A stretch of DNA of 64,000 bases from Oscillospiraceae bacterium. Its GTDB lineage: Bacteria; Bacillota; Clostridia; Oscillospirales; Ruminococcaceae. Position 1 is the stretch's first letter. Every line of letters begins with the position of its first letter. The notes beneath the pieces are model-generated. The model was not told the DNA's origin. It did no database searches and was given only the letters and a program-made list of their open reading frames with translations. Shown in pieces: positions 1 to 64,000 of the stretch. A program made the translations under genes and the position numbers. The DNA lies in NCBI GenBank assembly GCA_015067145.1, contig SVNA01000001.1:1-64000 (forward strand). The letters run 5' to 3'.

Positions 1-208
1 TATCGCTAAAAAACACGGTGGTATCAACGAAACATTTACAGTAAGACGTGTTGCTTACGGTTGTGGTGTTGAAAGAGTATTCCCAATCAACAGCCCATTC
101 GTAGAAAAAGTAGAAATTGTTCGCTCCGGCCGTGTTCGTCGTGCTAAACTCTTCTACCTCAGAGACCGCGTTGGTAAAGCTGCTAAAGTTAAAGAAAAAA
201 TCAAATAA
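1..208 (+). CDS. rplS: 50S ribosomal protein L19, C-terminal part (5' end outside window)
   Basis: An open frame enters from the left edge (first full codon at base 2) and stops at TAA 206-208, giving the last 68 residues. The motifs [15 protein letters not shown] and [17 protein letters not shown] are the highly conserved C-terminal half of bacterial L19, which sits at the 30S-50S interface. It is followed at once by a strong terminator and then lepB and rbgA, the usual Firmicute order (trmD-rplS-lepB-rbgA-rnhB). The ORF track missed it because the start codon is outside the window. Confidence 0.97.
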
Positions 209-214
209 TTACCG

Positions 215-245
215 AAAAGAGGACACATGTTGTCCTCTTTTTGAT
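215..245 (+). terminator. Rho-independent terminator after rplS
   Basis: AAAAGAGGACA and TGTCCTCTTTT form an 11-bp stem with a 5-nt loop, followed by a T-rich tail. It begins 6 nt after the rplS stop, so it should end the ribosomal-protein transcript before lepB. Confidence 0.9.
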
Positions 246-276
246 TATATAAAGATATTTTAAAAGGGTTACCATT

Positions 277-807
277 ATGAAAAAATTCCCAATTAAAGAA
301 ATTTATGAAGCCTGTGAAAGCATAATTGTTTCATTGATTATTATAACTCTGGTTATTGTTTTTGCCTTCCGTGCAGTTTCTGTGGACGGAGACTCAATGC
401 TTCCTAATCTGCACGACACAGAAAGACTTATAACTACTAATTTGTTTTATACACCCCAAAAAGGTGATATTGTTGTGCTTGATAAAAACAACGCTCTGGG
501 AAAACCTCTTATTAAAAGGGTTATTGCAACAGAAGGTGATACAATCCGCATTGAAAGCAAAACAGGCAACGTATATGTCAACAACGAACTTCTGATTGAA
601 GATTATATATACGAAAAAATCGAACCTGCAAATATAAATGATTTGGAAATGACAATAAATGACGGATATGTATTTGTTATGGGTGATAACAGAAATAACT
701 CCCAAGATTCCCGTGTTGAATCAATAGGTCAGGTAAATACAAAAAGTATTCTTGGCCAAGCAGTTTTGCGTATATATCCATTCAGTGAAATAGGAGTACT
801 GAAATAA
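277..807 (+). CDS. lepB: Signal peptidase I
   Basis: This 176-aa type I signal peptidase cleaves signal peptides of exported proteins at the outer face of the membrane. One N-terminal membrane segment (about residues 16-32) is followed by the catalytic serine motif VDGDSMLP (Ser40), the catalytic lysine region IKRVIATEGD (Lys80) and the late box VMGDNRNNSQDSR (about 134-146). Size and topology fit the short Gram-positive SipS type. An AAAGGG site precedes the ATG. The stop overlaps the rbgA start (TAATG), so the two are translationally coupled. It starts the run lepB-rbgA-rnhB-yraN. Confidence 0.96.
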   Translation: MKKFPIKEIYEACESIIVSLIIITLVIVFAFRAVSVDGDSMLPNLHDTERLITTNLFYTPQKGDIVVLDKNNALGKPLIKRVIATEGDTIRIESKTGNVYVNNELLIEDYIYEKIEPANINDLEMTINDGYVFVMGDNRNNSQDSRVESIGQVNTKSILGQAVLRIYPFSEIGVLK

Positions 808-1712
808 TGAAATACGAAGAATTTGATATTTTACAGGAACATAACGTGAATCATCAACAGATACACTGGTTCCCCGGTCATATGATGAAAACACTTCGTC
901 TTATGGAAAAGGAAGTTAAAAATGTCGATGTTGTGATTGTTTTGCTGGATTCCCGTATTCCGTATTCCAGCCAGAACCCTGAAATCGAGCAGATAATCAA
1001 AAATAAAAACAGAATATATATTCTCAACAAACAGGACCTTGCAGACCCTGAAATCACTGCAAAATGGATTAAATATTTCCGTGATAAAGGAACTGGAGCT
1101 ATTGCTTTAAACAGCAAAACAGGCAAAAATTTTGGTACTGTGCGGGCACAGATTGAAAAGGAACTGAAAGATTTGCTGGAAAGAAGGCAGAGCAGAGGTA
1201 TTGAAGGTGCAAAAATCCGTGCAATGCTCTGCGGTATTCCAAATGTTGGCAAATCCACGTTTATAAACGGTTTTGCCGGCCAGCAGCGTGCAAAAGCAGC
1301 AGATAAACCTGGTGTTACACGAGGCAAACAGTGGATTACAGTAGATAACTTTGAACTGCTGGATATGCCTGGTGTGCTGTGGCGTAAATTCGAAAACAAT
1401 AATGTTGCTTCAAATCTTGCGTTTATAGGTTCTATTAAGGACGATATCCTTGATATTGAAACCCTTGCAATGTCCCTTATAGACCAGCTTAAAAAAATCT
1501 ATCCGGATATGCTTATGGAAAGATATAAGCTGACAGAAAGTGATCTGGAGATGGATAACTACGATATTCTCCGCAAAATTGCAAGAAAACGCGGTATGCT
1601 GCTTCCGGGTAATGAAGAAAACACCGAACGTGCTGCAATTATGCTCTGTGATGAATTCAGAGCATCAAAACTTGGCAGAATTACACTTGAAAGGCCTGAA
1701 GATTATGTCTGA
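807..1712 (+). CDS. rbgA: Ribosome biogenesis GTPase RbgA (YlqF)
   Basis: This 301-aa circularly permuted GTPase acts in late 50S subunit assembly. The G4 motif NKQD (about 74-77) comes before G1 GIPNVGKST (about 143-151) and G3 DMPGV, the order that defines the YlqF/YawG family. The N-terminal WFPGHM motif is also typical of RbgA. It overlaps lepB by 1 nt upstream and contains the rnhB start codon at its own 3' end, so it lies inside a tightly coupled operon. Confidence 0.96.
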   Translation: MKYEEFDILQEHNVNHQQIHWFPGHMMKTLRLMEKEVKNVDVVIVLLDSRIPYSSQNPEIEQIIKNKNRIYILNKQDLADPEITAKWIKYFRDKGTGAIALNSKTGKNFGTVRAQIEKELKDLLERRQSRGIEGAKIRAMLCGIPNVGKSTFINGFAGQQRAKAADKPGVTRGKQWITVDNFELLDMPGVLWRKFENNNVASNLAFIGSIKDDILDIETLAMSLIDQLKKIYPDMLMERYKLTESDLEMDNYDILRKIARKRGMLLPGNEENTERAAIMLCDEFRASKLGRITLERPEDYV

Positions 1713-2316
1713 GTTGTATCTTTACGATAAAGCTTTAAAAACCGATTTTCCGCTTCTGTGCGGTGTTGATGAAGCAGGCAGAGGTCCGCTTTGCGGTCCT
1801 GTTTGCTGTGCCGCTGTTGTTTTACGTGATGATTTTGTATGTGAAGAAATTAATGACTCGAAAAAAATCAGCGAAAAGAAAAGGGAAAAGCTGTTTGATA
1901 TAATTATCGAAAATGCACTTGCCTACAGCATAGTTTTTGTTGATCCAAAGACAATCGACGAGATAAATATCCTCAATGCTTCACTGCTGGGTATGAAAAA
2001 CGCTGTAAAGTCACTTAACTTGACACCGAATTTGGTTATAGTTGACGGCAACAAAGTTCCGCCTGAAATGGATGTAGAAACAAAAGCTGTAGTTAAAGGT
2101 GATGCCAAAAGCCTTTCAATAGCCGCCGCATCAATTCTGGCAAAGGTTAGCCGTGACAGATATATGGAAAATCTGCACGAAGAATATCCGCAGTATCGTC
2201 TGGATAAGCACAAAGGTTATCCTACAAAGCTGCATTACGAACTGCTGGCAGAACACGGTATACAGGATTTTTATCGCAGAAGTTTTCTGAAAAACAGACC
2301 GGAGTTGTTAAAATGA
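1705..2316 (+). CDS. rnhB: Ribonuclease HII
   Basis: RNase HII cleaves the RNA strand of RNA-DNA hybrids and misincorporated ribonucleotides. The signature GVDEAGRGPLCGP (Asp22, Glu23) and the later IVDGNK and SIAAASILAKVSRD motifs carry the metal-binding carboxylates. I place the start at ATG 1705, giving 203 aa, because the family normally begins shortly before the VDEAGRG motif. The ORF-track start at 1540 adds 55 residues that lie inside rbgA. The start overlaps the end of rbgA by 8 nt and the stop overlaps yraN (ATGA). Confidence 0.95.
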   Translation: MSELYLYDKALKTDFPLLCGVDEAGRGPLCGPVCCAAVVLRDDFVCEEINDSKKISEKKREKLFDIIIENALAYSIVFVDPKTIDEINILNASLLGMKNAVKSLNLTPNLVIVDGNKVPPEMDVETKAVVKGDAKSLSIAAASILAKVSRDRYMENLHEEYPQYRLDKHKGYPTKLHYELLAEHGIQDFYRRSFLKNRPELLK

Positions 2317-2660
2317 ACGTAAAAAAGATTATCGGTAACATCGGCGAAGAAAAGGTCGTTTGGAAGTATCGTATAAAAGGATACAAAATATTGGCAAGGA
2401 ACTTTTCGTGCAGATACGGCGAGCTTGATATTGTTGCACAAAAGGGTGAAACAATAGTTGTTGTGGAAGTTAAAACCCGTAAAAATAATAAATTTGCCCA
2501 GGCAAAAGAGTTTGTAGACTATCGTAAACAGGAAAAAATCAAAAATACAACAAATATATTTATACAAAAGAATAAGTTTACAGATTATAATATCCGCTTT
2601 GATGTTGCAGAGGTGTATACTGAAAACAATACAATAAATATAATTGAAAATGCGTTTTAA
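2313..2660 (+). CDS. YraN/UPF0102 family endonuclease-like protein
   Basis: This is a 115-aa protein of the YraN (UPF0102) family, with a restriction-endonuclease-like fold. The motif RYGELDIVAQKGETIVVVEVKTR matches the conserved E-x-D...E-V-K core (the D, E and K are the predicted metal-binding and catalytic residues). The biological role of the family is not settled. It overlaps rnhB by 4 nt (ATGA), the usual genomic position of this family, and closes the lepB operon, followed by a terminator. Confidence 0.9.
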   Translation: MNVKKIIGNIGEEKVVWKYRIKGYKILARNFSCRYGELDIVAQKGETIVVVEVKTRKNNKFAQAKEFVDYRKQEKIKNTTNIFIQKNKFTDYNIRFDVAEVYTENNTINIIENAF

Positions 2661-2669
2661 TAATGAATG

Positions 2670-2700
2670 AAGCCATCTGTAACAGGTGGCTTTTTATTTT
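2670..2700 (+). terminator. Terminator of the lepB-rbgA-rnhB-yraN operon
   Basis: AAGCCATCTG TAACA GGTGGCTTTTT: a stem of about 8 bp with G-U pairs, followed by a run of T, 10 nt after the yraN stop. Confidence 0.8.
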
Positions 2701-2749
2701 TGAAAATATGAAAAATGTGTAAAAGTGTGTCTGTGACGCACATCTGTAC

Positions 2750-2777
2750 TTGAAAACAGACAAAAAAATGATATACT
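2750..2777 (+). promoter_or_regulatory. Sigma-A type promoter for the PspA-like gene
   Basis: TTGAAA, 16-nt spacer, TATACT, about 45 nt upstream of the gene at 2822 and directly after the yraN operon terminator. No LiaR- or PspF-type site could be identified by eye. Confidence 0.6.
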
Positions 2778-2821
2778 TTATATAACAAAATATTTTTCTT
2801 TGTATAAAGGAGGAAATGACT

Positions 2822-3499
2822 ATGGCAAAGATTTTAAGCAGATTTAATGATATCCTCAAAGCAAACATTAACGAATTGCTGGATAAATTTGAAGATCCTT
2901 CCAAAATGATTGATCAGTATCTCCGCGATATGATGGAAGATCTTGCAGAAGTAAAGGAAGAAACAGCTGTTGTTATGGCAGAAGAAACAAGAACAAAACG
3001 TGCTGTTGACGCTAATGTTGCAGAAGTAGAAAAATATCTTGCTCTTGCCCAGAAAGCTCTCGAAGCAGGTAATGAGAATGATGCACGTGTATTCCTTTCC
3101 AAAAAGCAGGAACTTGAAACAGCAGGTGCAGCACTCCATACAGCATACGCAGTTGCTCACGAAAATGCAATGAAGATGCGTCAGCTTCATGATAAACTTA
3201 CAAATGATATTAATGAACTGAAAGCGAGAAGAGAAGCTATCAAAGCAAAAGTTTCTGTTGCTAAAACACAGGAAAAGCTCAATCAGTTTGATGACCATTC
3301 TGACGCTGCACAGGATGCAATGGCTGCATTCAAACGTATGGAAGAAAAGGCAGATCAGATGCTTGATAAAGCAAACTCTATGGCAGAACTCAACTCCAAA
3401 CCTGTTGATGAAGCCAAAGCACTTGAAAAGAAATATGCAACAAGCTCTCCTTCAGTAGAAGATGAACTTGCTGCACTTAAAAGCAAAATGGGCTTATAA
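2822..3499 (+). CDS. PspA/IM30 family membrane-stress protein
   Basis: The product (225 aa) is an almost wholly alpha-helical coiled-coil protein. It starts MAKILSRFNDILKANINELLDKFEDP, the amphipathic N-terminal helix and following segment seen in PspA, LiaH and Vipp1, which bind and stabilise the cytoplasmic membrane under stress. I prefer ATG 2822 over the track start at 2816 because the AAAGGAGG site ends 8 nt before 2822 but only 2 nt before 2816. It has its own promoter and terminator. The following TPM-like membrane gene is a plausible functional neighbour, because PspA-like genes often sit beside membrane genes. Confidence 0.9.
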   Translation: MAKILSRFNDILKANINELLDKFEDPSKMIDQYLRDMMEDLAEVKEETAVVMAEETRTKRAVDANVAEVEKYLALAQKALEAGNENDARVFLSKKQELETAGAALHTAYAVAHENAMKMRQLHDKLTNDINELKARREAIKAKVSVAKTQEKLNQFDDHSDAAQDAMAAFKRMEEKADQMLDKANSMAELNSKPVDEAKALEKKYATSSPSVEDELAALKSKMGL

Positions 3500-3514
3500 T
3501 CTGACATACAACTG

Positions 3515-3548
3515 AAAAGGTGCAGCCTTTACAGGTTGCATCTTTTTG
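3515..3548 (+). terminator. Terminator after the PspA-like gene
   Basis: AGGTGCAGCC TTTACA GGTTGCATCTTTTT forms a 10-bp stem with G-U pairs followed by a T run. It separates the PspA-like gene from the next gene, 32 nt downstream. Confidence 0.75.
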
Positions 3549-3579
3549 ATTAAAACTTATAAATTTGGAGGTACTCTAT

Positions 3580-4848
3580 ATGGGCAGAGCCGGTGGCAGA
3601 GGCGGTGGCGGCGGAAGCCGCGGAGGCAGCTTTGGAGGCAGCCGAGGAGGGAGTTTCGGCGGTGGCGGAAGAAGCAGCCGAAGCAGCAGTAGTTCTGGCA
3701 GTTTCAGTCGCAGCAGCTCCAGCTTTGGCAGTAGCCGTTCCTATAGATCAAGCAGCAGCAACAGAACATCAGGCGGCAGTTTCTGGGGGCCAAGAACAAC
3801 AGGACCTGTTATAATCAACAACAGTGGCAACAAAACAAACTCTGGTGGTTATGGCGGATACAACAATAAAACCAGACCTGTATATAACAGCTCCGGCAAC
3901 AGTTCAGGCAATAACAATAAACAGCAGAATAATGTTGGATGTATTCATATCGCACTTATAATTGTAATGGTTATGAGTATTCTTGTTTTGTTGTTTAATA
4001 CAGTTTTATTGATAACTTCAGGTAAAGAACAGAGAACACCATTAGCAAAAGGCACTATTATAGAAACAAGTTATTATACAGATGAACTTGATTGGATTAA
4101 TGATGAATCTGACCTGCTCACAGGCATGAAGCATTTTTACAAAGAAACAGGTGTACAGCCATATCTATATATCACAGATGATGTGGGCGGTGAGTTTTAC
4201 GAAAAGGTAGAAGATTTTGCTCACGATAAATATGATGAGTTGTTTGAAGATGAAGGTCATCTGCTGTTTATATTCTGGGAACAGGACTACTACAATACAT
4301 ACTGTCTCAGCGGTATTGCTGCGGATACTGTTATTGATGCTGATGCAAGAGAAATTCTTCTCGATAAAATAGATGAATACTATTGGGATTCTTCCCTTGA
4401 TGAAGATGCATATTTCAGCAAAGCATTTGCAGAGGCAGCGGATGAAATTATGGCAGAACCGCCATCAGCGGTTGTTTCTGTATTAATTCCTCTGATTATA
4501 TTTGCAGCGGCACTTGCAGCGGAAATTATAATCCGAAAAAAAGCAAAGGATGCACAGCGTGAAAAAGAACTGAAAGAGATGCTTGAAAAACCGCTTGAAA
4601 CATTTGGGGATACAGAAGCACAGGAACTCGCCAAGAAATATGAAAATGCCAGTGTTGAAAGTGAAAAAGAGTCTGAAGCTAAATCTGATACATCAGATGC
4701 AACTGAAATATCAGATAGCGAAATGAAAACAGGAACCGAAAATACAAAAGTCGAAGAAAACAATTATATAAATATCTGTACAACCTGCGGTAACAGTGAA
4801 CCTATGGATCATAACTACTGCAGTAAATGCGGAACAAGAATAAGATAA
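3580..4848 (+). CDS. TPM-domain-like membrane protein with Gly/Ser-rich head and zinc ribbon
   Basis: This 422-aa protein has four visible parts. Residues 1-120 are extreme low-complexity Gly/Arg/Ser/Asn repeats. A membrane segment lies at about 121-147. An extracytoplasmic domain at about 155-290 (TGVQPYLYITDD, GHLLFIFWEQDYY) resembles the TPM/YgcG domain. A second membrane segment lies at about 298-320, followed by an acidic linker and a C-terminal zinc ribbon CTTCG...CSKCG. I chose ATG 3580 because GGAG sits 8 nt upstream. The track start is a TTG inside the Shine-Dalgarno region. The function is unknown. The position after a PspA-like gene hints at envelope stress. Confidence 0.8.
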   Translation: MGRAGGRGGGGGSRGGSFGGSRGGSFGGGGRSSRSSSSSGSFSRSSSSFGSSRSYRSSSSNRTSGGSFWGPRTTGPVIINNSGNKTNSGGYGGYNNKTRPVYNSSGNSSGNNNKQQNNVGCIHIALIIVMVMSILVLLFNTVLLITSGKEQRTPLAKGTIIETSYYTDELDWINDESDLLTGMKHFYKETGVQPYLYITDDVGGEFYEKVEDFAHDKYDELFEDEGHLLFIFWEQDYYNTYCLSGIAADTVIDADAREILLDKIDEYYWDSSLDEDAYFSKAFAEAADEIMAEPPSAVVSVLIPLIIFAAALAAEIIIRKKAKDAQREKELKEMLEKPLETFGDTEAQELAKKYENASVESEKESEAKSDTSDATEISDSEMKTGTENTKVEENNYINICTTCGNSEPMDHNYCSKCGTRIR

Positions 4849-4861
4849 TTAAACACATTTT

Positions 4862-4896
4862 AAAAGGTCAGCTGAATTTTAGCTGACCTTTTTTAT
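4862..4896. terminator. Bidirectional terminator between convergent genes
   Basis: AAAAGGTCAGCT GAATTTT AGCTGACCTTTTTT is a perfect 12-bp stem. The T tail is strong on the + strand and weaker (CCTTTTAAAAT) on the - strand. It lies between the TPM-like gene and the oppositely oriented CapA-like gene. Confidence 0.85.
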
Positions 4897-4909
4897 AATA
4901 TTATTTACA

Positions 4910-6118
4910 TTATAAAAATTCTTCAGGAATATATTTATATATTATTTTTTCCATAAATTCAATAGAAAATACATCCTGAAAAGCTCTTACACCATGTATG
5001 TTTGCCAGTTCCTGTGTGTAATCTTTCAAGAGATAGTTTCTTACATTTGAATAGTTCGCATCATAGTGTGTAACAGTAGGTACAAACTTAGGATTTTCAA
5101 TAGATATTTTATAATTATTATCCAGATCTGTATATGTTTTAACTATATCAAACTGAAACATACCGCCCAGCATTGTATTGGCTGTAGACTGTGCAGAAAT
5201 AAAATTGCCAAGAGAATAACAAACAATAGTTTTGTGACCGGTTTCAGGGTTTTCTATCCATTCCACGGTCTGGATAACATGTGGATGTGTACCGATAATA
5301 GCGTCAACACCAAATTCATTGAGTTTCTGTGCAATCTCGTGCTGTTCGGGAATGGTCTGGTTGGTTTCTTCATAACCCCAGTGACAGCTTGCAATAACAA
5401 CATCTGCATTTTCCTTTGCAATTTTAACCTGACGTTCAATAGTTTCATAGTCATTGGTAAAAACTATTTTAGGACAGCTTTCATCAGATATAGATAATCC
5501 GTTGGTATACATTGTATAAGCAAGGAAAGCTACTTTTACTCCGTTTACATCAAGATATTTGATTTCCTTTTCATCATCACCTGTGTAGAAGCCGAAATAT
5601 GCGATATTATCAAACTGACTCCAGAAATCAAGTGAAGAACGTATGCCTTCAGCTCCCATATCATAGGAGTGGTTGTTGCTCATGGAAATTGCATTAAAGC
5701 CCATATCAAGAACCTGATATCCCATATCTGTCGGCGTTGAAAAACGCGGATATGTAGCAGGGCCGAAAGCATCATTTACCAAAGTTTCCTGGTTTATAAA
5801 CTTGATATCAAAATCATCAAAATAGTATTCTATATTTTCGTATGGATAGCTGAAATCATATCCGTCACCATTTGCTCTGTTTGCCGCCTGCATATACAGC
5901 ATACCGTGGATAAGATTATCGCCTACACCTACAAAACTGACAGTTTCTGATGGTTTAATAGTAGGTTCAGGAGTTGGGGTTGCTTCGGGCACAGCTTCTG
6001 TTGTGACGAAAACAACACTCATAGCATCCCAGCTGAAAACAGCTTTGTAAAACACAAAAGCCAGAGAAACAGCAAGAAAAACTGATAAAGCGATTATTAT
6101 ATTTTTATTCTTTTTCAT
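4910..6118 (-). CDS. CapA-family (poly-gamma-glutamate type) metallophosphoesterase-fold protein
   Basis: The product (402 aa) has one N-terminal membrane anchor (about residues 8-25), then a Pro/Thr-rich linker, then the PGA_cap domain. Recognised motifs in order are GVGDNLIHG, ETLV, MSNNHSYDMG, SCHWGYE, GTHPHV and YSLGNF, the hallmarks of the CapA family. The domain therefore probably faces outside. In Bacillus CapA is needed for poly-gamma-glutamate capsules, but most CapA-like proteins, this one included, have no capBC partners nearby, so the substrate is unknown. It is transcribed divergently from the GH2 gene. Confidence 0.88.
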   Translation of the reverse strand: MKKNKNIIIALSVFLAVSLAFVFYKAVFSWDAMSVVFVTTEAVPEATPTPEPTIKPSETVSFVGVGDNLIHGMLYMQAANRANGDGYDFSYPYENIEYYFDDFDIKFINQETLVNDAFGPATYPRFSTPTDMGYQVLDMGFNAISMSNNHSYDMGAEGIRSSLDFWSQFDNIAYFGFYTGDDEKEIKYLDVNGVKVAFLAYTMYTNGLSISDESCPKIVFTNDYETIERQVKIAKENADVVIASCHWGYEETNQTIPEQHEIAQKLNEFGVDAIIGTHPHVIQTVEWIENPETGHKTIVCYSLGNFISAQSTANTMLGGMFQFDIVKTYTDLDNNYKISIENPKFVPTVTHYDANYSNVRNYLLKDYTQELANIHGVRAFQDVFSIEFMEKIIYKYIPEEFL

Positions 6119-6147
6119 TGTTATAACCTCTGTGATTGATAGAAATA

Positions 6148-6176
6148 ATTTTACATCAAAAATACAACATAATCAA
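6148..6176 (-). promoter_or_regulatory. Promoter of the CapA-like gene
   Basis: Read on the - strand: TTGATT, 17-nt spacer, TAAAAT, ending 29 nt before the ATG, with AGAGG as the ribosome binding site. The 6177-6257 interval then serves the divergent GH2 gene. Confidence 0.65.
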
Positions 6177-6257
6177 CTTGAATTATGGTTTATACTTTAA
6201 TTTTAAAAAACCATGTGGTACAATTATAAATAATAAAATTTTTAGTTGGTGAAAATT

Positions 6258-8174
6258 ATGAGACAAGTTGTAAATTTAAACGAAGGATGGATGTTTTCCA
6301 AAGTAAACTCTGCATGGGAAATGGTGGATTTTCCACACACATGGAATGGTTATGACGGTCAGGATGGCGGAGATGACTATTTTCGCGGCACCTGTATGTA
6401 TTCTAAACCTGTACGAAGAGGATTGTTGCCAAAAGCAGACAGATATTATATAGAGTTTCAGGGCACAAACTATGATGCCAGTTTATACATAAACAGGGTA
6501 GAAGTTGCATCCCATAAAGGTGGCTATTCCACATGGCGTGCAGATATTACCGATGCACTTCGTCAGGATGAAATATCAACTATGCTGATTAAGGTTGATA
6601 ATAAAATCACTGACGAAATGTATCCTTGTGAAATGGACTTTCCAAACTATGGCGGCGTATACCGTGATGTGAATATTATCTGTGTAAACGAAAGCCATTT
6701 TGACCTGGAATATATGGGTTCACAGGGCATCAAAGTTACTCCTGCAATAAAAGGCAAGGATGCTGATGTTGAATTTGAAGTATTTACAAAAAATATCAAA
6801 CCAGAACAGAAGATAATCTGTGTTGTAAAATCAGCAGAAGGTTTGGTTGTATCAGCAAGAGAACTCTCTGCCGACGAAAAAAAGGCTATTCTTACGATAG
6901 AAAATGTACATCTCTGGAATGGTGTTAAAGACCCATATCTTTATACAGCAGAAGCATATATTGCTGAAAATGGCGAAATCCTTGATAATGTATCGGTAAA
7001 ATTCGGCTGCCGCAGTTATCGACTTGATGCTAATGACGGTTTTATCCTCAATGGAGAAAAATATCCGCTTTATGCAGTGGCACGTCATCAGGATAGGTGG
7101 GTAAAGGGAAATGCATTGTCACCGGAAGATATGGATGAAGATATGGCACTGATAAGAGAGATTGGTGCAAATGCAGTACGCCTTGCCCATTATCAGCATC
7201 ATCAGTATTTCTATGACCTTTGTGATAAATACGGTCTTGTTGTGTGGGCAGAAATTCCATATATAAACAAGCATGTGCCAAGCGCAAAGGAAAGCACAAG
7301 AAACCAGCTTAAAGAACTGATTGTTCAGAACTATAATCATCCGTCCATAATCGTATGGGGCCTTTCAAACGAGTTAAGTCTTGAAGATAATTATGCAGAT
7401 ATGACGGAAAATCACAAGTATCTTAACGAATTGGCTCACAGTCTTGACCAAACCCGTATTACAGCTATTGGCAGCATTGCTTCAACGGCTGAAAATGACC
7501 CGTTTATCCGCATTACAGATGCAGTAGGGTACAATCTCTATTATGGCTGGTATGGCGGAAATATCGAAGATAATGGCCCATGGCTTGACAATTTTCACAA
7601 GCTTAATCCTGATATGCCGATTGGTGTTTCAGAATATGGCTGTGAATCTCTCAACTGGCACAGTGGCAATCCTGTTGCATGGGACTTTACCGAAGAATAT
7701 CACGCACATTTCCATGAAGAACTTATCAAACAGCTCTACACCCGTGATTATCTGTGGATAAGAATCTGCTGGAATATGTTTGACTATGCAGCGGATGGCA
7801 GAAACGAAGGCGGTATGCCGGGCCAGAACCGCAAAGGTCTTGTTACAATCGACCGTAAATACAAAAAGGATGCATTCTATGCATATAAAGCATGGCTCAG
7901 TGATGAACCTTTTGTACATATCGGGGGCAAACGTTATATAGACAGACACGAAGAAATAGCTAAAGTTACGGTTTATTCCAATCAGCCAGAAGTTGAACTG
8001 TTTGCAAACGGAGTATCCCTTGGCAAACAGACAAGTGATGTGCACTTCTTCTATTTTGACGTTCCAAATAATGTAAAAATAACACAGCTTAAAGCAATGG
8101 CAGGCGAATGTGAAGACACAAGTGAAATTCATAAAGTATCACAGCCAAATCCAGCATATATATTTAAAAAATAA
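6258..8174 (+). CDS. Glycoside hydrolase family 2 (beta-galactosidase/glucuronidase-like)
   Basis: This 638-aa GH2 enzyme has an N-terminal jelly-roll sugar-binding domain, an Ig-like domain and a TIM barrel. The acid/base glutamate is in GLSNELS (Glu372) and the nucleophile in GVSEYGCES (Glu459). There is no signal peptide, so it should act in the cytoplasm on imported oligosaccharides. The exact sugar (beta-galactoside, glucuronide or mannoside) cannot be read from motifs. ATG 6258 follows a GGTGA site. The track start (TTG 6246) adds four residues. It stands alone between its own promoter region and a terminator, with no transporter beside it. Confidence 0.92.
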   Translation: MRQVVNLNEGWMFSKVNSAWEMVDFPHTWNGYDGQDGGDDYFRGTCMYSKPVRRGLLPKADRYYIEFQGTNYDASLYINRVEVASHKGGYSTWRADITDALRQDEISTMLIKVDNKITDEMYPCEMDFPNYGGVYRDVNIICVNESHFDLEYMGSQGIKVTPAIKGKDADVEFEVFTKNIKPEQKIICVVKSAEGLVVSARELSADEKKAILTIENVHLWNGVKDPYLYTAEAYIAENGEILDNVSVKFGCRSYRLDANDGFILNGEKYPLYAVARHQDRWVKGNALSPEDMDEDMALIREIGANAVRLAHYQHHQYFYDLCDKYGLVVWAEIPYINKHVPSAKESTRNQLKELIVQNYNHPSIIVWGLSNELSLEDNYADMTENHKYLNELAHSLDQTRITAIGSIASTAENDPFIRITDAVGYNLYYGWYGGNIEDNGPWLDNFHKLNPDMPIGVSEYGCESLNWHSGNPVAWDFTEEYHAHFHEELIKQLYTRDYLWIRICWNMFDYAADGRNEGGMPGQNRKGLVTIDRKYKKDAFYAYKAWLSDEPFVHIGGKRYIDRHEEIAKVTVYSNQPEVELFANGVSLGKQTSDVHFFYFDVPNNVKITQLKAMAGECEDTSEIHKVSQPNPAYIFKK

Positions 8175-8183
8175 TTGTCCTTA

Positions 8184-8224
8184 TAAAATCTCTTTGGAGT
8201 TGTTCTGAAGAGATTTTATTTTGT
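8184..8224 (+). terminator. Terminator after the GH2 gene
   Basis: AAAATCTCT, 16-nt loop, AGAGATTTTATTTT: a 9-bp AT-rich stem with a T-rich tail directly after the GH2 stop codon. Confidence 0.7.
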
Positions 8225-8233
8225 GTAATTATC

Positions 8234-8262
8234 TTGAAATTACATGGGAAATCTAATATAAT
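8234..8262 (+). promoter_or_regulatory. Promoter of queA-tgt
   Basis: TTGAAA, 17-nt spacer, consensus TATAAT, ending 32 nt before the queA ATG. I saw no preQ1 riboswitch-like fold in the short leader. Confidence 0.8.
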
Positions 8263-8294
8263 ATATTAGTTATAAACTAAAGAGGATGCTATAG

Positions 8295-9335
8295 ATGAAA
8301 GATTTAATGAATACAGCTTCATACCATTTTGATCTGCCACAGGAGCTTATTGCTCAGACACCTGCAATTCCACGTGACAGCTGCAGGATGTTATGTGTAA
8401 ATAAAGATAAAACCGGTGACTATCAGGACAAAGTTTTTACAGATGTGCTGGATATGCTCAAGGCAGGTGATGTGCTTGTTCTCAACGATTCCAAGGTACT
8501 TCCTGCACGTCTTTACGGCAATAAAGTAACAGGTGCTGCCTGTGAAGTTCTTATGCTTAAACAGAAAGAACAGGATATCTGGGAATGTCTGGCAAAACCG
8601 GGAAGAAAACTTCGCAATGGTGATATTATCAATTTCAGCGACAGCTGTTTATCTGCCGAAATTATGGATACTCTTGAAAATGGCAATAAAATAGTTAAAT
8701 TTCATTATACAACCCAGACTCTTTTTGAAGCTCTTGATATTGTGGGCAAGCTTCCGTTGCCACACTACATTACAAAGGAGCTGGAAGATGGTTCTCTGTA
8801 TCAGACAGAATATGCAAAAATTCTTGGTTCTTCTGCTGCACCTACTGCTGGTCTTCATTTCACACACGAGCTTATGGCTAAACTGGAAGAAAAGGGTGTT
8901 ATTATCAAATATATCACTCTCCACGTTGGTCTTGGTACCTTCAGACCTGTAAAGGTTGACAATATTCTCCAGCATGAAATGCATAGTGAATGGTTTACAA
9001 TCCCTCAGGATACTGCTGACGAAATCAAAAAAGCCAAAGAAGAGGGAAGAAGGGTTATTTCTGTAGGCACAACAAGCACAAGAACCCTGGAATCCTGTTA
9101 TAAATTCCACGGTGATATCAAAGCATGCAGTATGGATACAAATATTTTTATCTATCCTGGTTATGAGTTCAAAGCTATCGACGGTCTTATCACAAACTTC
9201 CATCTTCCTGAAAGTACATTGATTATGCTGGTAAGTGCTTTGGCGGGATATGAAAACTGTATGGCAGCATATAAACACGCTGTTGAACAGAAATACCGTT
9301 TTTACAGCTTCGGCGATGCTATGATTATTCTTTAA
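8295..9335 (+). CDS. queA: S-adenosylmethionine:tRNA ribosyltransferase-isomerase
   Basis: The 346-aa QueA transfers and isomerises the ribosyl part of SAM onto 7-aminomethyl-7-deazaguanine in tRNA, giving epoxyqueuosine. Characteristic stretches are FDLPQELIAQTP at the N terminus, DVLVLNDSKVLPARL, SAAPTAGLHFT and HVGLGTFRPV, plus GTTSTRTLES near the C terminus. AGAGG precedes the ATG. An in-frame ATG 12 nt further on (MNTASYHF) is an alternative start. tgt follows after 9 nt, so the two queuosine steps are made from one transcript. Confidence 0.97.
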   Translation: MKDLMNTASYHFDLPQELIAQTPAIPRDSCRMLCVNKDKTGDYQDKVFTDVLDMLKAGDVLVLNDSKVLPARLYGNKVTGAACEVLMLKQKEQDIWECLAKPGRKLRNGDIINFSDSCLSAEIMDTLENGNKIVKFHYTTQTLFEALDIVGKLPLPHYITKELEDGSLYQTEYAKILGSSAAPTAGLHFTHELMAKLEEKGVIIKYITLHVGLGTFRPVKVDNILQHEMHSEWFTIPQDTADEIKKAKEEGRRVISVGTTSTRTLESCYKFHGDIKACSMDTNIFIYPGYEFKAIDGLITNFHLPESTLIMLVSALAGYENCMAAYKHAVEQKYRFYSFGDAMIIL

Positions 9336-9344
9336 GAGGTTAAT

Positions 9345-10478
9345 ATGTCATATAAACTTATAAAAAATGTTAATACAGCAAGAAGAGGGGAATTTACCAC
9401 TGTTCATGGTACGGTACAGACTCCTGCTTTTATGAATGTTGCAACTACAGCGGCAATAAAAGGCGGACTTTCCACAAAGGACCTTGAAGATATTCGTTGT
9501 CAGGTTATGCTCTGTAACACATATCATCTCCATCTGCGTCCAACCGATAAAATTGTTCACCAGCTTGGCGGTCTGCATCAGTTTACAAACTGGCAGAGAC
9601 CAATTCTTACAGACAGCGGCGGTTTTCAGGTTTTCTCACTTGCAAAACTTCGTAAAATAAAAGAAGAAGGTGTATACTTTTCTTCCCATATTGACGGCAG
9701 AAAAATCTTTATGGGTCCTGAAGAAAGTATGCAGATTCAGTCACATCTGGCTTCCACTATAGCAATGGCTTTTGATGAATGTGTAGAAAATCCGGCACAG
9801 CATTCCTATTCCAAAGAATCCTGTGCACGAACAACCCGCTGGCTTAAACGCTGCAAAACAGAGATGGACAGACTCAACAGTCTTGATACTACAATTAATA
9901 AAAACCAGATGCTTTTCGGCATCAATCAGGGTTGCTGTTTTGATGATCTGCGTGTAAATCACATGAAAGAAATTCGCGAACTTGACCTTGACGGTTATGC
10001 AATCGGAGGCCTTGCAGTTGGTGAACCTAAAGAGGAGATGTACCATGTTATTTCTGTTGTTGAAGAACATATGCCTAAAGATAAAATCAGATATCTTATG
10101 GGTGTAGGTACTCCGGGAAATATCATCGAAGCAGTACGCCGTGGTGTTGATATATTTGACTGTGTAATGCCAAGCAGAAATGCTCGTCACGGTCATCTCA
10201 ATACATGGAACGGTATTATCAATATCAAAAATGCCAAGTATCAGCTGGACACAGAACCAATCGACCCTGAATGTGACTGTCCTGTATGCAGAACCTACTC
10301 AAAGGCATATATCCGTCATCTTTTCAAGGCTGACGAAATGCTTGCAATGAGACTTGCAGTTATGCACAATCTTTATTTCTATAATAATCTCATGGAAAAA
10401 ATCAGAGAAGCCCTTGATAATGATACATTTGAAGATTTTTATAGAAAATATGTGAATTTGTTGGATACACGTATATAA
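9345..10478 (+). CDS. tgt: Queuine tRNA-guanine transglycosylase
   Basis: Tgt exchanges guanine 34 of GUN-anticodon tRNAs (including the tRNA-Asp(GTC) in this window) for the queuosine precursor preQ1. The 377-aa protein shows the catalytic aspartate in ILTDSGGFQVFSL (Asp90), YAIGGLAVGE for base recognition, and the zinc site CDCPVC with the later His. It follows queA by 9 nt with its own AAGAGG site. The gene is complete and of normal length. Confidence 0.97.
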   Translation: MSYKLIKNVNTARRGEFTTVHGTVQTPAFMNVATTAAIKGGLSTKDLEDIRCQVMLCNTYHLHLRPTDKIVHQLGGLHQFTNWQRPILTDSGGFQVFSLAKLRKIKEEGVYFSSHIDGRKIFMGPEESMQIQSHLASTIAMAFDECVENPAQHSYSKESCARTTRWLKRCKTEMDRLNSLDTTINKNQMLFGINQGCCFDDLRVNHMKEIRELDLDGYAIGGLAVGEPKEEMYHVISVVEEHMPKDKIRYLMGVGTPGNIIEAVRRGVDIFDCVMPSRNARHGHLNTWNGIINIKNAKYQLDTEPIDPECDCPVCRTYSKAYIRHLFKADEMLAMRLAVMHNLYFYNNLMEKIREALDNDTFEDFYRKYVNLLDTRI

Positions 10479-10482
10479 ATTA

Positions 10483-10511
10483 TTGCAAAATAATGTAAAC
10501 AGTGTTATAAT
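10483..10511 (+). promoter_or_regulatory. Promoter of yajC
   Basis: TTGCAA, 17-nt spacer, consensus TATAAT, ending 31 nt before the yajC ATG. It lies only 4 nt after the tgt stop, so yajC can be transcribed independently of queA-tgt. Confidence 0.8.
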
Positions 10512-10541
10512 ATTTTTTAGTCTATTAGGAGGTAAAAAGCT

Positions 10542-10847
10542 ATGTACTTTATGTTGGAAACAGCAGCAACAACAGGCGCTCTCGTAAGCAGCATCCTGCC
10601 ATTTGCTCTCGTTCTTGTTCTTATGTACTTCATGATTATCCGTCCACAGAAAAAAAAGGATAAGAAAATGGAAGAAATGAGAAGCAGCATCGAAATTGGT
10701 GATACAGTAACAACAATCGGTGGTATTGTTGGTCTTGTTGTAGCTATCAAAGAAGATACAATCGTTCTTGAAACAGGCACAGACAGAAGCAAAATCCGTT
10801 TCAAAAGATGGGCTATCTCTGAAGTTAACAAACTTTCAGACAAATAA
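10542..10847 (+). CDS. yajC: Preprotein translocase subunit YajC
   Basis: YajC (101 aa) is the small single-span membrane partner of SecDF. One membrane segment (about residues 11-28) is followed by the family signature FMIIRPQKKKDKKMEEM and the motif GDTVTTIGGIVGLVV. The start has a strong TAGGAGG site. Placement after tgt is the usual order in many bacteria, but no secD or secF follows here. A terminator-like hairpin lies directly after the stop. Confidence 0.95.
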   Translation: MYFMLETAATTGALVSSILPFALVLVLMYFMIIRPQKKKDKKMEEMRSSIEIGDTVTTIGGIVGLVVAIKEDTIVLETGTDRSKIRFKRWAISEVNKLSDK

Positions 10848-10853
10848 GCGAAT

Positions 10854-10908
10854 AAAAACACCTTTTACCGAATACAATGTATTGTGTTCCGGTAGGAGGT
10901 GTTTTTTT
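10854..10908 (+). terminator. Terminator after yajC that contains the next gene's ribosome binding site
   Basis: AAAACACCT pairs with AGGTGTTTT, and inside it TACCG pairs with CGGTA, with a further ACAAT/ATTGT pairing near the tip. A run of seven T follows. The 3' arm includes the AGGAGG (10894-10899) that is the only good Shine-Dalgarno for the gene starting at 10907, so the same hairpin could both end transcription and hide a ribosome binding site. Confidence 0.75.
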
Positions 10909-11302
10909 GTTGCAGAAAATCATATTTGATAAAACTGATATTATAAAAACAATTATCAGGTTTTTAATTATATCATTATTATGTATTATAACAGTTATAT
11001 TTTTGTTTTGTATTGCAGCTATTATAATTTCAAGAATAAATTTTTCCTATGAGATTCTGGCACCAGTCACAACCGCTGTTTTGGCAGTTGCTGCAACTTT
11101 TGATGGCTTTTTAATATCCAGATGGTATAAAGAAAACGGTTTGATTTGGGGTGTTTTTGCAGGGGTCGTTATATTTATGTACATTGTATTTACATCATTA
11201 AATTATGATGTGTTCGATATATCAAATCAATTTATTACAAAATTGATTACAGTAATCTCAGCCGGAGCAATCGGCGGAATTATAGGAGTTAATATAAACT
11301 GA
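10907..11302 (+). CDS. TIGR04086-like four-helix membrane protein
   Basis: This is a 131-aa very hydrophobic protein with about four membrane segments and Gly-rich C-terminal helix AGAIGGIIGVNIN. Small proteins of this kind (annotated TIGR04086) often follow yajC in Clostridia; their function is unknown. The track start ATG 10877 lies inside the terminator hairpin loop. I prefer TTG 10907 (or TTG 10910), 8-11 nt after AGGAGG, as the real start. The next gene follows after 13 nt. Confidence 0.65.
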   Translation: MLQKIIFDKTDIIKTIIRFLIISLLCIITVIFLFCIAAIIISRINFSYEILAPVTTAVLAVAATFDGFLISRWYKENGLIWGVFAGVVIFMYIVFTSLNYDVFDISNQFITKLITVISAGAIGGIIGVNIN

Positions 11303-11315
11303 AGGCTGATGTTTT

Positions 11316-11822
11316 ATGGTGAATAAAAAATTCAACAATAAAAAAATTATTAATGCCGAAAAATATATTTTTTTATTGCTTTTGCTAAGCTATATAACAG
11401 GTATATGTATAGGAAGCTTTTTTGTTTTCAGCAATAATGAAAATGCAAAGTTTACAAATGTACTGATATCTCAAAAGGATTTTAAAGTCTTACTGTATTT
11501 TATTATAGCATTGTTACTTAAATATTCCGGCGTATTAAGCGGCATGCTAAGTATTTTACCATTGTTTTTAGGAATTCAGAATGCAGCAAACTATAGTTGC
11601 TGTATATTGAATATATCTGATACAAAATACAAAACAGCGTTTACAATACTCAAAGATACGGCGATTGTAATGCTGCTTGTATTTTACATAATCATTATAA
11701 TAAATCAGATAATTAATAAGAAATATATCTTAAAAAAAGATATAAAATATTTTACGGTATATTTTATTGCGGCAACAGTTATAATAGTGTTAGGAAATAT
11801 ACTGAAAAAATTTATTTTTTAG
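11316..11822 (+). CDS. Small multi-span membrane protein, possibly SpoIIM-like
   Basis: The product (168 aa) is Lys/Asn-rich at the N terminus with about five hydrophobic segments, and I do not recognise it with certainty. The opening ILLLLSYITGICIGSFF-type helix and the LLLKYSGVLSGMLSILPLFLG helix recall the layout of stage II sporulation protein M, and spoIIM commonly lies next to xerD in endospore-formers. Against this, it is shorter than typical SpoIIM and lacks an obvious signature. It follows the TIGR04086-like gene by 13 nt and its last 11 nt overlap the convergent recombinase gene. Confidence 0.5.
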   Translation: MVNKKFNNKKIINAEKYIFLLLLLSYITGICIGSFFVFSNNENAKFTNVLISQKDFKVLLYFIIALLLKYSGVLSGMLSILPLFLGIQNAANYSCCILNISDTKYKTAFTILKDTAIVMLLVFYIIIIINQIINKKYILKKDIKYFTVYFIAATVIIVLGNILKKFIF

Positions 11823-12813
11823 GTTTTTTAAAAGTGGCAAGGGGAGAAGACTTTGCTGCTTTTTTTATTGCCTCGTCAGAAATATGTGTATATATTTCGG
11901 TTGTAGATACATGTTCATGACCTAAAATTTCTTTCAGGGCAAGCATATCAGCATTGCCGGAACGATATAACAGCGTTGCTGCCGTGTGACGTAGTTTATG
12001 GGCGGAAAATCCCATCTGACTTAATCCTGCACGCTGAAGACATTCTTCGACAACCTGTTCAATACGTCTTGCAGACATACGTTTTTTAGTTCTTTTTGAT
12101 ATAAATAAAGCTGGCTCGGAAGCAGGGGAAACAATGGTATTTCTGACAGCTAAATAATCATTTACAGAAGATACACATGCATCGTTAAGATATACAAATC
12201 TTTCTTTGTTGCCTTTACCGATAATCCTTAAGGTATCATTATTGATATCTTTAATATTAATTCCGGCCAATTCCGACAAACGCATACCACAGCTTAAAAA
12301 TAATAGAATAATGCAATAGTCTCTTTCTGCAAAATTACTTTGTGTATTATTTAACAATTCGATACTTTGTTCTAAAGTAAGATATTTAGGTAATCTTTTT
12401 TTCATTGATGGCATTTCAATATGTTCAGCAGGGTTGTGTTGCAGCTGATTGGTTTTTACTGTTAAATATTTAAAATAACTGCGGATACTGCTGATTTTAC
12501 GTGAACGGGATGCTGCTGAGTTTTTTCGTTCATTGGTAACAAAATATAAAAACTCCAATATTTCTGACTGTGTAACTTTTGAAATAAATTCTAAATCAAT
12601 ATCAGAAATTGATACATCGTTAATAATATTATTATCAATGCAGTTATTACGTTTCTGAATAAGAAATTTAAAAAACAGCTGCAGGTCAATAAAATTTCCT
12701 TCAACGGTTCTTGGAGACAAACCTTTGATAGTCTGTGAATAATAAAGAAATTCTTTTAACACACTTGGTGCATTAGAATAATCAGAATAGATTTTTGCAG
12801 AAGTATTTGGCAT
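11812..12813 (-). CDS. Tyrosine recombinase XerC/XerD family
   Basis: This 333-aa site-specific recombinase has an N-terminal SAM-like core-binding domain (about 10-115) and a C-terminal catalytic domain. The full R-K-H-R-H-Y set is visible: CGMRLSELAG, GKGNKERFV, AHKLRHTAAT, LGHEHVSTTEIYTHIS. It is the size and type of chromosomal Xer recombinases that resolve chromosome dimers, and there is no phage or transposon context. AAGGAG sits 8 nt before the ATG. It is the first gene of the long - strand half, converges with the + strand genes, and has a perfect inverted repeat 45 bp upstream. XerC versus XerD cannot be decided. Confidence 0.88.
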   Translation of the reverse strand: MPNTSAKIYSDYSNAPSVLKEFLYYSQTIKGLSPRTVEGNFIDLQLFFKFLIQKRNNCIDNNIINDVSISDIDLEFISKVTQSEILEFLYFVTNERKNSAASRSRKISSIRSYFKYLTVKTNQLQHNPAEHIEMPSMKKRLPKYLTLEQSIELLNNTQSNFAERDYCIILLFLSCGMRLSELAGINIKDINNDTLRIIGKGNKERFVYLNDACVSSVNDYLAVRNTIVSPASEPALFISKRTKKRMSARRIEQVVEECLQRAGLSQMGFSAHKLRHTAATLLYRSGNADMLALKEILGHEHVSTTEIYTHISDEAIKKAAKSSPLATFKKPKK

Positions 12814-12857
12814 ATTATAAACTCCTTATATGTTAAAGTTAATGCTTTCATCTTCTC

Positions 12858-12887
12858 AATTTCGCTAAATTTTTATTTAGCGAAATT
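12858..12887. repeat. Perfect inverted repeat upstream of the Xer gene; dif-like candidate
   Basis: AATTTCGCTAAAT and ATTTAGCGAAATT form perfect 13-bp arms around TTTT. Read as a Xer site it is 11 + 6 + 11: ATTTCGCTAAA / TTTTTA / TTTAGCGAAAT. The right arm shares about 7 of 11 bases with the XerD-arm sequence I recall from E. coli dif. No T run follows on either strand, which argues against a plain terminator. A regulatory operator for the recombinase gene is the main alternative. Confidence 0.5.
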
Positions 12888-12897
12888 ACTACAATAA

Positions 12898-12941
12898 AAT
12901 TATAGCACACTCACCTGAATTTTTCAAGTAAATGTGCTATT
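12898..12941 (-). terminator. Probable terminator of the surface-glycan operon (after fucU)
   Basis: ATAGCACA and TGTGCTAT form an 8-bp outer stem enclosing a weaker inner pairing. On the - strand it is followed by ATAATTTTATT. It lies 84 nt beyond the fucU stop and would separate the glycan operon from the recombinase gene. Confidence 0.5.
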
Positions 12942-13023
12942 TAAAAAGATTTTAATATTATCAAAAATATTAATGAAATTTTTATAAGTATTTACTGAAC
13001 ACTTAAAACAATTTTGATACCAA

Positions 13024-13464
13024 TTATTTTATAACACCTTTTACAATAAGAATATTTCCGTACTGTCTTTCTTCCCCTGTCTGAATTACAGCATAGGCAT
13101 TCTTTGTTCTGTTATAAAATTCATTGCGTTCAATTTTCCCCAATGCTGTAAAATCATTATCCATTTTAAGTAATATGTTTTTATAAATATCCCAGACTTC
13201 TGGAGTTGGCATACCTTTGGCCTTATCTCCATCAGTTAAATCCATAACATTTGCCGGAAACTCTACATAATTATCCAGCGGGAACAGTTCAGCAATAGCT
13301 TCCAATAATTGAGAGCCATCAATTCCCGGGCATCTTACCAATCGTTTTGCTACTGTTTCTGCTGGAAAATTGGCGTCAGCAATTACCAATTCATCACCGT
13401 GACCCATATCACAAAGGATTTTTAAAATATCACCGGTAAGTATTTTGCTAATTCCTTTAAGCAT
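13024..13464 (-). CDS. fucU: L-fucose mutarotase, RbsD/FucU family
   Basis: This 146-aa RbsD/FucU protein interconverts the alpha and beta anomers of a free sugar. MLKGI...LT.D.L..L.DMGHGDELVIADANFP is the family N terminus, with the catalytic His in MGHGDE (about residue 22). The fucose rather than ribose form is inferred from the gene 12 nt upstream, a fucokinase/GDP-fucose pyrophosphorylase that needs the beta anomer. AAGGAG precedes the ATG. It is the last gene of the glycan operon, followed by a putative terminator. Confidence 0.88.
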   Translation of the reverse strand: MLKGISKILTGDILKILCDMGHGDELVIADANFPAETVAKRLVRCPGIDGSQLLEAIAELFPLDNYVEFPANVMDLTDGDKAKGMPTPEVWDIYKNILLKMDNDFTALGKIERNEFYNRTKNAYAVIQTGEERQYGNILIVKGVIK

Positions 13465-13476
13465 TATATCATCTCC

Positions 13477-16400
13477 TTAGATTAATTCTGCATTCCATAC
13501 ATCAACATCAGCATCCTGAAACACTTCTTTCAGTCTGTTGTGTACATCGGTTTTACTTACACCTTTTTTCAAAATTGCCTGCAGAAATCCACCGCCGCCT
13601 GCACCGCTGACAAGACGACCGCATATTAGATCATCAATGCTTTCATAGATCTGATCAATCAAAGTGTTTGTACTTCCTTCATCAATCATTTTTGAAAGAC
13701 TCCAATGATAATCCATCAACTCAGCAAAATCATCAATATGACCACGTTCAAGTTCAAATTTCATCAATGCAGCTACGCGTTGAATTTCGTTTAGAGCATA
13801 TATCGAATCGGGTTCATTGCCAATATATCTTCCGACAACATCTCGCAGCAGATTTCTGGCCAATCTTCTTTGACCTGTATATATCAGAACAAACCTTTCA
13901 TTTAATTCTTTTCTTGTTTCTTCTGAAATATCAATGTGTTTTACTTTTATATTCTGCTGTATTCCCGGCATAGTTGTAATATATTTTATACCTTCAGACA
14001 ATCCGCCAACCTGATCTTGCCATCCGCCACCGGTTGCCATAATCTGCTCCATACAAAGCACATGGCTGTATAAGTCTGCCTCGGTGTATTCTATGCCCAT
14101 AAATTCAAATATAGCTTTTACACAAGCACCTGAAAGTATGCTGCTCGTTCCAAGTCCGCTGCCTTTAGGCACATTGGTAACCTCAGAATTCAGTTTGAAA
14201 CCACCACCGATACGCATAAAAATCTCTTCAAGGTTACCGCCGATGTTTGGGATAATTCCACATGCGATCAAAGCAGCCTTCTGCAAGGCAAATGGATCAT
14301 AAGGGTCACCTGTGTTCTGTAATTCTTTCAAATTATCAAACTCGCCATAAACATCCATATCCTTACTGGAGAAAATGATTTTATGTTCAGCGATTTTTTC
14401 CAGGGTTACCTCTACAGGCATTTCACCATTTAAAAGAATTGCTGAATTTAGGACAGTACCGCCATTTTCGTTACAATAAGGAGGTGTATCACTCCATCCT
14501 CCACCCCAGTTTACACGAAGAGGTAATTTTACAGTATGTTTGTCGATAATAATTTTACAGTTATCATTAAACTTTAAATTGTTAATAGAGCTGTCAAGTA
14601 TAGTATTCTGAATAATTTTAAAGCATTCAGAAATGTGAGCTTCACCTTCCTGGCTGTTTAATGCATTTCCCAAATAATAATGTAGTCTTAATGCTCTGCT
14701 GTAATCAGTATTGTCAATGGTATTGTTAAGCCATTCTTTTTGTATTTTTGACAAGCTTTTTGTATTAATAATGTTTTGGGATTTGGTACATACTTCCCTG
14801 CTGTCAATCAGATTTGACAGTTTGTCCATACATACCAGTTCCTGCATTCTGTTATCCCAATCGATAATAGCTACAGGGTCTGCATCACAAAATCCTGACT
14901 GTAAGGATTTTCTTTCTGAAGTAATCCAACTGTTAATATCACCTTTATTCTTTATGATATTATACAGGTTTATAGCTGCAGTAACTGCTTCATCAATAGT
15001 ATCGCACACCGGATAAAGTTTTGCATTCCAGATTGAATGTTCTTCGTTACCCCACAATACATCTTCTGATATACCATAATCAGTCAAAAAACTGGTAAGT
15101 GATACTCCAAAAAGTTTACAATCATTGTCAAGGGTGTCTTTTGGATTATCTTCTATTCCCCATATTCTCACAACAAATTTTCCATCACGCTGTTTTAATC
15201 CATGAAGAATAACATCGGATGGAATGTTTTTATTGTATATATCGACATAAGAGATTATACAGTTGTTTCCAATAACTGAATTTCCGTGCACATAGCTTAC
15301 TTCAAGATAACTGTTTTCACCTACTAATGCATTGTCAGACAAAATACTGTTATATCCTGCTATATTATTTTTTATACTGCTGTTAACCTGTCTGTTCCAG
15401 CCCAAAACAGAATAGTCAGATATATCTTTAGACATAAGAGAAAGTATCTCTTTGGATGTTCCAAAATGAATAAATTTAGCAGGAGCAAGACGCAACAACT
15501 TAAGATTGTAGCAATTTAAAGCATTCCACACTTTTTTTCTTGCAACAAGCAATTCATCACTGTATTCCCCTTCAGGTTTTTCATTATAAAATTCTTCAAG
15601 GGTAGCATCTGTTGCCAATGGATAAATAAAATCCCCATACAATGATAATCTTACTTTATCATTTACATAGCTGTTAAATTTTTCGGTGCAAAAACATCCA
15701 TTTTCTGATATAAGCGAATACAGAGCTTTAAGTATATCTTTAGAAAAAATTACAGCACCGGTATCTATATCTACTTTATTGTATTCGTTAACGGCTCCGA
15801 ATTTAACAAGTGAATCCACAGACTGCTTATGTAAAAAACGTTTTACATTTCCGTATTCTCCACGCAGAAACACACCATGGTTCTTTCCTGTTTCAACATC
15901 TTCTTTGAAAGAAATTGCAGCTGCATTTTTACCGGAAAAATCAATCTGCAACGGATTAAAGAAAAGCAAAACATCGCCGGATAACAACAGCATACCCTCT
16001 TTTATTCTTGAAGGTATTGATGCTGTAGAAATCATAAATTCATCAAATAAAGTAGACAATCTACCGTTATCAAGTTGATGCGGTACAGGCGAAAAAAGCT
16101 TGCCTAAAGCAGAATACTGAGGTACTCGCTTGCTGTCCCCGCCGCTGTGAATAACAAGTATACGAAGATTTGAGAAATCATTTTCTTCTAATCCTTTTTC
16201 TTTTTGTTTTTCAGCTATATATCTGATAACAGATAATGTTGCACCACCAGAACCCACACGTTTACCGTCCGGATCAGGTATCACAGCAAAATGCGTACGC
16301 AAAGGCAACAGACCTTTGGTTTTGCGTTCATTAATCTGAACTGTAAAACCTTCTGCCTGCTGCTCATTTGATGCCGTAAGAATTATATAATCCCAACAAG

Positions 16401-16488
16401 GAAAATTTGCATTGGAAACAGAACGAATATAGTCATCCTGGGCATCTTTATACGATTGAGCTAAAAAGAGGTTTGATTGAGTTGGCAT
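13477..16488 (-). CDS. fkp: Bifunctional L-fucokinase / GDP-L-fucose pyrophosphorylase
   Basis: At 1003 aa it makes GDP-L-fucose from free L-fucose: phosphorylation to fucose-1-phosphate, then transfer of GMP. The N-terminal fucose pyrophosphorylase domain has the nucleotide motif VGSGGATLS (about 78-86). The C-terminal GHMP-kinase domain (from about 645) has LPLRVNWGGGWSDTPPY and the ATP loop PKGSGLGTSSILSG, with GAGGGGF near the end. This is the architecture of Bacteroides fragilis Fkp. ATG 16488 lies 6 nt after GGAG. The track start is a TTG within that site. fucU follows after 12 nt. The pair supplies activated fucose, presumably to the glycan made by the upstream genes. Confidence 0.93.
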   Translation of the reverse strand: MPTQSNLFLAQSYKDAQDDYIRSVSNANFPCWDYIILTASNEQQAEGFTVQINERKTKGLLPLRTHFAVIPDPDGKRVGSGGATLSVIRYIAEKQKEKGLEENDFSNLRILVIHSGGDSKRVPQYSALGKLFSPVPHQLDNGRLSTLFDEFMISTASIPSRIKEGMLLLSGDVLLFFNPLQIDFSGKNAAAISFKEDVETGKNHGVFLRGEYGNVKRFLHKQSVDSLVKFGAVNEYNKVDIDTGAVIFSKDILKALYSLISENGCFCTEKFNSYVNDKVRLSLYGDFIYPLATDATLEEFYNEKPEGEYSDELLVARKKVWNALNCYNLKLLRLAPAKFIHFGTSKEILSLMSKDISDYSVLGWNRQVNSSIKNNIAGYNSILSDNALVGENSYLEVSYVHGNSVIGNNCIISYVDIYNKNIPSDVILHGLKQRDGKFVVRIWGIEDNPKDTLDNDCKLFGVSLTSFLTDYGISEDVLWGNEEHSIWNAKLYPVCDTIDEAVTAAINLYNIIKNKGDINSWITSERKSLQSGFCDADPVAIIDWDNRMQELVCMDKLSNLIDSREVCTKSQNIINTKSLSKIQKEWLNNTIDNTDYSRALRLHYYLGNALNSQEGEAHISECFKIIQNTILDSSINNLKFNDNCKIIIDKHTVKLPLRVNWGGGWSDTPPYCNENGGTVLNSAILLNGEMPVEVTLEKIAEHKIIFSSKDMDVYGEFDNLKELQNTGDPYDPFALQKAALIACGIIPNIGGNLEEIFMRIGGGFKLNSEVTNVPKGSGLGTSSILSGACVKAIFEFMGIEYTEADLYSHVLCMEQIMATGGGWQDQVGGLSEGIKYITTMPGIQQNIKVKHIDISEETRKELNERFVLIYTGQRRLARNLLRDVVGRYIGNEPDSIYALNEIQRVAALMKFELERGHIDDFAELMDYHWSLSKMIDEGSTNTLIDQIYESIDDLICGRLVSGAGGGGFLQAILKKGVSKTDVHNRLKEVFQDADVDVWNAELI

Positions 16489-16536
16489 AGTTGTCTCCAA
16501 AATATATCAATAAATTTGTTTTAAATATTTTAGTTA

Positions 16537-17594
16537 TTATCTTCCCCAAATAATTTTATTTATGATTATATATCGCTTAGTTTTTTCTATTATTATATTA
16601 ATGCAATAACAAAGTATAATTGCTATTAAAGGACATATAATCCAATCAAATATTACTACGTCAAAAGTTAAATAATTTACATTCAGAAATCCTACAAGTT
16701 TTCTATAGACTTTAACACCAATTATTTCGACTATAAATCTTTGTAATACATAGATTTGCAATGTATTTTTCCCAATATTAATTATTAATGATATAAATTT
16801 AGTATCTTTAAATTTGTTATAAACATATTTTGAAATGTTAATTATTGCGAAACATCCACAAAAATCTATAATATATCGATATATATTTATGTATATTTGA
16901 TTTTGAATACCATAATAAGATTTAAAAATATTAATACCAGAAATATAAATATAATGCTTTTTTTCAAAATGAAACAACATTACGATAAAAATAAGATTTA
17001 TTAAATATCTTAGCTTATATATAATAATATATGCATTATTTTGATATTTTTTATAATAAAAACCTACTATGAAAAAAGGAAACATATATATATTTAGATC
17101 CGAATTGTGGATTAAAGATAATATACTAACACCAGCAAACAAATAAATAAATATATTATTAATTTTGAGTTTAAATATAATAGCAGTTATTAAAGAACAA
17201 CAAAATACACTCCACAAAAACCAAAGATGTGTTAAATATTCCATAAAATTTAATATTTTTATAGAATTATTAAAATACTTTTGTAATTAAGCAATATAAA
17301 TTCAATAATTCCCCATAAGCACATTGGTATGGCAACGCCAGTCATTTTCGATTTTATTATATTAGATATATTTTTCTTATTACAAGATTCATAAAATAAA
17401 TACCCACTTATCATTATAAAAAGAGGCATATGAAAGCTGTAAATGAAAATAAAAGCTTTATCTTCAAAAAAATCCCATTGACCAAGTGTTAAATATTGAA
17501 TACAATGTCCCCACAATACAAAAAAAATAGAAAGACCTTTTAAAAAATCTATAAAATCATTGCGTGCTTGTTTATTTTGTATATTATATTCCAT
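16537..17594 (-). pseudogene. Acyltransferase 3 family protein, split by a frameshift
   Basis: Two adjacent frames together make one OafA-like membrane acyltransferase. The first (17594-17259, 111 aa) has the N-terminal NDFIDFLKGLSIFFVLWGH motif. The second (17244-16537, 235 aa) continues at THLWFLWSVF, the usual mid-protein motif, and supplies the remaining helices. The second frame is open back to about 17286, and adding one A to the CAAAAG run at 17278-17283 joins them as ...LNYKKYFNNSIK..., about 352 aa, the normal family length. Such enzymes add acetyl or similar groups to surface sugars. It is either a recent pseudogene, a sequencing error, or a switchable gene. Confidence 0.85.
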
Positions 17595-17627
17595 ATTTAT
17601 TATATTTTATCAAAAGATATAAATGTA

Positions 17628-19145
17628 TTATTTACCTAGACTATTTTTTATTGTTACAAAAATTTGTTTTTGTTCTTTTGTTCTGCCGTATACAAATAAA
17701 ATTAAAAGCATAATTATTAATTCACAACATATACCAGAAGCAATAAAATGAATCAAAGGATTTGTAATTACAATAAGCTTAACAATATTATTGCAAACAA
17801 CATAGATAATTAAAGTAACAATAATATAAATTATATTTTTTAACCAATATCTAATGTAGCTATACCTACTTAATTTAAAACAAGCCGAATATACGATATA
17901 ACTTCTGCCAAACCAAAAAATAATCTGGCTTATAACCGTACCAGTTAAAACACCGGAGATACCTACTATCTGCACAAGAATAATTGAGGTAACGATATTT
18001 GATATAGCACCTAAAATATCAATATTTCTTGCCTGTTTAAACATACCATATCCATTTATATAGTCAGAAGTAGAACTATGTACAATATGTATGTATAGGT
18101 CAATCAATAATAAAACAATTATGGATTGATTCATTATCATATCTGAACCTACCCACATAGTAATAAATTCATCTATTAATATTGAAACCGGAACAACAAC
18201 CATAATTGCTATAATATAGCGTATATGTGAGTATAGTAAAAAGCTTTCTTCTACCTTTTCTGTATCATCTTCATCAACAATATAATTGCCTATTATAGGT
18301 ATCATAGGGGATAATACGCTAAATATTAAACTTTTTAAACTTACAATAATTGTTGTATAGTTGGCCAAAAAACCCACTTTAATTGTGCTGGTGAAAATCG
18401 AAACTACCAAATTATCTGTTGAAGAATATATATATCCCGCAATTTTGCCAATAAAAATATTTTTTACATTACCAAAAATCTCTTTAAGTTTTCGTTTATC
18501 AATAGTTGATGAACAAAAATATGAATAATGTTTATTACAATATATATGTACCAAAATATTAGATGCATATACCTGAATAATTTTAAGAGCAAGATATATT
18601 ATATAATTTTTAACGTATATTATTGCTGCACATTGTAATATATTGAATACTATATTAATTATCAAATCATATGTTTTTGAAATATATTCTTTCTGGTCTG
18701 CATACAATAAAGTTCTTTTATATGCAAGAAAATATGTGCATGTAGAGGCACCTGATTGTAACAAGAAATAAATATATATTAAATTTGTTATTTCAATACC
18801 ATTTATAATATATTTTAACAAAGGTAAAGCTAAAAAAGATGAAACTATAAAGAATATCCCGATACATCTATATATTAATCTAAGAATATTCATTATTGAA
18901 TTTACTTCTTCAGTGTTTCCATCGTGTAATGGTTTATACAGACTGAAAATTATTGCACTTTGAAATCCCAGTTCAGCCAAAGAAAGTGTATTCAATATAG
19001 ACAGAAAGGTACTGTTGAGTGCCATCAGTTCTATACCTATATAATTTATAAATAAACTTCTTGTAACAAAAGTAAACAGTATATTTGTTCCTTGGCTGAC
19101 AAGTCCCATTATACTGTTTTTAGCAATTATTGCTTTTTTGTTCAT
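17628..19145 (-). CDS. Wzx-type polysaccharide flippase (MOP superfamily)
   Basis: This 505-aa integral membrane protein has about 12-14 hydrophobic segments and a MATE/MOP-like start (KKAIIAKNSIMGLVSQGTNIL). It is predicted to flip undecaprenyl-linked oligosaccharide repeat units to the outer face. I chose ATG 19145, 8 nt after AAAGG. The track start is TTG 19151. It lies between a GT2 gene and the broken acyltransferase. Base composition here is strikingly AT-rich compared with the housekeeping flanks, as is common for Wzx genes. There is no recognisable Wzy next to it. Confidence 0.88.
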   Translation of the reverse strand: MNKKAIIAKNSIMGLVSQGTNILFTFVTRSLFINYIGIELMALNSTFLSILNTLSLAELGFQSAIIFSLYKPLHDGNTEEVNSIMNILRLIYRCIGIFFIVSSFLALPLLKYIINGIEITNLIYIYFLLQSGASTCTYFLAYKRTLLYADQKEYISKTYDLIINIVFNILQCAAIIYVKNYIIYLALKIIQVYASNILVHIYCNKHYSYFCSSTIDKRKLKEIFGNVKNIFIGKIAGYIYSSTDNLVVSIFTSTIKVGFLANYTTIIVSLKSLIFSVLSPMIPIIGNYIVDEDDTEKVEESFLLYSHIRYIIAIMVVVPVSILIDEFITMWVGSDMIMNQSIIVLLLIDLYIHIVHSSTSDYINGYGMFKQARNIDILGAISNIVTSIILVQIVGISGVLTGTVISQIIFWFGRSYIVYSACFKLSRYSYIRYWLKNIIYIIVTLIIYVVCNNIVKLIVITNPLIHFIASGICCELIIMLLILFVYGRTKEQKQIFVTIKNSLGK

Positions 19146-19159
19146 TAACAATACCTTTC

Positions 19160-19969
19160 TTATAAAATATTATCCCAGTTTCTAGAGTTATATCTTTTTT
19201 TGTAATCCTTTAATTTTATGTAAAGTTTTTCTGGAATTAATTTTCTGCTAAATTTTTTAATCTCATTTTTTCTTATTAAATTATTATATTCTGTTTCTGA
19301 AATTAAATTATATTTATATCTAATATCATATGCTTCATCAATTAAATCAAATGCTTTTCTATCACTTATTCCACCTAAATTAAAATATGATATCACTTGA
19401 TTGATTTTTTTAAAGGATTTTTCATTTAAATATGCTTTTAAAGTAAAATCGTAGTCTGCACATATTTTATATGCTGTATCATATCTATAATTTTTCATAA
19501 GAATTGTTTTTATAAACATAGCTTGATGGCAAATCACCATTCTATTTTTCAAAGCATCAAGCTGATCATCATTTACAGATTTATTTATATTTTGTTTATT
19601 TTGATAGTATACAGCTATATCTCCATATAAAATATCAATGTCATTTTCATTTTTATTAACATTAGAAATAACAAAACCATCATATAACATGTCGCCAGCA
19701 TTCAAAAATATTACTCTGTTACCAGATGCAAGATCTGTAGCTATATTCATCGCATCATATATTCCATTATCTTTTTCAGAAACATATATAAATCTAAGAT
19801 TTTTTTCTAGTTGTAAACGATACTTTTCGATTATTTCATTTGTATTATCTGTAGATTTTCCGTCTTTAATTATATATTCTATATCTGCATTTTTCTGCAT
19901 CAACACAGACTTTATTGTTTTTTCCAAGTTATCTGCTGCATTATAGCAAACCGTTATAATTGTTATCAT
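19160..19969 (-). CDS. Family 2 glycosyltransferase
   Basis: The product (269 aa) has the GT2 nucleotide-sugar-binding start ITVCYNAADNLEKTIKSVL, then DGKSTDNT and EKDNGIYDAMN, followed by a LNAGD metal-binding equivalent of DXD. It is soluble and cytoplasmic and should add one sugar to the lipid-linked repeat unit. Donor and acceptor cannot be read from the sequence. It is clearly related to the other GT2 in the locus (22240-22923), with the same ITVC-N and NGIYDAMN blocks, suggesting duplication. Lies between acyltransferase and Wzx genes. Confidence 0.9.
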   Translation of the reverse strand: MITIITVCYNAADNLEKTIKSVLMQKNADIEYIIKDGKSTDNTNEIIEKYRLQLEKNLRFIYVSEKDNGIYDAMNIATDLASGNRVIFLNAGDMLYDGFVISNVNKNENDIDILYGDIAVYYQNKQNINKSVNDDQLDALKNRMVICHQAMFIKTILMKNYRYDTAYKICADYDFTLKAYLNEKSFKKINQVISYFNLGGISDRKAFDLIDEAYDIRYKYNLISETEYNNLIRKNEIKKFSRKLIPEKLYIKLKDYKKRYNSRNWDNIL

Positions 19970-20017
19970 TTATTTTCTCCTAGGATACGATTTTATCAAT
20001 TTAAAATATTTTTACTA

Positions 20018-21106
20018 TCAGACTCCTCTACCACCATTTAATAACGAAAAGATTTTCGGGAAATATCTGGTTAAAACTAATGCTGCTATAAAAATTACTA
20101 TCAACGTTAATATTGTACCACCATAAAAATTTATAAGATAGCTTATTAGATTCGTTGGTAATATTATAGAAAATATTTTATTAAAGATCTGTTGAACCGG
20201 TTTATGCATTGAGTATATATAAAATGAATATTTCATATAACTTCTAATATTCATTCTTCTGGAAAAATCCATAAAAATCCAAAAAGAACACATACCCAAT
20301 GTTCTGAAAACAAATGTAATAATTTTATATGTATAATTATTAAAATATAATAGTGTAATTGAGATTAAAAATAATGCTAAACTGCTAAGAATATAATGAT
20401 TATTATACTTATAATTCACAAAATTTGGATAATATATAGCAACAAATGCACCTAATGCGAAATAAAATATACTGTTAAAAGTGGTAAGCAAATTCAATAC
20501 ATTAGATGGATATGTAATGTTTGAGATTATAATCAAACTTATCATAAATATTATTGATAAGTTTTTGTTTTTTAACAAACAATATAATAGCGGTGAAGTG
20601 ATAACGTATATAAGCAAAATAAATACATACCAATATACTTCGTTGTATTTATAATAAAATATTCCAGCTAAAATATTAGTAATTGTAATTGAAGTATCAA
20701 CATTACCTGAAGTTAACCCTAATTTCCCTATTGTAATAAAAAAGATACACCATATACTGTTCCAACAAATAAATGGAATAAACAGGGTTTTAAATCTTGA
20801 TTTAAGTTTAGAATAATACCAAGACTTTAAACCTGCTAAGGAAACCAAGTTACAAATATTTTTAAACAATAAAAAACCTGATATTGTAAAAAACATAGGC
20901 ATTACAATATTAGTCGCCCATTTCCCTGATGCTTCAACAAAAAAATGAACAATATTCTCAAACTTAGTTGTAGCAACAAATCCTAAATAATTAAAAGAAT
21001 GATCTAAAACAATTATTATCGAAGCTATAAACTGTACAAATATAATTTTATTGCTTGTATCTTTACTAATTAAAAATGTATTACTTATTGATTCACATTT
21101 TTTCAT
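20018..21106 (-). CDS. Acyltransferase 3 family membrane protein
   Basis: This 362-aa protein has about 10 membrane segments. The N terminus FVQFIASIIIVLDHSFNYLGF carries the conserved His of the family, followed by MPMFFTISGFLLFK. These enzymes (OafA/WecH-like) acylate surface sugars. I take ATG 21106, which overlaps the stop of the upstream GT4 gene by 1 nt (TAATG), as the start. The track start 18 nt earlier is a GTG inside that gene. This is the intact acyltransferase of the locus, whereas the second one downstream is frameshifted. Confidence 0.88.
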   Translation of the reverse strand: MKKCESISNTFLISKDTSNKIIFVQFIASIIIVLDHSFNYLGFVATTKFENIVHFFVEASGKWATNIVMPMFFTISGFLLFKNICNLVSLAGLKSWYYSKLKSRFKTLFIPFICWNSIWCIFFITIGKLGLTSGNVDTSITITNILAGIFYYKYNEVYWYVFILLIYVITSPLLYCLLKNKNLSIIFMISLIIISNITYPSNVLNLLTTFNSIFYFALGAFVAIYYPNFVNYKYNNHYILSSLALFLISITLLYFNNYTYKIITFVFRTLGMCSFWIFMDFSRRMNIRSYMKYSFYIYSMHKPVQQIFNKIFSIILPTNLISYLINFYGGTILTLIVIFIAALVLTRYFPKIFSLLNGGRGV

Positions 21107-22188
21107 TATAATATTTCTTTCCACTTTTTCAGAATAAATTCATTTTCCAATTCCATGTGGTTAACTGTAGAATTATCGGAAAATACTTTTCTTTTTTCGG
21201 TGTTTTCAATAAGCTCAGCTATTTTGCTTGCCATCTTTTCAATATCAAACGGCTTAACAAGATATCCGTTTATTCCATCAACTATAATATCAGATGGTCC
21301 GCATGGAATATCAAAACTTATAACCGGCAATCCTGCTTTTTGAGCTTCAATCATAACCATACCCATCCCCTCTTGACGAGATGTTAGGACGAACATACTA
21401 TATTCAGAATATTTATTATTGATATCCGATGAATAACCTTTTAAATGAACATTGTTTTCGAGATTTAATTCTTTAATTTTGGTTTCAAGATTTAATCTCT
21501 CTGTTCCTTCACCGTAAATATCCCAGGACCATTCAGGATATATGTCAAATACTTTTCTGGCAATATCCATAAGCATATCAAACCCTTTTATATGAGCTAA
21601 ATATCCTACACTTATTATCTTCTTAGTATTTGAGTTATACTCATTTGTTCTTGCAGGATATTTACCAACATTATAAATCTGATATACCGGTGTATTTTTT
21701 TTGTAATTTATGTATTGATTAAAATCTTTTTTTGTAATCGTAACTATATTTTTAAAATATTTAATTGCTATTCGTTTTCCTATCCATTCCAGTCTGAATT
21801 TAGGACCAGCAAAAAAATTTAAATGTTCCCATGCAATAAATTTTGTCTTCGTTTTAGTAATAAGACCAGCTACGTAAAAAGGAATTACAAATTCCATACC
21901 TGAAATTATTATTGTATCAAAATTATGTTTATTAAAAAATTTTATCAATTCAGGTATTGCTGAAAATATTACGGTTTTTCTGGCATTGTCATTTATATTT
22001 AAAGTTAACAACTCAATATTGTCTGGCATATACTCAAAAAAAATATCTTTTTTTGTTATTTCTTTAATTGACAGAACAGATATTTTATAATTATTATCAC
22101 ATCTTAATTCACGGATTAAATTGAGAACTACCTTTACTATGCCACTTTTTATATCTGTACTTCCTATTGTAAAGCATATTCTTTTCAT
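21106..22188 (-). CDS. Family 4 glycosyltransferase (GT-B fold)
   Basis: The product (360 aa) has a retaining GT4 C-terminal domain: ISVGYLAHIKGFDML, NNVHLKGYSSDI, then SRQEGMGMVMIEAQKAGLPVISFD with the E-x7-E motif and GPSDIIVDGINGYLV. The N-terminal domain is degenerate and acceptor-binding, as usual. It probably adds an internal sugar to the repeat unit. It overlaps the acyltransferase start by 1 nt and follows a GT2 gene by about 50 nt. Confidence 0.9.
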   Translation of the reverse strand: MKRICFTIGSTDIKSGIVKVVLNLIRELRCDNNYKISVLSIKEITKKDIFFEYMPDNIELLTLNINDNARKTVIFSAIPELIKFFNKHNFDTIIISGMEFVIPFYVAGLITKTKTKFIAWEHLNFFAGPKFRLEWIGKRIAIKYFKNIVTITKKDFNQYINYKKNTPVYQIYNVGKYPARTNEYNSNTKKIISVGYLAHIKGFDMLMDIARKVFDIYPEWSWDIYGEGTERLNLETKIKELNLENNVHLKGYSSDINNKYSEYSMFVLTSRQEGMGMVMIEAQKAGLPVISFDIPCGPSDIIVDGINGYLVKPFDIEKMASKIAELIENTEKRKVFSDNSTVNHMELENEFILKKWKEIL

Positions 22189-22239
22189 GTTTTATCCAAT
22201 CCATCTTTTCAATTTTGTTCGTAAAGTAATTAAAATATA

Positions 22240-22923
22240 TCATTTATTTGAAATACATCCATATTTTTTCCAAATTTTAAATGTTTCTAAACGCGAATTA
22301 ATATTGGATGACATACCACCTAATGTGAAATCGGAGACTACTTCTGGAATTGGTGTAAATACAACTTCTGTATCCTTTTTCATTCTTAACATAAAATCAT
22401 AATCACTGGATGCTTTGTACTCAAGGCTAAATGCACCTTTATCGTCGTATAATTTTTTTGTAACAAAGCATGTTGGATGATTGATCATCTCTTCTTCCAA
22501 AAAATCATGATGATTAAATACAATGGACCTTAATTTTCCATCTTCTGTATAATTATTTTGCATACCATAAATAATTTCATATTTATTTCCGGAATATGCC
22601 GCATTAATTTTTTCTAAAGCATAATTTTCATAATAATCATCGCTGTTGATCATTCCTATCAAATCACCTTTTGCCAATGAAATACCTTTATTCATTGCAT
22701 CATATATTCCGTTATCTTTTTCCGATACAATCCTCATTTTACCGTCGAATAAAGGCTCATATTTTTTTACAATATTCAATGTGTTATCTGTAGACACACC
22801 ATCAATAATTATATATTCATAATTATCATAGGTTTGATTTAAAACACTTTTTATTGTTCGTTCTATTGTTTTTTCACTGTTAAAACATACTGTAATTATT
22901 GTAATAAAAATATTATTATTCAT
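22240..22923 (-). CDS. Family 2 glycosyltransferase
   Basis: This 227-aa GT2 enzyme shows ITVCFNSEKTIERTIKSVLNQTYDNYEYIIIDGVSTDNT, the NGIYDAMNKG block and INSDDYY as the DXD site. It is short, essentially a single catalytic domain without membrane segments. The ATG overlaps the neighbourhood of the upstream GT4 stop (4-nt gap). It resembles the GT2 at 19160-19969 closely enough to suggest a common origin within the locus. Sugar specificity is unknown. Confidence 0.9.
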   Translation of the reverse strand: MNNNIFITIITVCFNSEKTIERTIKSVLNQTYDNYEYIIIDGVSTDNTLNIVKKYEPLFDGKMRIVSEKDNGIYDAMNKGISLAKGDLIGMINSDDYYENYALEKINAAYSGNKYEIIYGMQNNYTEDGKLRSIVFNHHDFLEEEMINHPTCFVTKKLYDDKGAFSLEYKASSDYDFMLRMKKDTEVVFTPIPEVVSDFTLGGMSSNINSRLETFKIWKKYGCISNK

Positions 22924-22927
22924 AAAT

Positions 22928-24010
22928 TTATATCAAAAATTCCTCTACAGATTTATCCCAACTAAATTCTTTAAGAATTCTCTCTTTACCTGCTATACCC
23001 ATCAATTTATCAACTGAGACAATTTTTTCGGACATTTCTGCAACAGTATTACACAGGTACCCTGTAATAGTGTCATTTATTATTTCATCTGGGCCCGGTG
23101 CATGTATAGCAACAACAGGACATTCCTGATACATTGCTTCAAGAATACTCATACCAAATATTTCTTTATCATTAAAATTCACAAAACAATCCGCTGTCTT
23201 ATAATACTTATGAATTTCTTTGTTTGGTATTTTTTCAATATATGTTACTCTTTTGCTTATTTTTTCATCCCTGCTAATAATATTAATCAGCTGCGATTGC
23301 ATTTCTCCAGTACCGATAATAACAAGATAATAATTATCACTTAACTTGTTCAAAATTTCCAATGCACATAATGGTCGTTTATATTCCGACAGTCTACCTA
23401 CAAAAAGAACAATTTTTTTATCTTTTGGCAAATCAAGCTTTTCTCTTAACTCAAGCTTATCTTCATTTATTTCCGGAATAACTGACAAATCCAAACCGAC
23501 GGGAACAACTGTCGCGTTGTTGACACCTTTAGCTTTTAACTGTGACAAAACAGCTTGTGTTTTTACAAAAGTACGTGTTTTTTTAAAACACTTTATATTT
23601 CGTCTTGAAAAATAATCCAATATAAATTTTTTTAATATATTTGTACTGTCACTATAAAGTGTACCTACATAATTATAAAAACTGATATTATGCTTTTTAC
23701 AAAATTTCATAACATATGGAGCATATATCTGATTATCTGAATCCAGATGTACCAAATCAAATTTTTCTTTTATAAGAAAATCAATGTTATAAAATGAATG
23801 CACTCCAAAAGCTTTTGCTGGGATATACATAACTGTAATCTGCTCGGACAGTATTATTCTTTGCTCTGAATCAATATCTTTTTGGGGATATACAATCAAT
23901 ACAGTATTCCCTTGTCTAGCATATGCTTTTGCAATTCCAACTTCTTGACTGTTATAAAATCCAAGCTTACCGGAATTTCCGCAATAAAGTTCCAAAATAG
24001 CAATTTTCAA
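22928..24010 (-). CDS. Family 4 glycosyltransferase (GT-B fold)
   Basis: The product (360 aa) has the GT4 donor-binding domain: VPVGLDLSVIPE, LFVGRLSEYKRPLCALEIL, then NDKEIFGMSILEAMYQECPVVAIHAPGPDEII with E-x7-E. The start is a TTG 8 nt after GGGAG. No better in-frame ATG lies nearby. Lies between a DXD-type transferase and a GT2 in the glycan operon. The donor and linkage are not predictable here. Confidence 0.88.
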   Translation of the reverse strand: MKIAILELYCGNSGKLGFYNSQEVGIAKAYARQGNTVLIVYPQKDIDSEQRIILSEQITVMYIPAKAFGVHSFYNIDFLIKEKFDLVHLDSDNQIYAPYVMKFCKKHNISFYNYVGTLYSDSTNILKKFILDYFSRRNIKCFKKTRTFVKTQAVLSQLKAKGVNNATVVPVGLDLSVIPEINEDKLELREKLDLPKDKKIVLFVGRLSEYKRPLCALEILNKLSDNYYLVIIGTGEMQSQLINIISRDEKISKRVTYIEKIPNKEIHKYYKTADCFVNFNDKEIFGMSILEAMYQECPVVAIHAPGPDEIINDTITGYLCNTVAEMSEKIVSVDKLMGIAGKERILKEFSWDKSVEEFLI

Positions 24011-24029
24011 AATTATTCTCCCAACTTAG

Positions 24030-25043
24030 TTATAAATATCTGTCAAGTTTATCAAGATTTATAATATCAGAAAAAGACTGCACCTTAAATGCAGCAAAAT
24101 GTTTTTGTAAAAAACCAACAACAGGATTACTGCTTCGAACAATTCCTCTTACTTCATATGACATATTATATTTACTGATAAGCATTTCACGTATTTTTTC
24201 AATTTCCATCAAATACGGAATATAAATTTCATATTTAAGTTTTTTGTTTTTTGTTTGAGATTTAATATTGACTTTTCTGCCCGGCATATATCTTATATTC
24301 TGAAAATGATAAAAGACCAATGGAAATTTATTTTCATCTGATGTTTCCAGAATTATATTATTATTTTCGCTTTTTTTAAGTGTATACTGTTCAAGGTTCC
24401 ATGGTGCAACACCACCACCAAGGTGCTGAAGCTCATGTACTTTATCAAAATCTCTGGTCCATGTATTAAGATATTTCTGGTCGCCCATTCTGGCAGGATC
24501 CGGAATATCATAACACCATTCATAGCACTTATCCTTCCACCATGTCAGAACTTTTCTGGCGTTTTCATTGTTCCTGAAATAGTTGAACTGTACACAATAT
24601 TTACCGTTTCGTTCTTCCAGTTTTCTCCCATATTCATTGTCTTTAAACCTGTGTTCGACAATGGTAACATCAGCATCAGCAGAACATATTTCATCAAATA
24701 ATTGCTGTGGATCCGAATAGAAATATAAATCCGAATCAAGATACGTGCAACTGTCAACATTATATTTATCAAGCACATATTCAATTACAACAGATGTACA
24801 CGTCCAGCAGTATTCAGCTTTTGAACGCTCAGCTTTCTTTTCAAGCAAAGCCTCTGTTTCAAAAGCACTGTGATGTATTATTTCTGCGTGCTTTAAATAC
24901 ATATCTGTGAGAACTTCATATGATTTATCATCAAAACAAAATATATACAATGTAAAATCATCACTCACTTTTTCAAGTGAATTATATAAAGCCAAACCTT
25001 TATCAAGATAGTAGCTGTCAAATAATGTGCAAAAAGAAATCAT
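24030..25043 (-). CDS. DXD-type glycosyltransferase (GT8-like)
   Basis: This is a 337-aa cytoplasmic protein. ISFCTLFDSYYLDKGLALYNSLE resembles the start of GT8-type or related GT-A enzymes, and CTYLDSDLYFYSDP is a typical D-x-D metal site preceded by a hydrophobic strand. HNxxxW-like elements are replaced by LQHLGGGVAPWNLEQY. It follows the FdtA-like gene by 3 nt. It may transfer the amino-deoxy sugar made by the two genes upstream, but that is a guess from position alone. Confidence 0.75.
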   Translation of the reverse strand: MISFCTLFDSYYLDKGLALYNSLEKVSDDFTLYIFCFDDKSYEVLTDMYLKHAEIIHHSAFETEALLEKKAERSKAEYCWTCTSVVIEYVLDKYNVDSCTYLDSDLYFYSDPQQLFDEICSADADVTIVEHRFKDNEYGRKLEERNGKYCVQFNYFRNNENARKVLTWWKDKCYEWCYDIPDPARMGDQKYLNTWTRDFDKVHELQHLGGGVAPWNLEQYTLKKSENNNIILETSDENKFPLVFYHFQNIRYMPGRKVNIKSQTKNKKLKYEIYIPYLMEIEKIREMLISKYNMSYEVRGIVRSSNPVVGFLQKHFAAFKVQSFSDIINLDKLDRYL

Positions 25044-25046
25044 TCT

Positions 25047-25454
25047 TTATAAAACCTCTTTAAGATAATCATCATAATTTCTGATATATTCCTTGCCATC
25101 GTAATGTGTACTTGCCAAAACCAACAGCACTGAATCTGATGAAAAATCGTACATATCTTTCCATATCATTTTGGGAATATATACCCCCATCATAGGCTTG
25201 TTTAGTTCAACAATAAACTCAGATTTGCCATCAGTTATACGTACTTTGCTCTGCCCGGCAACATTAATAAGAACAAACTCTGATTCTCTGTTTGCGTGCT
25301 GGCCTCTGACAACAGTGGAGTCTGATTCATAAATATAGAATACACGCTTTATCTCAAAAGGTATATTTTTATTGCCTTCTATAACTACAAGCTTACCTCT
25401 CTCGTCGCCTAAATCTTTAAATTGTAGTACAGGGCATTTTTCCTGTAAAGTCAT
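25047..25454 (-). CDS. FdtA/QdtA-like dTDP-4-keto-6-deoxyhexose 3,4-ketoisomerase (cupin)
   Basis: This 135-aa cupin of the WxcM/FdtA family moves the keto group of dTDP-4-keto-6-deoxyglucose from C4 to C3. The features are LGDERGKLVVIE near the N terminus, RVFYIYESDSTVVRGQHANRE with the conserved catalytic His, and VYIPKMIWKDMYDFSSDSVLLVLAS at the end. The aminotransferase gene 20 nt upstream would aminate the product to a 3-amino-3,6-dideoxyhexose. FdtA (galacto) and QdtA (gluco) products cannot be told apart by eye. AAGGAG precedes the ATG. Confidence 0.85.
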   Translation of the reverse strand: MTLQEKCPVLQFKDLGDERGKLVVIEGNKNIPFEIKRVFYIYESDSTVVRGQHANRESEFVLINVAGQSKVRITDGKSEFIVELNKPMMGVYIPKMIWKDMYDFSSDSVLLVLASTHYDGKEYIRNYDDYLKEVL

Positions 25455-25474
25455 AACAATCTCCTTAAGTTGTA

Positions 25475-26569
25475 TTAACTAAACTCATTAATAGCTTTAA
25501 TAACAAAATCCTGTTCTTCTTTTGTCATCCCATTATACATTGGTATAGATAAAACAGTTTTAGCATAATGTTCTGTAATAGGCAAAAATCCTTCCTTATG
25601 CCCCAAATATTTATAGGCTTCTGCTAAATGAGGTGGAATAGGATAATGAATTATTGTGCCTATTCCAAAATTGTTTAGATAGTCTATAAGTCTGTCACGT
25701 TCCTCACACCTTATAACATATTGATGCCACACACAGGTTGCATCTTCTGCAAGTTTAGGAAGTATAATCTTGTCATTTTTTATTTCTTCAGAATATCTTT
25801 TTGCTATAGCAATTTTTTCGTCTGTCATTTCATCGATATGATTCAATCGCACCCTTAGCATACCTGCCTGTAATTCGTCAAGTCTGGAATTCGCTCCAAC
25901 AACTTTGTTATGATATCTTTTCTCACTTCCATAGTTTCTGAAAACTCTGAAATCATTCGCAAGTTTTTCATCGTTGACTACTACTGCACCTGCATCTCCA
26001 AACGCACCAATATTTTTAGACGGATAAAATGAAAAGCAGCCTACATCACCAAAAGTACCTGTCATTTGCCCGTTAAAACATGCACCATGTGACTGAGCAC
26101 AATCTTCTACAAGCTTAAGTTTGTATTTTTTACATAATTCTACAATCTTATCCATTCTGGATGCCATACCATAAAGATGAACAACGAGAATAGCTTTTGT
26201 TCTTTCTGTTATATGTGATTCTATTTTCTCTACATCTATACCATAATTCTCATCAGGTTCTACAAAAACGGGAGTTGCTCCATTCATTGTGATACCCATA
26301 ACACTGGCTATATATGTATTTCCCTGAACAATAACTTCATCGCCTTTACCGATATTCAGAAGCCTGAAAGCTATCCAAAGAGCATCAAGACCGTTTGCAA
26401 GACCAACGCAGTGTTTTGCACCAGTATATTCGGCAAATTCCTGTTCAAAAGCAGAAACCTCTTTACCTAAAATATACCAACCTGAGCGAAGCACTTCCAG
26501 TGCCTTCTGCTCAAATTCCTGCTGATATGCGTAGAAGCCTCTGTCCATTCTGTTTGGCATTATATTCAT
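25475..26569 (-). CDS. DegT/DnrJ/EryC1/StrS sugar aminotransferase (FdtB/QdtB-like)
   Basis: This 364-aa PLP enzyme aminates a keto sugar nucleotide. The PLP lysine is in FSFYPSKNIGAFGDAGAV (Lys185). The substrate and cofactor motifs VGLANGLDALWIA, VEDCAQSHGA and the C-terminal VWHQYV also match. ATG 26569 lies 7 nt after GAGAGG. The track start is a TTG overlapping this site. Together with the downstream ketoisomerase it defines a 3-amino-3,6-dideoxyhexose branch. The early enzymes (RmlA, RmlB) and the N-acetyltransferase (FdtC/QdtC) are not in this window. Confidence 0.9.
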   Translation of the reverse strand: MNIMPNRMDRGFYAYQQEFEQKALEVLRSGWYILGKEVSAFEQEFAEYTGAKHCVGLANGLDALWIAFRLLNIGKGDEVIVQGNTYIASVMGITMNGATPVFVEPDENYGIDVEKIESHITERTKAILVVHLYGMASRMDKIVELCKKYKLKLVEDCAQSHGACFNGQMTGTFGDVGCFSFYPSKNIGAFGDAGAVVVNDEKLANDFRVFRNYGSEKRYHNKVVGANSRLDELQAGMLRVRLNHIDEMTDEKIAIAKRYSEEIKNDKIILPKLAEDATCVWHQYVIRCEERDRLIDYLNNFGIGTIIHYPIPPHLAEAYKYLGHKEGFLPITEHYAKTVLSIPMYNGMTKEEQDFVIKAINEFS

Positions 26570-26607
26570 AAATTTTCCTCTCAAATTTTAAATATGAAAA
26601 TCTGAAA

Positions 26608-27360
26608 CTATTTTCCATTAATTATTGCATGCCAGATAAATTTTGTATTTGTCACAAAATATCTTTTGAATAACCTTTTAGGTTCCTGCATCAATCTATA
26701 AAACCATTCCAGATTTAATTTTTGCATCCACACAGGTGCTCTTTTTATGTTGTCTGCAAAATAATCAAAACCCGCACCTACACCAACCATAAAACCATTC
26801 AGTTTTTCTTTATGATTGGCCATCCAGATTTCCTGCTTTGGTGCACCAAGTCCTATCCATATAAAATCGGCGTTCGAATTGTTGATGACCTGAACAATCG
26901 CGTTGTCCTCTTCTTCACTCAATTTCCTGAAAGGTGGACTGTACATACCGGATATTTGTATTGACGGATATTTATTTTTTAACTTTATTTCAAGTTTTTT
27001 CAATGTTTCTTCTGTAGAACCATAAAAATAATGCCGGTATCCATATTCTTCTGAAATTCTGAATATCTCTGCCATATAGTCAGGACCTGTAGTTCTACTC
27101 ATATCTGCAAATCCACGATTACGGCCTACAGAACTTAACGGTCCACCATCAGGTATAGCCATTATAGCTCCGTTTTGTATATCACAGTAATCCTTGTCTT
27201 CATATGACATTACAGTTGTATGTACATTCGATACACAAAGATAGTTACCAGAAAGTTCATCTATATTATCAACAGTAAAATCAATAAGCCAATCCATATT
27301 TATTGCGGCTATATTTACGCCCATAATATTACATGTTGGAATGCTGTTTTTATCTATCAA
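26608..27360 (-). CDS. WecG/TagA/CpsF family glycosyltransferase
   Basis: The 250-aa product belongs to GT26. The conserved blocks are MAIPDGGPLSSVGR, RTTGPDYMAEIF, YGSTEETLKKL, WIGLGAPKQEIWMANH, MVGVGAGFDYFA and APVWMQKLNLEWFYRLMQEPKRL. Members add the second sugar (for example ManNAc, or a glucose or galactose relative) to an undecaprenyl-diphosphate-linked first sugar. The start is a TTG following GGGAG/AAGG; the next in-frame ATG is 12 codons on. It lies second in the operon, directly after the initiating transferase, which matches this order of reactions. Confidence 0.92.
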   Translation of the reverse strand: MIDKNSIPTCNIMGVNIAAINMDWLIDFTVDNIDELSGNYLCVSNVHTTVMSYEDKDYCDIQNGAIMAIPDGGPLSSVGRNRGFADMSRTTGPDYMAEIFRISEEYGYRHYFYGSTEETLKKLEIKLKNKYPSIQISGMYSPPFRKLSEEEDNAIVQVINNSNADFIWIGLGAPKQEIWMANHKEKLNGFMVGVGAGFDYFADNIKRAPVWMQKLNLEWFYRLMQEPKRLFKRYFVTNTKFIWHAIINGK

Positions 27361-27392
27361 CCTTAAAATCTCCCAAAAAAATCAATACAAAA

Positions 27393-28841
27393 CTACATCG
27401 AGCCTTCTTTGCCCAACACAACTTTTATTGTCTGCAGCATAATTCTGAAATCAAGGCCCATGGACCAGTTCTGAATATACTGCCTGTCCAGTTTTACAAC
27501 CTCTTCAAAATCGGTTATATTGCTTCGGCCGCTTACCTGCCACATACCTGTTATACCAGGCTTAAACGCAAGACGTGCACGGTGATGAAGCTCGTATTTG
27601 TTCCATTCATCCTCTGTAGGAGGTCTTGTCCCTACAAGGCTCATTGTACCTGTAAGGACATTCCAGAATTGAGGAAATTCATCAAGACTCCAGTCTCTGA
27701 TATAATTACCGATTCCCTTTTTAATTGTGCCATCCGGCAGTTTTTTGCAGCCTATAATACGAGGGTCATAATCAAGCTTGAACATCATTCCGTCTTTTAC
27801 ACGGTTTTCTTTCATTAGCTCTGCTTTGCGTTCTTCCGCATCAAGATACATACTGCGGAATTTATACATTTTGAACTTTTTGCCGTTTTTACCTATTCTT
27901 GTCTGAGAAAAGAATATAGGACCCGGGGATTTAATGTATATAATCGGACCGATGATTATTGTAAGCAGTATAGTTATAAGACAACCTGCAACACCCGCCA
28001 AAATATCTATTGTTCTTTTGATTGTAGCCTGCTTATATGTAGCAGTGTTCATGCCTATAGTTATTACAGTTTTTCCTGCAATTTTTTCAACAAACTGAAC
28101 ATTGTTGAGTATATTCCCATAATACATTATTTCCTGATGGACTATTATGCCCATATCCGCCAGGTCGTTAATAAGCGTCGGCAGATAATGTGTGTTGTGA
28201 GGAAGGGAAATAAACACCTCATCAACCCATTCCCGGCACAGATACTCTGTAACTTCATCAAGCGTGGCAGTTACTTCAATACCGGAAATAAACTGGCCTT
28301 TACAGTTTTCATTGGTTATACAGATTCCCAGAATATGATATTTGCCATAATTTATATTTTGAAATTCCTGAACAACACTGTCTGCCCTGTCGTTTGTGGT
28401 AATCAGATACACCGATGAAAGGTTTGATGGTGTTTTATGACGTAATATTTTTTTCCAGACTGTTCTTGTTACATAGGAAACTACGATATAATAAATGAAC
28501 ACAAGATAAATCACAACTCTGGAATATGCAGAACTTGTTTTTGTCGAGAAGAGAAACAATGTTACCAGCAGTTCAACTATTACTGCATGTTTTATCGTAT
28601 GTGCACATTCAATATAGAATCCTCGCTTTAAAACACCTTTGAGGGAATTGTTATAAATAATAACAACAATATCTATCAGCGTATAAACCAAAGCAAGATT
28701 CAGATAAATTCCGTCTGCATATGGATTTTCTAAACCGATTCGGGATATGTAAGCGAGTACAAATGCGATATGCAAACTTATAACATCAAATATTATAAAG
28801 TCAAAGTGTTTAACCCACCCCTGCGGTTTTGTTTTATACAT
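27393..28841 (-). CDS. Polyprenyl-phosphate sugar-phosphate transferase (initiating enzyme)
   Basis: The product (482 aa) has about four N-terminal membrane segments, a CoA-binding-like middle domain, another membrane segment (about 275-300), then the bacterial sugar transferase domain: FFSQTRIGKNGKKFKMYKFRSM, the DE pair in WSLDEFPQFWNVL, SLVGTRPPT, PGITGMWQVSGRS. It starts repeat-unit synthesis by transferring a hexose-1-phosphate to undecaprenyl phosphate (WbaP/CpsE/PglC superfamily). AAAGGGGG lies 8 nt before the ATG. It is the first gene of the glycan operon, behind the promoter at 28.9 kb. Confidence 0.93.
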   Translation of the reverse strand: MYKTKPQGWVKHFDFIIFDVISLHIAFVLAYISRIGLENPYADGIYLNLALVYTLIDIVVIIYNNSLKGVLKRGFYIECAHTIKHAVIVELLVTLFLFSTKTSSAYSRVVIYLVFIYYIVVSYVTRTVWKKILRHKTPSNLSSVYLITTNDRADSVVQEFQNINYGKYHILGICITNENCKGQFISGIEVTATLDEVTEYLCREWVDEVFISLPHNTHYLPTLINDLADMGIIVHQEIMYYGNILNNVQFVEKIAGKTVITIGMNTATYKQATIKRTIDILAGVAGCLITILLTIIIGPIIYIKSPGPIFFSQTRIGKNGKKFKMYKFRSMYLDAEERKAELMKENRVKDGMMFKLDYDPRIIGCKKLPDGTIKKGIGNYIRDWSLDEFPQFWNVLTGTMSLVGTRPPTEDEWNKYELHHRARLAFKPGITGMWQVSGRSNITDFEEVVKLDRQYIQNWSMGLDFRIMLQTIKVVLGKEGSM

Positions 28842-28896
28842 TACGATATCCCCCTTTCTATGCTAGTTAGTAATCAATCCTGTTTAGAGTATATTT

Positions 28897-28924
28897 ATTA
28901 TATAATACCATATTAGTATGTAAA
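28897..28924 (-). promoter_or_regulatory. Putative promoter of the surface-glycan operon
   Basis: On the - strand: TTTACA, 16-nt spacer, TATAAT, about 55 nt upstream of the initiating transferase ATG. The 28842-29020 gap holds no other gene; the 65-aa track ORF there has no coding signals. No clear hairpin for a leader attenuator was seen. Confidence 0.6.
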
Positions 28925-29020
28925 AGTCTACTTATCGGCTTTATATGATATGATATAATTATGTGATTTATAAAGATAACCTTGAATTTTTTATAACTTA
29001 CAGCAAATGTATTTAATTCA

Positions 29021-29713
29021 TTAAAGTTCGACAGCTCCACCAATATCTGTGATGGTGATATCATTTATCCATTCAGTATCAACTCCAGCATCCTCACAAA
29101 ACTTTTTAATTTTGTAAAAATCAGGATGTGCGGAAATATCTCCAAAAAATAAAAGCGTATTTTTTTCAGAAAGAAATACCGATGCTCCACCGATAAAACC
29201 ATAACTGTATCCGTCCAAATTTACATATCCTTTTTCAATCAGCAGACAGTTTTTTCCTGCGTTTTGCAATGCGTTGAATATTCCATTGTCTTCTGTAATA
29301 AAATTTTCATTACCCATAACAACAGTTGCACATTTTGTGTACCCCTGTTTAACATTGATTATATTTTTTGTTTTATCTTCAAGGCTTAAATCGGCACATG
29401 TTTCAGGGTTACAAATAATGCTTTTATCGGTGATAATCATATTCAGCTTACATTCTGTCCGGTATCCGGACATAAGTTTTACAGGGGTAATACTGTACCC
29501 TAACTGCTTTAAAAGAGAAATATTATTCTTTTGACACTCCGATACAAAAATTTCTTTTTCACCTTTTTTAAGGTATAAAACATCAGCATGCAAAGAAATC
29601 GGCTCACTTACGCAGGCCGATTTTTCTGTTGGGATACATATGTATCCATACTGTTTCAATTTGTCAATTATTTTTTTATTTTCAAAATTTACGATACAAT
29701 ATTGTTTCTTCAT
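29021..29713 (-). CDS. Unknown 230-aa protein, possibly DUF6873/pentein-fold
   Basis: I do not firmly recognise this gene. The protein is soluble, without a signal peptide or membrane segment, and has internally repetitive alpha/beta character: CIVNFENKKIIDKLKQYGY, ADVLYLKKG, CATVVMGNENFITEDNGIFNAL, FIGGASVFLSEKNTLLFFGDI. The pattern of a strand ending in E-D or D followed by a loop suggests a pentein (guanidino-group-modifying enzyme) fold like that annotated as DUF6873, but that is from memory. It stands just upstream of the glycan promoter in the same direction. Confidence 0.55.
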   Translation of the reverse strand: MKKQYCIVNFENKKIIDKLKQYGYICIPTEKSACVSEPISLHADVLYLKKGEKEIFVSECQKNNISLLKQLGYSITPVKLMSGYRTECKLNMIITDKSIICNPETCADLSLEDKTKNIINVKQGYTKCATVVMGNENFITEDNGIFNALQNAGKNCLLIEKGYVNLDGYSYGFIGGASVFLSEKNTLLFFGDISAHPDFYKIKKFCEDAGVDTEWINDITITDIGGAVEL

Positions 29714-29789
29714 TTCACATTTTATTATTTGCTAAATTTTTGACCTGTACAAAAGTTATATCAAAGTTAATATCTCAGTTCTGATATAA

Positions 29790-30971
29790 TTACTCCCTGT
29801 TCAACGCCTTTATAGGCGGCATTTTCGCAGCTTTAAAACTTGGTATAAAGCTGAAGGCTACAGCTAAAATAATTGTAGCAGAAACACTTATAACTATCAA
29901 GCTATAGTCCAACGTTATTCTGTATGGTATAACATTTTCGGCAACTGTAAAAACAACCGCAACAATTATAACAGCAGCTGCTACTCCGGTGAAGCAGGAT
30001 AACAACACCGAAAGTAAAAACTCTTTTATGATATCAAATCTGCTTGCACCCATACTGATTTTTATCCCTATATCTTTTTGCTTTGTTATAACCGCTGTAT
30101 TCACACTTGACGCTACCGAAACACCACATACCACAATCGCAACACAGGAAACCGCAAAAAGTGATAAAAAAGCTGTATCCGCGATATTATATATCTGTTT
30201 TTTGTGCTGCGAAAGATTAGTAAGACTGATAGTTTTGTTGCGATATCTGTAACTTATCTCAGTTAGCTTCTGCTTAAACTCCGCTGCTTCCTGTTCTGTG
30301 TCATTACTTGTGAAAAATATCTGATCATAGCTGGATTTTACAGATAGATTTTTCATTGTTGTATGAGGAATATATATGAAATCAGGGACAACATCGCCTG
30401 ACAGTGTGTTCAGAACGTTGCTTCCCTTTTTTACAGTGCCGATAATATCAAATACTGCAGTTTTATTGCCTGTTGTTACGGTAATCTGCTTACCACATAT
30501 ATTGCTGCGTTTATAAACCTTATGTGCTATATTTTCATCAACAAGACATACAAACGCATTGCTTTCTATATCCTGTCTGTTGATCATTCTGCCTTCTGTA
30601 ATCTGCAGGGAAACAATTTCAGGTGCCTGTTCGTTCACTCCCCATCCTACAGTTTCTATTCTGACTCCATTCGAGAATACAGCTTCAATATTGTTTACAA
30701 TAACAGGAGTTACGTCTTCAATATCCCCCATTGATGCTATATTGTTATACAGTGATATATCGGTAACATTTTCACCATCGCTGTTATACGCCGCAACTGC
30801 AAGACCATTCATCCCCATAGCATTCATTTCATCTGTAATTATCTGTTTTCCGCTTTCTGAAACTGCAGAAACACCAAATGATGCAACCACTGAAATAACA
30901 ACTGCAACAACAGCCGTTTTGAAGGGCAAAATCTCTTTTACATATCGATAAAATACTTTTTTAATATTCAT
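29790..30971 (-). CDS. FtsX/MacB-like ABC transporter permease
   Basis: At 393 aa it has the MacB topology: one N-terminal membrane segment (about 18-40), a long extracytoplasmic MacB periplasmic-core-like domain (to about 265), and a C-terminal FtsX domain with three membrane segments including TKQKDIGIKISMGASRFDIIKEFLLS and IPSFKAAKMPPIKALNRE. The start overlaps the end of the HlyD-like adaptor gene by 11 nt. Such permeases need an ATPase subunit, and none is encoded on either side. Substrate unknown. Confidence 0.88.
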   Translation of the reverse strand: MNIKKVFYRYVKEILPFKTAVVAVVISVVASFGVSAVSESGKQIITDEMNAMGMNGLAVAAYNSDGENVTDISLYNNIASMGDIEDVTPVIVNNIEAVFSNGVRIETVGWGVNEQAPEIVSLQITEGRMINRQDIESNAFVCLVDENIAHKVYKRSNICGKQITVTTGNKTAVFDIIGTVKKGSNVLNTLSGDVVPDFIYIPHTTMKNLSVKSSYDQIFFTSNDTEQEAAEFKQKLTEISYRYRNKTISLTNLSQHKKQIYNIADTAFLSLFAVSCVAIVVCGVSVASSVNTAVITKQKDIGIKISMGASRFDIIKEFLLSVLLSCFTGVAAAVIIVAVVFTVAENVIPYRITLDYSLIVISVSATIILAVAFSFIPSFKAAKMPPIKALNRE

Positions 30972-31896
30972 ATTTTATTAATGAATTTCCTTTTACTGTC
31001 TGATTATTTTTTATAAATAACGTCTTTTTATCAAAATCAGTGAGTATTTCCACACTGCCTTCCATTTCCGTACCTGTTTCTACATATTTTTTCACGGTAC
31101 TGCCATTTATTAATATCTTTACATATTCTCCGTTTTCATCCTGACCTATATATTCATAGGGCAACGTAAGAATTTCCCTGAATGGTTTTATAATCGTTCC
31201 CGAAATTTCCAACCCAGATATTATATAATCATCAATAGTATCTATATCAGCAAAAACATCAACAACCGTTTTATTGCCTGTAAGCGTTTTCTCTTTTCGT
31301 ATCTGTGCTGTTTTTTTGTTCAATGTCGCCGTATATATTCTTTCCGGTGCAATATCAGGACTGAAGCTGACTTTATCTCCCACTGCTACCCGTGAATAAT
31401 CCTCCTGATTAATCGTAAGCTTAACCAACATATCATCATCTGACTCTATAATGCATATCTGCTCATCAGATAAAACAACTGAACCTTCTGCAATGGTAAG
31501 GTTTTTTACAACTCCACTGCCAGAAGCATATATTTCTTCTGAAATTCCCATTATAACGCTTTTATCCATCGAAATTTCTGCCACAAGATGTTCTGTGAAG
31601 TTATATTCCTTTACAACATTTTCCATCTTATCTATATCAATAGTAAACATAAGCTGTCCTTTATTGACATAACTGTTTTCACTGATAAAACATTCTTTTA
31701 TATACACCGGATACGACAGCTTTATCGGTGTATATTTGGAAGCTTCTATACTTCCGACAACTTCCATAGCCGACTGATAGACTGTATTTTTCAGGTGAGT
31801 TACATTTACAGTTTCTGCATTTTTAAAATAAAAAAACGGCAATGCAACGATTATTATAACCAGCGAAAACACAATCCTTACGTATAATTTGTACAT
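30961..31896 (-). CDS. HlyD-like membrane fusion/adaptor protein
   Basis: This 311-aa protein has one N-terminal membrane anchor (about residues 5-25) and then beta-barrel/lipoyl-like halves: VVGSIEASKYTPIKLSYPVYIKECFISENSYVNKGQLMFTI on one side and ASGSGVVKNLTIAEGSVVLSDEQICII on the other, with little coiled coil between. This fits a short Gram-positive adaptor that works with a MacB-like permease. ATG 31896 is 8 nt after GAGG. The track start is a GTG within the Shine-Dalgarno. That Shine-Dalgarno lies in the arm of the radA terminator. Confidence 0.8.
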   Translation of the reverse strand: MYKLYVRIVFSLVIIIVALPFFYFKNAETVNVTHLKNTVYQSAMEVVGSIEASKYTPIKLSYPVYIKECFISENSYVNKGQLMFTIDIDKMENVVKEYNFTEHLVAEISMDKSVIMGISEEIYASGSGVVKNLTIAEGSVVLSDEQICIIESDDDMLVKLTINQEDYSRVAVGDKVSFSPDIAPERIYTATLNKKTAQIRKEKTLTGNKTVVDVFADIDTIDDYIISGLEISGTIIKPFREILTLPYEYIGQDENGEYVKILINGSTVKKYVETGTEMEGSVEILTDFDKKTLFIKNNQTVKGNSLIKYEY

Positions 31897-31897
31897 A

Positions 31898-31947
31898 AAA
31901 AACACCTCATTTATCCTACAGCTAATTATTGCAGAATAAATGAGGTT
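31898..31947 (-). terminator. Terminator after radA containing the next gene's ribosome binding site
   Basis: On the - strand ACCTCATTTAT and ATAAATGAGGT form a perfect 11-bp stem around a 21-nt loop, followed by GTTTTTT. The GAGG in the 3' arm is the ribosome binding site for the adaptor gene, whose ATG is in the T tract. The arrangement is the same as after yajC. Confidence 0.8.
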
Positions 31948-31953
31948 TAATCA

Positions 31954-33333
31954 TTATATTAATTTTATTGCCTGTTTGATATTGCTTACACCATAAATTT
32001 CCAGATTATAATCTCCGGTGCTTATTTTACTCATACAATGATATGGAATAATTGCACGTTTAAAACCAAGTCTTTCTATTTCCTTTAACCTGGAATCTAT
32101 ATTTGTAACGGCTCTCACCTCACCGCCAAGTCCGACTTCGCCTATTACAACCAGGTCGTCAGGGATTGATTTTTCTCCAAGACCTGAAATAACACTCATG
32201 ATAACAGCTAAATCTATGGATGTTTCGTCAAGTTCAAGACCGCCTACAACATTTACATAGATATCAAGATTCTGCATATAGTATCCCGCACGTTTTTCCA
32301 TAACAGCAAGCAGCAGATTAAGGCGGTTGTAATCAATGCCGCTGGATGCACGCCTTGGTGTACCAAAACCTGTTTTTGTCGCCAGGGCCTGAATTTCGGT
32401 CAGAATTGGGCGTGTTCCCTCTATAATACAGGTAACACAGCTTCCGCTTACAGAAGTACTCCTGCCCTCTAAAAGCAGCATTGACGGGTTGTTGATTTCC
32501 ACTATCCCCTTTGTTGTCATATCAAACATACCGATTTCATTTGTGGAGCCATATCGGTTTTTGCTTGCACGGAGAATTTTATAAGGAAGTGTTTTATCTC
32601 CTTCAAAGTACAGAACAGTATCTACAATATGTTCCATAACCTTTGGCCCTGCTATAGCACCATCCTTGTTGACATGTCCTACAATAAACAGAGATGTCCC
32701 CACTTTTTTTGCCGTGCCAAGCAGTAATGCCGTGGATTCTCTCACCTGTGATACACTGCCTGGACTGGATGATATCTCGTAATAGTTCATCGTCTGTATA
32801 GAATCTATAACCATAACATCAGGTTTATACTCTTCCATACTTCTGCATATAGCAAGAACATCAGTTTCACTGGCAATGGCTATATTTTTTCCGTCAATAC
32901 CAAGCCGGTTGGCCCGCAGCTTAATCTGATTTACAGATTCCTCACCGCTGATATATACAACTTTATGTGAATTACAGATATTTCCGCAGATCTGAAGCAA
33001 TAATGTAGATTTACCTGCACCAGGTTCACCGCCGATAAGCATACCTGCCCCCTGAACAATGCCGCCACCAAGAACACGGTCAAGTTCACCTATACCTGTT
33101 TTAATTCTGATATGATTGTCATCAGCATCTATCTGATGCAATTCCTGAAATTCTATGGAATTGGCAAAAATAATCCCGCTGCTGTTTTTGGAGGAAGCCG
33201 ATTTGGGTTGCTGTACAACAACATCTTCTTCCAGTGTATTCCACGCTCTGCAGGAGGAACACTGCCCCTGCCATTTATGATAAGTTTCTCCGCATTCGGA
33301 ACATACATATACAGTTTTGAGTTTTTCTTTCAT
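31954..33333 (-). CDS. radA: DNA repair protein RadA
   Basis: RadA (459 aa) is a RecA-like helicase that helps process recombination intermediates. The domains in order are an N-terminal four-Cys zinc finger CSECGETYHKWQGQCSSC, the ATPase with Walker A GGEPGAGKSTLL, the RadA-specific KNRYGSTNEIGMF, and a C-terminal Lon-protease-like domain (from about 330) without the catalytic Ser-Lys. It is complete and of normal length. GAGG precedes the ATG. It has a short inverted repeat in its upstream region and a terminator after it. Confidence 0.97.
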   Translation of the reverse strand: MKEKLKTVYVCSECGETYHKWQGQCSSCRAWNTLEEDVVVQQPKSASSKNSSGIIFANSIEFQELHQIDADDNHIRIKTGIGELDRVLGGGIVQGAGMLIGGEPGAGKSTLLLQICGNICNSHKVVYISGEESVNQIKLRANRLGIDGKNIAIASETDVLAICRSMEEYKPDVMVIDSIQTMNYYEISSSPGSVSQVRESTALLLGTAKKVGTSLFIVGHVNKDGAIAGPKVMEHIVDTVLYFEGDKTLPYKILRASKNRYGSTNEIGMFDMTTKGIVEINNPSMLLLEGRSTSVSGSCVTCIIEGTRPILTEIQALATKTGFGTPRRASSGIDYNRLNLLLAVMEKRAGYYMQNLDIYVNVVGGLELDETSIDLAVIMSVISGLGEKSIPDDLVVIGEVGLGGEVRAVTNIDSRLKEIERLGFKRAIIPYHCMSKISTGDYNLEIYGVSNIKQAIKLI

Positions 33334-33344
33334 TTACAACCTCA

Positions 33345-33377
33345 AACTAACAACATTTAATTTTACAACCGTTAGTT
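33345..33377. promoter_or_regulatory. Inverted repeat upstream of radA
   Basis: AACTAAC (33345-33351) and GTTAGTT (33371-33377) form 7-bp arms 19 nt apart, 12-44 nt before the radA ATG, where operator or core promoter elements would lie. It does not match the LexA box GAAC-N4-GTTC. It could bind a repressor or be chance. Confidence 0.3.
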
Positions 33378-33418
33378 GTATTTTAAGATATATATGTATT
33401 TTTGTCAATATATACAAG

Positions 33419-33455
33419 AAAAAACAGCTGATCAAATATATAACAGCTGTTTTAT
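33419..33455 (-). terminator. Terminator after the flavodoxin/ferredoxin gene
   Basis: On the - strand AAAACAGCTG, 13-nt loop, CAGCTGTTTTTT: a 10-bp stem with a T run, 6 nt after the stop. Confidence 0.85.
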
Positions 33456-33460
33456 GATTT

Positions 33461-34234
33461 CTAATTATTTTTAACTTTCCAGTGTTTATATTCTGGACAT
33501 ACGTATCTGCCTTTATCCTGAGTATCCTTACGAACATTAATTGCCTGTTTAGGACAATGATGCAGACAGGCAAGACAGCCAATACATTTGTTTGAAAAAA
33601 CAGGCTTTTTATCCTGCATGGATATATTGTTTACAGGACATCCCGATACACATTTTCCACAGGAGATGCAGTTGGCACCAACATTAAAGCTCTGCTTTTT
33701 AACCATAAACTTGTTGAATCCCGCATTAACAGCAGATGACATAAGTGCCGCAAATGGTGTTTTGTCTTCCTTGCAGAGTGTATCTCCTGCTTTTATTGCT
33801 GCAACAATTTTACTGAGTTTTGGAATCACCTTGCCAAGATTTTTTTCAGCGTCCTTCGGCTTTGGCATTTTCTCCATAAACAGATAATTGTTCTGCATTT
33901 CCACACCAATATATCCTGTAAAGTTCATAGCCTTGTCAGTGAACATTCTCTTGAGATATTTATCTGCATTGCCGCTGTTTTCACCCATTGTAGCGATGCA
34001 ATACACTGTTTTATTGCCTTTTAATTCAGCATTTTTCAACAATTCCTCAATCACTCTAGGAAAACGCCATGCGTAAATCGGTGCTACAACAATATACGGC
34101 TTTTCGCTTTCACAAATCAGGTTTTCGTTGCTTTTAAGCATTTTATTCATTGAAACTGTTATATCTTCCAGCTGTTCAGCCAGATAATCTGCAACAAATT
34201 TACTGTTTCCTGTTCCTGTAAAATATAAAATCAT
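33461..34234 (-). CDS. EFR1-type flavodoxin/ferredoxin fusion protein
   Basis: The product (257 aa) combines an N-terminal flavodoxin-like domain (ILYFTGTGNSKFVADYL, FMN-phosphate loop TGTGNS at about 6-11) with a C-terminal pair of 4Fe-4S ferredoxin clusters, CISCGKCVSGCP and CIGCLACLHHCP (about 190-230). It should pass electrons between an unknown donor and acceptor in the cytoplasm. Such EFR1 proteins are common in anaerobic Firmicutes. CAGGAG precedes the ATG. The next upstream gene, an ICMT-like methyltransferase, is 36 nt away. Confidence 0.9.
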   Translation of the reverse strand: MILYFTGTGNSKFVADYLAEQLEDITVSMNKMLKSNENLICESEKPYIVVAPIYAWRFPRVIEELLKNAELKGNKTVYCIATMGENSGNADKYLKRMFTDKAMNFTGYIGVEMQNNYLFMEKMPKPKDAEKNLGKVIPKLSKIVAAIKAGDTLCKEDKTPFAALMSSAVNAGFNKFMVKKQSFNVGANCISCGKCVSGCPVNNISMQDKKPVFSNKCIGCLACLHHCPKQAINVRKDTQDKGRYVCPEYKHWKVKNN

Positions 34235-34270
34235 AATTTAATCTCCTGTTATAAATTTATATAAATATTC

Positions 34271-34951
34271 TTACCAGATAAACGGTATCAGACGGTATTT
34301 AACTTTGTTTTTGTATTCTTTATATCCGTTAAGTTCCTTTTCAAGCAGCTGTTCCTCATCCTTGATACGGGCAACTATAACAATCGGATAAACAAGCATA
34401 ATTGCAAAGGATATCCACGAGCAAAGCACAAGAGGAATTGATAAAAATAAAAGTAATGTAGCCATATACATAGGATGCCGCACAATGCCATATAACCCCG
34501 TATCTATCACCTGTTGATTTTCCTGCACCTCTACAGTTCGTGAAAGATATGCATTTTCTCGCATAACCTCTGCATATAATCCATAAGAAATCAATAATAC
34601 TACAGATGCTGCTGCAACAATCCAATATGGAACAACTGTAAGCTTAAATCTGTAGTCAATGCCAGCCATTAAAAACGATATCATAAAGGCTATACCTGAA
34701 ACAGCAACTACTTTGCTCTGGGTTTTTCTTTTCTCCTTTGAGTTAAGCCTTTTTTCCAACAACTTCGGTGATTTAATCAATAAAATCAATCCGAGAAAAA
34801 ACATTGGTATAAATAATAATGCAATAAAAAGCCATCCGTTGACATAGCTGACTGTTCCTGCGGGGATAAACAACAGTAATGAAACAATAACAAGACCCAT
34901 AAAATATTTAATCAGTGCATTTAATGCTAGTTTATATTTGCTATGCTGCAT
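34271..34951 (-). CDS. Isoprenylcysteine carboxyl methyltransferase (ICMT)-like membrane protein
   Basis: This 226-aa protein has about five membrane segments and the C-terminal SAM-binding signature GLYGIVRHPMYMATLLLFL followed by RIKDEEQLLEKELNGYKEYKNKVKYRLIPFIW, typical of the ICMT/PEMT superfamily. Bacterial members methylate diverse lipids or small acceptors, and the substrate here is unknown. A GGGGG-type site precedes the ATG. It may be co-transcribed with the ferredoxin gene downstream. Confidence 0.88.
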   Translation of the reverse strand: MQHSKYKLALNALIKYFMGLVIVSLLLFIPAGTVSYVNGWLFIALLFIPMFFLGLILLIKSPKLLEKRLNSKEKRKTQSKVVAVSGIAFMISFLMAGIDYRFKLTVVPYWIVAAASVVLLISYGLYAEVMRENAYLSRTVEVQENQQVIDTGLYGIVRHPMYMATLLLFLSIPLVLCSWISFAIMLVYPIVIVARIKDEEQLLEKELNGYKEYKNKVKYRLIPFIW

Positions 34952-35017
34952 ATTTATTCCCCCTGCTATTTCAATCTATTTTAATTATATATTTTTCAGT
35001 TTATATTGTAAACAAAG

Positions 35018-35051
35018 AAAACCGCCGTATTATATATACAGCGGTTTTGAG
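35018..35051 (-). terminator. Terminator after the DUF362 gene
   Basis: On the - strand AAAACCGCTGTA, loop TATA, TACGGCGGTTTTCTTT, 11 nt after the stop: strong stem with a T-rich tail. Confidence 0.85.
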
Positions 35052-35061
35052 TTCAATTTAA

Positions 35062-35928
35062 TTATTCAACTTCAATAAGTTCGTATTCTCTGCTGCCGTA
35101 GCCAAGTTTACCAGCTGCTTCAACTGTGAGAACACCGTTGCGGCTTTCAATTCTCTCAAGGAGATGGTCTCTGCCCGGGTCATTGGAAGCATATACAAGG
35201 TCAAGACAAGCCTGGTCGATTGCGATTGGGTCTGTTGAAACAAGGATGCCAATATCAGCCATACATGGATCTTCAGCTTTTGCACAGCAGTCACAGTCAA
35301 CAGACATATTCATCATAACGTTGATGTATGCTGCGTTGCCTTCAAAATAATCTACAACACTTCCTGCTGCATCTGCCATGGATTCAAGGAACAAGTCGTG
35401 TTCTGCTGTCCAGATTTTTTCAGGTTCGCCTGCACCGTGAATATACGCTTTACCAAAGGAAGAAGCTACACCGATTGAGAGCTGTTTGAGTGCACCGCCA
35501 AAACCGCCCATTGGATGGCCTTTAAAGTGAGAAAGAACGAGCATAGAATCATATTTGAGAAGGTTTTTACCAACGTAGTTTTCTTTGATGATTTTGCCGT
35601 TTGGAATTGGAAGCACTACATCCGGACCTTCTGCATCCATAAGGTCAAAGTCAAAGTATTTGCTCCAGCCGTGTTCTTCGATGAGTTTAACGTGTTTTTC
35701 TGTTGTGTTGCGTTCACCGTCATAAGCTGTGTTACATTCAACAACTGTACCTTTAACTTCGTCAATGATAGGTTTCCAGAACTCCGGTTTAAGGAAATTC
35801 TGGTTGCCTTTTTCACCGGAATGAAGTTTGATTGCTACCTTGCCTGGAAGTTCTTTGCCGAGCATATTGTAAAGTTCAAGCACTTTTTCAGGTGTGATTG
35901 TTCTGGAAAAATAAACTTTTGCGGCCAT
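35062..35928 (-). CDS. DUF362 domain-containing protein
   Basis: This 288-aa cytoplasmic protein has the DUF362 core: VAIKLHSGEKGNQNFLKPEFWKPII near the N terminus, VLSHFKGHPMGGFGGALKQLSIG in the middle, and STDPIAIDQACLDLVY near the end. A Cys cluster CDCCAKAEDPCM (about 213-224) could hold a metal or Fe-S cluster, but the ferredoxin module that many DUF362 proteins carry is absent. Role unknown. AGGAG precedes the ATG. It is monocistronic, with its own terminator. Confidence 0.88.
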   Translation of the reverse strand: MAAKVYFSRTITPEKVLELYNMLGKELPGKVAIKLHSGEKGNQNFLKPEFWKPIIDEVKGTVVECNTAYDGERNTTEKHVKLIEEHGWSKYFDFDLMDAEGPDVVLPIPNGKIIKENYVGKNLLKYDSMLVLSHFKGHPMGGFGGALKQLSIGVASSFGKAYIHGAGEPEKIWTAEHDLFLESMADAAGSVVDYFEGNAAYINVMMNMSVDCDCCAKAEDPCMADIGILVSTDPIAIDQACLDLVYASNDPGRDHLLERIESRNGVLTVEAAGKLGYGSREYELIEVE

Positions 35929-36002
35929 TAATATCTCCTCCGTATTTTTGGGTTTTATTCATTAATTAGATTTTACTAAATATAATTTAAGATATCAAGA
36001 TA

Positions 36003-36515
36003 TTATTTGTTTTTAATCTTCTTTGTAATAAATTTTACAAATTCTTCATCGGTGCCCTCAACAAAAGCACCTTTTTCCACCCTTAAAACAGCATTTTCAT
36101 TTTTGAAAAGCAGATAATATCTGTCGGTCTCTTCAAACTTTTTATATTCATGATATTTAAAGGCGGTCACTGTGTTTCCGTCAGTAACTTTGATATCTTT
36201 GTCAAATGTAATTGTGCGGTACCATTTGCCATCAGGCTGGTTTTCAATTATCTGTTTATACTGTTTTGTGTTTGTTTTATTGCGTTGGAAAAGCAGTTTG
36301 TACAGAAATGCAAAGCAAAGCACAAGGCTGATTACAGCAATAGGCAGTGCATCAGAAACAAAACAAACAATGCCGTTTACTGCCATTACTGCCATTGCAA
36401 AAATCTGCAGCAGCTTCCAGTTTTTAATCTTCTTTTTTGCCTTTTTACCTATCGGATTGTTACACAGGTAAAGGTATTTTTCCAGTGTAATCTCAGATTT
36501 ATTTTCAAATCTCAT
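36003..36515 (-). CDS. YcxB-like small membrane protein
   Basis: The product (170 aa) has two adjacent membrane segments (about 35-75), a short cytoplasmic N terminus starting MRFENKSEITLEKYLYLCN, and a C-terminal beta-rich domain (TITFDKDIKVTDGNTVTAFKYHEYKKFEETDRYYLLFKNENAVLRVEKGAF), the arrangement of YcxB-family proteins. No enzyme motif is visible. AGAGG precedes the ATG. Lies downstream of the Nudix gene by 34 nt and may share its transcript. Confidence 0.7.
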   Translation of the reverse strand: MRFENKSEITLEKYLYLCNNPIGKKAKKKIKNWKLLQIFAMAVMAVNGIVCFVSDALPIAVISLVLCFAFLYKLLFQRNKTNTKQYKQIIENQPDGKWYRTITFDKDIKVTDGNTVTAFKYHEYKKFEETDRYYLLFKNENAVLRVEKGAFVEGTDEEFVKFITKKIKNK

Positions 36516-36548
36516 TTATTTACCTCTTATATATTATTAATGATATCA

Positions 36549-36965
36549 TTATAACTTTAACTGATGGTCTTTGTAAAGCCAAATAAGCTCCATTATATGA
36601 CCTATATTTCCATATCCTGCATACTGACTGCTGTCAAAGAAATTTTTATCAAGTTCTGACCAGTACAGCGGATGTTTTTCCTCTTTGAGAACAACGTCTT
36701 TGTTAAGCCTGCCTACATATACTTCCACATAACAATTATCCAATGGATAGGTAAAATCCACAAGATGTGTAAGTTTTATATCATCAGCAGCAACGCCGCT
36801 TTCTTCTGTCATTTCTCTGTATGCCGCAGCATATCCGTCCTCACCTATTTCTATTTTACCGCCCACGAAATTTGATAATCCTTTATACGGCTCTTTTACT
36901 CGGCGGCACATAAGCATTCTGTCCAGCTCTTTATTGAATACAACAATAACATTATATCCCTGCAT
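36549..36965 (-). CDS. Nudix hydrolase (8-oxo-dGTP diphosphatase-like)
   Basis: This 138-aa protein has a full Nudix box GGKIEIGEDGYAAAYREMTEESGV (G-x5-E-x7-REUXEEXGU), which binds the metal for hydrolysis of nucleoside diphosphate-linked substrates. The preceding LMCRRVKEPYKGLSNFVGG is MutT-like. I chose ATG 36965, 1 nt after the stop of the GNAT gene and preceded by CAGGAGAG. The track start at 36989 lies within that gene. Substrate not certain. Confidence 0.88.
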   Translation of the reverse strand: MQGYNVIVVFNKELDRMLMCRRVKEPYKGLSNFVGGKIEIGEDGYAAAYREMTEESGVAADDIKLTHLVDFTYPLDNCYVEVYVGRLNKDVVLKEEKHPLYWSELDKNFFDSSQYAGYGNIGHIMELIWLYKDHQLKL

Positions 36966-36966
36966 T

Positions 36967-37437
36967 TTACTCTCCTGATTTAAAAACAAATATTCCGTCA
37001 GAAAAATTATAATTTGATTTTGTATATTCGCTTATGATGTGTTCCCAAAACTGAAATGCCTTTTCACTTCCATAAGATGGCGAAACTTCCCATATACCCT
37101 TATACATATCAAATAACTTATATGCTATACATTTTCCAATTTTTTGTCTGCGATATTTTGGAATAATCATAAACTCGGCAACACTGTGACCTGTATCAGA
37201 CTTTTGCATATAAGTATTTACCATTGCAAAACCCAACAGCCTGTCATCGTCAGATTTAATCAAATATGCATCTCTGTCTTTATCTGTAAAATAACTGTCA
37301 AACCATTTATATTCAAACAATGCATCACTATTCATTTCATTTAAATCAGTTTCGCTTTCTTCAAACAATGAATATTGCAACAGTTGATGCAAAATCTGTC
37401 TATCGGCACAGGTTACTTTATACAATTTACAGTTCAT
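36967..37437 (-). CDS. GNAT family N-acetyltransferase
   Basis: The product (156 aa) has the GNAT core: LLGFAMVNTYM (strand 4), SVAEFMIIPKYRRQKIGKCIAYKLFDMYKGIWEVSP with the acetyl-CoA phosphate loop R-R-Q-K-I-G-K, and QFWEHIISEYT near the end. Acceptor unknown. It starts 2 nt after the stop of the gene upstream (37440-38015) and its stop almost touches the Nudix start, so these three genes form one operon. Confidence 0.88.
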   Translation of the reverse strand: MNCKLYKVTCADRQILHQLLQYSLFEESETDLNEMNSDALFEYKWFDSYFTDKDRDAYLIKSDDDRLLGFAMVNTYMQKSDTGHSVAEFMIIPKYRRQKIGKCIAYKLFDMYKGIWEVSPSYGSEKAFQFWEHIISEYTKSNYNFSDGIFVFKSGE

Positions 37438-37439
37438 AA

Positions 37440-38015
37440 TTAACCCTCTGCTTTAAAAAGTATTCTTTTTCCGTTAATATACAACACAACAGTTTTTTCG
37501 GTTCCATATTGATAACTGTATCCAGTACCAAAGTTTGACTGGTCGTTCTTTTCGGGCAGCTGCCAGCTTTCTACCGTTGAAGTTATCTCTCCGTCCATAA
37601 GTCCGCAAGATGGTATATTGGGTGTTTCTGTATTGGTATCATAGTACAGAACTCCATCCACCATAACAGCAGGCCTTTTATCCCACAGGCGTTCATTTTC
37701 TTCACTCAATCTTACCTCTACAACTTTTGCAACATTACCTTTAATGTCAACATAAGTTCCATGTATGATATCTCCTTCGAATAAGTTTGAGGCTGTTTCG
37801 GGAATCATATCCAGCTCAAAATAGAATTTCTTCGGCAGATGATGTGAAAGAAACCCTGCATCGTCTTCGATTGTTTCTGCAAATACAATATTATCATCAA
37901 TAACAAGAATTTTTGCTTTAAAGCCGATTTCATCACCTGCTCTGCCAAAACCGAAAATCAGATAAACAATAGCAATTGCCAGTATCGGCAGTATGATAAA
38001 GATTTTCTTTTTCAT
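37440..38015 (-). CDS. Membrane-anchored extracytoplasmic protein, unknown
   Basis: This 191-aa protein of unknown function has an N-terminal membrane anchor MKKKIFIILPILAIAIVYLIFGF and an extracytoplasmic beta-rich domain. No lipobox Cys is seen. FKAKILVIDDNIVFAETIEDD and DIIHGTYVDIKGNVAKVVEVRL suggest an OB-like or DUF3221-like barrel, but this is weak. ATG 38015 has AGAGG upstream. The track start 18 nt earlier is a TTG. Confidence 0.7.
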   Translation of the reverse strand: MKKKIFIILPILAIAIVYLIFGFGRAGDEIGFKAKILVIDDNIVFAETIEDDAGFLSHHLPKKFYFELDMIPETASNLFEGDIIHGTYVDIKGNVAKVVEVRLSEENERLWDKRPAVMVDGVLYYDTNTETPNIPSCGLMDGEITSTVESWQLPEKNDQSNFGTGYSYQYGTEKTVVLYINGKRILFKAEG

Positions 38016-38055
38016 TTTGGCACCTCTTTTCAAACAATTATACAGCTATATTATA

Positions 38056-38101
38056 ACAAAAAACCCGCTGTCCGTATATATTTTAAGGACAAACGGGTTT
38101 G
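38056..38101 (-). terminator. Terminator after the gene at 38108
   Basis: On the - strand AAACCCG-TTTGTCC, 12-nt loop, GGACAG-CGGGTTTTTT: a long stem with one bulge and a T tract, 7 nt after the stop. Confidence 0.85.
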
Positions 38102-38107
38102 TTTTAT

Positions 38108-38644
38108 TTATTGCTGTGCACCTGTGAGGAACGAAGTATCTGCAAGTTCCGGGAAGAACATGCCTTCTGCTATAGTAACAAACATATTCAGCTGCTGCAA
38201 AGGATATGTTTCGCCCTCGTAGAACAATACTGTTTCGTTTGCTGCTATTTCATACACTTCACCTTTTTTGGTTGTGTATTTTATTGTAACGATAGGTTCA
38301 CTAGGTTCGCCTTCAATCTCTTTGAAAAGGCTCTTGTTAAGATAGGAAACTATATTTCTGGAATATTCTATGTATTCTTTATCTGTTACAACAACAGTTT
38401 CTTCTGTAAGACGAGGAGAGGAAATCTCTGCCTGTACAATAGCTCTTTTCCCTGGAAGCCCCATGATAGGTGTGCCATAAATAACAATATATAAACCATA
38501 AGATATAATAATCATAATTGCAAACATAGCCAATGTTCTTACAACAATCTGTGAATTGGACATATGTTTGATTCTGTCTATTGGTTTTTCGTATTTTTCT
38601 TTCAGCTCTTTTGCTGACATTTTTACAAATTTATTATCTGCCAT
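38108..38644 (-). CDS. Membrane-anchored protein, paralogue of the gene at 39221
   Basis: The 178-aa product has one membrane segment (about residues 34-55) after a charged cytoplasmic N terminus, then an extracytoplasmic domain: GTPIMGLPGKRAIVQAEIS, EETVVVTDKEYIEYSRNI, VTIKYTTKKGEVYEIAANETVLFYEGETYPL, ending in AEGMFF. The same blocks in the same order occur in the protein encoded at 39221-39646, so the two are paralogues separated by one gene. Function unknown. Confidence 0.75.
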   Translation of the reverse strand: MADNKFVKMSAKELKEKYEKPIDRIKHMSNSQIVVRTLAMFAIMIIISYGLYIVIYGTPIMGLPGKRAIVQAEISSPRLTEETVVVTDKEYIEYSRNIVSYLNKSLFKEIEGEPSEPIVTIKYTTKKGEVYEIAANETVLFYEGETYPLQQLNMFVTIAEGMFFPELADTSFLTGAQQ

Positions 38645-38756
38645 TTTAAAATATTTTCCTTTCTTCTGAATATGAAAATTCAGAAAGATTTACAATAAAA
38701 TTATTATACTACAATATTTTTATTGTGGCAAATGAAAAATGTATAAAATTTAATCT

Positions 38757-39206
38757 TTAACCCAATGTTGCTGTTGTAACAATTACAAAAGCCAAAAACG
38801 CAAGAATAACGGCAATAAATGTAATAATCTTTATGGCTTTGGCTTTAACAGACATTTTTTCTTTTGGATTTTTGTGAAACATATAGAACGAAGTAACCAT
38901 AGATATTAAAGCCGCAATTATATATACAACACAATAAAGTATGCAGCCGTCAATGCTCATCTCCAGAAACAGTGCAGCACCAATCCAGAACAAAACTGCA
39001 GTTACCAAAGGCAAGCTCCAGTATTTTTTTATATTTTTACCGCAGTGATATCCTATAAATATCATATACAGCGGATTTATAATAAGTAACAAAAATATAA
39101 ATGCTATTAATCCCACATTGTCTGGTGCAGTTTTAACTGTGGATAACGGCAGAACAATCATTACCGCAACACTCAAAATTACCGATAACCAGTATCTTTT
39201 ATTCAT
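38757..39206 (-). CDS. Four- or five-span membrane protein, unknown
   Basis: This 149-aa hydrophobic protein has about four to five membrane segments with Pro/Cys residues (GYHCGKNIKKYWSLP) and no recognised family. ATG 39206 is 7 nt after AGGAGG. The track start TTG 39212 is too close to it. The start lies 14 nt after the stop of the upstream anchored protein, so they are probably co-transcribed. It sits between the two paralogous anchored proteins. Confidence 0.7.
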   Translation of the reverse strand: MNKRYWLSVILSVAVMIVLPLSTVKTAPDNVGLIAFIFLLLIINPLYMIFIGYHCGKNIKKYWSLPLVTAVLFWIGAALFLEMSIDGCILYCVVYIIAALISMVTSFYMFHKNPKEKMSVKAKAIKIITFIAVILAFLAFVIVTTATLG

Positions 39207-39220
39207 CCCCAATCCTCCTA

Positions 39221-39646
39221 TTAAAAGAAAACTGCTTCTGCAAGTTTTACAAACCAGCCCTCATTTTTCAGATTTCTGGTTTTGCCTTTCCAATATACTG
39301 TGGTTTCACCCGCTGAAAGCTCGGTATATAAATCATCATTGACAAAATACTTTATGGAAATATCCGCTGATTCATCACCTGTGACAGAATTGTTTACTTT
39401 ATATATAGCAAAATTTTTCATATTCACCGCAAGCTGAATATTTTCAGCATCAGTATATACAACTGTCTCTCCGCTTCGGTGGTCTGTAATTTCCACCTTT
39501 ATTATATCTTCAGGTTCTGGCATACCAAAAATCGGCACACCTTTTGCAAAGGGAAATATAATACAGGTGCCTATCAATAAAAATATTAAAGGAGAAATAA
39601 TTCTCAGCAGAAGTTCTCTGATTTTCATCTGATTTTCATTTTTCAT
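39221..39646 (-). CDS. Membrane-anchored protein, paralogue of the gene at 38108
   Basis: The product (141 aa) has one N-terminal membrane segment (about 13-32) and an extracytoplasmic domain with GVPIFGMPEPEDIIKVEIT, GETVVYTDAENIQLAVNM, ISIKYFVNDDLYTELSAGETTVYWKGKT and a C-terminal AEAVFF. All blocks align with the protein at 38108-38644. ATG 39646 fits the GGGGA site with 6-nt spacing, better than ATG 39652. No catalytic motif is visible. Confidence 0.72.
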   Translation of the reverse strand: MKNENQMKIRELLLRIISPLIFLLIGTCIIFPFAKGVPIFGMPEPEDIIKVEITDHRSGETVVYTDAENIQLAVNMKNFAIYKVNNSVTGDESADISIKYFVNDDLYTELSAGETTVYWKGKTRNLKNEGWFVKLAEAVFF

Positions 39647-39723
39647 AGACATTCCCCTTTCTTGCCAATTAGTTGTGCTCTATTAAAATAATATCATATT
39701 TCTGTTGAAATTACTATATATAC

Positions 39724-39751
39724 AAAAAAACAGCTGTATTTCTACAACTGC
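39724..39751 (-). terminator. Terminator after the Cys-rich membrane protein gene
   Basis: On the - strand CAGTTGTA GAAA TACAGCTG followed by TTTTTTT: an 8-bp stem with a GAAA tetraloop and a T run, 12 nt after the stop. Confidence 0.85.
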
Positions 39752-39762
39752 TTTCCTTGTTT

Positions 39763-40551
39763 TTATTTGGATTTGTTGTCTGCATTGTCCACAAACTGCA
39801 GACGATATTTATTCGATGCCCAAAGGCTTCTCAGCTGTTTTTTGTGGTGGCACAGTTTTTCAGTGCAGTTTGCACATGAGAGGTTAGCATTTGTAGCTTC
39901 CGAAAAACGTTCCGGGTGAAGTTTATATGTAATCTCCCATCTTAAAAGCAGAGCAACTGCACAAAGCAGAATACTCCAGTAAAAAGGACTTTTTGTAAAG
40001 ACAAGCGGTGTGAACATCATTGCATAGTCCCAGTTATAAATTCTGCAGGTTACACAGCATTTATTCTTCATAAACCAGGTCTGGAACGGACAGAAGAACA
40101 GAATGCAAATCATATCACAGGCTGAATATGCGAGACTGATAAGCAGCAATATGCCCTCGTCGATTATATTTTTATAGTATAGAACACCGATAAATCCATT
40201 AAGTGCTACCCATGCTGCTGTAACCGCAAATGTAGATTTCCATGAAATATTTTTAGGCTGTGTACAGTCTGTGGCTTTGAATGCCTTTTTAAACTGTTTC
40301 TGACAGCCCATACTTTCCAGTTTAGAAGGAAAAAATCGCAAAATCATCTCAACCACAAAAACAAGCCATATAAAACTGAGAATAAACGGTCTTTTATCAA
40401 GTCCGCCAAAATATTCTCCTGTACCTGTTATTCTGTTATAGATATACACTACCAGTGCGGCAAAAAATAACGCCGAGCGGAAAACCAGTTTGGAGTAGTG
40501 CATTGTTGATGTTCTGGACAACACCTTTTTAACCTTTTGTTTAGTGTTCAT
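39763..40551 (-). CDS. Cys-rich multi-span membrane protein, unknown
   Basis: This 262-aa protein has about six hydrophobic segments and three cysteine groups: GCQKQF...DCTQP (about 82-94), KCCVTCRIYNWDY (about 165-177) and CANCTEKLCHHKKQL at the C terminus. Cys spacing C-C-x2-C and C-x2-C-x4-C-H-H could hold iron-sulfur or other metal, as in polyferredoxin-like membrane proteins, but no standard 4Fe-4S signature is complete. Function unknown. It is monocistronic, between the anchored-protein cluster and galM. Confidence 0.7.
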   Translation of the reverse strand: MNTKQKVKKVLSRTSTMHYSKLVFRSALFFAALVVYIYNRITGTGEYFGGLDKRPFILSFIWLVFVVEMILRFFPSKLESMGCQKQFKKAFKATDCTQPKNISWKSTFAVTAAWVALNGFIGVLYYKNIIDEGILLLISLAYSACDMICILFFCPFQTWFMKNKCCVTCRIYNWDYAMMFTPLVFTKSPFYWSILLCAVALLLRWEITYKLHPERFSEATNANLSCANCTEKLCHHKKQLRSLWASNKYRLQFVDNADNKSK

Positions 40552-40643
40552 TAAATAACCCCGATAAACTTTTAATTATTTTAATGATATTTCAACTCGA
40601 AAACAATGTCAAATAAGCTAAATAAATTTCATAAAAAATTCAA

Positions 40644-41660
40644 TTAATAATAGAACTTATAACCAGTTTTATGGTAGTATGTTTCATTTCTTTTAAGAAT
40701 CATATTCGGCAGATGTGAATGATTGAGATTGTTTGGTGGGAACTGTGTTTCGATTGCAATGCCGCCAAATTTGGCCACATTCTGCCCTTTTGCTGACATC
40801 TCTTTGATAAAGTTGCCTGTATAAATCTGTGCACCGCACTGGTTTGTAAAGATATCCATTTTTATCTTTTCATCACCTGATGTGAGGGTGCCGAATCTAC
40901 GGTATTCAGTGAGCGATGTATCACAGAAAAAATGATGATCAATCCCGCCAACTGCAGGCTGCTGCTTTTCAGCTGCTAAAATATTTTCACCAAGGATCTT
41001 TTCTTCTGTGAAATCAAACGGTGTATCCTTAACAGGCAAAACATTTCCGTTTGCACAGACATCGTCGTTCACTTCAAGATAATAACGGCTGTTAAGCTGC
41101 AGCTTGTGTGATAAAATATCACCTTTGCCGTCAAGATTGAAATATGAATGGTTTGTTATATTTACAGGACAGGCAGCGGTTGTTTTTGCGATATATTCCA
41201 TAAGCAGCAATCTGTTTCTGAATGTGTATTTTACACTCAAAGACAGATTACCCGGATACCCTTCTTCGCCATCAGTGCTGAAGATGGAAAAGGTAAGGCT
41301 GTTTTCGTCAGAATTGGTAAGCTCGAAAAATCTTTTGTCAAAGCCGCATTTTCCGCCGTGGAGTGAGTGTTCACCATTGTTTTTATACAGATTATATTCC
41401 ACACCTTCAACGTAAAAACAGCCATTTTCCATGCGGTTGGCAACACGACCGCAAACAGCGCCGAAATATGGGCGGTTCTCATCCTCTTCATACTGATGAA
41501 TGTTGTCAAAACCCAGCACAACATCTCTGCCATTGATTATAAGGCTCTGAACTGTTGCACCATAGTTCAAAATACTTACAGAGTTGTTTTCACTGTCATA
41601 AATAGTATATTTATATATTTCATTTCCGTTTTTATCTGTTCCGAAATATGTTCTTTCCAT
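40644..41660 (-). CDS. galM: Aldose 1-epimerase (galactose mutarotase)
   Basis: The product (338 aa) interconverts alpha and beta anomers of hexoses. The conserved sites are NGEHSLHGGKCGFDKR, the catalytic His in NITNHSYFNL (about 174), GGIDHHFF, and the catalytic Glu in GIAIETQFPPNNLNH (about 303). It lacks a signal peptide and so is cytoplasmic. No Leloir-pathway gene lies next to it. The GH2 enzyme at 6.3 kb could produce beta-galactose for it. An AGG-type site precedes the ATG. Confidence 0.93.
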   Translation of the reverse strand: MERTYFGTDKNGNEIYKYTIYDSENNSVSILNYGATVQSLIINGRDVVLGFDNIHQYEEDENRPYFGAVCGRVANRMENGCFYVEGVEYNLYKNNGEHSLHGGKCGFDKRFFELTNSDENSLTFSIFSTDGEEGYPGNLSLSVKYTFRNRLLLMEYIAKTTAACPVNITNHSYFNLDGKGDILSHKLQLNSRYYLEVNDDVCANGNVLPVKDTPFDFTEEKILGENILAAEKQQPAVGGIDHHFFCDTSLTEYRRFGTLTSGDEKIKMDIFTNQCGAQIYTGNFIKEMSAKGQNVAKFGGIAIETQFPPNNLNHSHLPNMILKRNETYYHKTGYKFYY

Positions 41661-41730
41661 AATAATACCTGCCTGTTATAGTCGATAGATAAATTATATT
41701 GCAAATTCACACTAAATTCAATCTGTATAT

Positions 41731-41770
41731 AAAAACTTAAAAGGTCTCAGGAAACTCCTGAGACCTTTTA
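41731..41770 (-). terminator. Terminator of the tRNA operon
   Basis: AAAAGGTCTCAGG AAA CTCCTGAGACCTTTT, an almost perfect 13-bp stem, starts at the base next to the tRNA-Cys CCA end and is followed on the - strand by TTAAGTTTTT. Confidence 0.9.
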
Positions 41771-41845
<75 letters not shown>

Positions 41846-41854
41846 ATATAAAAA

Positions 41855-41930
41855 TGGAGCGGGTTACGAGGCTCGAACTCGCTACCTCCACCTTGGCAAG
41901 GTGGCGCTCTACCAGATGAGCTAAACCCGC
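41855..41930 (-). tRNA. tRNA-Gly (GCC), copy 2
   Basis: GCGGGTTTAGCTC acceptor/D arm start, anticodon GCC in CACCTTGCCAAGGTG, TTCGAGCC T loop and encoded CCA, 76 nt. The sequence is identical to the copy at 42218-42293. Confidence 0.95.
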
Positions 41931-41947
41931 TTATTTTATTTTAAATG

Positions 41948-42023
41948 TGGTGCCTCCGGTCGGAATCGAACCAACGACACGGGGATTTTCAGTCCCCTGC
42001 TCTACCGACTGAGCTACAGAGGC
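41948..42023 (-). tRNA. tRNA-Phe (GAA)
   Basis: GCCTCTGTAGCTC start, anticodon GAA in GGGGACTGAAAATCCCC, TTCGATTCC T loop and encoded CCA, 76 nt. Cloverleaf pairs are complete. Confidence 0.95.
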
Positions 42024-42030
42024 ACACATC

Positions 42031-42107
42031 TGGCGACCCGAATGGGGCTCGAACCCACGACCTCTAGCGTGACAGGCTAGCGTTCTAACCAACTGAACTA
42101 CCGGGCC
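42031..42107 (-). tRNA. tRNA-Asp (GTC)
   Basis: GGCCCGGTAGTTCAG start, anticodon GTC in CTAGCCTGTCACGCTAG, TTCGAGCCC T loop and encoded CCA, 77 nt. A GUN anticodon makes it a queuosine target of the queA/tgt products. Confidence 0.95.
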
Positions 42108-42114
42108 ATTTGTG

Positions 42115-42190
42115 TGGTGGGAACAACAGGGCTCGAACCTGTGACCCTCTGCTTGTAAGGCAGATGCTCTCCCAGCTGAGCTATGCTCCC
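42115..42190 (-). tRNA. tRNA-Val (TAC), copy 2
   Basis: GGGAGCATAGCTCAGC start, anticodon TAC in CTGCCTTACAAGCAG, TTCGAGCCC T loop and encoded CCA, 76 nt. It is identical to the copy at 42312-42387. Confidence 0.95.
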
Positions 42191-42217
42191 ACAACTCTGT
42201 TTCCCTTTAAGAAACAA

Positions 42218-42293
42218 TGGAGCGGGTTACGAGGCTCGAACTCGCTACCTCCACCTTGGCAAGGTGGCGCTCTACCAGATGAGCTAAACCCGC
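42218..42293 (-). tRNA. tRNA-Gly (GCC), copy 1
   Basis: Identical in sequence to the tRNA-Gly at 41855-41930, including CCA. It lies second in the operon, between the two tRNA-Val genes. Confidence 0.95.
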
Positions 42294-42311
42294 TTATTTG
42301 CTGTCAAGACC

Positions 42312-42387
42312 TGGTGGGAACAACAGGGCTCGAACCTGTGACCCTCTGCTTGTAAGGCAGATGCTCTCCCAGCTGAGCTATGCTCCC
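42312..42387 (-). tRNA. tRNA-Val (TAC), copy 1
   Basis: Identical to the tRNA-Val at 42115-42190. It is first in the operon, about 20 nt downstream of the promoter. Confidence 0.95.
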
Positions 42388-42408
42388 ATAACTCTTGACA
42401 GCTTTAAT

Positions 42409-42437
42409 ATAATATCACGAGAAAATGATTATGTCAA
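42409..42437 (-). promoter_or_regulatory. Promoter of the tRNA operon
   Basis: On the - strand: consensus TTGACA, 17-nt spacer, TATTAT, 22 nt upstream of the first tRNA-Val. It lies in the 110-nt gap after hslO. Confidence 0.85.
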
Positions 42438-42497
42438 CACTTTTTTTGATTTTTTCAAAAAAATATTTAAGGATAATTTTTTGTGTAAATTATACTA

Positions 42498-43379
42498 TTA
42501 TTTTGTAAGACTTTTAATCATTTTGCCAATATCATTTTTAGTAAAATAGTATTTCTTATCGCAGTACTGACAACCCATTTCAATCTGTTCTTCTTCATCA
42601 TAAATTTCCTGAAGGTCTTTTACACCGATGCTGATAAGTGCTTTTTCAACCCTCTGTTTGTTACAGTCACAGTGATACTGAACTGTGTCTTCATCAAGAA
42701 TATTTGGGTTGAAACCATCGAGCAATGTGTCAATTACATCATATACTGTTTTGCCCTGTTCAAAGAATTTTGTGATGCTTGGAACATTTTTAAGGTTGTT
42801 TTCAAGCATTGTGATTTCTTCTTCGGTTGCACCAGGCAGAAACTGAATAAGATAACCACCTGCACGTTTGATGGTAAGGTCAGGGTTTACAAGCACACCG
42901 AGACCGCAAACTGTAGGAATCTGTTCGGAATATGCATAGTACGCTGTGATATCTTCGGCAATTTCGCCCGAAACAAGCGGAATATTGCCAACATAAGGTT
43001 CTTTCATACCGATATCTTTAATAACGTAAAGATTGCCGTTTTTGCCCACAGCAGTGCCTACATCAAGTTTGCCGTCTGTGCGGAGTGGCAGTTCAACAAT
43101 AGTGTTCTGCACAAAACCTTTGCAGTTGCCAACGCCGTCACAGCCTACTGTCATATTGCCGATTGGGCCATCAGCTTTTATTCTGAGGGTGATGGAATCA
43201 TCTCTGCTTTTAAGCATAGCACCCATAAGCTGACTTGCTGTGAGAAGTCTGCCCAGAGCAGCACTTACAACGGCAGATGGTTTATGAATTCTTTCCATTT
43301 CACTTACAATATCTGTGGAATCAATGGCAGCGATTACCACGCCGCCCATATCTGAAATTGCTCTTACAAGCTTCGCCAT
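42498..43379 (-). CDS. hslO: Hsp33 redox-regulated chaperone
   Basis: The 293-aa Hsp33 is a holdase activated by oxidative unfolding. It has a substrate-binding N-terminal domain (GRLLTASQLMGAMLK, ITLRIKADGPIGNMTVGCDG, TDGKLDVGTAVGKNGNLYVIKD) and the C-terminal redox switch C-x-C (YHCDCN) and C-x2-C (GCQYCDK), which bind zinc. It is of normal length. AGGAG lies before the ATG, and the gene follows the methyltransferase gene by 1 nt. Confidence 0.96.
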   Translation of the reverse strand: MAKLVRAISDMGGVVIAAIDSTDIVSEMERIHKPSAVVSAALGRLLTASQLMGAMLKSRDDSITLRIKADGPIGNMTVGCDGVGNCKGFVQNTIVELPLRTDGKLDVGTAVGKNGNLYVIKDIGMKEPYVGNIPLVSGEIAEDITAYYAYSEQIPTVCGLGVLVNPDLTIKRAGGYLIQFLPGATEEEITMLENNLKNVPSITKFFEQGKTVYDVIDTLLDGFNPNILDEDTVQYHCDCNKQRVEKALISIGVKDLQEIYDEEEQIEMGCQYCDKKYYFTKNDIGKMIKSLTK

Positions 43380-43380
43380 T

Positions 43381-44121
43381 TTATTGCTCCTTTTTAACCA
43401 TAAATAAATATCTCTGACTGGTTTCGCTTACATCTTCAAAGCTTTCACCGTCGATTACTCTGCAGATTTTCATACCTGCTTTTTCGAGCATCGATTCTAT
43501 CTGCTCAAGACTGTAAAAATGCTCATAGAATTCTTCGGAATATGTTTCACCAGACTGTTTATCGTTGATAGTTATAGAAATCTTTGTTCTGCCATTTTCT
43601 TTTTCAAGAGTGTTTTGCCAGATACAGTCAGCTTCTTCCTCTTCAAAGCTAAACTTTTCATTTCTGAGGATATTGATATGTTTGTATTCGCTGTTCATAT
43701 CGAAGATAAAAACACCATCCGGATGCATAAAGAGGCTTACCTTATCAAAAAGCTTCTGCACGTCCGCTGCACCGTTAAGGTGGTTTACTGTATCGAATGT
43801 ACAGGTGAACAAATCCACTGTACCATACATATCAAGCTGGGTTATATCCTGATTTAATATAAGGATATCATAAAGTCCAAGTTCTGCCCTTTTGTCCATA
43901 AAAACATCGAGCATCTCTTCGCTGCAGTCTACGGCAATAACATCCCAACCTTTTTCGTTGAGACGGATCGCCAGTTCACCTGTGCCGCAGCCAAGGTCGC
44001 AGGCAATTTTGCCGTCCAGCTTTTCTGCTGAAGCCCAGCTGTGAATTTTATCTGCCAGAACATCATAGTCTGCATTGTAGTTGAAATAATCGTAATAGTA
44101 ACTGAATTCTTTGTAAGACAT
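43381..44121 (-). CDS. Class I SAM-dependent methyltransferase
   Basis: The product (246 aa) has motif I IACDLGCGTGELAIRL (about 38-53), VIAVDCSEEML (motif II) and VDLFTCTFDTVNHL (motif III region), plus a C-terminal EEFYEHFYSLEQIESMLEKAGM typical of small YqeM/UbiG-like enzymes. Acceptor unknown. AAGAGG precedes the ATG. It stands between ysxC and hslO with short gaps, so is likely in the same transcript. Confidence 0.9.
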   Translation of the reverse strand: MSYKEFSYYYDYFNYNADYDVLADKIHSWASAEKLDGKIACDLGCGTGELAIRLNEKGWDVIAVDCSEEMLDVFMDKRAELGLYDILILNQDITQLDMYGTVDLFTCTFDTVNHLNGAADVQKLFDKVSLFMHPDGVFIFDMNSEYKHINILRNEKFSFEEEEADCIWQNTLEKENGRTKISITINDKQSGETYSEEFYEHFYSLEQIESMLEKAGMKICRVIDGESFEDVSETSQRYLFMVKKEQ

Positions 44122-44146
44122 TTTTACCTCTTATAAAGTAAACTGA

Positions 44147-44755
44147 TTATTCTTCGGTTTCCTCTTCGTAATCATCAGCAAGTGCTTCTTCAAAAATATT
44201 TTTAAGTTCTTCAATACCTGTACCCTTGTCAGCACTTGTGAGAACTATTTTATAATAATTGAAGTTTGCACAGTATTCTTCAAACTTTGCAACAACCTTT
44301 TCTGCCTCTGTTTTGTTCAGCTTATCTGCCTTTGTAAGAGCAATTACAAATGGAATTTCTCTTACTGTAAGATAATCAAGCATTGTGTAGTCGTCCTTGC
44401 TTGGTTCATGGCGGCAGTCCAGAAGCTGTGTTACAAGACGCAGGTCTCGCTCAGATTCAAAATAACCGTCAATCAGTTTGCCCCAGCGTTTTCTGTCCTT
44501 GTCGCCAACCTTTGCAAAACCATAGCCAGGCAGGTCAACCATATGAAAATCGTTTACATTGTAAAAGTTTACTGTAACTGTTTTCCCCGGCTGAGAAGAT
44601 GTTCTTGCCAAATTTTTTCTGTTGCAAACCTTGTTTATCAGGCTGGATTTACCCACATTACTGCGACCAGACATAACAATTTCTTTTTTAGTGCCTTTTG
44701 GCAGTTGAGCCTGCAGACCATAGCTTGTCACAAACTCTGCATTTTTAATAATCAT
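44147..44755 (-). CDS. ysxC: Ribosome biogenesis GTP-binding protein YsxC/EngB
   Basis: The 202-aa TRAFAC GTPase is needed for 50S assembly. G1 MSGRSNVGKSSLINK, G3 VDLPGYGFAKVG and G4 ALTKADKLNK are all present, with the acidic C-terminal tail DDYEEETEE. It follows lon by 11 nt, the usual Firmicute order. AAAAGGAG precedes the ATG. Confidence 0.96.
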   Translation of the reverse strand: MIIKNAEFVTSYGLQAQLPKGTKKEIVMSGRSNVGKSSLINKVCNRKNLARTSSQPGKTVTVNFYNVNDFHMVDLPGYGFAKVGDKDRKRWGKLIDGYFESERDLRLVTQLLDCRHEPSKDDYTMLDYLTVREIPFVIALTKADKLNKTEAEKVVAKFEEYCANFNYYKIVLTSADKGTGIEELKNIFEEALADDYEEETEE

Positions 44756-44766
44756 ATTTTCTCCTT

Positions 44767-47109
44767 TTAGGTAAGGTTAACCGCTAAAGCTTCATCAATA
44801 GTTTTTACAGGAACAAATTTTACACATTCCTTAACTTTTGGGTCAATATCTTCAAGGTTTTTAATATTGTCAAAAGGAATAATAACTGTTTTTATGCCCT
44901 CACGGTATGCTGCCATGGATTTTTCCTTGAGGCCGCCGATAGCAAGCACTCTGCCCTGCAGTGTAACTTCACCCGTCATGGCTACTGTACCCTTTACAGC
45001 ACGTTTTGTAAGCACAGAGATAAGTGCTGTTGTAAGGGTGATACCTGCAGACGGACCATCCTTTGGCACAGCACCTTCAGGTGCATGAATATGAATATCT
45101 ATTTTGGAGAAATCCTGTTCAATATTATATTTCTCAACATTGCTTCTGATATAGCTGAGAGCAATTTTACAGGATTCTTTCATAACTTCGCCAAGGCTGC
45201 CTGTAAGTTCAAGTCTGCCGGCACCGTTAGGAATTACTGTAACTTCTATAGGAAGCATTTCACCACCTACAGATGTCCATGCAAGACCGTTTGCCACACC
45301 TATATTATCGCTGAGCAAGGTTGGATTTGGATGATATTTTTCCACACCCAGCAGTTTTTGAACAGTTGCTTTGTTTACTGTTACCTTTTCTACACCCTCT
45401 GTTGTAATCATCTTTGCGGATTTTCTGAGAATATCCACAATAGTTCTTTCCAGATTACGCACACCCGCTTCTTTTGTATAGCTGTCGATTATATAGTAGA
45501 GACCTGTATCTGTAAACTTTACATAAGGTTTCATACCGTTTTTCTCAAGCTGTTTTGGAATGAGATGTTTTTTTGCAATATTGAACTTTTCTTCTCTTGT
45601 GTAACTGGAAAGTTCGATAATATCCATACGGTCCATAAGCGGTGCGGGAATACCTGCGTAGTTGTTTGCTGTTGCAATAAAGCAAACTTCGCTCAAATCA
45701 AGGGACATATCCACATAATGGTCTTTGAAGTTGTGATTCTGTTCGCTGTCCAGAACTTCAAGCAAGGCAGATGCAGGGTCACCTTTAAAATCGCCGCTCA
45801 TCTTATCAATTTCATCAAGCAGAATAACAGGATTTTTTGTTTTAGCCTGAATAAGAGCATTTACAATTTTACCCGGCAATGCACCAACGTATGTACGTCT
45901 GTGACCGCGGATTTCAGCTTCATCACGGACACCGCCAAGGGAGATACGCACAAAGTTTCTGCCAAGGCATTCTGCTATAGAGGATGCGATACTTGTTTTA
46001 CCAACACCCGGAGGGCCAACAAGACAGAGAATCTGCCCTTTTGTATTTCCGCTGAGTTTTCGCACAGAAAGGATTTCAAGCACTTTATCTTTAACACTTG
46101 TAAGGCCGTAATGACCTTTGTCAAGAATAGTTTTCGCTTTTATAACATTAATCTGTTCCTTTGAAACGTTGTTCCAAGGAATATCAAGACAGGTTTCGAT
46201 ATATGTGCGGGAAACTGTTGCCTCCTGAGACATGGAAGACATTCTTTCAAGGCGATTAATCTCTTTAAGGAGTTTTTCTTCGTTTTCTTTTTTTAGCTGT
46301 AAAGCCAAAACCCTTGCCTTATATTCTTCGCTTTCTTTCTGAAGATTTTCGCTTTCATCAAGTTCTTCGGAAATTGTCTTCATCTGCTGACGGAGATAAT
46401 ATTCTTTCTGACTCTTGTCGATATCTATCTGAACCTTCTGTTTGATTTCATTTTCAATCTTCTGGATTTTGTATTCACTGTTAAGGAAATTCAACACAAA
46501 ACTGAGGCGTTTTTCAACAGAATTCTCACTGAGAACCGTCATCTTGTCTTCCACTTTGAAGATAACATTGCTTGCAATATATTCACACAGCTCGTTTGCA
46601 TCATCTATGAGAAATACATTGCTGATAACCTCTTTTGAAATTTTAGGAGAAACAGAAAGAAATTTATCAAAGGAATCTTTGATTGTTCTCACCAGTGCTT
46701 CAACCTTTTCAGCTGACTGTGTGCGGATTTTTCTGAGAGGATATGGCTTTACAGTTGCATTGAGATGAACACCGTTTGTAATCTCCACTGTTTTTGCACG
46801 GTACTGTGTTTCTACCAGTACCTTGATAACATTATCATGAAGTTTAAGCACCTGTCGCACCTCTGCAACAACACCAACATCATACAAATCTTCTGCTTTC
46901 GGATCCTCAAGTTCAAAGTCCATCTGCGGAACAAGATAAATCTGTCTGTCAGATTTCATTGCAGCATCTATAGCTTTGACCGATTTATCTCTGCCGACAT
47001 CAAAACTTATCAAATTATCAGGAAATAATACCAGTCCTCTTAAAGCAATAGCCGGCATCTGGATATGTTCGCTTTTGTCTTCAACTTTAATCTTTACTTT
47101 AACCGACAT
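44767..47109 (-). CDS. lon: Lon ATP-dependent protease (endopeptidase La)
   Basis: Lon (780 aa) unfolds and degrades damaged or regulatory proteins. The order is an N-terminal LON substrate domain (MPAIALRGLVLFPDNLISFDVGR), a coiled coil, the AAA+ domain with GPPGVGKTS and VILLDEIDKM, and the protease domain with the catalytic Ser in PKDGPSAGIT and Lys in GGLKEKSMAAYREG. ATG 47109 follows GGAGG by 5 nt, while the track start ATG 47121 lies before that site. It has its own sigma-A promoter and is followed by ysxC. Confidence 0.97.
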   Translation of the reverse strand: MSVKVKIKVEDKSEHIQMPAIALRGLVLFPDNLISFDVGRDKSVKAIDAAMKSDRQIYLVPQMDFELEDPKAEDLYDVGVVAEVRQVLKLHDNVIKVLVETQYRAKTVEITNGVHLNATVKPYPLRKIRTQSAEKVEALVRTIKDSFDKFLSVSPKISKEVISNVFLIDDANELCEYIASNVIFKVEDKMTVLSENSVEKRLSFVLNFLNSEYKIQKIENEIKQKVQIDIDKSQKEYYLRQQMKTISEELDESENLQKESEEYKARVLALQLKKENEEKLLKEINRLERMSSMSQEATVSRTYIETCLDIPWNNVSKEQINVIKAKTILDKGHYGLTSVKDKVLEILSVRKLSGNTKGQILCLVGPPGVGKTSIASSIAECLGRNFVRISLGGVRDEAEIRGHRRTYVGALPGKIVNALIQAKTKNPVILLDEIDKMSGDFKGDPASALLEVLDSEQNHNFKDHYVDMSLDLSEVCFIATANNYAGIPAPLMDRMDIIELSSYTREEKFNIAKKHLIPKQLEKNGMKPYVKFTDTGLYYIIDSYTKEAGVRNLERTIVDILRKSAKMITTEGVEKVTVNKATVQKLLGVEKYHPNPTLLSDNIGVANGLAWTSVGGEMLPIEVTVIPNGAGRLELTGSLGEVMKESCKIALSYIRSNVEKYNIEQDFSKIDIHIHAPEGAVPKDGPSAGITLTTALISVLTKRAVKGTVAMTGEVTLQGRVLAIGGLKEKSMAAYREGIKTVIIPFDNIKNLEDIDPKVKECVKFVPVKTIDEALAVNLT

Positions 47110-47146
47110 AATTACCTCCATTATAAAAATTCACTATTAACAATTT

Positions 47147-47175
47147 ATTATAACAGAAAAATATTACTATTTCAA
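47147..47175 (-). promoter_or_regulatory. Promoter of lon
   Basis: On the - strand: TTGAAA, 17-nt spacer, TATAAT. No CIRCE repeat (TTAGCACTC-N9-GAGTGCTAA) and no CtsR heptad repeat was seen nearby. Confidence 0.8.
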
Positions 47176-47182
47176 CACAAAC

Positions 47183-47223
47183 AAAACCTTTCTATCCACA
47201 CAATGGGTGAACAGAAAGGTTTA
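47183..47223 (-). terminator. Terminator after the two-domain glycosyltransferase gene
   Basis: On the - strand AAACCTTTCT, interior pairing, AGAAAGGTTTTGTTT: a 10-bp outer stem with a T-rich tail, just after the stop at 47229 and before the lon promoter. Confidence 0.8.
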
Positions 47224-47228
47224 TAAGT

Positions 47229-49205
47229 CTATCTGTTTTTCAGCATTGAAAACAACAGCTCTATGCTGTATCTTATTCCCTGTTCCCTTATACACTGAAC
47301 AAATCTTGAAACAGCATTAGGTTTTTGATGGTCAAAAGAACTTTTTTCAAAAATCAGTTTATAATCTTTAGGCAATCTTCGGATAATTTCATATTTATCA
47401 TTTTTTGACAATTTGCGATGTATTCTGCGACAGATATTGTATTCCTTTTCAGCTGTCATCAGCAAAGGTTCAAAAACATATTCTGATGAGATAAATGCCG
47501 ATATCAAAGTGTTGTATATCATATAGTGGCTTTCAAATTCTTTTAACAGATTCTTTGTTTTTTCTGTCTTCCTTTGCAGATAAACAACATCCGGTATCTT
47601 TGCACATCTTCCGGCATTGAACATTATCAATGGTACAAATGCATCCTCTTCTTTGCTTATTCCTGTTAAAAACATAAAGTTTTTATCTTTGAGGTAAGAT
47701 AATTTTATCATTTGGCCATAACAGCTGTTTTTATGAATATCTTTTATATATGCCAGATGCATATATTCTACACCTGTGTAAATCTTATAGTTTTCAGCAA
47801 CACTGCCAGCAGATGCCTGCAGAGAATTCAAAGCATCTTCCGTGTATTCTCTGTTCTCAAAAAATAACACATCCAGGTTTTCTTCAGCTGCAACATCATA
47901 CAGCCTGCCAAGGCTCTCGGCATTTAAAAAATCATTTTCATCAGCGAAAATAATATATTCACCTCTGGCGTTCAGAATACCTGCGTTTCTTCTTGCAGCA
48001 GCATCGCCATATTTGTGTTCTATAATTTTAATTCTGTCATCTTCAATGATATTTTTTGCGGCAGCTTTATCGGCTGTTACAAGTATTACCTCAATATCAT
48101 TGAATTTCTGTTTCAGGATACCGTCAAGACATTTTTCAAAGCATTTAACATCTTCAGATAAAGTAACTACAACAGAAATTTTAACGTCATTACTACATCT
48201 TTCTTTTAAAACAACAGATTCTCCGTATTTTGCCAGGAATCTTTCTTTGCTTTCATATACACCTACCAGCCAGGCATCTTCATCAAGATTAGAATCTTTC
48301 CAGTATTTAGCCAGAATAGCTGCAGCGGCACGCTGATTTTCTTTTGGGGTTCTTCTTCTGTAAATACTGCAGCAGTCGTGGAATAATCTTTTGGCCATAC
48401 TTTCAATAGCTTTTATCAGATATTCATTATCCGGTTGATTTTTGGCAAACTCATAGGCATATTTATCCCAGCAGGACATTTTACAGTAAATTTCAAATTT
48501 GGACAGAGACATAGTTTCACTGTTGCTCACTCCCAGTCCATATCTATATATATATAAATCCTTATCTATTTCACAAACACCCTTATATGTATTTGCATAA
48601 TAAGCCAGATACAGATAACTGAAAACATCTTCGCCTACATGGTTTTTTTCATAAGGAAGCTGTGAGAAAGCTTTTTTGCACACTTCACTGCGAAATGCTT
48701 TGCCTAAAAGGGCTGTATGAATTTTTCTCTCCAGATAGGTATATCGTAATATTTCTTTTGTCGAGTTTAATGTTTTATTTATCGGACAAAGTGAATGTTT
48801 TCTTTCAATTTTACCATTATTATGGAAAAAGTCCTGCACTGCTATATTAAAATGCATAATATCTGCATTGTATTTATTAATCGACTCATTAATATAATAA
48901 AGGAAATCCTCTGCTATAACATCATCACAATCGATAAAGGTAATATAACTGCCTGTTGCAATTTCGGCACCGCTCTTTCTTGCAAGCATAGTACCTTCAT
49001 TTACTTTTTTGTCTATGACAATAACTCTTTCGTCTTTTTTTGCATATTCGTTCAAAACATCCAGGGTATTATCTGTAGACCCGTCATTTACACATATTAT
49101 TTCAAAATTCTTATAATTCTGCAATAATACACTTTCCAGACAGTCTTTTATAAATTCGCCATCATTGTATACCGGAATAACTATCGATATTTTATGTGTA
49201 TTCAT
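47229..49205 (-). CDS. Two-domain family 2 glycosyltransferase
   Basis: At 658 aa it carries two GT2 domains. The first (about 1-230) has ISIVIPVYNDGEFIKDCLESVL, VNDGSTDNT and FIDCDDVI. The second (about 340-560) has ISVVVTLSEDVKCFEKCLDGIL and ARGEYIIFADENDFL, but the NDGSTD stretch is replaced by VTADKAAAKN, so the second may be weakened or of different specificity. There is no membrane segment. AGGAG precedes the ATG. It lies 30 nt after the Wzy-like gene, so presumably it builds the repeat unit that enzyme polymerises. Confidence 0.88.
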   Translation of the reverse strand: MNTHKISIVIPVYNDGEFIKDCLESVLLQNYKNFEIICVNDGSTDNTLDVLNEYAKKDERVIVIDKKVNEGTMLARKSGAEIATGSYITFIDCDDVIAEDFLYYINESINKYNADIMHFNIAVQDFFHNNGKIERKHSLCPINKTLNSTKEILRYTYLERKIHTALLGKAFRSEVCKKAFSQLPYEKNHVGEDVFSYLYLAYYANTYKGVCEIDKDLYIYRYGLGVSNSETMSLSKFEIYCKMSCWDKYAYEFAKNQPDNEYLIKAIESMAKRLFHDCCSIYRRRTPKENQRAAAAILAKYWKDSNLDEDAWLVGVYESKERFLAKYGESVVLKERCSNDVKISVVVTLSEDVKCFEKCLDGILKQKFNDIEVILVTADKAAAKNIIEDDRIKIIEHKYGDAAARRNAGILNARGEYIIFADENDFLNAESLGRLYDVAAEENLDVLFFENREYTEDALNSLQASAGSVAENYKIYTGVEYMHLAYIKDIHKNSCYGQMIKLSYLKDKNFMFLTGISKEEDAFVPLIMFNAGRCAKIPDVVYLQRKTEKTKNLLKEFESHYMIYNTLISAFISSEYVFEPLLMTAEKEYNICRRIHRKLSKNDKYEIIRRLPKDYKLIFEKSSFDHQKPNAVSRFVQCIREQGIRYSIELLFSMLKNR

Positions 49206-49234
49206 TTCTGCTCCTGTAATTACTGTAATATTAT

Positions 49235-50422
49235 TTATTTTTGTTTCCTTAAAAACAACTTTGAATTTTCTTTTTTTATTTCACTTAAAATTGCTCCAAA
49301 AAGGATTAACGCTGTTGCCGCACCTGTCATATCAAGCCATACACAATCGACCACAGTATAAACCATTATCGCTGTCAGCCATACAAAAAGCATATTATCT
49401 TTTTTACAACATGAATACAGATGTATTATAGTGTATAAAACTGTTGTGATAATAAATATTATCAAACCATAGTTGATAATAACCTCCAGATAACCACAGT
49501 CCATATAAAAGTATCCTTCGGCATTTTCCGGTGCAATAATTGGATTTGGTCCGAACAAAGCAATCTTATATCTGTCAAATGCTAGGTTGCCTACATTAAG
49601 TCTGCCATTGAGAAGAGTGTCCAGTTTTTCCATCCACATTACAGCCGGATCATAAAGATATGTTATTATAAGAGAACCTGCACCTGCTACTGCAAAGCCT
49701 ATCAGGGAACATAATTTTATAAATAAAGAACTTATGTTTATCAGTTCATATTTCACAAAGACTATATACATTATCCATACTGCAACGAACACAATAACTG
49801 TGAGCCTTTGCGTTGTAAAATAATAAATAAGATATATAAGACCAAGCTGTAATATTAACATAGGCCAGGATTCTTTTTTTGTTTTTGCATATAAATATGC
49901 ACACCAGGCAAACAATAGCTGACGTGCCGGAAAAGCATAGTGCGGGAACCCTAAGGAATGTGCCACCCTGTTAAATCTGTATACCATAATATCCTCAGCG
50001 AGACCAACCTGAGACAATACAGCTATAACAACTGTTCCTGCCAGAAGACTGGCCGCAATAACCTTTGATATATTCCTCATGGATGCTTTGTCTGAACATA
50101 TCAGAAATACACCTACCGCCAAAAGATGGAAGTTGGTTGAAGTATAGGATGCTATAACAAAAAACACACCTATAACACCGTCAAATATTAGTTTGCGGAT
50201 ATTTTTTATTATACCGCCATTAAAAAACAAATCCGCAACATACAATATTCCTACCATAACAGGAATCCAGAACAATTCCAGCGAAATAAGCGGAAACCCT
50301 ATGGCATAATGTTTTATACCTACTGTAGAGTGGTCAAACAATCGTATCAGAATTTCAAAAGCCAATAAAACAAGAAAAATATATTCTCTTATTTTACTCC
50401 ATTTTTCTTTAATGCAGTACAT
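49235..50422 (-). CDS. Wzy-like polysaccharide polymerase (O-antigen ligase/polymerase type)
   Basis: The product (395 aa) has about 10-12 membrane segments and a large extracytoplasmic loop near residues 270-325 that contains RLNVGNLAFDRYKIALFGPN and YFYMDCGYLEVIINYG, the usual pattern of Wzy/EpsG-type polymerases. ATG 50422 is 5 nt after AGAGG. The track start is a GTG 6 nt earlier. It should join lipid-linked repeat units outside the membrane. There is no flippase in this cluster. Confidence 0.8.
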   Translation of the reverse strand: MYCIKEKWSKIREYIFLVLLAFEILIRLFDHSTVGIKHYAIGFPLISLELFWIPVMVGILYVADLFFNGGIIKNIRKLIFDGVIGVFFVIASYTSTNFHLLAVGVFLICSDKASMRNISKVIAASLLAGTVVIAVLSQVGLAEDIMVYRFNRVAHSLGFPHYAFPARQLLFAWCAYLYAKTKKESWPMLILQLGLIYLIYYFTTQRLTVIVFVAVWIMYIVFVKYELINISSLFIKLCSLIGFAVAGAGSLIITYLYDPAVMWMEKLDTLLNGRLNVGNLAFDRYKIALFGPNPIIAPENAEGYFYMDCGYLEVIINYGLIIFIITTVLYTIIHLYSCCKKDNMLFVWLTAIMVYTVVDCVWLDMTGAATALILFGAILSEIKKENSKLFLRKQK

Positions 50423-50516
50423 ACACACCTCTGTATATAATATATTTTAACAATATTTAACTGACAAAACATTATTATTAAATAATTTTACCATTTATAT
50501 TATATTATTTCAACAA

Positions 50517-50548
50517 ATAAAAAACCTCTTCCGGATGAAGAGGTTTTT
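50517..50548 (-). terminator. Terminator of the glf-nucleotidyltransferase operon
   Basis: On the - strand AAAAACCTCTTC ATCC GGAAGAGGTTTTTTATTT: a 12-bp stem with a 4-nt loop and a T run, 13 nt after the stop. Confidence 0.9.
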
Positions 50549-50560
50549 CTGTTTATAATA

Positions 50561-51475
50561 TTATAAATCACTGAATAAATCCACGCTGTATACGCCGTCA
50601 GCGATAAGTTTTTTGAAACTTTCGATTACAAATTCTTTGTCTTCCTGATATGTGACACCAAACCACTTATCCTGTGTGGAAAGAACCTTTACTGTTACCT
50701 TATCTTCTCTGAGAAGCTGACCGATATGAATAGGCAGAAGATACTCTGCTTTGAGCGGATTTGCAGCCACTGTTCTGAAGAAATCAACAAAACCGGTTCT
50801 GAGCATATCCATGTATTCAGGTGCAAGCCCCCACATATTCATGGAAACAAGGCTTTCAACATCAATCTTTTCACCTTTTGCTTCTGCACCGTCTGCTGTT
50901 TTAACAATATCATGTGTTTCCACAACATCTGTAAGATAGCTGTTTTCGTCCATCTTGCAGACACCGCGTGTAACACCGCCGTTGTCACTGAGTGTGTTTT
51001 TAAGTACAAAACCCGCCATGCAGAAACCGTTTGGTTTTATTTCAGTTGTAAGGAAATTATGGATTTTCACAAATGCTTCCTTGCCATAGTAATCATCTGC
51101 ATTGATTACAGCAAAAGGTTCATTAATCAAATCTTTTGCTACAAGAACAGCCTGGCCTGTACCCCATGGTTTTGTTCTTCCCTCCGGAACTTCTACACCT
51201 TCAGGGATTTTATCAAGACTCTGGAAAGCGTAGTCAACTTCAACACCAAGCTTTGCACAGAGTGCTTCTATTCTTTCGCCGATAACTTCCTTGAAATCCT
51301 CTTCGATATCTTTACGGATTATAAACACAATTTTATTAAAACCCGCTTTTATAGCATCGTGAATGGAATAATCCATAATAATTTCGCCATTTGGTCCAAC
51401 AGGAGCAAGCTGCTTGATACCACCGCCAAAACGGGAACCTATACCTGCTGCCATTATAAGTAATGTTGTTTTCAT
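50561..51475 (-). CDS. Sugar-phosphate nucleotidyltransferase
   Basis: This 304-aa NTP-transferase starts TTLLIMAAGIGSRFGGGIKQLAPVGPNGEIIMDY, the nucleotide-binding signature (G-x-G-x-R-x-G...K), followed by FAVINADDYYGKEAF for metal binding. It makes an NDP-sugar from a sugar-1-phosphate and an NTP. The exact sugar is uncertain, but the glf gene 66 nt upstream suggests a UDP-hexose. ATG 51475 follows AAGGAG by 7 nt. The track start 63 nt upstream lacks a site. Confidence 0.85.
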   Translation of the reverse strand: MKTTLLIMAAGIGSRFGGGIKQLAPVGPNGEIIMDYSIHDAIKAGFNKIVFIIRKDIEEDFKEVIGERIEALCAKLGVEVDYAFQSLDKIPEGVEVPEGRTKPWGTGQAVLVAKDLINEPFAVINADDYYGKEAFVKIHNFLTTEIKPNGFCMAGFVLKNTLSDNGGVTRGVCKMDENSYLTDVVETHDIVKTADGAEAKGEKIDVESLVSMNMWGLAPEYMDMLRTGFVDFFRTVAANPLKAEYLLPIHIGQLLREDKVTVKVLSTQDKWFGVTYQEDKEFVIESFKKLIADGVYSVDLFSDL

Positions 51476-51540
51476 TTCACTACTCCTTAAAATTTTACTT
51501 GATATAATCAGTATAACATATATATCTGCGTTTGACAAAT

Positions 51541-52644
51541 TCAGCCAAATTCCTTTGATGCTGCATCCAAAGCAACTTCAATAACCTTGTCCATATCATA
51601 ATATTTATATTCACCAAGACGTCCGCCAAAGATTACCTTTTCTTCTTTATCTGCAAGCACTTTATACTGTGCATACAGACTGTTATTCTGGTCGTTGTTT
51701 ACCGGATAATATGGTTCATCACCCTGCTGCCACTCAGCACTGTATTCACGGCTGATTACTGTCTTTGGCTGTGTGCCGAACTCAAAATGTTTATGTTCGA
51801 TAATTCTTGTATATGGTGTTTCGTAGTCTGTGTAGTTTACAACCGCATTACCCTGATAATTTTCCATATCAAGCAGTTCAGTTTCAAATCTTACACTTCT
51901 GTACTGCAATGTACCAATCTTGTAACCAAAATATGCATCAACAGGACCTGTGTAGATAACTTTATCTGCCATTGCATCATATTTATCTTTTTCTGCAAGA
52001 TAATCAGTATTCAGTTGTACCTCTATATCATCCAGCATATTTTCAATCATCTTTGTGTATCCGCCAACAGGAATACCCTGATACAGTGCGTTGAAATAGT
52101 TGTTGTCATAGGTAAAACGCACAGGCAGTCGTTTGATTATGAAAGCAGGCAAATCCTTGCATTCTCTGCCCCACTGTTTAGCGGTATAACCCTTGATAAG
52201 CTTTTCATAAATATCTGTGCCTACAAGACTGATTGCCTGTTCTTCAAGGTTTTTGGGCTCTGTGATACCTGCTTCTTTTCTCTGCTGTTCAATCTTTTCT
52301 GCTGCCTGCTGCGGTGTGATTACTCCCCACATTCTATTAAATGTGTTCATATTGAACGGCAGATTATATATTTCACCATTGTAATTTGCAATAGGGCTGT
52401 TTGTATATCTGTTAAATACAGCAAACTGATTTACATAATCCCATACAACCTTGTTGTTTGTATGGAAAATATGTGCTCCATACAAATGTACATTGATACC
52501 TTCACATTCATAGGTGTAGATATTGCCTGCAATATGGTCTCTTTTTTCTATAACAAGACAGGTTTTACCTGCTTTTGTTGCTTCATGTGCAAACACAGCA
52601 CCATATAGTCCTGCACCTACTATTAAATAATCATATTTTTTCAA
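51541..52644 (-). CDS. glf: UDP-galactopyranose mutase
   Basis: The 367-aa FAD enzyme converts UDP-galactopyranose to UDP-galactofuranose. The motifs are DYLIVGAGLYGAVFAHEA (FAD dinucleotide fold), CLVIEKRDHIAGNIYT, GAHIFHTNN, YNLPFNMNTFNRMWG, GYTAKQWGR, and the C-terminal VIFGGRLGEYKYYDMDKVI. The start is TTG, 8 nt after AAGGAG. The ATG overlapping that site is followed at once by a stop. It implies the surface glycan contains galactofuranose. Confidence 0.95.
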   Translation of the reverse strand: MKKYDYLIVGAGLYGAVFAHEATKAGKTCLVIEKRDHIAGNIYTYECEGINVHLYGAHIFHTNNKVVWDYVNQFAVFNRYTNSPIANYNGEIYNLPFNMNTFNRMWGVITPQQAAEKIEQQRKEAGITEPKNLEEQAISLVGTDIYEKLIKGYTAKQWGRECKDLPAFIIKRLPVRFTYDNNYFNALYQGIPVGGYTKMIENMLDDIEVQLNTDYLAEKDKYDAMADKVIYTGPVDAYFGYKIGTLQYRSVRFETELLDMENYQGNAVVNYTDYETPYTRIIEHKHFEFGTQPKTVISREYSAEWQQGDEPYYPVNNDQNNSLYAQYKVLADKEEKVIFGGRLGEYKYYDMDKVIEVALDAASKEFG

Positions 52645-52792
52645 AATTACATCTCCTTTTTAAAGACATAAATATATTTCTTTATAATTATATACATAAT
52701 ACCATATCCACAAAACTATTTAAAGTATATGAATGTTAAATTTAGTTGGAAATATACCGTTAAACATCTGTAAAGTCAAACATATTTACACG

Positions 52793-52828
52793 CAAAAAAG
52801 ACTGCTTCAAATCAATGAAACAGTCTTA
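52793..52828 (-). terminator. Terminator after clpX
   Basis: On the - strand AAGACTGTTTCA TTGATT TGAAGCAGTCTTTTTT: a 12-bp stem with one mismatch and a T run, 5 nt after the stop. Confidence 0.9.
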
Positions 52829-52832
52829 TTGA

Positions 52833-54116
52833 TTATTTTTCACTATATGTTTTATGTTCTTCGCCGTGTTCGTATTTACAGATACCTGTTTCAACGCCTT
52901 CTTTGTCAAGAATTACCTTAACAACTGTTTTGTCGTCAGGCACTTTGAACATGGCATCCATCAGACTTTCTTCAAATATAGAACGCAAAGCTCTTGCACC
53001 GCTCTTGCGTTTGATTGCCTTTTCAGCAATAAGTTCAAGAGCATCCTCTGTGATTTCAAGTTCTACATTATCCAGACCGAAAAGTGCTTCGTACTGTTTG
53101 ATGAGAGAGTTTTTAGGTTCTTTCATAACTCTGATAAGAGCATCTTTATCAAGTGCAGCAAGTGCAGAAACCACAGGCAGACGACCGATAAGTTCAGGGA
53201 TAAGACCGAACTTAACAAGATCTTCTGGCTCAACCTGTTTCAGAAGTTCGTGAGAATCATCTTTTGTTTTATCAGCAATTGTGCTGTTGAAACCAAGTGA
53301 TGACTTGTCTGTTCTCTGCTTGATTTTCTTTTCGATACCATCGAAAGCACCGCCACAGATAAAGAGGATATTTTTTGTATCCAGCTGCAGAAATTCCTGA
53401 TGGGGATGTTTTCTGCCGCCCTGTGGCGGAACATTGGAAACTGTACCCTCAAGAATTTTGAGCAACGCCTGCTGCACACCTTCACCGCCTACATCACGTG
53501 TAGTGGATGGGTTTTCGCTCTTTCTTGTGATTTTATCTATTTCGTCAACATAGATAATACCAATCTGAGCTTTTTCGATGTTATAGTCAGCTGCCTGCAC
53601 AAGTCTAAGCAGAATATTTTCAACATCTTCACCAACATAACCTGCTTCGGTGAGTGTTGTTGCATCTGTGATGGCAAAAGGAACATTGAGCATTTTGGCC
53701 AAAGTCTGTGCCATAAGTGTCTTGCCTGTACCAGACGGACCAAGAAGTAGGATATTGCTCTTCTGAATTTCAACATCTTCAAGTGTATCGTTGCTGAGAA
53801 TTCTTTTATAGTGGTTATAAACCGCTACACTGAGCACCTTTTTAGCTTCGTCCTGGCCGATAACATACTTGTCAAGACCTTCTTTTATCTGTGCAGGAGA
53901 AAGGATGTTTATATCCAGTCCCCCGCTTTTTGCAGATTTTCTATTTTTATGAAGATTGCTCTTTGTCTGGATGATGCCGTCTTCTTCAAGAAGATTTGAA
54001 CAGAGTTCAATACATTCGTTACAGATGTTTACGCCAGGGCCAAGAACAATTCTTTCAACTTCCTGACTTGTTTTGCCGCAAAAGCTGCAAATTACATTTT
54101 TGTCTTTTGTAGCCAT
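52833..54116 (-). CDS. clpX: ClpX, ATP-binding subunit of ClpXP protease
   Basis: ClpX (427 aa) unfolds substrates and feeds them to ClpP. It has the N-terminal zinc-binding domain [30 protein letters not shown], the AAA+ module with [15 protein letters not shown] (Walker A), [10 protein letters not shown] (Walker B) and the pore-loop region, and the C-terminal small domain with [17 protein letters not shown] precedes the ATG. It follows clpP by 11 nt, in the standard tig-clpP-clpX order. Confidence 0.98.
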
Positions 54117-54127
54117 TGTCTCTCCAA

Positions 54128-54709
54128 TTATCTGCTCTTGATAACTTCGTCAACAAGACCATATTCTTTTGCCTGGTCTGCACTCATAAAGTTATCTCTG
54201 TCTGTATCCTTTTCAATAACTTCAAGCGGCTGGCCTGTTGCTTCAGAAAGGATGCTGTTGAGCTTTTCGCGGATTTTGATGATTCTGTCTGCATGAATTT
54301 TGATGTCAGAAGCCTGACCCTGCATACCGCCAAGTGGCTGGTGAATCATAATTTCGCTGTTTGGCAAAGCGTAACGTTTGCCTTTAGCACCTGCAGAAAG
54401 CAGGAATGCACCCATAGAAGCTGCCATGCCGATGCATATTGTGGATACATCGCATTTTATATAGTTCATTGTGTCATAGATAGCCATACCTGCAGTGATG
54501 GAACCGCCCGGGCTGTTGATGTACAAACTGATATCTTTGTCAGGGTCCTGACCTTCAAGATAAAGAAGCTGTGCAACAACAAGACTTGCTGTTGTGTCGT
54601 TTACTTCGTCACAGAGCATAACAATTCTGTCGTTGAGCAATCTTGAGTAGATATCATAAGAGCGTTCGCCCCTGCCTGTCTGTTCTACAACCATTGGTAC
54701 ATAAGCCAT
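54128..54709 (-). CDS. clpP: ClpP protease proteolytic subunit
   Basis: The 193-aa serine protease forms the ClpXP chamber. The catalytic triad is visible: Ser98 in [11 protein letters not shown], His123 in IMIHQPLGG, and Asp in the [20 protein letters not shown] region. It is of normal length. GGAGG precedes the ATG. It lies between tig and clpX on one likely transcript. Confidence 0.98.
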
Positions 54710-54761
54710 AAGTATACCTCCAAATTATAATCAATAGGTAGTTTTGGCTGGTACAGGTTAA

Positions 54762-56048
54762 TTATTCAACTGTGATTTCAGCGTTTGCTTTGATGAAATC
54801 GATTGCTTTGTTGATAGCAAGGTCTTTTTTGATTTCAACAGCTGGGATGAAAGATTTAACCTGTTCAAGTTTCATTTTGTAAGCTTCAGCAATTTTTGCA
54901 AGTTCTGCTTCAACTTCTTCTTCGCTAACTTCAAGGTTTTCAACTGCTGCTACTTTTTCCAAAGCAAGACGGATTTTAACCTGCTGTTCAGCCTGTTCTG
55001 CAAAAGATTTTCTGAAGGATTCCATTTCCATACCTGTGTACTGGAGGTATGTTGCAAGCTGGAGACCCTGCTGGGACATTCTGCCTTCGAAATCTCTTAC
55101 CATTTCGTCGATTCTGGATTCAACCATTTCCTGTGGAATTACTGCTTCCATAGATGCTACTACAGCGTCAACGAGTGTGTTTTCAACGTCGAGTTCTGCT
55201 TCCTGTGCTGCTCTTTCTTCTTTTGCTTTTCTGATGTCAGCTTTAAGTTCTTCGAGTGTGTCGAATTCGCTTACATCTTTTGCAAATTCATCGTCGAGTT
55301 CTGGAAGTTCTTTAGCTTTGAGGCTGTTGAGTTTTGTTTTGAATACTGCTGGTTTGCCTGCAAGTTCTGCTGCATGGTATTCTTCAGGGAATGTAACTGT
55401 TACATCAAATTCGTCACCAATATTGTGATCAACAATCTGATCTTCGAAACCTGGGATGAACTGACCGGAACCAAGCATAAGGTCAAAACCTTCGCCTTTG
55501 CCGCCTTCAAATGCAACTTCGTCTACGAAGCCTTCAAAATCGATATTTGCTGTATCACCGATTTTAGCAGCTCTGTCTTCAACAGTAACCATTCTGCCGT
55601 TTCTGTCTCTGAGGTTTTCGAGTTCTGTATCGATTTCGAAATCTTCAACTTTAACAGCTTTTTTTATAGCTTTAAGGCCTTTGTATTCTTTAACTTCAAC
55701 TTCTGGTTTTACAACAACTTTAGCAACTGCTGTGAAACCTTCTTCTTTGCTGCAAGCTGTGATGTCAACTTCAGGACGTGCTACTGGTTCGATAGCTGCT
55801 GCCTCAACTGCATCTGCGTATGCATTTGGGAGAAGTGCATCGATAGCATCGTTGAAGAATACTTCTTCACCGTACATTTTTTCTACAACGCTTCTTGGTG
55901 CTTTACCTTTTCTGAAGCCAGGTACTGTGATTTCAGCATTTGCTTTTCTGAAAGCTTTTGTAACAGCTTCAGCAAATTCTTCTTTACCTACTTTAAATTC
56001 AAGTTCAACTGTGTTTTCAGCAACTTTTTCATTTCTGATTAATTCCAT
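54762..56048 (-). CDS. tig: Trigger factor
   Basis: Trigger factor (428 aa) is the ribosome-bound chaperone and peptidyl-prolyl isomerase. The N-terminal domain has the ribosome signature GFRKGKAPRSVVEKMYG (about residues 42-58, normal G-F-R-x-G-x-x-P). The FKBP domain (about 150-245: GDTANIDFEGFVD, FIPGFEDQIV) and the helical C-terminal arms follow. AAGGAG precedes the ATG. It starts the tig-clpP-clpX block, behind a promoter at 56.1 kb. Confidence 0.97.
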   Translation of the reverse strand: MELIRNEKVAENTVELEFKVGKEEFAEAVTKAFRKANAEITVPGFRKGKAPRSVVEKMYGEEVFFNDAIDALLPNAYADAVEAAAIEPVARPEVDITACSKEEGFTAVAKVVVKPEVEVKEYKGLKAIKKAVKVEDFEIDTELENLRDRNGRMVTVEDRAAKIGDTANIDFEGFVDEVAFEGGKGEGFDLMLGSGQFIPGFEDQIVDHNIGDEFDVTVTFPEEYHAAELAGKPAVFKTKLNSLKAKELPELDDEFAKDVSEFDTLEELKADIRKAKEERAAQEAELDVENTLVDAVVASMEAVIPQEMVESRIDEMVRDFEGRMSQQGLQLATYLQYTGMEMESFRKSFAEQAEQQVKIRLALEKVAAVENLEVSEEEVEAELAKIAEAYKMKLEQVKSFIPAVEIKKDLAINKAIDFIKANAEITVE

Positions 56049-56113
56049 TGTATAAAAACTCCTTAAAAAAATATAAAAAACTATATTATGGCATAAAATG
56101 CCGTCATTAATAA

Positions 56114-56142
56114 ATTATATCACGCGAGCACTAAAAAGTCTA
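56114..56142 (-). promoter_or_regulatory. Probable promoter of tig
   Basis: On the - strand: TAGACT, 17-nt spacer, consensus TATAAT, 66 nt before the tig ATG. A small hairpin GGCATTTTATGCC lies in the leader. Confidence 0.55.
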
Positions 56143-56156
56143 TATATTATTTATAT

Positions 56157-56840
56157 TTAATTAATAATATAAGGGCAGAATTCCAGTGCATCGGCAGAAA
56201 TAAGTTTGTGTTTTACACCGTTGAATTCTCCGTTAAAAGCATATCTGATGGATTTGCCGTGCAGATGTCCGTAATAGCATCTTTTAATATTGTATTCATC
56301 CAGTGTGTTTAAAATATGAGTATTCTGCAAATTCTGGTAAATTGCAGGATAGTGCAGAAACACAACCTTTTCCTTATCTGATTTTGTATAGTCTAAAGAA
56401 GCTTTAAGTCTTCCCGCTTCTCTCAGTATAACCTTTTCATCAGCAGGTTCTCCGTTTTCGAATATCCATCCGCGTGTACCGCAGATTACAATATCTTCCA
56501 CTTCATAGCTGTTGTTGAAAAGAAATTTGATTGTTTTAAAATTGTTTTCCTCCAGAAAATTGTTAAGTTTTTTGGCTGTCTGCCACCAGTAATCGTGATT
56601 GCCTTTCATAATTATCTTGGTGCCATTCAGCTCTTCTATAAACTTAAAATCTTCCACAGCATCTTTAATGTCCATTGCCCAGGAAATATCACCGCAAACA
56701 ACAACTGTATCTTCAGGCTTTACAACCCTTTGCCAGTTGTTTTTTAGTCTTATATGATAATCCTGCCATCCTTCAAATATGTCCATAGGCTTGGACACAC
56801 CAAGAGAAAGATGCAAATCTCCAATTGCAAAAATTGACAA
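56157..56840 (-). CDS. Calcineurin-like metallophosphoesterase
   Basis: The product (227 aa) has the full two-metal phosphoesterase set: AIGDLHLSLG (D-x-H), VVCGDISWAMD (G-D), KGNHDYWW (G-N-H-D), and FLHYPAIYQ and YYGHLHGKS (H and G-H-x-H). It resembles the small cytoplasmic phosphoesterases of Firmicutes, substrate unknown. It lies between tig and the divergent DUF1540 gene. Confidence 0.9.
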   Translation of the reverse strand: MSIFAIGDLHLSLGVSKPMDIFEGWQDYHIRLKNNWQRVVKPEDTVVVCGDISWAMDIKDAVEDFKFIEELNGTKIIMKGNHDYWWQTAKKLNNFLEENNFKTIKFLFNNSYEVEDIVICGTRGWIFENGEPADEKVILREAGRLKASLDYTKSDKEKVVFLHYPAIYQNLQNTHILNTLDEYNIKRCYYGHLHGKSIRYAFNGEFNGVKHKLISADALEFCPYIIN

Positions 56841-56913
56841 AATGATACTCCTTGTATAAATCCTTTATGAATGCGAATAATATTATCACAACCAAAAAGG
56901 AGGTTTATTAGTT

Positions 56914-57069
56914 ATGTTTGACAAAGCTATCAAAGGTGTAAACTGTGAAGTTTCTGAATGTAAATACCACGACGGTGTTAGAAGCTGTACAGCAGGTTCC
57001 ATCAATGTTGAGGGCAAAGAAGCAATGAACGGCCCAAGAACATGCTGCGGCACTTACGAAAAGAAATAA
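56914..57069 (+). CDS. DUF1540-type small Cys-rich protein
   Basis: This 51-aa gene is too short for the ORF track. It has an excellent AAAAGGAGG site 11 nt before ATG 56914 and is followed by a terminator. The protein has paired cysteines with the spacing of DUF1540: VNCEVSECKYHD, a central RSCTAGSINVEG, and RTCCGTYEKK. Four or more Cys probably bind a metal. The role is unknown; such proteins are widespread in Clostridia. It is the only + strand gene in the right-hand 50 kb. Confidence 0.9.
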   Translation: MFDKAIKGVNCEVSECKYHDGVRSCTAGSINVEGKEAMNGPRTCCGTYEKK

Positions 57070-57078
57070 TCACAGCAG

Positions 57079-57116
57079 CTAAAAGGGTACAAATTCTGTA
57101 CCCTTTTATTTTTTGT
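57079..57116 (+). terminator. Terminator after the DUF1540 gene
   Basis: AAAAGGGTAC AAATTCT GTACCCTTTT followed by ATTTTTTG: a 10-bp stem with T tail. It lies between this gene and the convergent tyrS, so may also end the tyrS transcript. Confidence 0.9.
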
Positions 57117-57124
57117 GCATAATG

Positions 57125-58345
57125 TTATCTCACGATTTTAAGGAATGTCTTTTTACCCTTTTTAACGATGAATTTTTCATCAAACTGTTCTTTGGCAAAT
57201 GAAGTATCAATGCTTGTTACCTTTTCATCGTTTACAAGCAGGCCTCCCTGCATTACAAGACGTCTTGCCTCTGATTTACTTGGTGTGAGTTTTGAAACTG
57301 TAAGCAGGTCGAGAACTGCTATTTTGCCGTCTGTGAAGTGTTCATCAAGGATTGTGAATGTTGGCATTGTGGAGTCATCGCTGCCGCCTGCAAACAAAGC
57401 TTTGGATGCTGTTCTTGCCTTTTCAGCTTCTTCTTCGCCGTGAACAAGTTTTGTAAGTTCGTAAGCAAGGATATCTTTTGCTGTATTCAGCTGGCTGCCT
57501 TCCCAACCGTCCATTTTATCAATTTCTTCCAGCGGCAGGAATGTGAGCATTCTGATGCATTTGAGAACATCTGCATCCGCAACATTTCTCCAGTACTGAT
57601 AGAAGTCGTAAGGTTTTGTCTTGTCGGGGTCAAGCCATACAGCACCGCTTGCTGTTTTACCCATTTTTTTGCCTTCGCTGTTAAGCAGCAGAGTGATTGT
57701 CATAGCGTGTGCATCTTTACCCAGTTTTTTACGGATAAGTTCTGTACCGCCAAGCATATTGGACCACTGGTCGTTGCCGCCGAACTGCATGTTACAGCCG
57801 TATTTCTGGAACAGATAGTAGAAGTCGTAGGACTGCATAATCATATAGTTGAATTCCAGGAAAGAAAGGCCTTTTTCCATTCTCTGTTTGTAGCATTCAG
57901 CACGCAGCATATTGTTTACAGAGAAGCAGGCACCAACTTCGCGGAGAACTTCAATATAGTTAAGGTCCATAAGCCAGTCTGCGTTGTTAACCATAATAGC
58001 CTTGTCTTCGCCGAATTCGATAAAACGTTCCATCTGTTTTTTGAAACAGTCGCAGTTGTGCTGGATTGTTTCCTTTGTCATCATGGAACGCATATCTGTT
58101 CTGCCGGATGGGTCGCCAACCATGGCTGTGCCGCCGCCGATGAGAACAACTGGCTTGTTGCCTGCCATCTGGAGACGTTTCATAAGGCAGAGAGCCATAA
58201 AGTGACCAACGTGGAGGCTGTCTGCTGTAGGGTCAAAACCGATATAGAAGGTTGCTTTGCCTTCGTTCACCAGTTCTTTGATCTGTTCTTCATCTGTTAC
58301 CTGTGCAATAAGGCCACGGGCAACCAGTTCATCATAAATTTTCAT
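57125..58345 (-). CDS. tyrS: Tyrosyl-tRNA synthetase
   Basis: This 406-aa class I synthetase has the HIGH equivalent LHVGHFMAL (about residues 43-51), the tyrosine pocket with [31 protein letters not shown] as KMGKT (about 232), and a C-terminal S4 RNA-binding domain ([21 protein letters not shown]). AAGGAG precedes the ATG. It is controlled by the T-box leader upstream, so expression rises when tRNA-Tyr is uncharged. Confidence 0.97.
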
Positions 58346-58384
58346 TTACAATTCTCCTTTTATTTTAACTTTCTTAAATAAACA

Positions 58385-58676
58385 AAATAAAAAACACCTT
58401 CCGCTGAATAATCAGCAGAGGGTGTTATATACACGGTACCACCTCTGTTTTGTGCACTCTTCGCAGAATACACCTCACAAAGTTTTAAACTTTTATACTG
58501 TAACGGGTATTGCCGTCACGGCCTACTGCTGTTTTCAGCCGTGCCGCTCAAAGCAGTAATTTCTCTTAAAAAGCCGGTCTTTCTCACACCTTACGAAAGC
58601 TCTCTTTGCCTGACATAATTTAAGATACTGTAGCTTGTCATAGCGTTTACATATTATATTTATCTGTTTTACAGAT
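58385..58676 (-). promoter_or_regulatory. T-box leader (tyrosine) upstream of tyrS
   Basis: The leader has the canonical T-box AGGTGGTACCGTGT (58431-58444) and, after it, a terminator stem CACCCTCTGCTGA/TCAGCGGAAGGTG with a T tract (58387-58426). CAGAGG just before the T-box can pair with CCTCTG to form the competing antiterminator. In stem I, AGCTACAGTAT offers UAC (58630-58632) as the tyrosine specifier codon, matching the gene it controls. Uncharged tRNA-Tyr should bind and allow readthrough. Confidence 0.93.
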
Positions 58677-58682
58677 GAAATA

Positions 58683-58712
58683 AGTATATCCTATAAAACC
58701 TTTATTTGTCAA
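58683..58712 (-). promoter_or_regulatory. Promoter of the tyrS T-box transcript
   Basis: On the - strand: TTGACA, 18-nt spacer, TATACT. The -35 hexamer overlaps the TGA stop of recN, so tyrS transcription starts immediately after recN. Confidence 0.8.
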
Positions 58713-60376
58713 CTGTTTTGAGCTGCCGCCAGCATCTCTCTTGCGTTTTCTGCCGCAGTTTCGGTTATATTGTCGCCGGAAATAATACGTGCAATTTCAG
58801 CAACTCTTTCTTCTGTGCCAAGTTTTCGTACAGTTGTATAGGTTGCGTCGCCTTTGGTTGTTTTTTCAATATACATATGTGTATCTGCAAAAGCCGCAAT
58901 CTGCGGTGAATGAGTTACACACAAAACCTGACGGTTGTATGCAGTTTCTTTTAGGAGCTTGCCTATTTTAAGGGCAGCCGTGCCCGAAACACCTGCATCA
59001 ATTTCGTCAAAAATCATTGTGTCTGTAACCTGTTTTTCTGCAAGTACACTCTTGATTGCAAGCATAATACGGCTGAGTTCGCCGCCTGATGCAATCTTTG
59101 CAAGAGGTTTCGGACTTTCACCTTTGTTGGTTACAATGTAAAATTCAAGCTGGTCTTTGCCGTCAGCAGAATAGTCTTTATCTTCAATATTAAGAGACAA
59201 TTTTACAAATGGCATATTTAGAAATGCCAGAGAATTCTGGATTTCGCCCGCCATCATATCAAATTTATCACAGCGTTCATCTGTAAGTGCCTGTGCTGTT
59301 TTTTCCAGTTCTTTAACTATAATTGCTTTTTCAGCATACAGTTTTTCCAGTTTTTCCTGTGCAAATTCAATATTATCCAACTTTTCTTTTGCCTTGTCAT
59401 AATATTCAAGCACCGCCTCAACACTGCCGCCATATTTTCTTTTCAGCTTATAGTATGTATCAAGGCGTTCTTCTATTTCGTCAATCATATTGATGTCCAC
59501 ATCAAAATCATCGATGGCACTGCGAATTTCGTACATTGCATCCTGACTTTTATCGGATATATCTATTAGAATTTCAGATATTTCTGTTATTTTTTCGGAA
59601 AATTCTGAAATTGAAGATACCTCATCCTCTGCCTGCTGCAGAGCACTGCAAGCACCAATAAATTCATCGTTGCCGCTTAAAAGCCCGTATGCAGCATTTA
59701 GTGCAGAAAGGATATTTTCTGCATTTTTAATCAGCTTTTTCTGTTCAAGAAGTTCTTCTTCCTCTTCTTCAGACAGGTCAGCGTTATATATTTCCTCTAC
59801 CTGAAACTGTAAAAACTCCAGGTCTTCCTGCTTGCTTTTTTCAAGCGAGGATAATTCTTTTATTTTTCTGTTTATATCACAATATTTTTCGTAGCTGTCT
59901 GTATATGCATCAAAGACAGCTTTATCCACACCAAAACTGTCCAGAATTGCAAGATGTTTTGCAGGATCAAGCAAACTCTGGTTGTCGTGCTGGCCGTGAA
60001 TATTGATAGCTTCGGAAAAAATTGCTTTTATAACACTTACAGGGGCAGGCATACCATTTATTCTGGCGCTGTTTTTACCTTCTGCAGAGATAACACGGGA
60101 AACAATACATTCCTCGCTTATATCAATATCCATCTCGTCAGCAAGTTTAATAATATCTTTATTCAGATTTTCAAAAACAGCAACAATAGACGCTTTCTGA
60201 GCACCTGTTCTGATAACATCTCTGGATACACGGTCCCCCATAATAGCGTTTATTGAGTCTATAATTATTGATTTACCCGCACCTGTTTCACCGGTAAGAC
60301 AGGTAAATCCTTTATCAAAGGAAATATTTGCCTTTTCAATAACGGCAACATTTTCTATTGTCAGCTCTCTGAGCAT
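58709..60376 (-). CDS. recN: DNA repair protein RecN
   Basis: RecN (555 aa) is an SMC-like ATPase that acts in double-strand break repair. The N terminus has TGETGAGKSIIIDSINAIMG (Walker A), then a coiled coil (about 160-370), then the ABC signature IASGGELSRIMLAIK and Walker B TMIFDEIDAGVSG. It is of normal length. GAGG precedes the ATG. argR lies 19 nt upstream, part of the typical Firmicute cluster. Confidence 0.97.
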   Translation of the reverse strand: MLRELTIENVAVIEKANISFDKGFTCLTGETGAGKSIIIDSINAIMGDRVSRDVIRTGAQKASIVAVFENLNKDIIKLADEMDIDISEECIVSRVISAEGKNSARINGMPAPVSVIKAIFSEAINIHGQHDNQSLLDPAKHLAILDSFGVDKAVFDAYTDSYEKYCDINRKIKELSSLEKSKQEDLEFLQFQVEEIYNADLSEEEEEELLEQKKLIKNAENILSALNAAYGLLSGNDEFIGACSALQQAEDEVSSISEFSEKITEISEILIDISDKSQDAMYEIRSAIDDFDVDINMIDEIEERLDTYYKLKRKYGGSVEAVLEYYDKAKEKLDNIEFAQEKLEKLYAEKAIIVKELEKTAQALTDERCDKFDMMAGEIQNSLAFLNMPFVKLSLNIEDKDYSADGKDQLEFYIVTNKGESPKPLAKIASGGELSRIMLAIKSVLAEKQVTDTMIFDEIDAGVSGTAALKIGKLLKETAYNRQVLCVTHSPQIAAFADTHMYIEKTTKGDATYTTVRKLGTEERVAEIARIISGDNITETAAENAREMLAAAQNS

Positions 60377-60394
60377 CTGAACACCTCAAATTTA

Positions 60395-60850
60395 TTATTT
60401 TATATACTGTTTGAGTTTATCGTTGAGTTTATGTGCCATTTCTTCTGTACGCATAAGTATAAAAATTGTGTTTTCACCTGCTATTGTTCCTACAACACCA
60501 TCCCATTTGAGGCTGTCAAATACTTCACATGCTGCCTGTGCCATAGCTGTGTGACATTTGATAACAACTGTATTCATTGCATAGTCAACAGCTTTGATGG
60601 ATTCGGAGAAGATATAGTCAAAACGGTTGAATGTAGCTTTTGTATCTTCAACAATAGTATTCTGTGCATATTTGTATTCCCCTGTTGAAGAAACAATCTT
60701 TACAAGATTAAGTTCTTTGATATCGCGGGAAACTGTAGCCTGAGTAACTGCAAAGCCTGCGTTGTTGAGATATTCAAGCAGAACTTCCTGACGGTCGATA
60801 TTAAATTCCTGAATAAGGGAAAGTATCTTCTTATGACGATTCTTTTTCAT
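60395..60850 (-). CDS. argR: Arginine repressor ArgR
   Basis: The product (151 aa) has the N-terminal winged helix (ILSLIQEFNIDRQEVLLEYLNNAGFAVTQATVSRDIKELNLV) and the C-terminal arginine-binding hexamerisation domain (GTIAGENTIFI). It represses arginine synthesis when arginine is present. AAGGAG precedes the ATG. It follows nadK by 15 nt, as in other Firmicutes. No arginine genes are in this window. Confidence 0.96.
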   Translation of the reverse strand: MKKNRHKKILSLIQEFNIDRQEVLLEYLNNAGFAVTQATVSRDIKELNLVKIVSSTGEYKYAQNTIVEDTKATFNRFDYIFSESIKAVDYAMNTVVIKCHTAMAQAACEVFDSLKWDGVVGTIAGENTIFILMRTEEMAHKLNDKLKQYIK

Positions 60851-60865
60851 TGTAATTCTCCTTGT

Positions 60866-61678
60866 TTATCTCAATTTTATTTTTTTATCCACCTTGGCAA
60901 ACTGTCCCATATTTTTCGCCGAGTAGATGCTGAGTGCTTTGTTGGAAAGCTGTACTGTAACTGTGTCTTTTTCACAGATTTTGCGGTGATTTTCGCCATC
61001 AAAGGATACATAAATATCCTGACTGCGTTTTTCATCAAATTTAATAGTAATAATTTTGTCCTTTGCCAGAACCATAGGTGTTGCATTGAGGCTGTGCACT
61101 GCAACAGGGCTTATTACAAGTGCATTCAGGTCATTATCCACAATCGGCCCACCTGCTGACAATGAATAAGCTGTGGAACCTGTGGCTGTTGCAACAATTA
61201 TAGAATCGCAGACAATATCACCTATATTACTGTCATTGCAGTAAACTGATGATGAAATTGTATTGGAAAACATATGTTTTGCAATAACAATATCGTTCAG
61301 GCAATATTTCCAGTTTGAATTGTTTACCCTTGCTTTCAACAGAGAATGCTTTTTGATTTCGAACTCTTCAGGCCGGTCAAAAAAACTGCAAAGATCATCC
61401 AGCTGGTTACCTTCGATTGCAGTAAGAAATCCAAGTCTGCCTACATTTATCCCCAGAATAGGTTTGTTGTATTTTATTGCCTGCCGATTCATTGAAAGCA
61501 GTGTACCGTCACCGCCCACAGTGATAATCAGTTCACACTTAGCAACCTTTTCATCATCTTTTTTTGCATCATTTTCTGATACAGCAAATGAATGATTGTA
61601 TCTGTTAAGTATTTCTTTTATTTTTTCAAGGGCAGAAACACAGTTTTTGTTGTTGCTGTATTTAAGAAATATATTCAT
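60866..61678 (-). CDS. nadK: NAD kinase
   Basis: The 270-aa enzyme phosphorylates NAD to NADP. GGDGTLLSMNRQA, GRLGFLTAIE, LNDIVIAK and TATGSTAYSLSAGGP are the conserved diacylglycerol-kinase-fold motifs. AAGGAG precedes the ATG. It follows tlyA by 10 nt. Confidence 0.96.
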   Translation of the reverse strand: MNIFLKYSNNKNCVSALEKIKEILNRYNHSFAVSENDAKKDDEKVAKCELIITVGGDGTLLSMNRQAIKYNKPILGINVGRLGFLTAIEGNQLDDLCSFFDRPEEFEIKKHSLLKARVNNSNWKYCLNDIVIAKHMFSNTISSSVYCNDSNIGDIVCDSIIVATATGSTAYSLSAGGPIVDNDLNALVISPVAVHSLNATPMVLAKDKIITIKFDEKRSQDIYVSFDGENHRKICEKDTVTVQLSNKALSIYSAKNMGQFAKVDKKIKLR

Positions 61679-61688
61679 ATTATACTCC

Positions 61689-62492
61689 TTATACTCCCAG
61701 ATATTTTTTAGCCTCGTTTACAACCGCATCAACCTGTTCTTCACCGATAAGGTTGTCCTGTTCATTTTTGGTTATAACAATAAGAAATTCTATATTGCCT
61801 TCAGGCCCTTTGATTGGCGAGAATGTAAGTTCTTTAACAAAAAAACCATTCTGATTTGCATATTCCATTACATTGATAATAACTTCTTTATGCACTGCAC
61901 TGTCACGGACAACACCTTTTTTGCCCACTTTTTCCTTGCCTGCTTCAAACTGAGGTTTTACAAGACAGGCACCGATTACTTCATCGGTAGAAATTGCATA
62001 GGCAACTGGAAAAATATGTTTTAATGAAATAAAGGACACGTCCACACTGAAGAAGTTGATTTTTTCTTCAAGATCCTCTGCTGTCACATTGCGGATATTT
62101 GTCTTTTCAAAATTAACAACGCGTTCATCTGTACGCAGTTTCCATGCAAGCTGTCCATAGCCTACATCAACTGCATAAACTTTTTTTGCACCGTTCTGCA
62201 GCATACAGTCGGTAAATCCGCCTGTAGAGGCACCGATATCCATACAGATTCTGTCGGTTAACTCCAGTCCATACAGTTCAATGGCTTTTTCAAGTTTATA
62301 ACCGCCACGGCTTACATATTTAAGGTCTTTGCCCCTTACCTCCACCTTGTCGGTTTCCTTGAGCATATAACCTGCTTTATCAACCTTCTGATTGTTTACA
62401 TACACAATGCCCGCCATAATAAGTGCCTGTGCACGCTGTCGGGATTCGGTATATCCTTCTTCAAAAACATACTGGTCTAATCTAATTTTCAT
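61689..62492 (-). CDS. tlyA: TlyA family rRNA methyltransferase/hemolysin-like protein
   Basis: This 267-aa protein has an N-terminal S4 RNA-binding domain (IRLDQYVFEEGYTESRQRAQALIMAGIVYVN) and a FtsJ-like methyltransferase domain with DIGASTGGFTDCMLQNGAKKVYAVDVG (SAM motif I) and FFSVDVSFISLK. TlyA methylates ribosomal RNA riboses. Its ATG overlaps the end of dxs by 11 nt. It links dxs to nadK in the usual dxs-tlyA-nadK-argR-recN order. Confidence 0.94.
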   Translation of the reverse strand: MKIRLDQYVFEEGYTESRQRAQALIMAGIVYVNNQKVDKAGYMLKETDKVEVRGKDLKYVSRGGYKLEKAIELYGLELTDRICMDIGASTGGFTDCMLQNGAKKVYAVDVGYGQLAWKLRTDERVVNFEKTNIRNVTAEDLEEKINFFSVDVSFISLKHIFPVAYAISTDEVIGACLVKPQFEAGKEKVGKKGVVRDSAVHKEVIINVMEYANQNGFFVKELTFSPIKGPEGNIEFLIVITKNEQDNLIGEEQVDAVVNEAKKYLGV

Positions 62493-64000
62493 AATTTTCC
62501 TTTATCTTGTTCACGATGCTTTCTGCATCAATTTTGCAGATTTTCTGCAGTTCGCCAACATTTGCGTGATAAACTGTGTAGTTGTCAACACATTTGTATT
62601 TGTAGTTGTTTGCAAATCCGTTATCCAGCAGTGCAAGACCAAGTTTTGCCGATACGCTGCCGTTTTTAACGTGTTCTTCAAAGCTGTAGATATTTTTGTA
62701 TTCCAAAAGCATTTCCACCATCTCAGGCAGAAGCGGATTTACTACATTAAGCTTGAGAATTGCTGTATCAATACCCTGTTCAGCCAGTGTTTTCTGTGCT
62801 TTGAGTGCTTCTACAAACTGTCTGCCATAACATACAATAATATTTTCTTTGGTTTCACCAATCAGGTCATAGTAATTGCCTGTACATTCATAATCAGCGA
62901 TATATGAATCCTGTCCGCCGCGTGGATATCTGATAACCTTTGGTCCGTTTACATTATCAACAAGGTAATTCTGCCAGAATCTGAGCTCGCTGTAATTGGA
63001 TGGACATACAATCGGCACATGGTCATAGTTTGAGAATATGCTGAGGTCGTGAATGCCCTGATGTGTTTCGCCATCTCCCGGAACAAGACCGGAACGGTCG
63101 ATTGCAAACATAACATTGAGATTAAGCAGACAGGTGTCATGGATATACTGGTCCATAGCACGCTGCATAAATGTAGAGTAGAGGCACACAACAGGCATCA
63201 TACCGTTTTTAGCCATTGCAGATGCAAAGGTTACTGCATGTTCTTCTGCCATACCTACGTCAAAAAATCTGCGTCTGTGTTCTTTGTAGAAATACTGAAG
63301 GCCTGTGCCATATTTCATAGCAGCTGTAAGGGCACAGAGTTTTCGGTTTGTATTTGCTTTGTCGGACAGTTCTCTGCCAAACACTGTAGAGAAAGAGTCG
63401 CTTGGTGCCACGTCAGGGTCTGTAACTGTGTCTGCGTTAAAACTGCCCACGCCGTGGAATGCACCAGGGTTTTCCTCAGCAGGTGTAAAGCCTTTACCCT
63501 TAACAGTAATCATGTGGATGAAAACAGGACCTTCTGCCTGTTTTGCATATTTCATAGCATTGCACATCTGGTAAATATCGTTACCATCATCTACCTTATG
63601 ATACAAAAAACCCATATCTTCAAAGAATGTGCTCTTATATAAAGTTCTTCTCAGTGCTGTTTTGGAATATGAAATGGTATTGCTGATCGGTTTGCCGATA
63701 TATGGCATTTTATCAAGAATACCTTCAACATTTTTCTTTGTTTTGATATATTCTTCGTTTGTTCTGAGTCTGGAGAGATATTTTGACATCTGACCAACGT
63801 TTTTTGAGATAGACATTTTGTTATCGTTAAGAATAACAATAAGGTTGTCCAGTCTTACATCAACATTGTTGAGGCCTTCATATATCATACCACCTGTAAA
63901 AGCACCGTCACCAACCATAGCAATAACCTTGCCTGGCTCACCTTTAAGCTTTTTGGCTGTTGCAAGACCGATGGCTACAGAGATTGATGTACTGCCATGA
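62482..64000 (-). CDS. dxs: 1-deoxy-D-xylulose-5-phosphate synthase, 5' end outside window
   Basis: DXS is the first enzyme of the MEP isoprenoid pathway, and makes DXP from pyruvate and glyceraldehyde-3-phosphate using thiamine diphosphate. The frame runs past the track start (63918) to the window edge and reads HGSTSISVAIGLATAKKLKG before MVGDGAFTGGMIYEGLNN (the ThDP GDG motif). The visible part is about 506 residues of a normal 620-630, so about 115 are missing. Further motifs are YSTFMQRAMDQYIHD, FAIDRSGLVPGDGETHQGIHD and YPRGG. Confidence 0.97.
   Translation of the reverse strand, partial: HGSTSISVAIGLATAKKLKGEPGKVIAMVGDGAFTGGMIYEGLNNVDVRLDNLIVILNDNKMSISKNVGQMSKYLSRLRTNEEYIKTKKNVEGILDKMPYIGKPISNTISYSKTALRRTLYKSTFFEDMGFLYHKVDDGNDIYQMCNAMKYAKQAEGPVFIHMITVKGKGFTPAEENPGAFHGVGSFNADTVTDPDVAPSDSFSTVFGRELSDKANTNRKLCALTAAMKYGTGLQYFYKEHRRRFFDVGMAEEHAVTFASAMAKNGMMPVVCLYSTFMQRAMDQYIHDTCLLNLNVMFAIDRSGLVPGDGETHQGIHDLSIFSNYDHVPIVCPSNYSELRFWQNYLVDNVNGPKVIRYPRGGQDSYIADYECTGNYYDLIGETKENIIVCYGRQFVEALKAQKTLAEQGIDTAILKLNVVNPLLPEMVEMLLEYKNIYSFEEHVKNGSVSAKLGLALLDNGFANNYKYKCVDNYTVYHANVGELQKICKIDAESIVNKIKENYEN

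Follow-up and report, generated by a model that had tools for sequence, protein, structure and literature searches.

A perfect palindrome just upstream of a gene for an Xer-type tyrosine recombinase could be the site at which chromosome dimers are resolved, a regulatory element of the gene, or the attachment site of a mobile element. Such a pair lies in the window, the whole stretch of 64,000 nucleotides considered here, at the point where gene orientation switches. Chromosome dimer resolution has been described in the literature for XerCD, XerS, XerH, XerA and XerL, and a literature search, which was not exhaustive, found no description of Xer/dif in Faecalibacterium or the Oscillospirales, an order of abundant gut bacteria whose named relatives here include Gemmiger, Fournierella, Anaerofilum and Faecalibacterium. 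The evidence set out below makes it very probable that this bacterium uses the palindrome as its chromosomal dif site and that the adjoining gene encodes its single Xer recombinase.

The palindrome and its recombinase gene

The features of the locus are the following.

11812..12813, minus strand: xer, a lone Xer-type tyrosine recombinase of 333 aa (open reading frame; PF00589)
12005..12813, no strand: maximum (plateau) of the cumulative GC skew of the window, the inferred replication terminus
12850..12856, minus strand: position of the one-sided flank, here AGAAGAT, a degenerate form of the relatives' consensus AGGGGAG
12858..12887, no strand: perfect palindrome with 13-bp arms
12859..12886, minus strand: dif-like site of 28 bp, ATTTCGCTAAA-TAAAAA-TTTAGCGAAAT, in the 11-6-11 layout of Xer sites
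12876-12886, 12870-12875 and 12859-12869, minus strand: left arm, spacer and right arm of the dif-like site
12899..12927, minus strand: predicted sigma-70 promoter of xer, TTGAAA-17-(TG)-TATAAT
12902..12940, minus strand: terminator-like hairpin after an RbsD/FucU-like gene, overlapping the xer promoter

The first-pass annotation had described a perfect palindrome of 11-6-11 geometry upstream of xer, and both lie exactly where it placed them. In full, the palindrome (12858-12887) consists of perfect 13-bp arms 4 nt apart, AATTTCGCTAAAT-TTTT-ATTTAGCGAAATT, and lies 44 bp upstream of the xer ATG. When the 210-bp intergenic region was shuffled 5000 times with its dinucleotides preserved, perfect 13-bp arms appeared three times. 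A search of the 1.8 Mb draft genome, which the annotation had proposed as a check, returned this copy of the site alone; single-recombinase Xer/dif systems possess such a single-copy site, about 28-31 bp long, in which inverted arms flank a short centre. By eye, the noted resemblance to the XerD arm of E. coli, with about 7 of 11 bases shared, is correct.

The catalytic R/K/HxxR/H/Y motifs of the recombinase are conserved in 14 relatives. Its best NCBIfam score is for XerC, at 209.8 bits against a cut-off of 335; the archaeal-type XerA model gives 175.9 bits (cut-off 220) and the XerS model 150.7 bits (cut-off 267), and the protein falls under the curated cut-offs of XerC, XerD, XerS and XerA alike. 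Of 198 genomes sampled across 20 families of the order, 186 encode a homologue at E <= 1e-50, almost always as a single copy. This order-wide XerC-type recombinase family, below every curated Xer cut-off, is new here.

The site probably marks the replication terminus

Genes converge at xer as the annotation had observed, mostly on the plus strand to the left and on the minus strand to the right, with seven tRNAs also on the minus strand; the gene at 4910-6118 (minus) is the one clear exception on the left. Within the window, cumulative GC skew reaches its maximum at 12005 and holds that level as far as 12813, inside xer; the skew is +0.082 to the left of the site and -0.181 to the right. Stretches of 20 kb flanking the orthologous site, less where a contig ended early, were compared in 21 relatives. 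The skew dropped from left to right in all 21 and its sign flipped in 18, and in three genomes the change lies some tens of kb from the site; none of ten control positions 200 kb away showed a flip. The sign change at the site that the annotation had asked for is thus seen both in the window and in most relatives.

In three long assemblies the site lies roughly opposite dnaA, about half a genome off: G047 (complete, 3,756,698 bp; dnaA at 131, site at 2,048,766), G249 (complete, 2,991,239 bp; dnaA at 2,701,646, site at 1,121,858) and G307 (a 3,029,664-bp contig; dnaA at 3,012,516, site at 1,488,273). A position at the terminus and skew switch, as expected of a single-recombinase Xer/dif system, is therefore found across the 21 relatives and in complete genomes. 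FtsK-gamma is encoded in 13 of the 13 genomes checked. The annotation's candidate terminus with an adjacent dif is supported, since all the refuting conditions it had named were checked and none of them was found, and can be refined: the site would serve a lone recombinase rather than canonical XerCD.

One recombinase or two

It could be supposed that xer is the XerC partner in an ordinary XerCD/dif pair and that XerD is missing because the assembly is incomplete. XerC is indeed its best curated match, and families f2, f3, f6, f7, f11, f20 and others of the order possess a XerD-like gene, often convergent with and adjoining the xer orthologue, at a distance of 82 bp in G331. Of 118 genomes sampled from the order, 54 have such a gene scoring at least 290 bits. 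The window's own genome contains one Xer match, and being a metagenome-assembled genome (MAG) that is 83% complete, it could lack a second xer from its assembly. Against this, the four other genomes of the genus, 96-100% complete, have one Xer each, as do all five with the window's own included. By similarity to the window protein, each of 15 Ruminococcaceae genomes, the five of the genus among them and many 95-100% complete, has one close homologue and no second, XerD-like one; five of the 15 also encode remote, integrase-like homologues at about 30% identity. A canonical XerD-like gene of at least 290 bits is found in none of 14 sampled Ruminococcaceae genomes, where no match exceeds 233 bits (XerD cut-off 329.6), so that the two paralogues of canonical XerCD are not found together in these 14, and one Xer per genome, as in single-recombinase systems, is the rule.

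Nor does a better canonical dif, which the annotation had suggested looking for, stand out above background. The Firmicute dif consensus with its unequal arms has no match within 3 mismatches in the window's own genome, and a looser canonical core pattern was no more frequent than its reversed control in 46 genomes. An incomplete XerCD system is thus very unlikely, and a lone recombinase remains the preferred reading. Symmetric sites are found also in other families of the order that possess a canonical XerD-like gene, often next door, so symmetry alone is no proof of a single recombinase.

In four genomes of other families (G331, G344, G389 and G419) the XerD-like gene is convergent with xer and some 60-110 bp from it, and in three of these the site is on the far side of xer from the XerD-like gene. 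The ancestral arrangement was presumably an xer-dif-xerD cluster, from which xerD would have been lost in the Ruminococcaceae.

Conservation, concerted change of the arms and a one-sided flank

All 26 of the closest relatives checked have a recognisable site 0-270 bp in front of their xer orthologue, within 3 mismatches in 23 of them, so the palindrome is kept beside xer as the annotation would have it. In the Ruminococcaceae as defined by GTDB, 130 of 299 genomes match the site within 2 mismatches, usually once per genome, compared with 1 for the reversed pattern. The arm variants TTTCGCTAAAT, TTGCACTAAAT, CTACACTAAAT, TTTCGCAAAAT and TTTCGGAAAAT are each mirrored in the opposite arm, and in many Ruminococcaceae beyond the 130 both arms are altered jointly, for example TTGCACTAAAT-NN-AAATTTAGTGCAA or CTACACTAAAT..ATTTAGTGTAG. 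No site was recognised near xer in some sampled genomes of the family.

Real dif arms are not usually perfect palindromes, an objection that the annotation raised against its own proposal. It falls if the site serves a lone recombinase, and it is answered by one Xer and no canonical XerD in the sampled genomes, by the covariation of the arms and by the symmetry of XerL/dif.

A profile of 71 distinct sites has an invariant C and G at mirror positions, a TNNAAA spacer and, on the right side only, a conserved flank AGGGGAG..AAAA; its exact numbers are slightly biased by a small bonus that the site finder gave to G-rich flanks. The site is inverted relative to xer in L050, L055, L064 and L108, the last with a nearly symmetric spacer and an orientation read from the flank alone, and the flank moves together with the spacer. 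This suggests that AGGGGAG belongs to the site rather than to the xer gene. Such an asymmetric flank, conserved as far as the aligned sites indicate, is new here. A strand-biased k-mer search for FtsK-orienting motifs near the terminus was dominated by codon bias; AGGGGAG itself is leading-strand biased 168:22, as is also expected of Shine-Dalgarno-like words on leading-strand genes. Taken on the top strand, the G-rich flank would also be directed outwards from the site, in contrast to E. coli KOPS.

The same comparisons bear on whether the palindrome is instead an operator or RNA hairpin that regulates xer as a repressor site or attenuator, its position at the terminus being incidental. The strong predicted promoter, whose TGTGCTATAAT element recurs in relatives, lies just upstream of the palindrome, so that the site would sit in the xer 5' leader, and the palindrome folds well as RNA (z = -3.5). 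A regulatory element, however, would hardly be inverted relative to its gene, as in the four loci above, nor would it stand at distances between about 0 and 300 bp from the gene; substitutions in one arm only break pairs in L008, L009, L013 and L023, the conserved one-sided flank lies outside the hairpin, phages insert exactly in the site, and an Rfam search gave no match at the locus. This alternative is accordingly highly improbable, and a recombination site fits better.

Secondary site-like sequences occur in G001, G005, G008, G022 and G040, either on a different contig or at a distance of tens of kb, and no inovirus genes were seen near them.

Phages inserted at the site

Viral contigs scanned for the exact pattern included two inovirus-like ones that encode a Zot-type ATPase and a rolling-circle Rep and in which xer comes after the site; a protein-based scan added several more with Zot and Rep beside a symmetric site. 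Zot and/or Rep genes also lie upstream of the site in host loci, including L007, L010 and L012. The insertion can be followed by comparing an empty site (L008) with one occupied by a 4.6-kb element (L012). To the left of the empty site, 1.4 kb can be aligned with L012, where homology stops inside the left copy at 3164, and the xer-side flank follows a second copy at 7793. The left copy keeps its left arm, ATTTCGCTAAATAA, with a foreign right half, and the right copy is a full site. Elements with two ends were found in L003, L010 and L012, and L010 and L003 share the L012 pattern of a hybrid and a full copy. A microvirus prophage of Pusillibacter faecalis (capsid, ORF5, Rep) likewise has a hybrid left site and a full right site next to xer. 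These prophages of inoviruses and microviruses, small phages with single-stranded DNA that have repeatedly entered precisely at the site, are new here.

The absence of an integrase of its own, a location at dif and one full and one hybrid site, which together define an integrative mobile element exploiting Xer (IMEX), were found for the elements of L012, L010 and L003 and for the Pusillibacter microvirus, in an assignment where some element genes could not be named. A second att copy was not found in L007, L218, L220, L222 and L227. Xer-exploiting elements of Vibrio (PMC5357621), Xanthomonas (PMC5666396) and Legionella (PMC9765430) and the gokushoviruses of enterobacteria (PMC7062461) behave in the same way. 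Precise insertion of this kind lends indirect support to the view that Xer may recombine two copies of the site.

That xer and the site are instead the integrase and attachment site of a mobile element, near the terminus by chance, is scarcely credible: inovirus and microvirus prophages do abut the site, the xer gene does occur in IMG/VR contigs and related genes do occur in unannotated phage contigs, but 186 of 198 genomes, drawn from 20 families, have a single xer whether or not a prophage is present, the elements in occupied host loci lie wholly beyond the site as seen from xer, and the window has no phage genes nearby.

Several further details of these loci deserve mention. The Pusillibacter prophage (L326, NZ_AP023421.1 230000-245000) lies between radA and the xer-linked site, on a 504-kb record that is labelled a plasmid yet carries chromosome-like genes (radA, YebC, xer). 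The 2.6-kb element of L003 (5314-7939), between a hybrid and a full site, has Rep as its sole recognised gene and is possibly a satellite or decayed inovirus. In L012 and L010 the inserted phage stands between xer and the conserved TGTGCTATAAT promoter, which in relatives lies ahead of the empty site, so xer expression in such lysogens must come from elsewhere. Finally, the IMG/VR inovirus contigs L034, L220, L222, L223, L224 and L226 stop no more than a few bases from the stop codon of xer, which suggests that, in delimiting the provirus, the host chromosomal xer was mistaken for a phage integrase.

A probable single-recombinase module and its relation to known Xer systems

In the mechanism favoured here, an Xer dimer would most likely bind each site, one monomer on each identical 11-bp arm. 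The two sites of a chromosome dimer would synapse at the septum, with FtsK assisting and exerting control, and cleavage and strand exchange over the 6-bp spacer would resolve the dimer by recombination. The TNNAAA spacer together with the flank would give the site its polarity.

With canonical XerCD/dif (E. coli; CodV/RipX of B. subtilis) the present system shares the 11-6-11 geometry, the terminus, FtsK-gamma and exploitation by filamentous and gokushoviral phages, the enterobacterial gokushoviruses reportedly at dif. The canonical system differs in its two recombinases and unequal arms, and the present Xer scores below the XerC and XerD cut-offs.

The nearest precedent is XerL/dif of the Legionellales, likewise a single recombinase with perfectly symmetric dif arms and an intergenic site no more than tens of kb from the point where GC skew switches (PMC9765430). 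The Legionella site was found through a mobile element and experimentally proven, and that element, LME-1, leaves one intact and one altered copy (PMC9765430). The two nonetheless belong to different phyla and their arms do not resemble each other; the present site adjoins xer, an arrangement described for xerL in Coxiella only (PMC9765430), has 11-bp arms, a 6-bp spacer and a conserved one-sided AGGGGAG flank, and is exploited by inoviruses and microviruses. In streptococci and lactococci, XerS/difSL is also a single-recombinase module of the Firmicutes with an adjacent site at the terminus, but difSL has an 11-bp centre, where the present site has 6 bp, and unequal arms (PMC5357621). XerH/difH of Helicobacter and Campylobacter (PMC5357621) again combines a single recombinase with a terminus site, but the site is another and the sequence similarity remote (PDB 5jjv, E = 3e-16). 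With its own arm sequences and recombinase lineage and a one-sided flank, the present system is best filed among the single-recombinase Xer/dif systems as a distinct variant.

A wider scheme is tentative and, taken as a whole, somewhat more likely to be wrong than right. Xer modules throughout the order would derive from a linked xerC-dif-xerD cluster, with xerD lost in the Ruminococcaceae and several other families; the AGGGGAG flank would be a directional accessory element, such as a contact for FtsK or an accessory protein, that replaces the polarity of two unlike arms; and the site would be the main chromosomal entry for the filamentous and microviral phages of these gut bacteria.

The site offers a ready terminus marker for draft genomes and MAGs, and the order a natural series in which to study the transition from two recombinases to one. 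It also explains where the inovirus and microvirus prophages of these bacteria are located, and it warns that a host xer can pass for a phage integrase.

Other observations in the window

A stretch of 25% GC at 16000-24000, after fucose-salvage genes, is probably a surface polysaccharide cluster. The seven tRNA genes are clustered at 41774-42387, all on the minus strand, and a T-box leader lies at 58415-58650.
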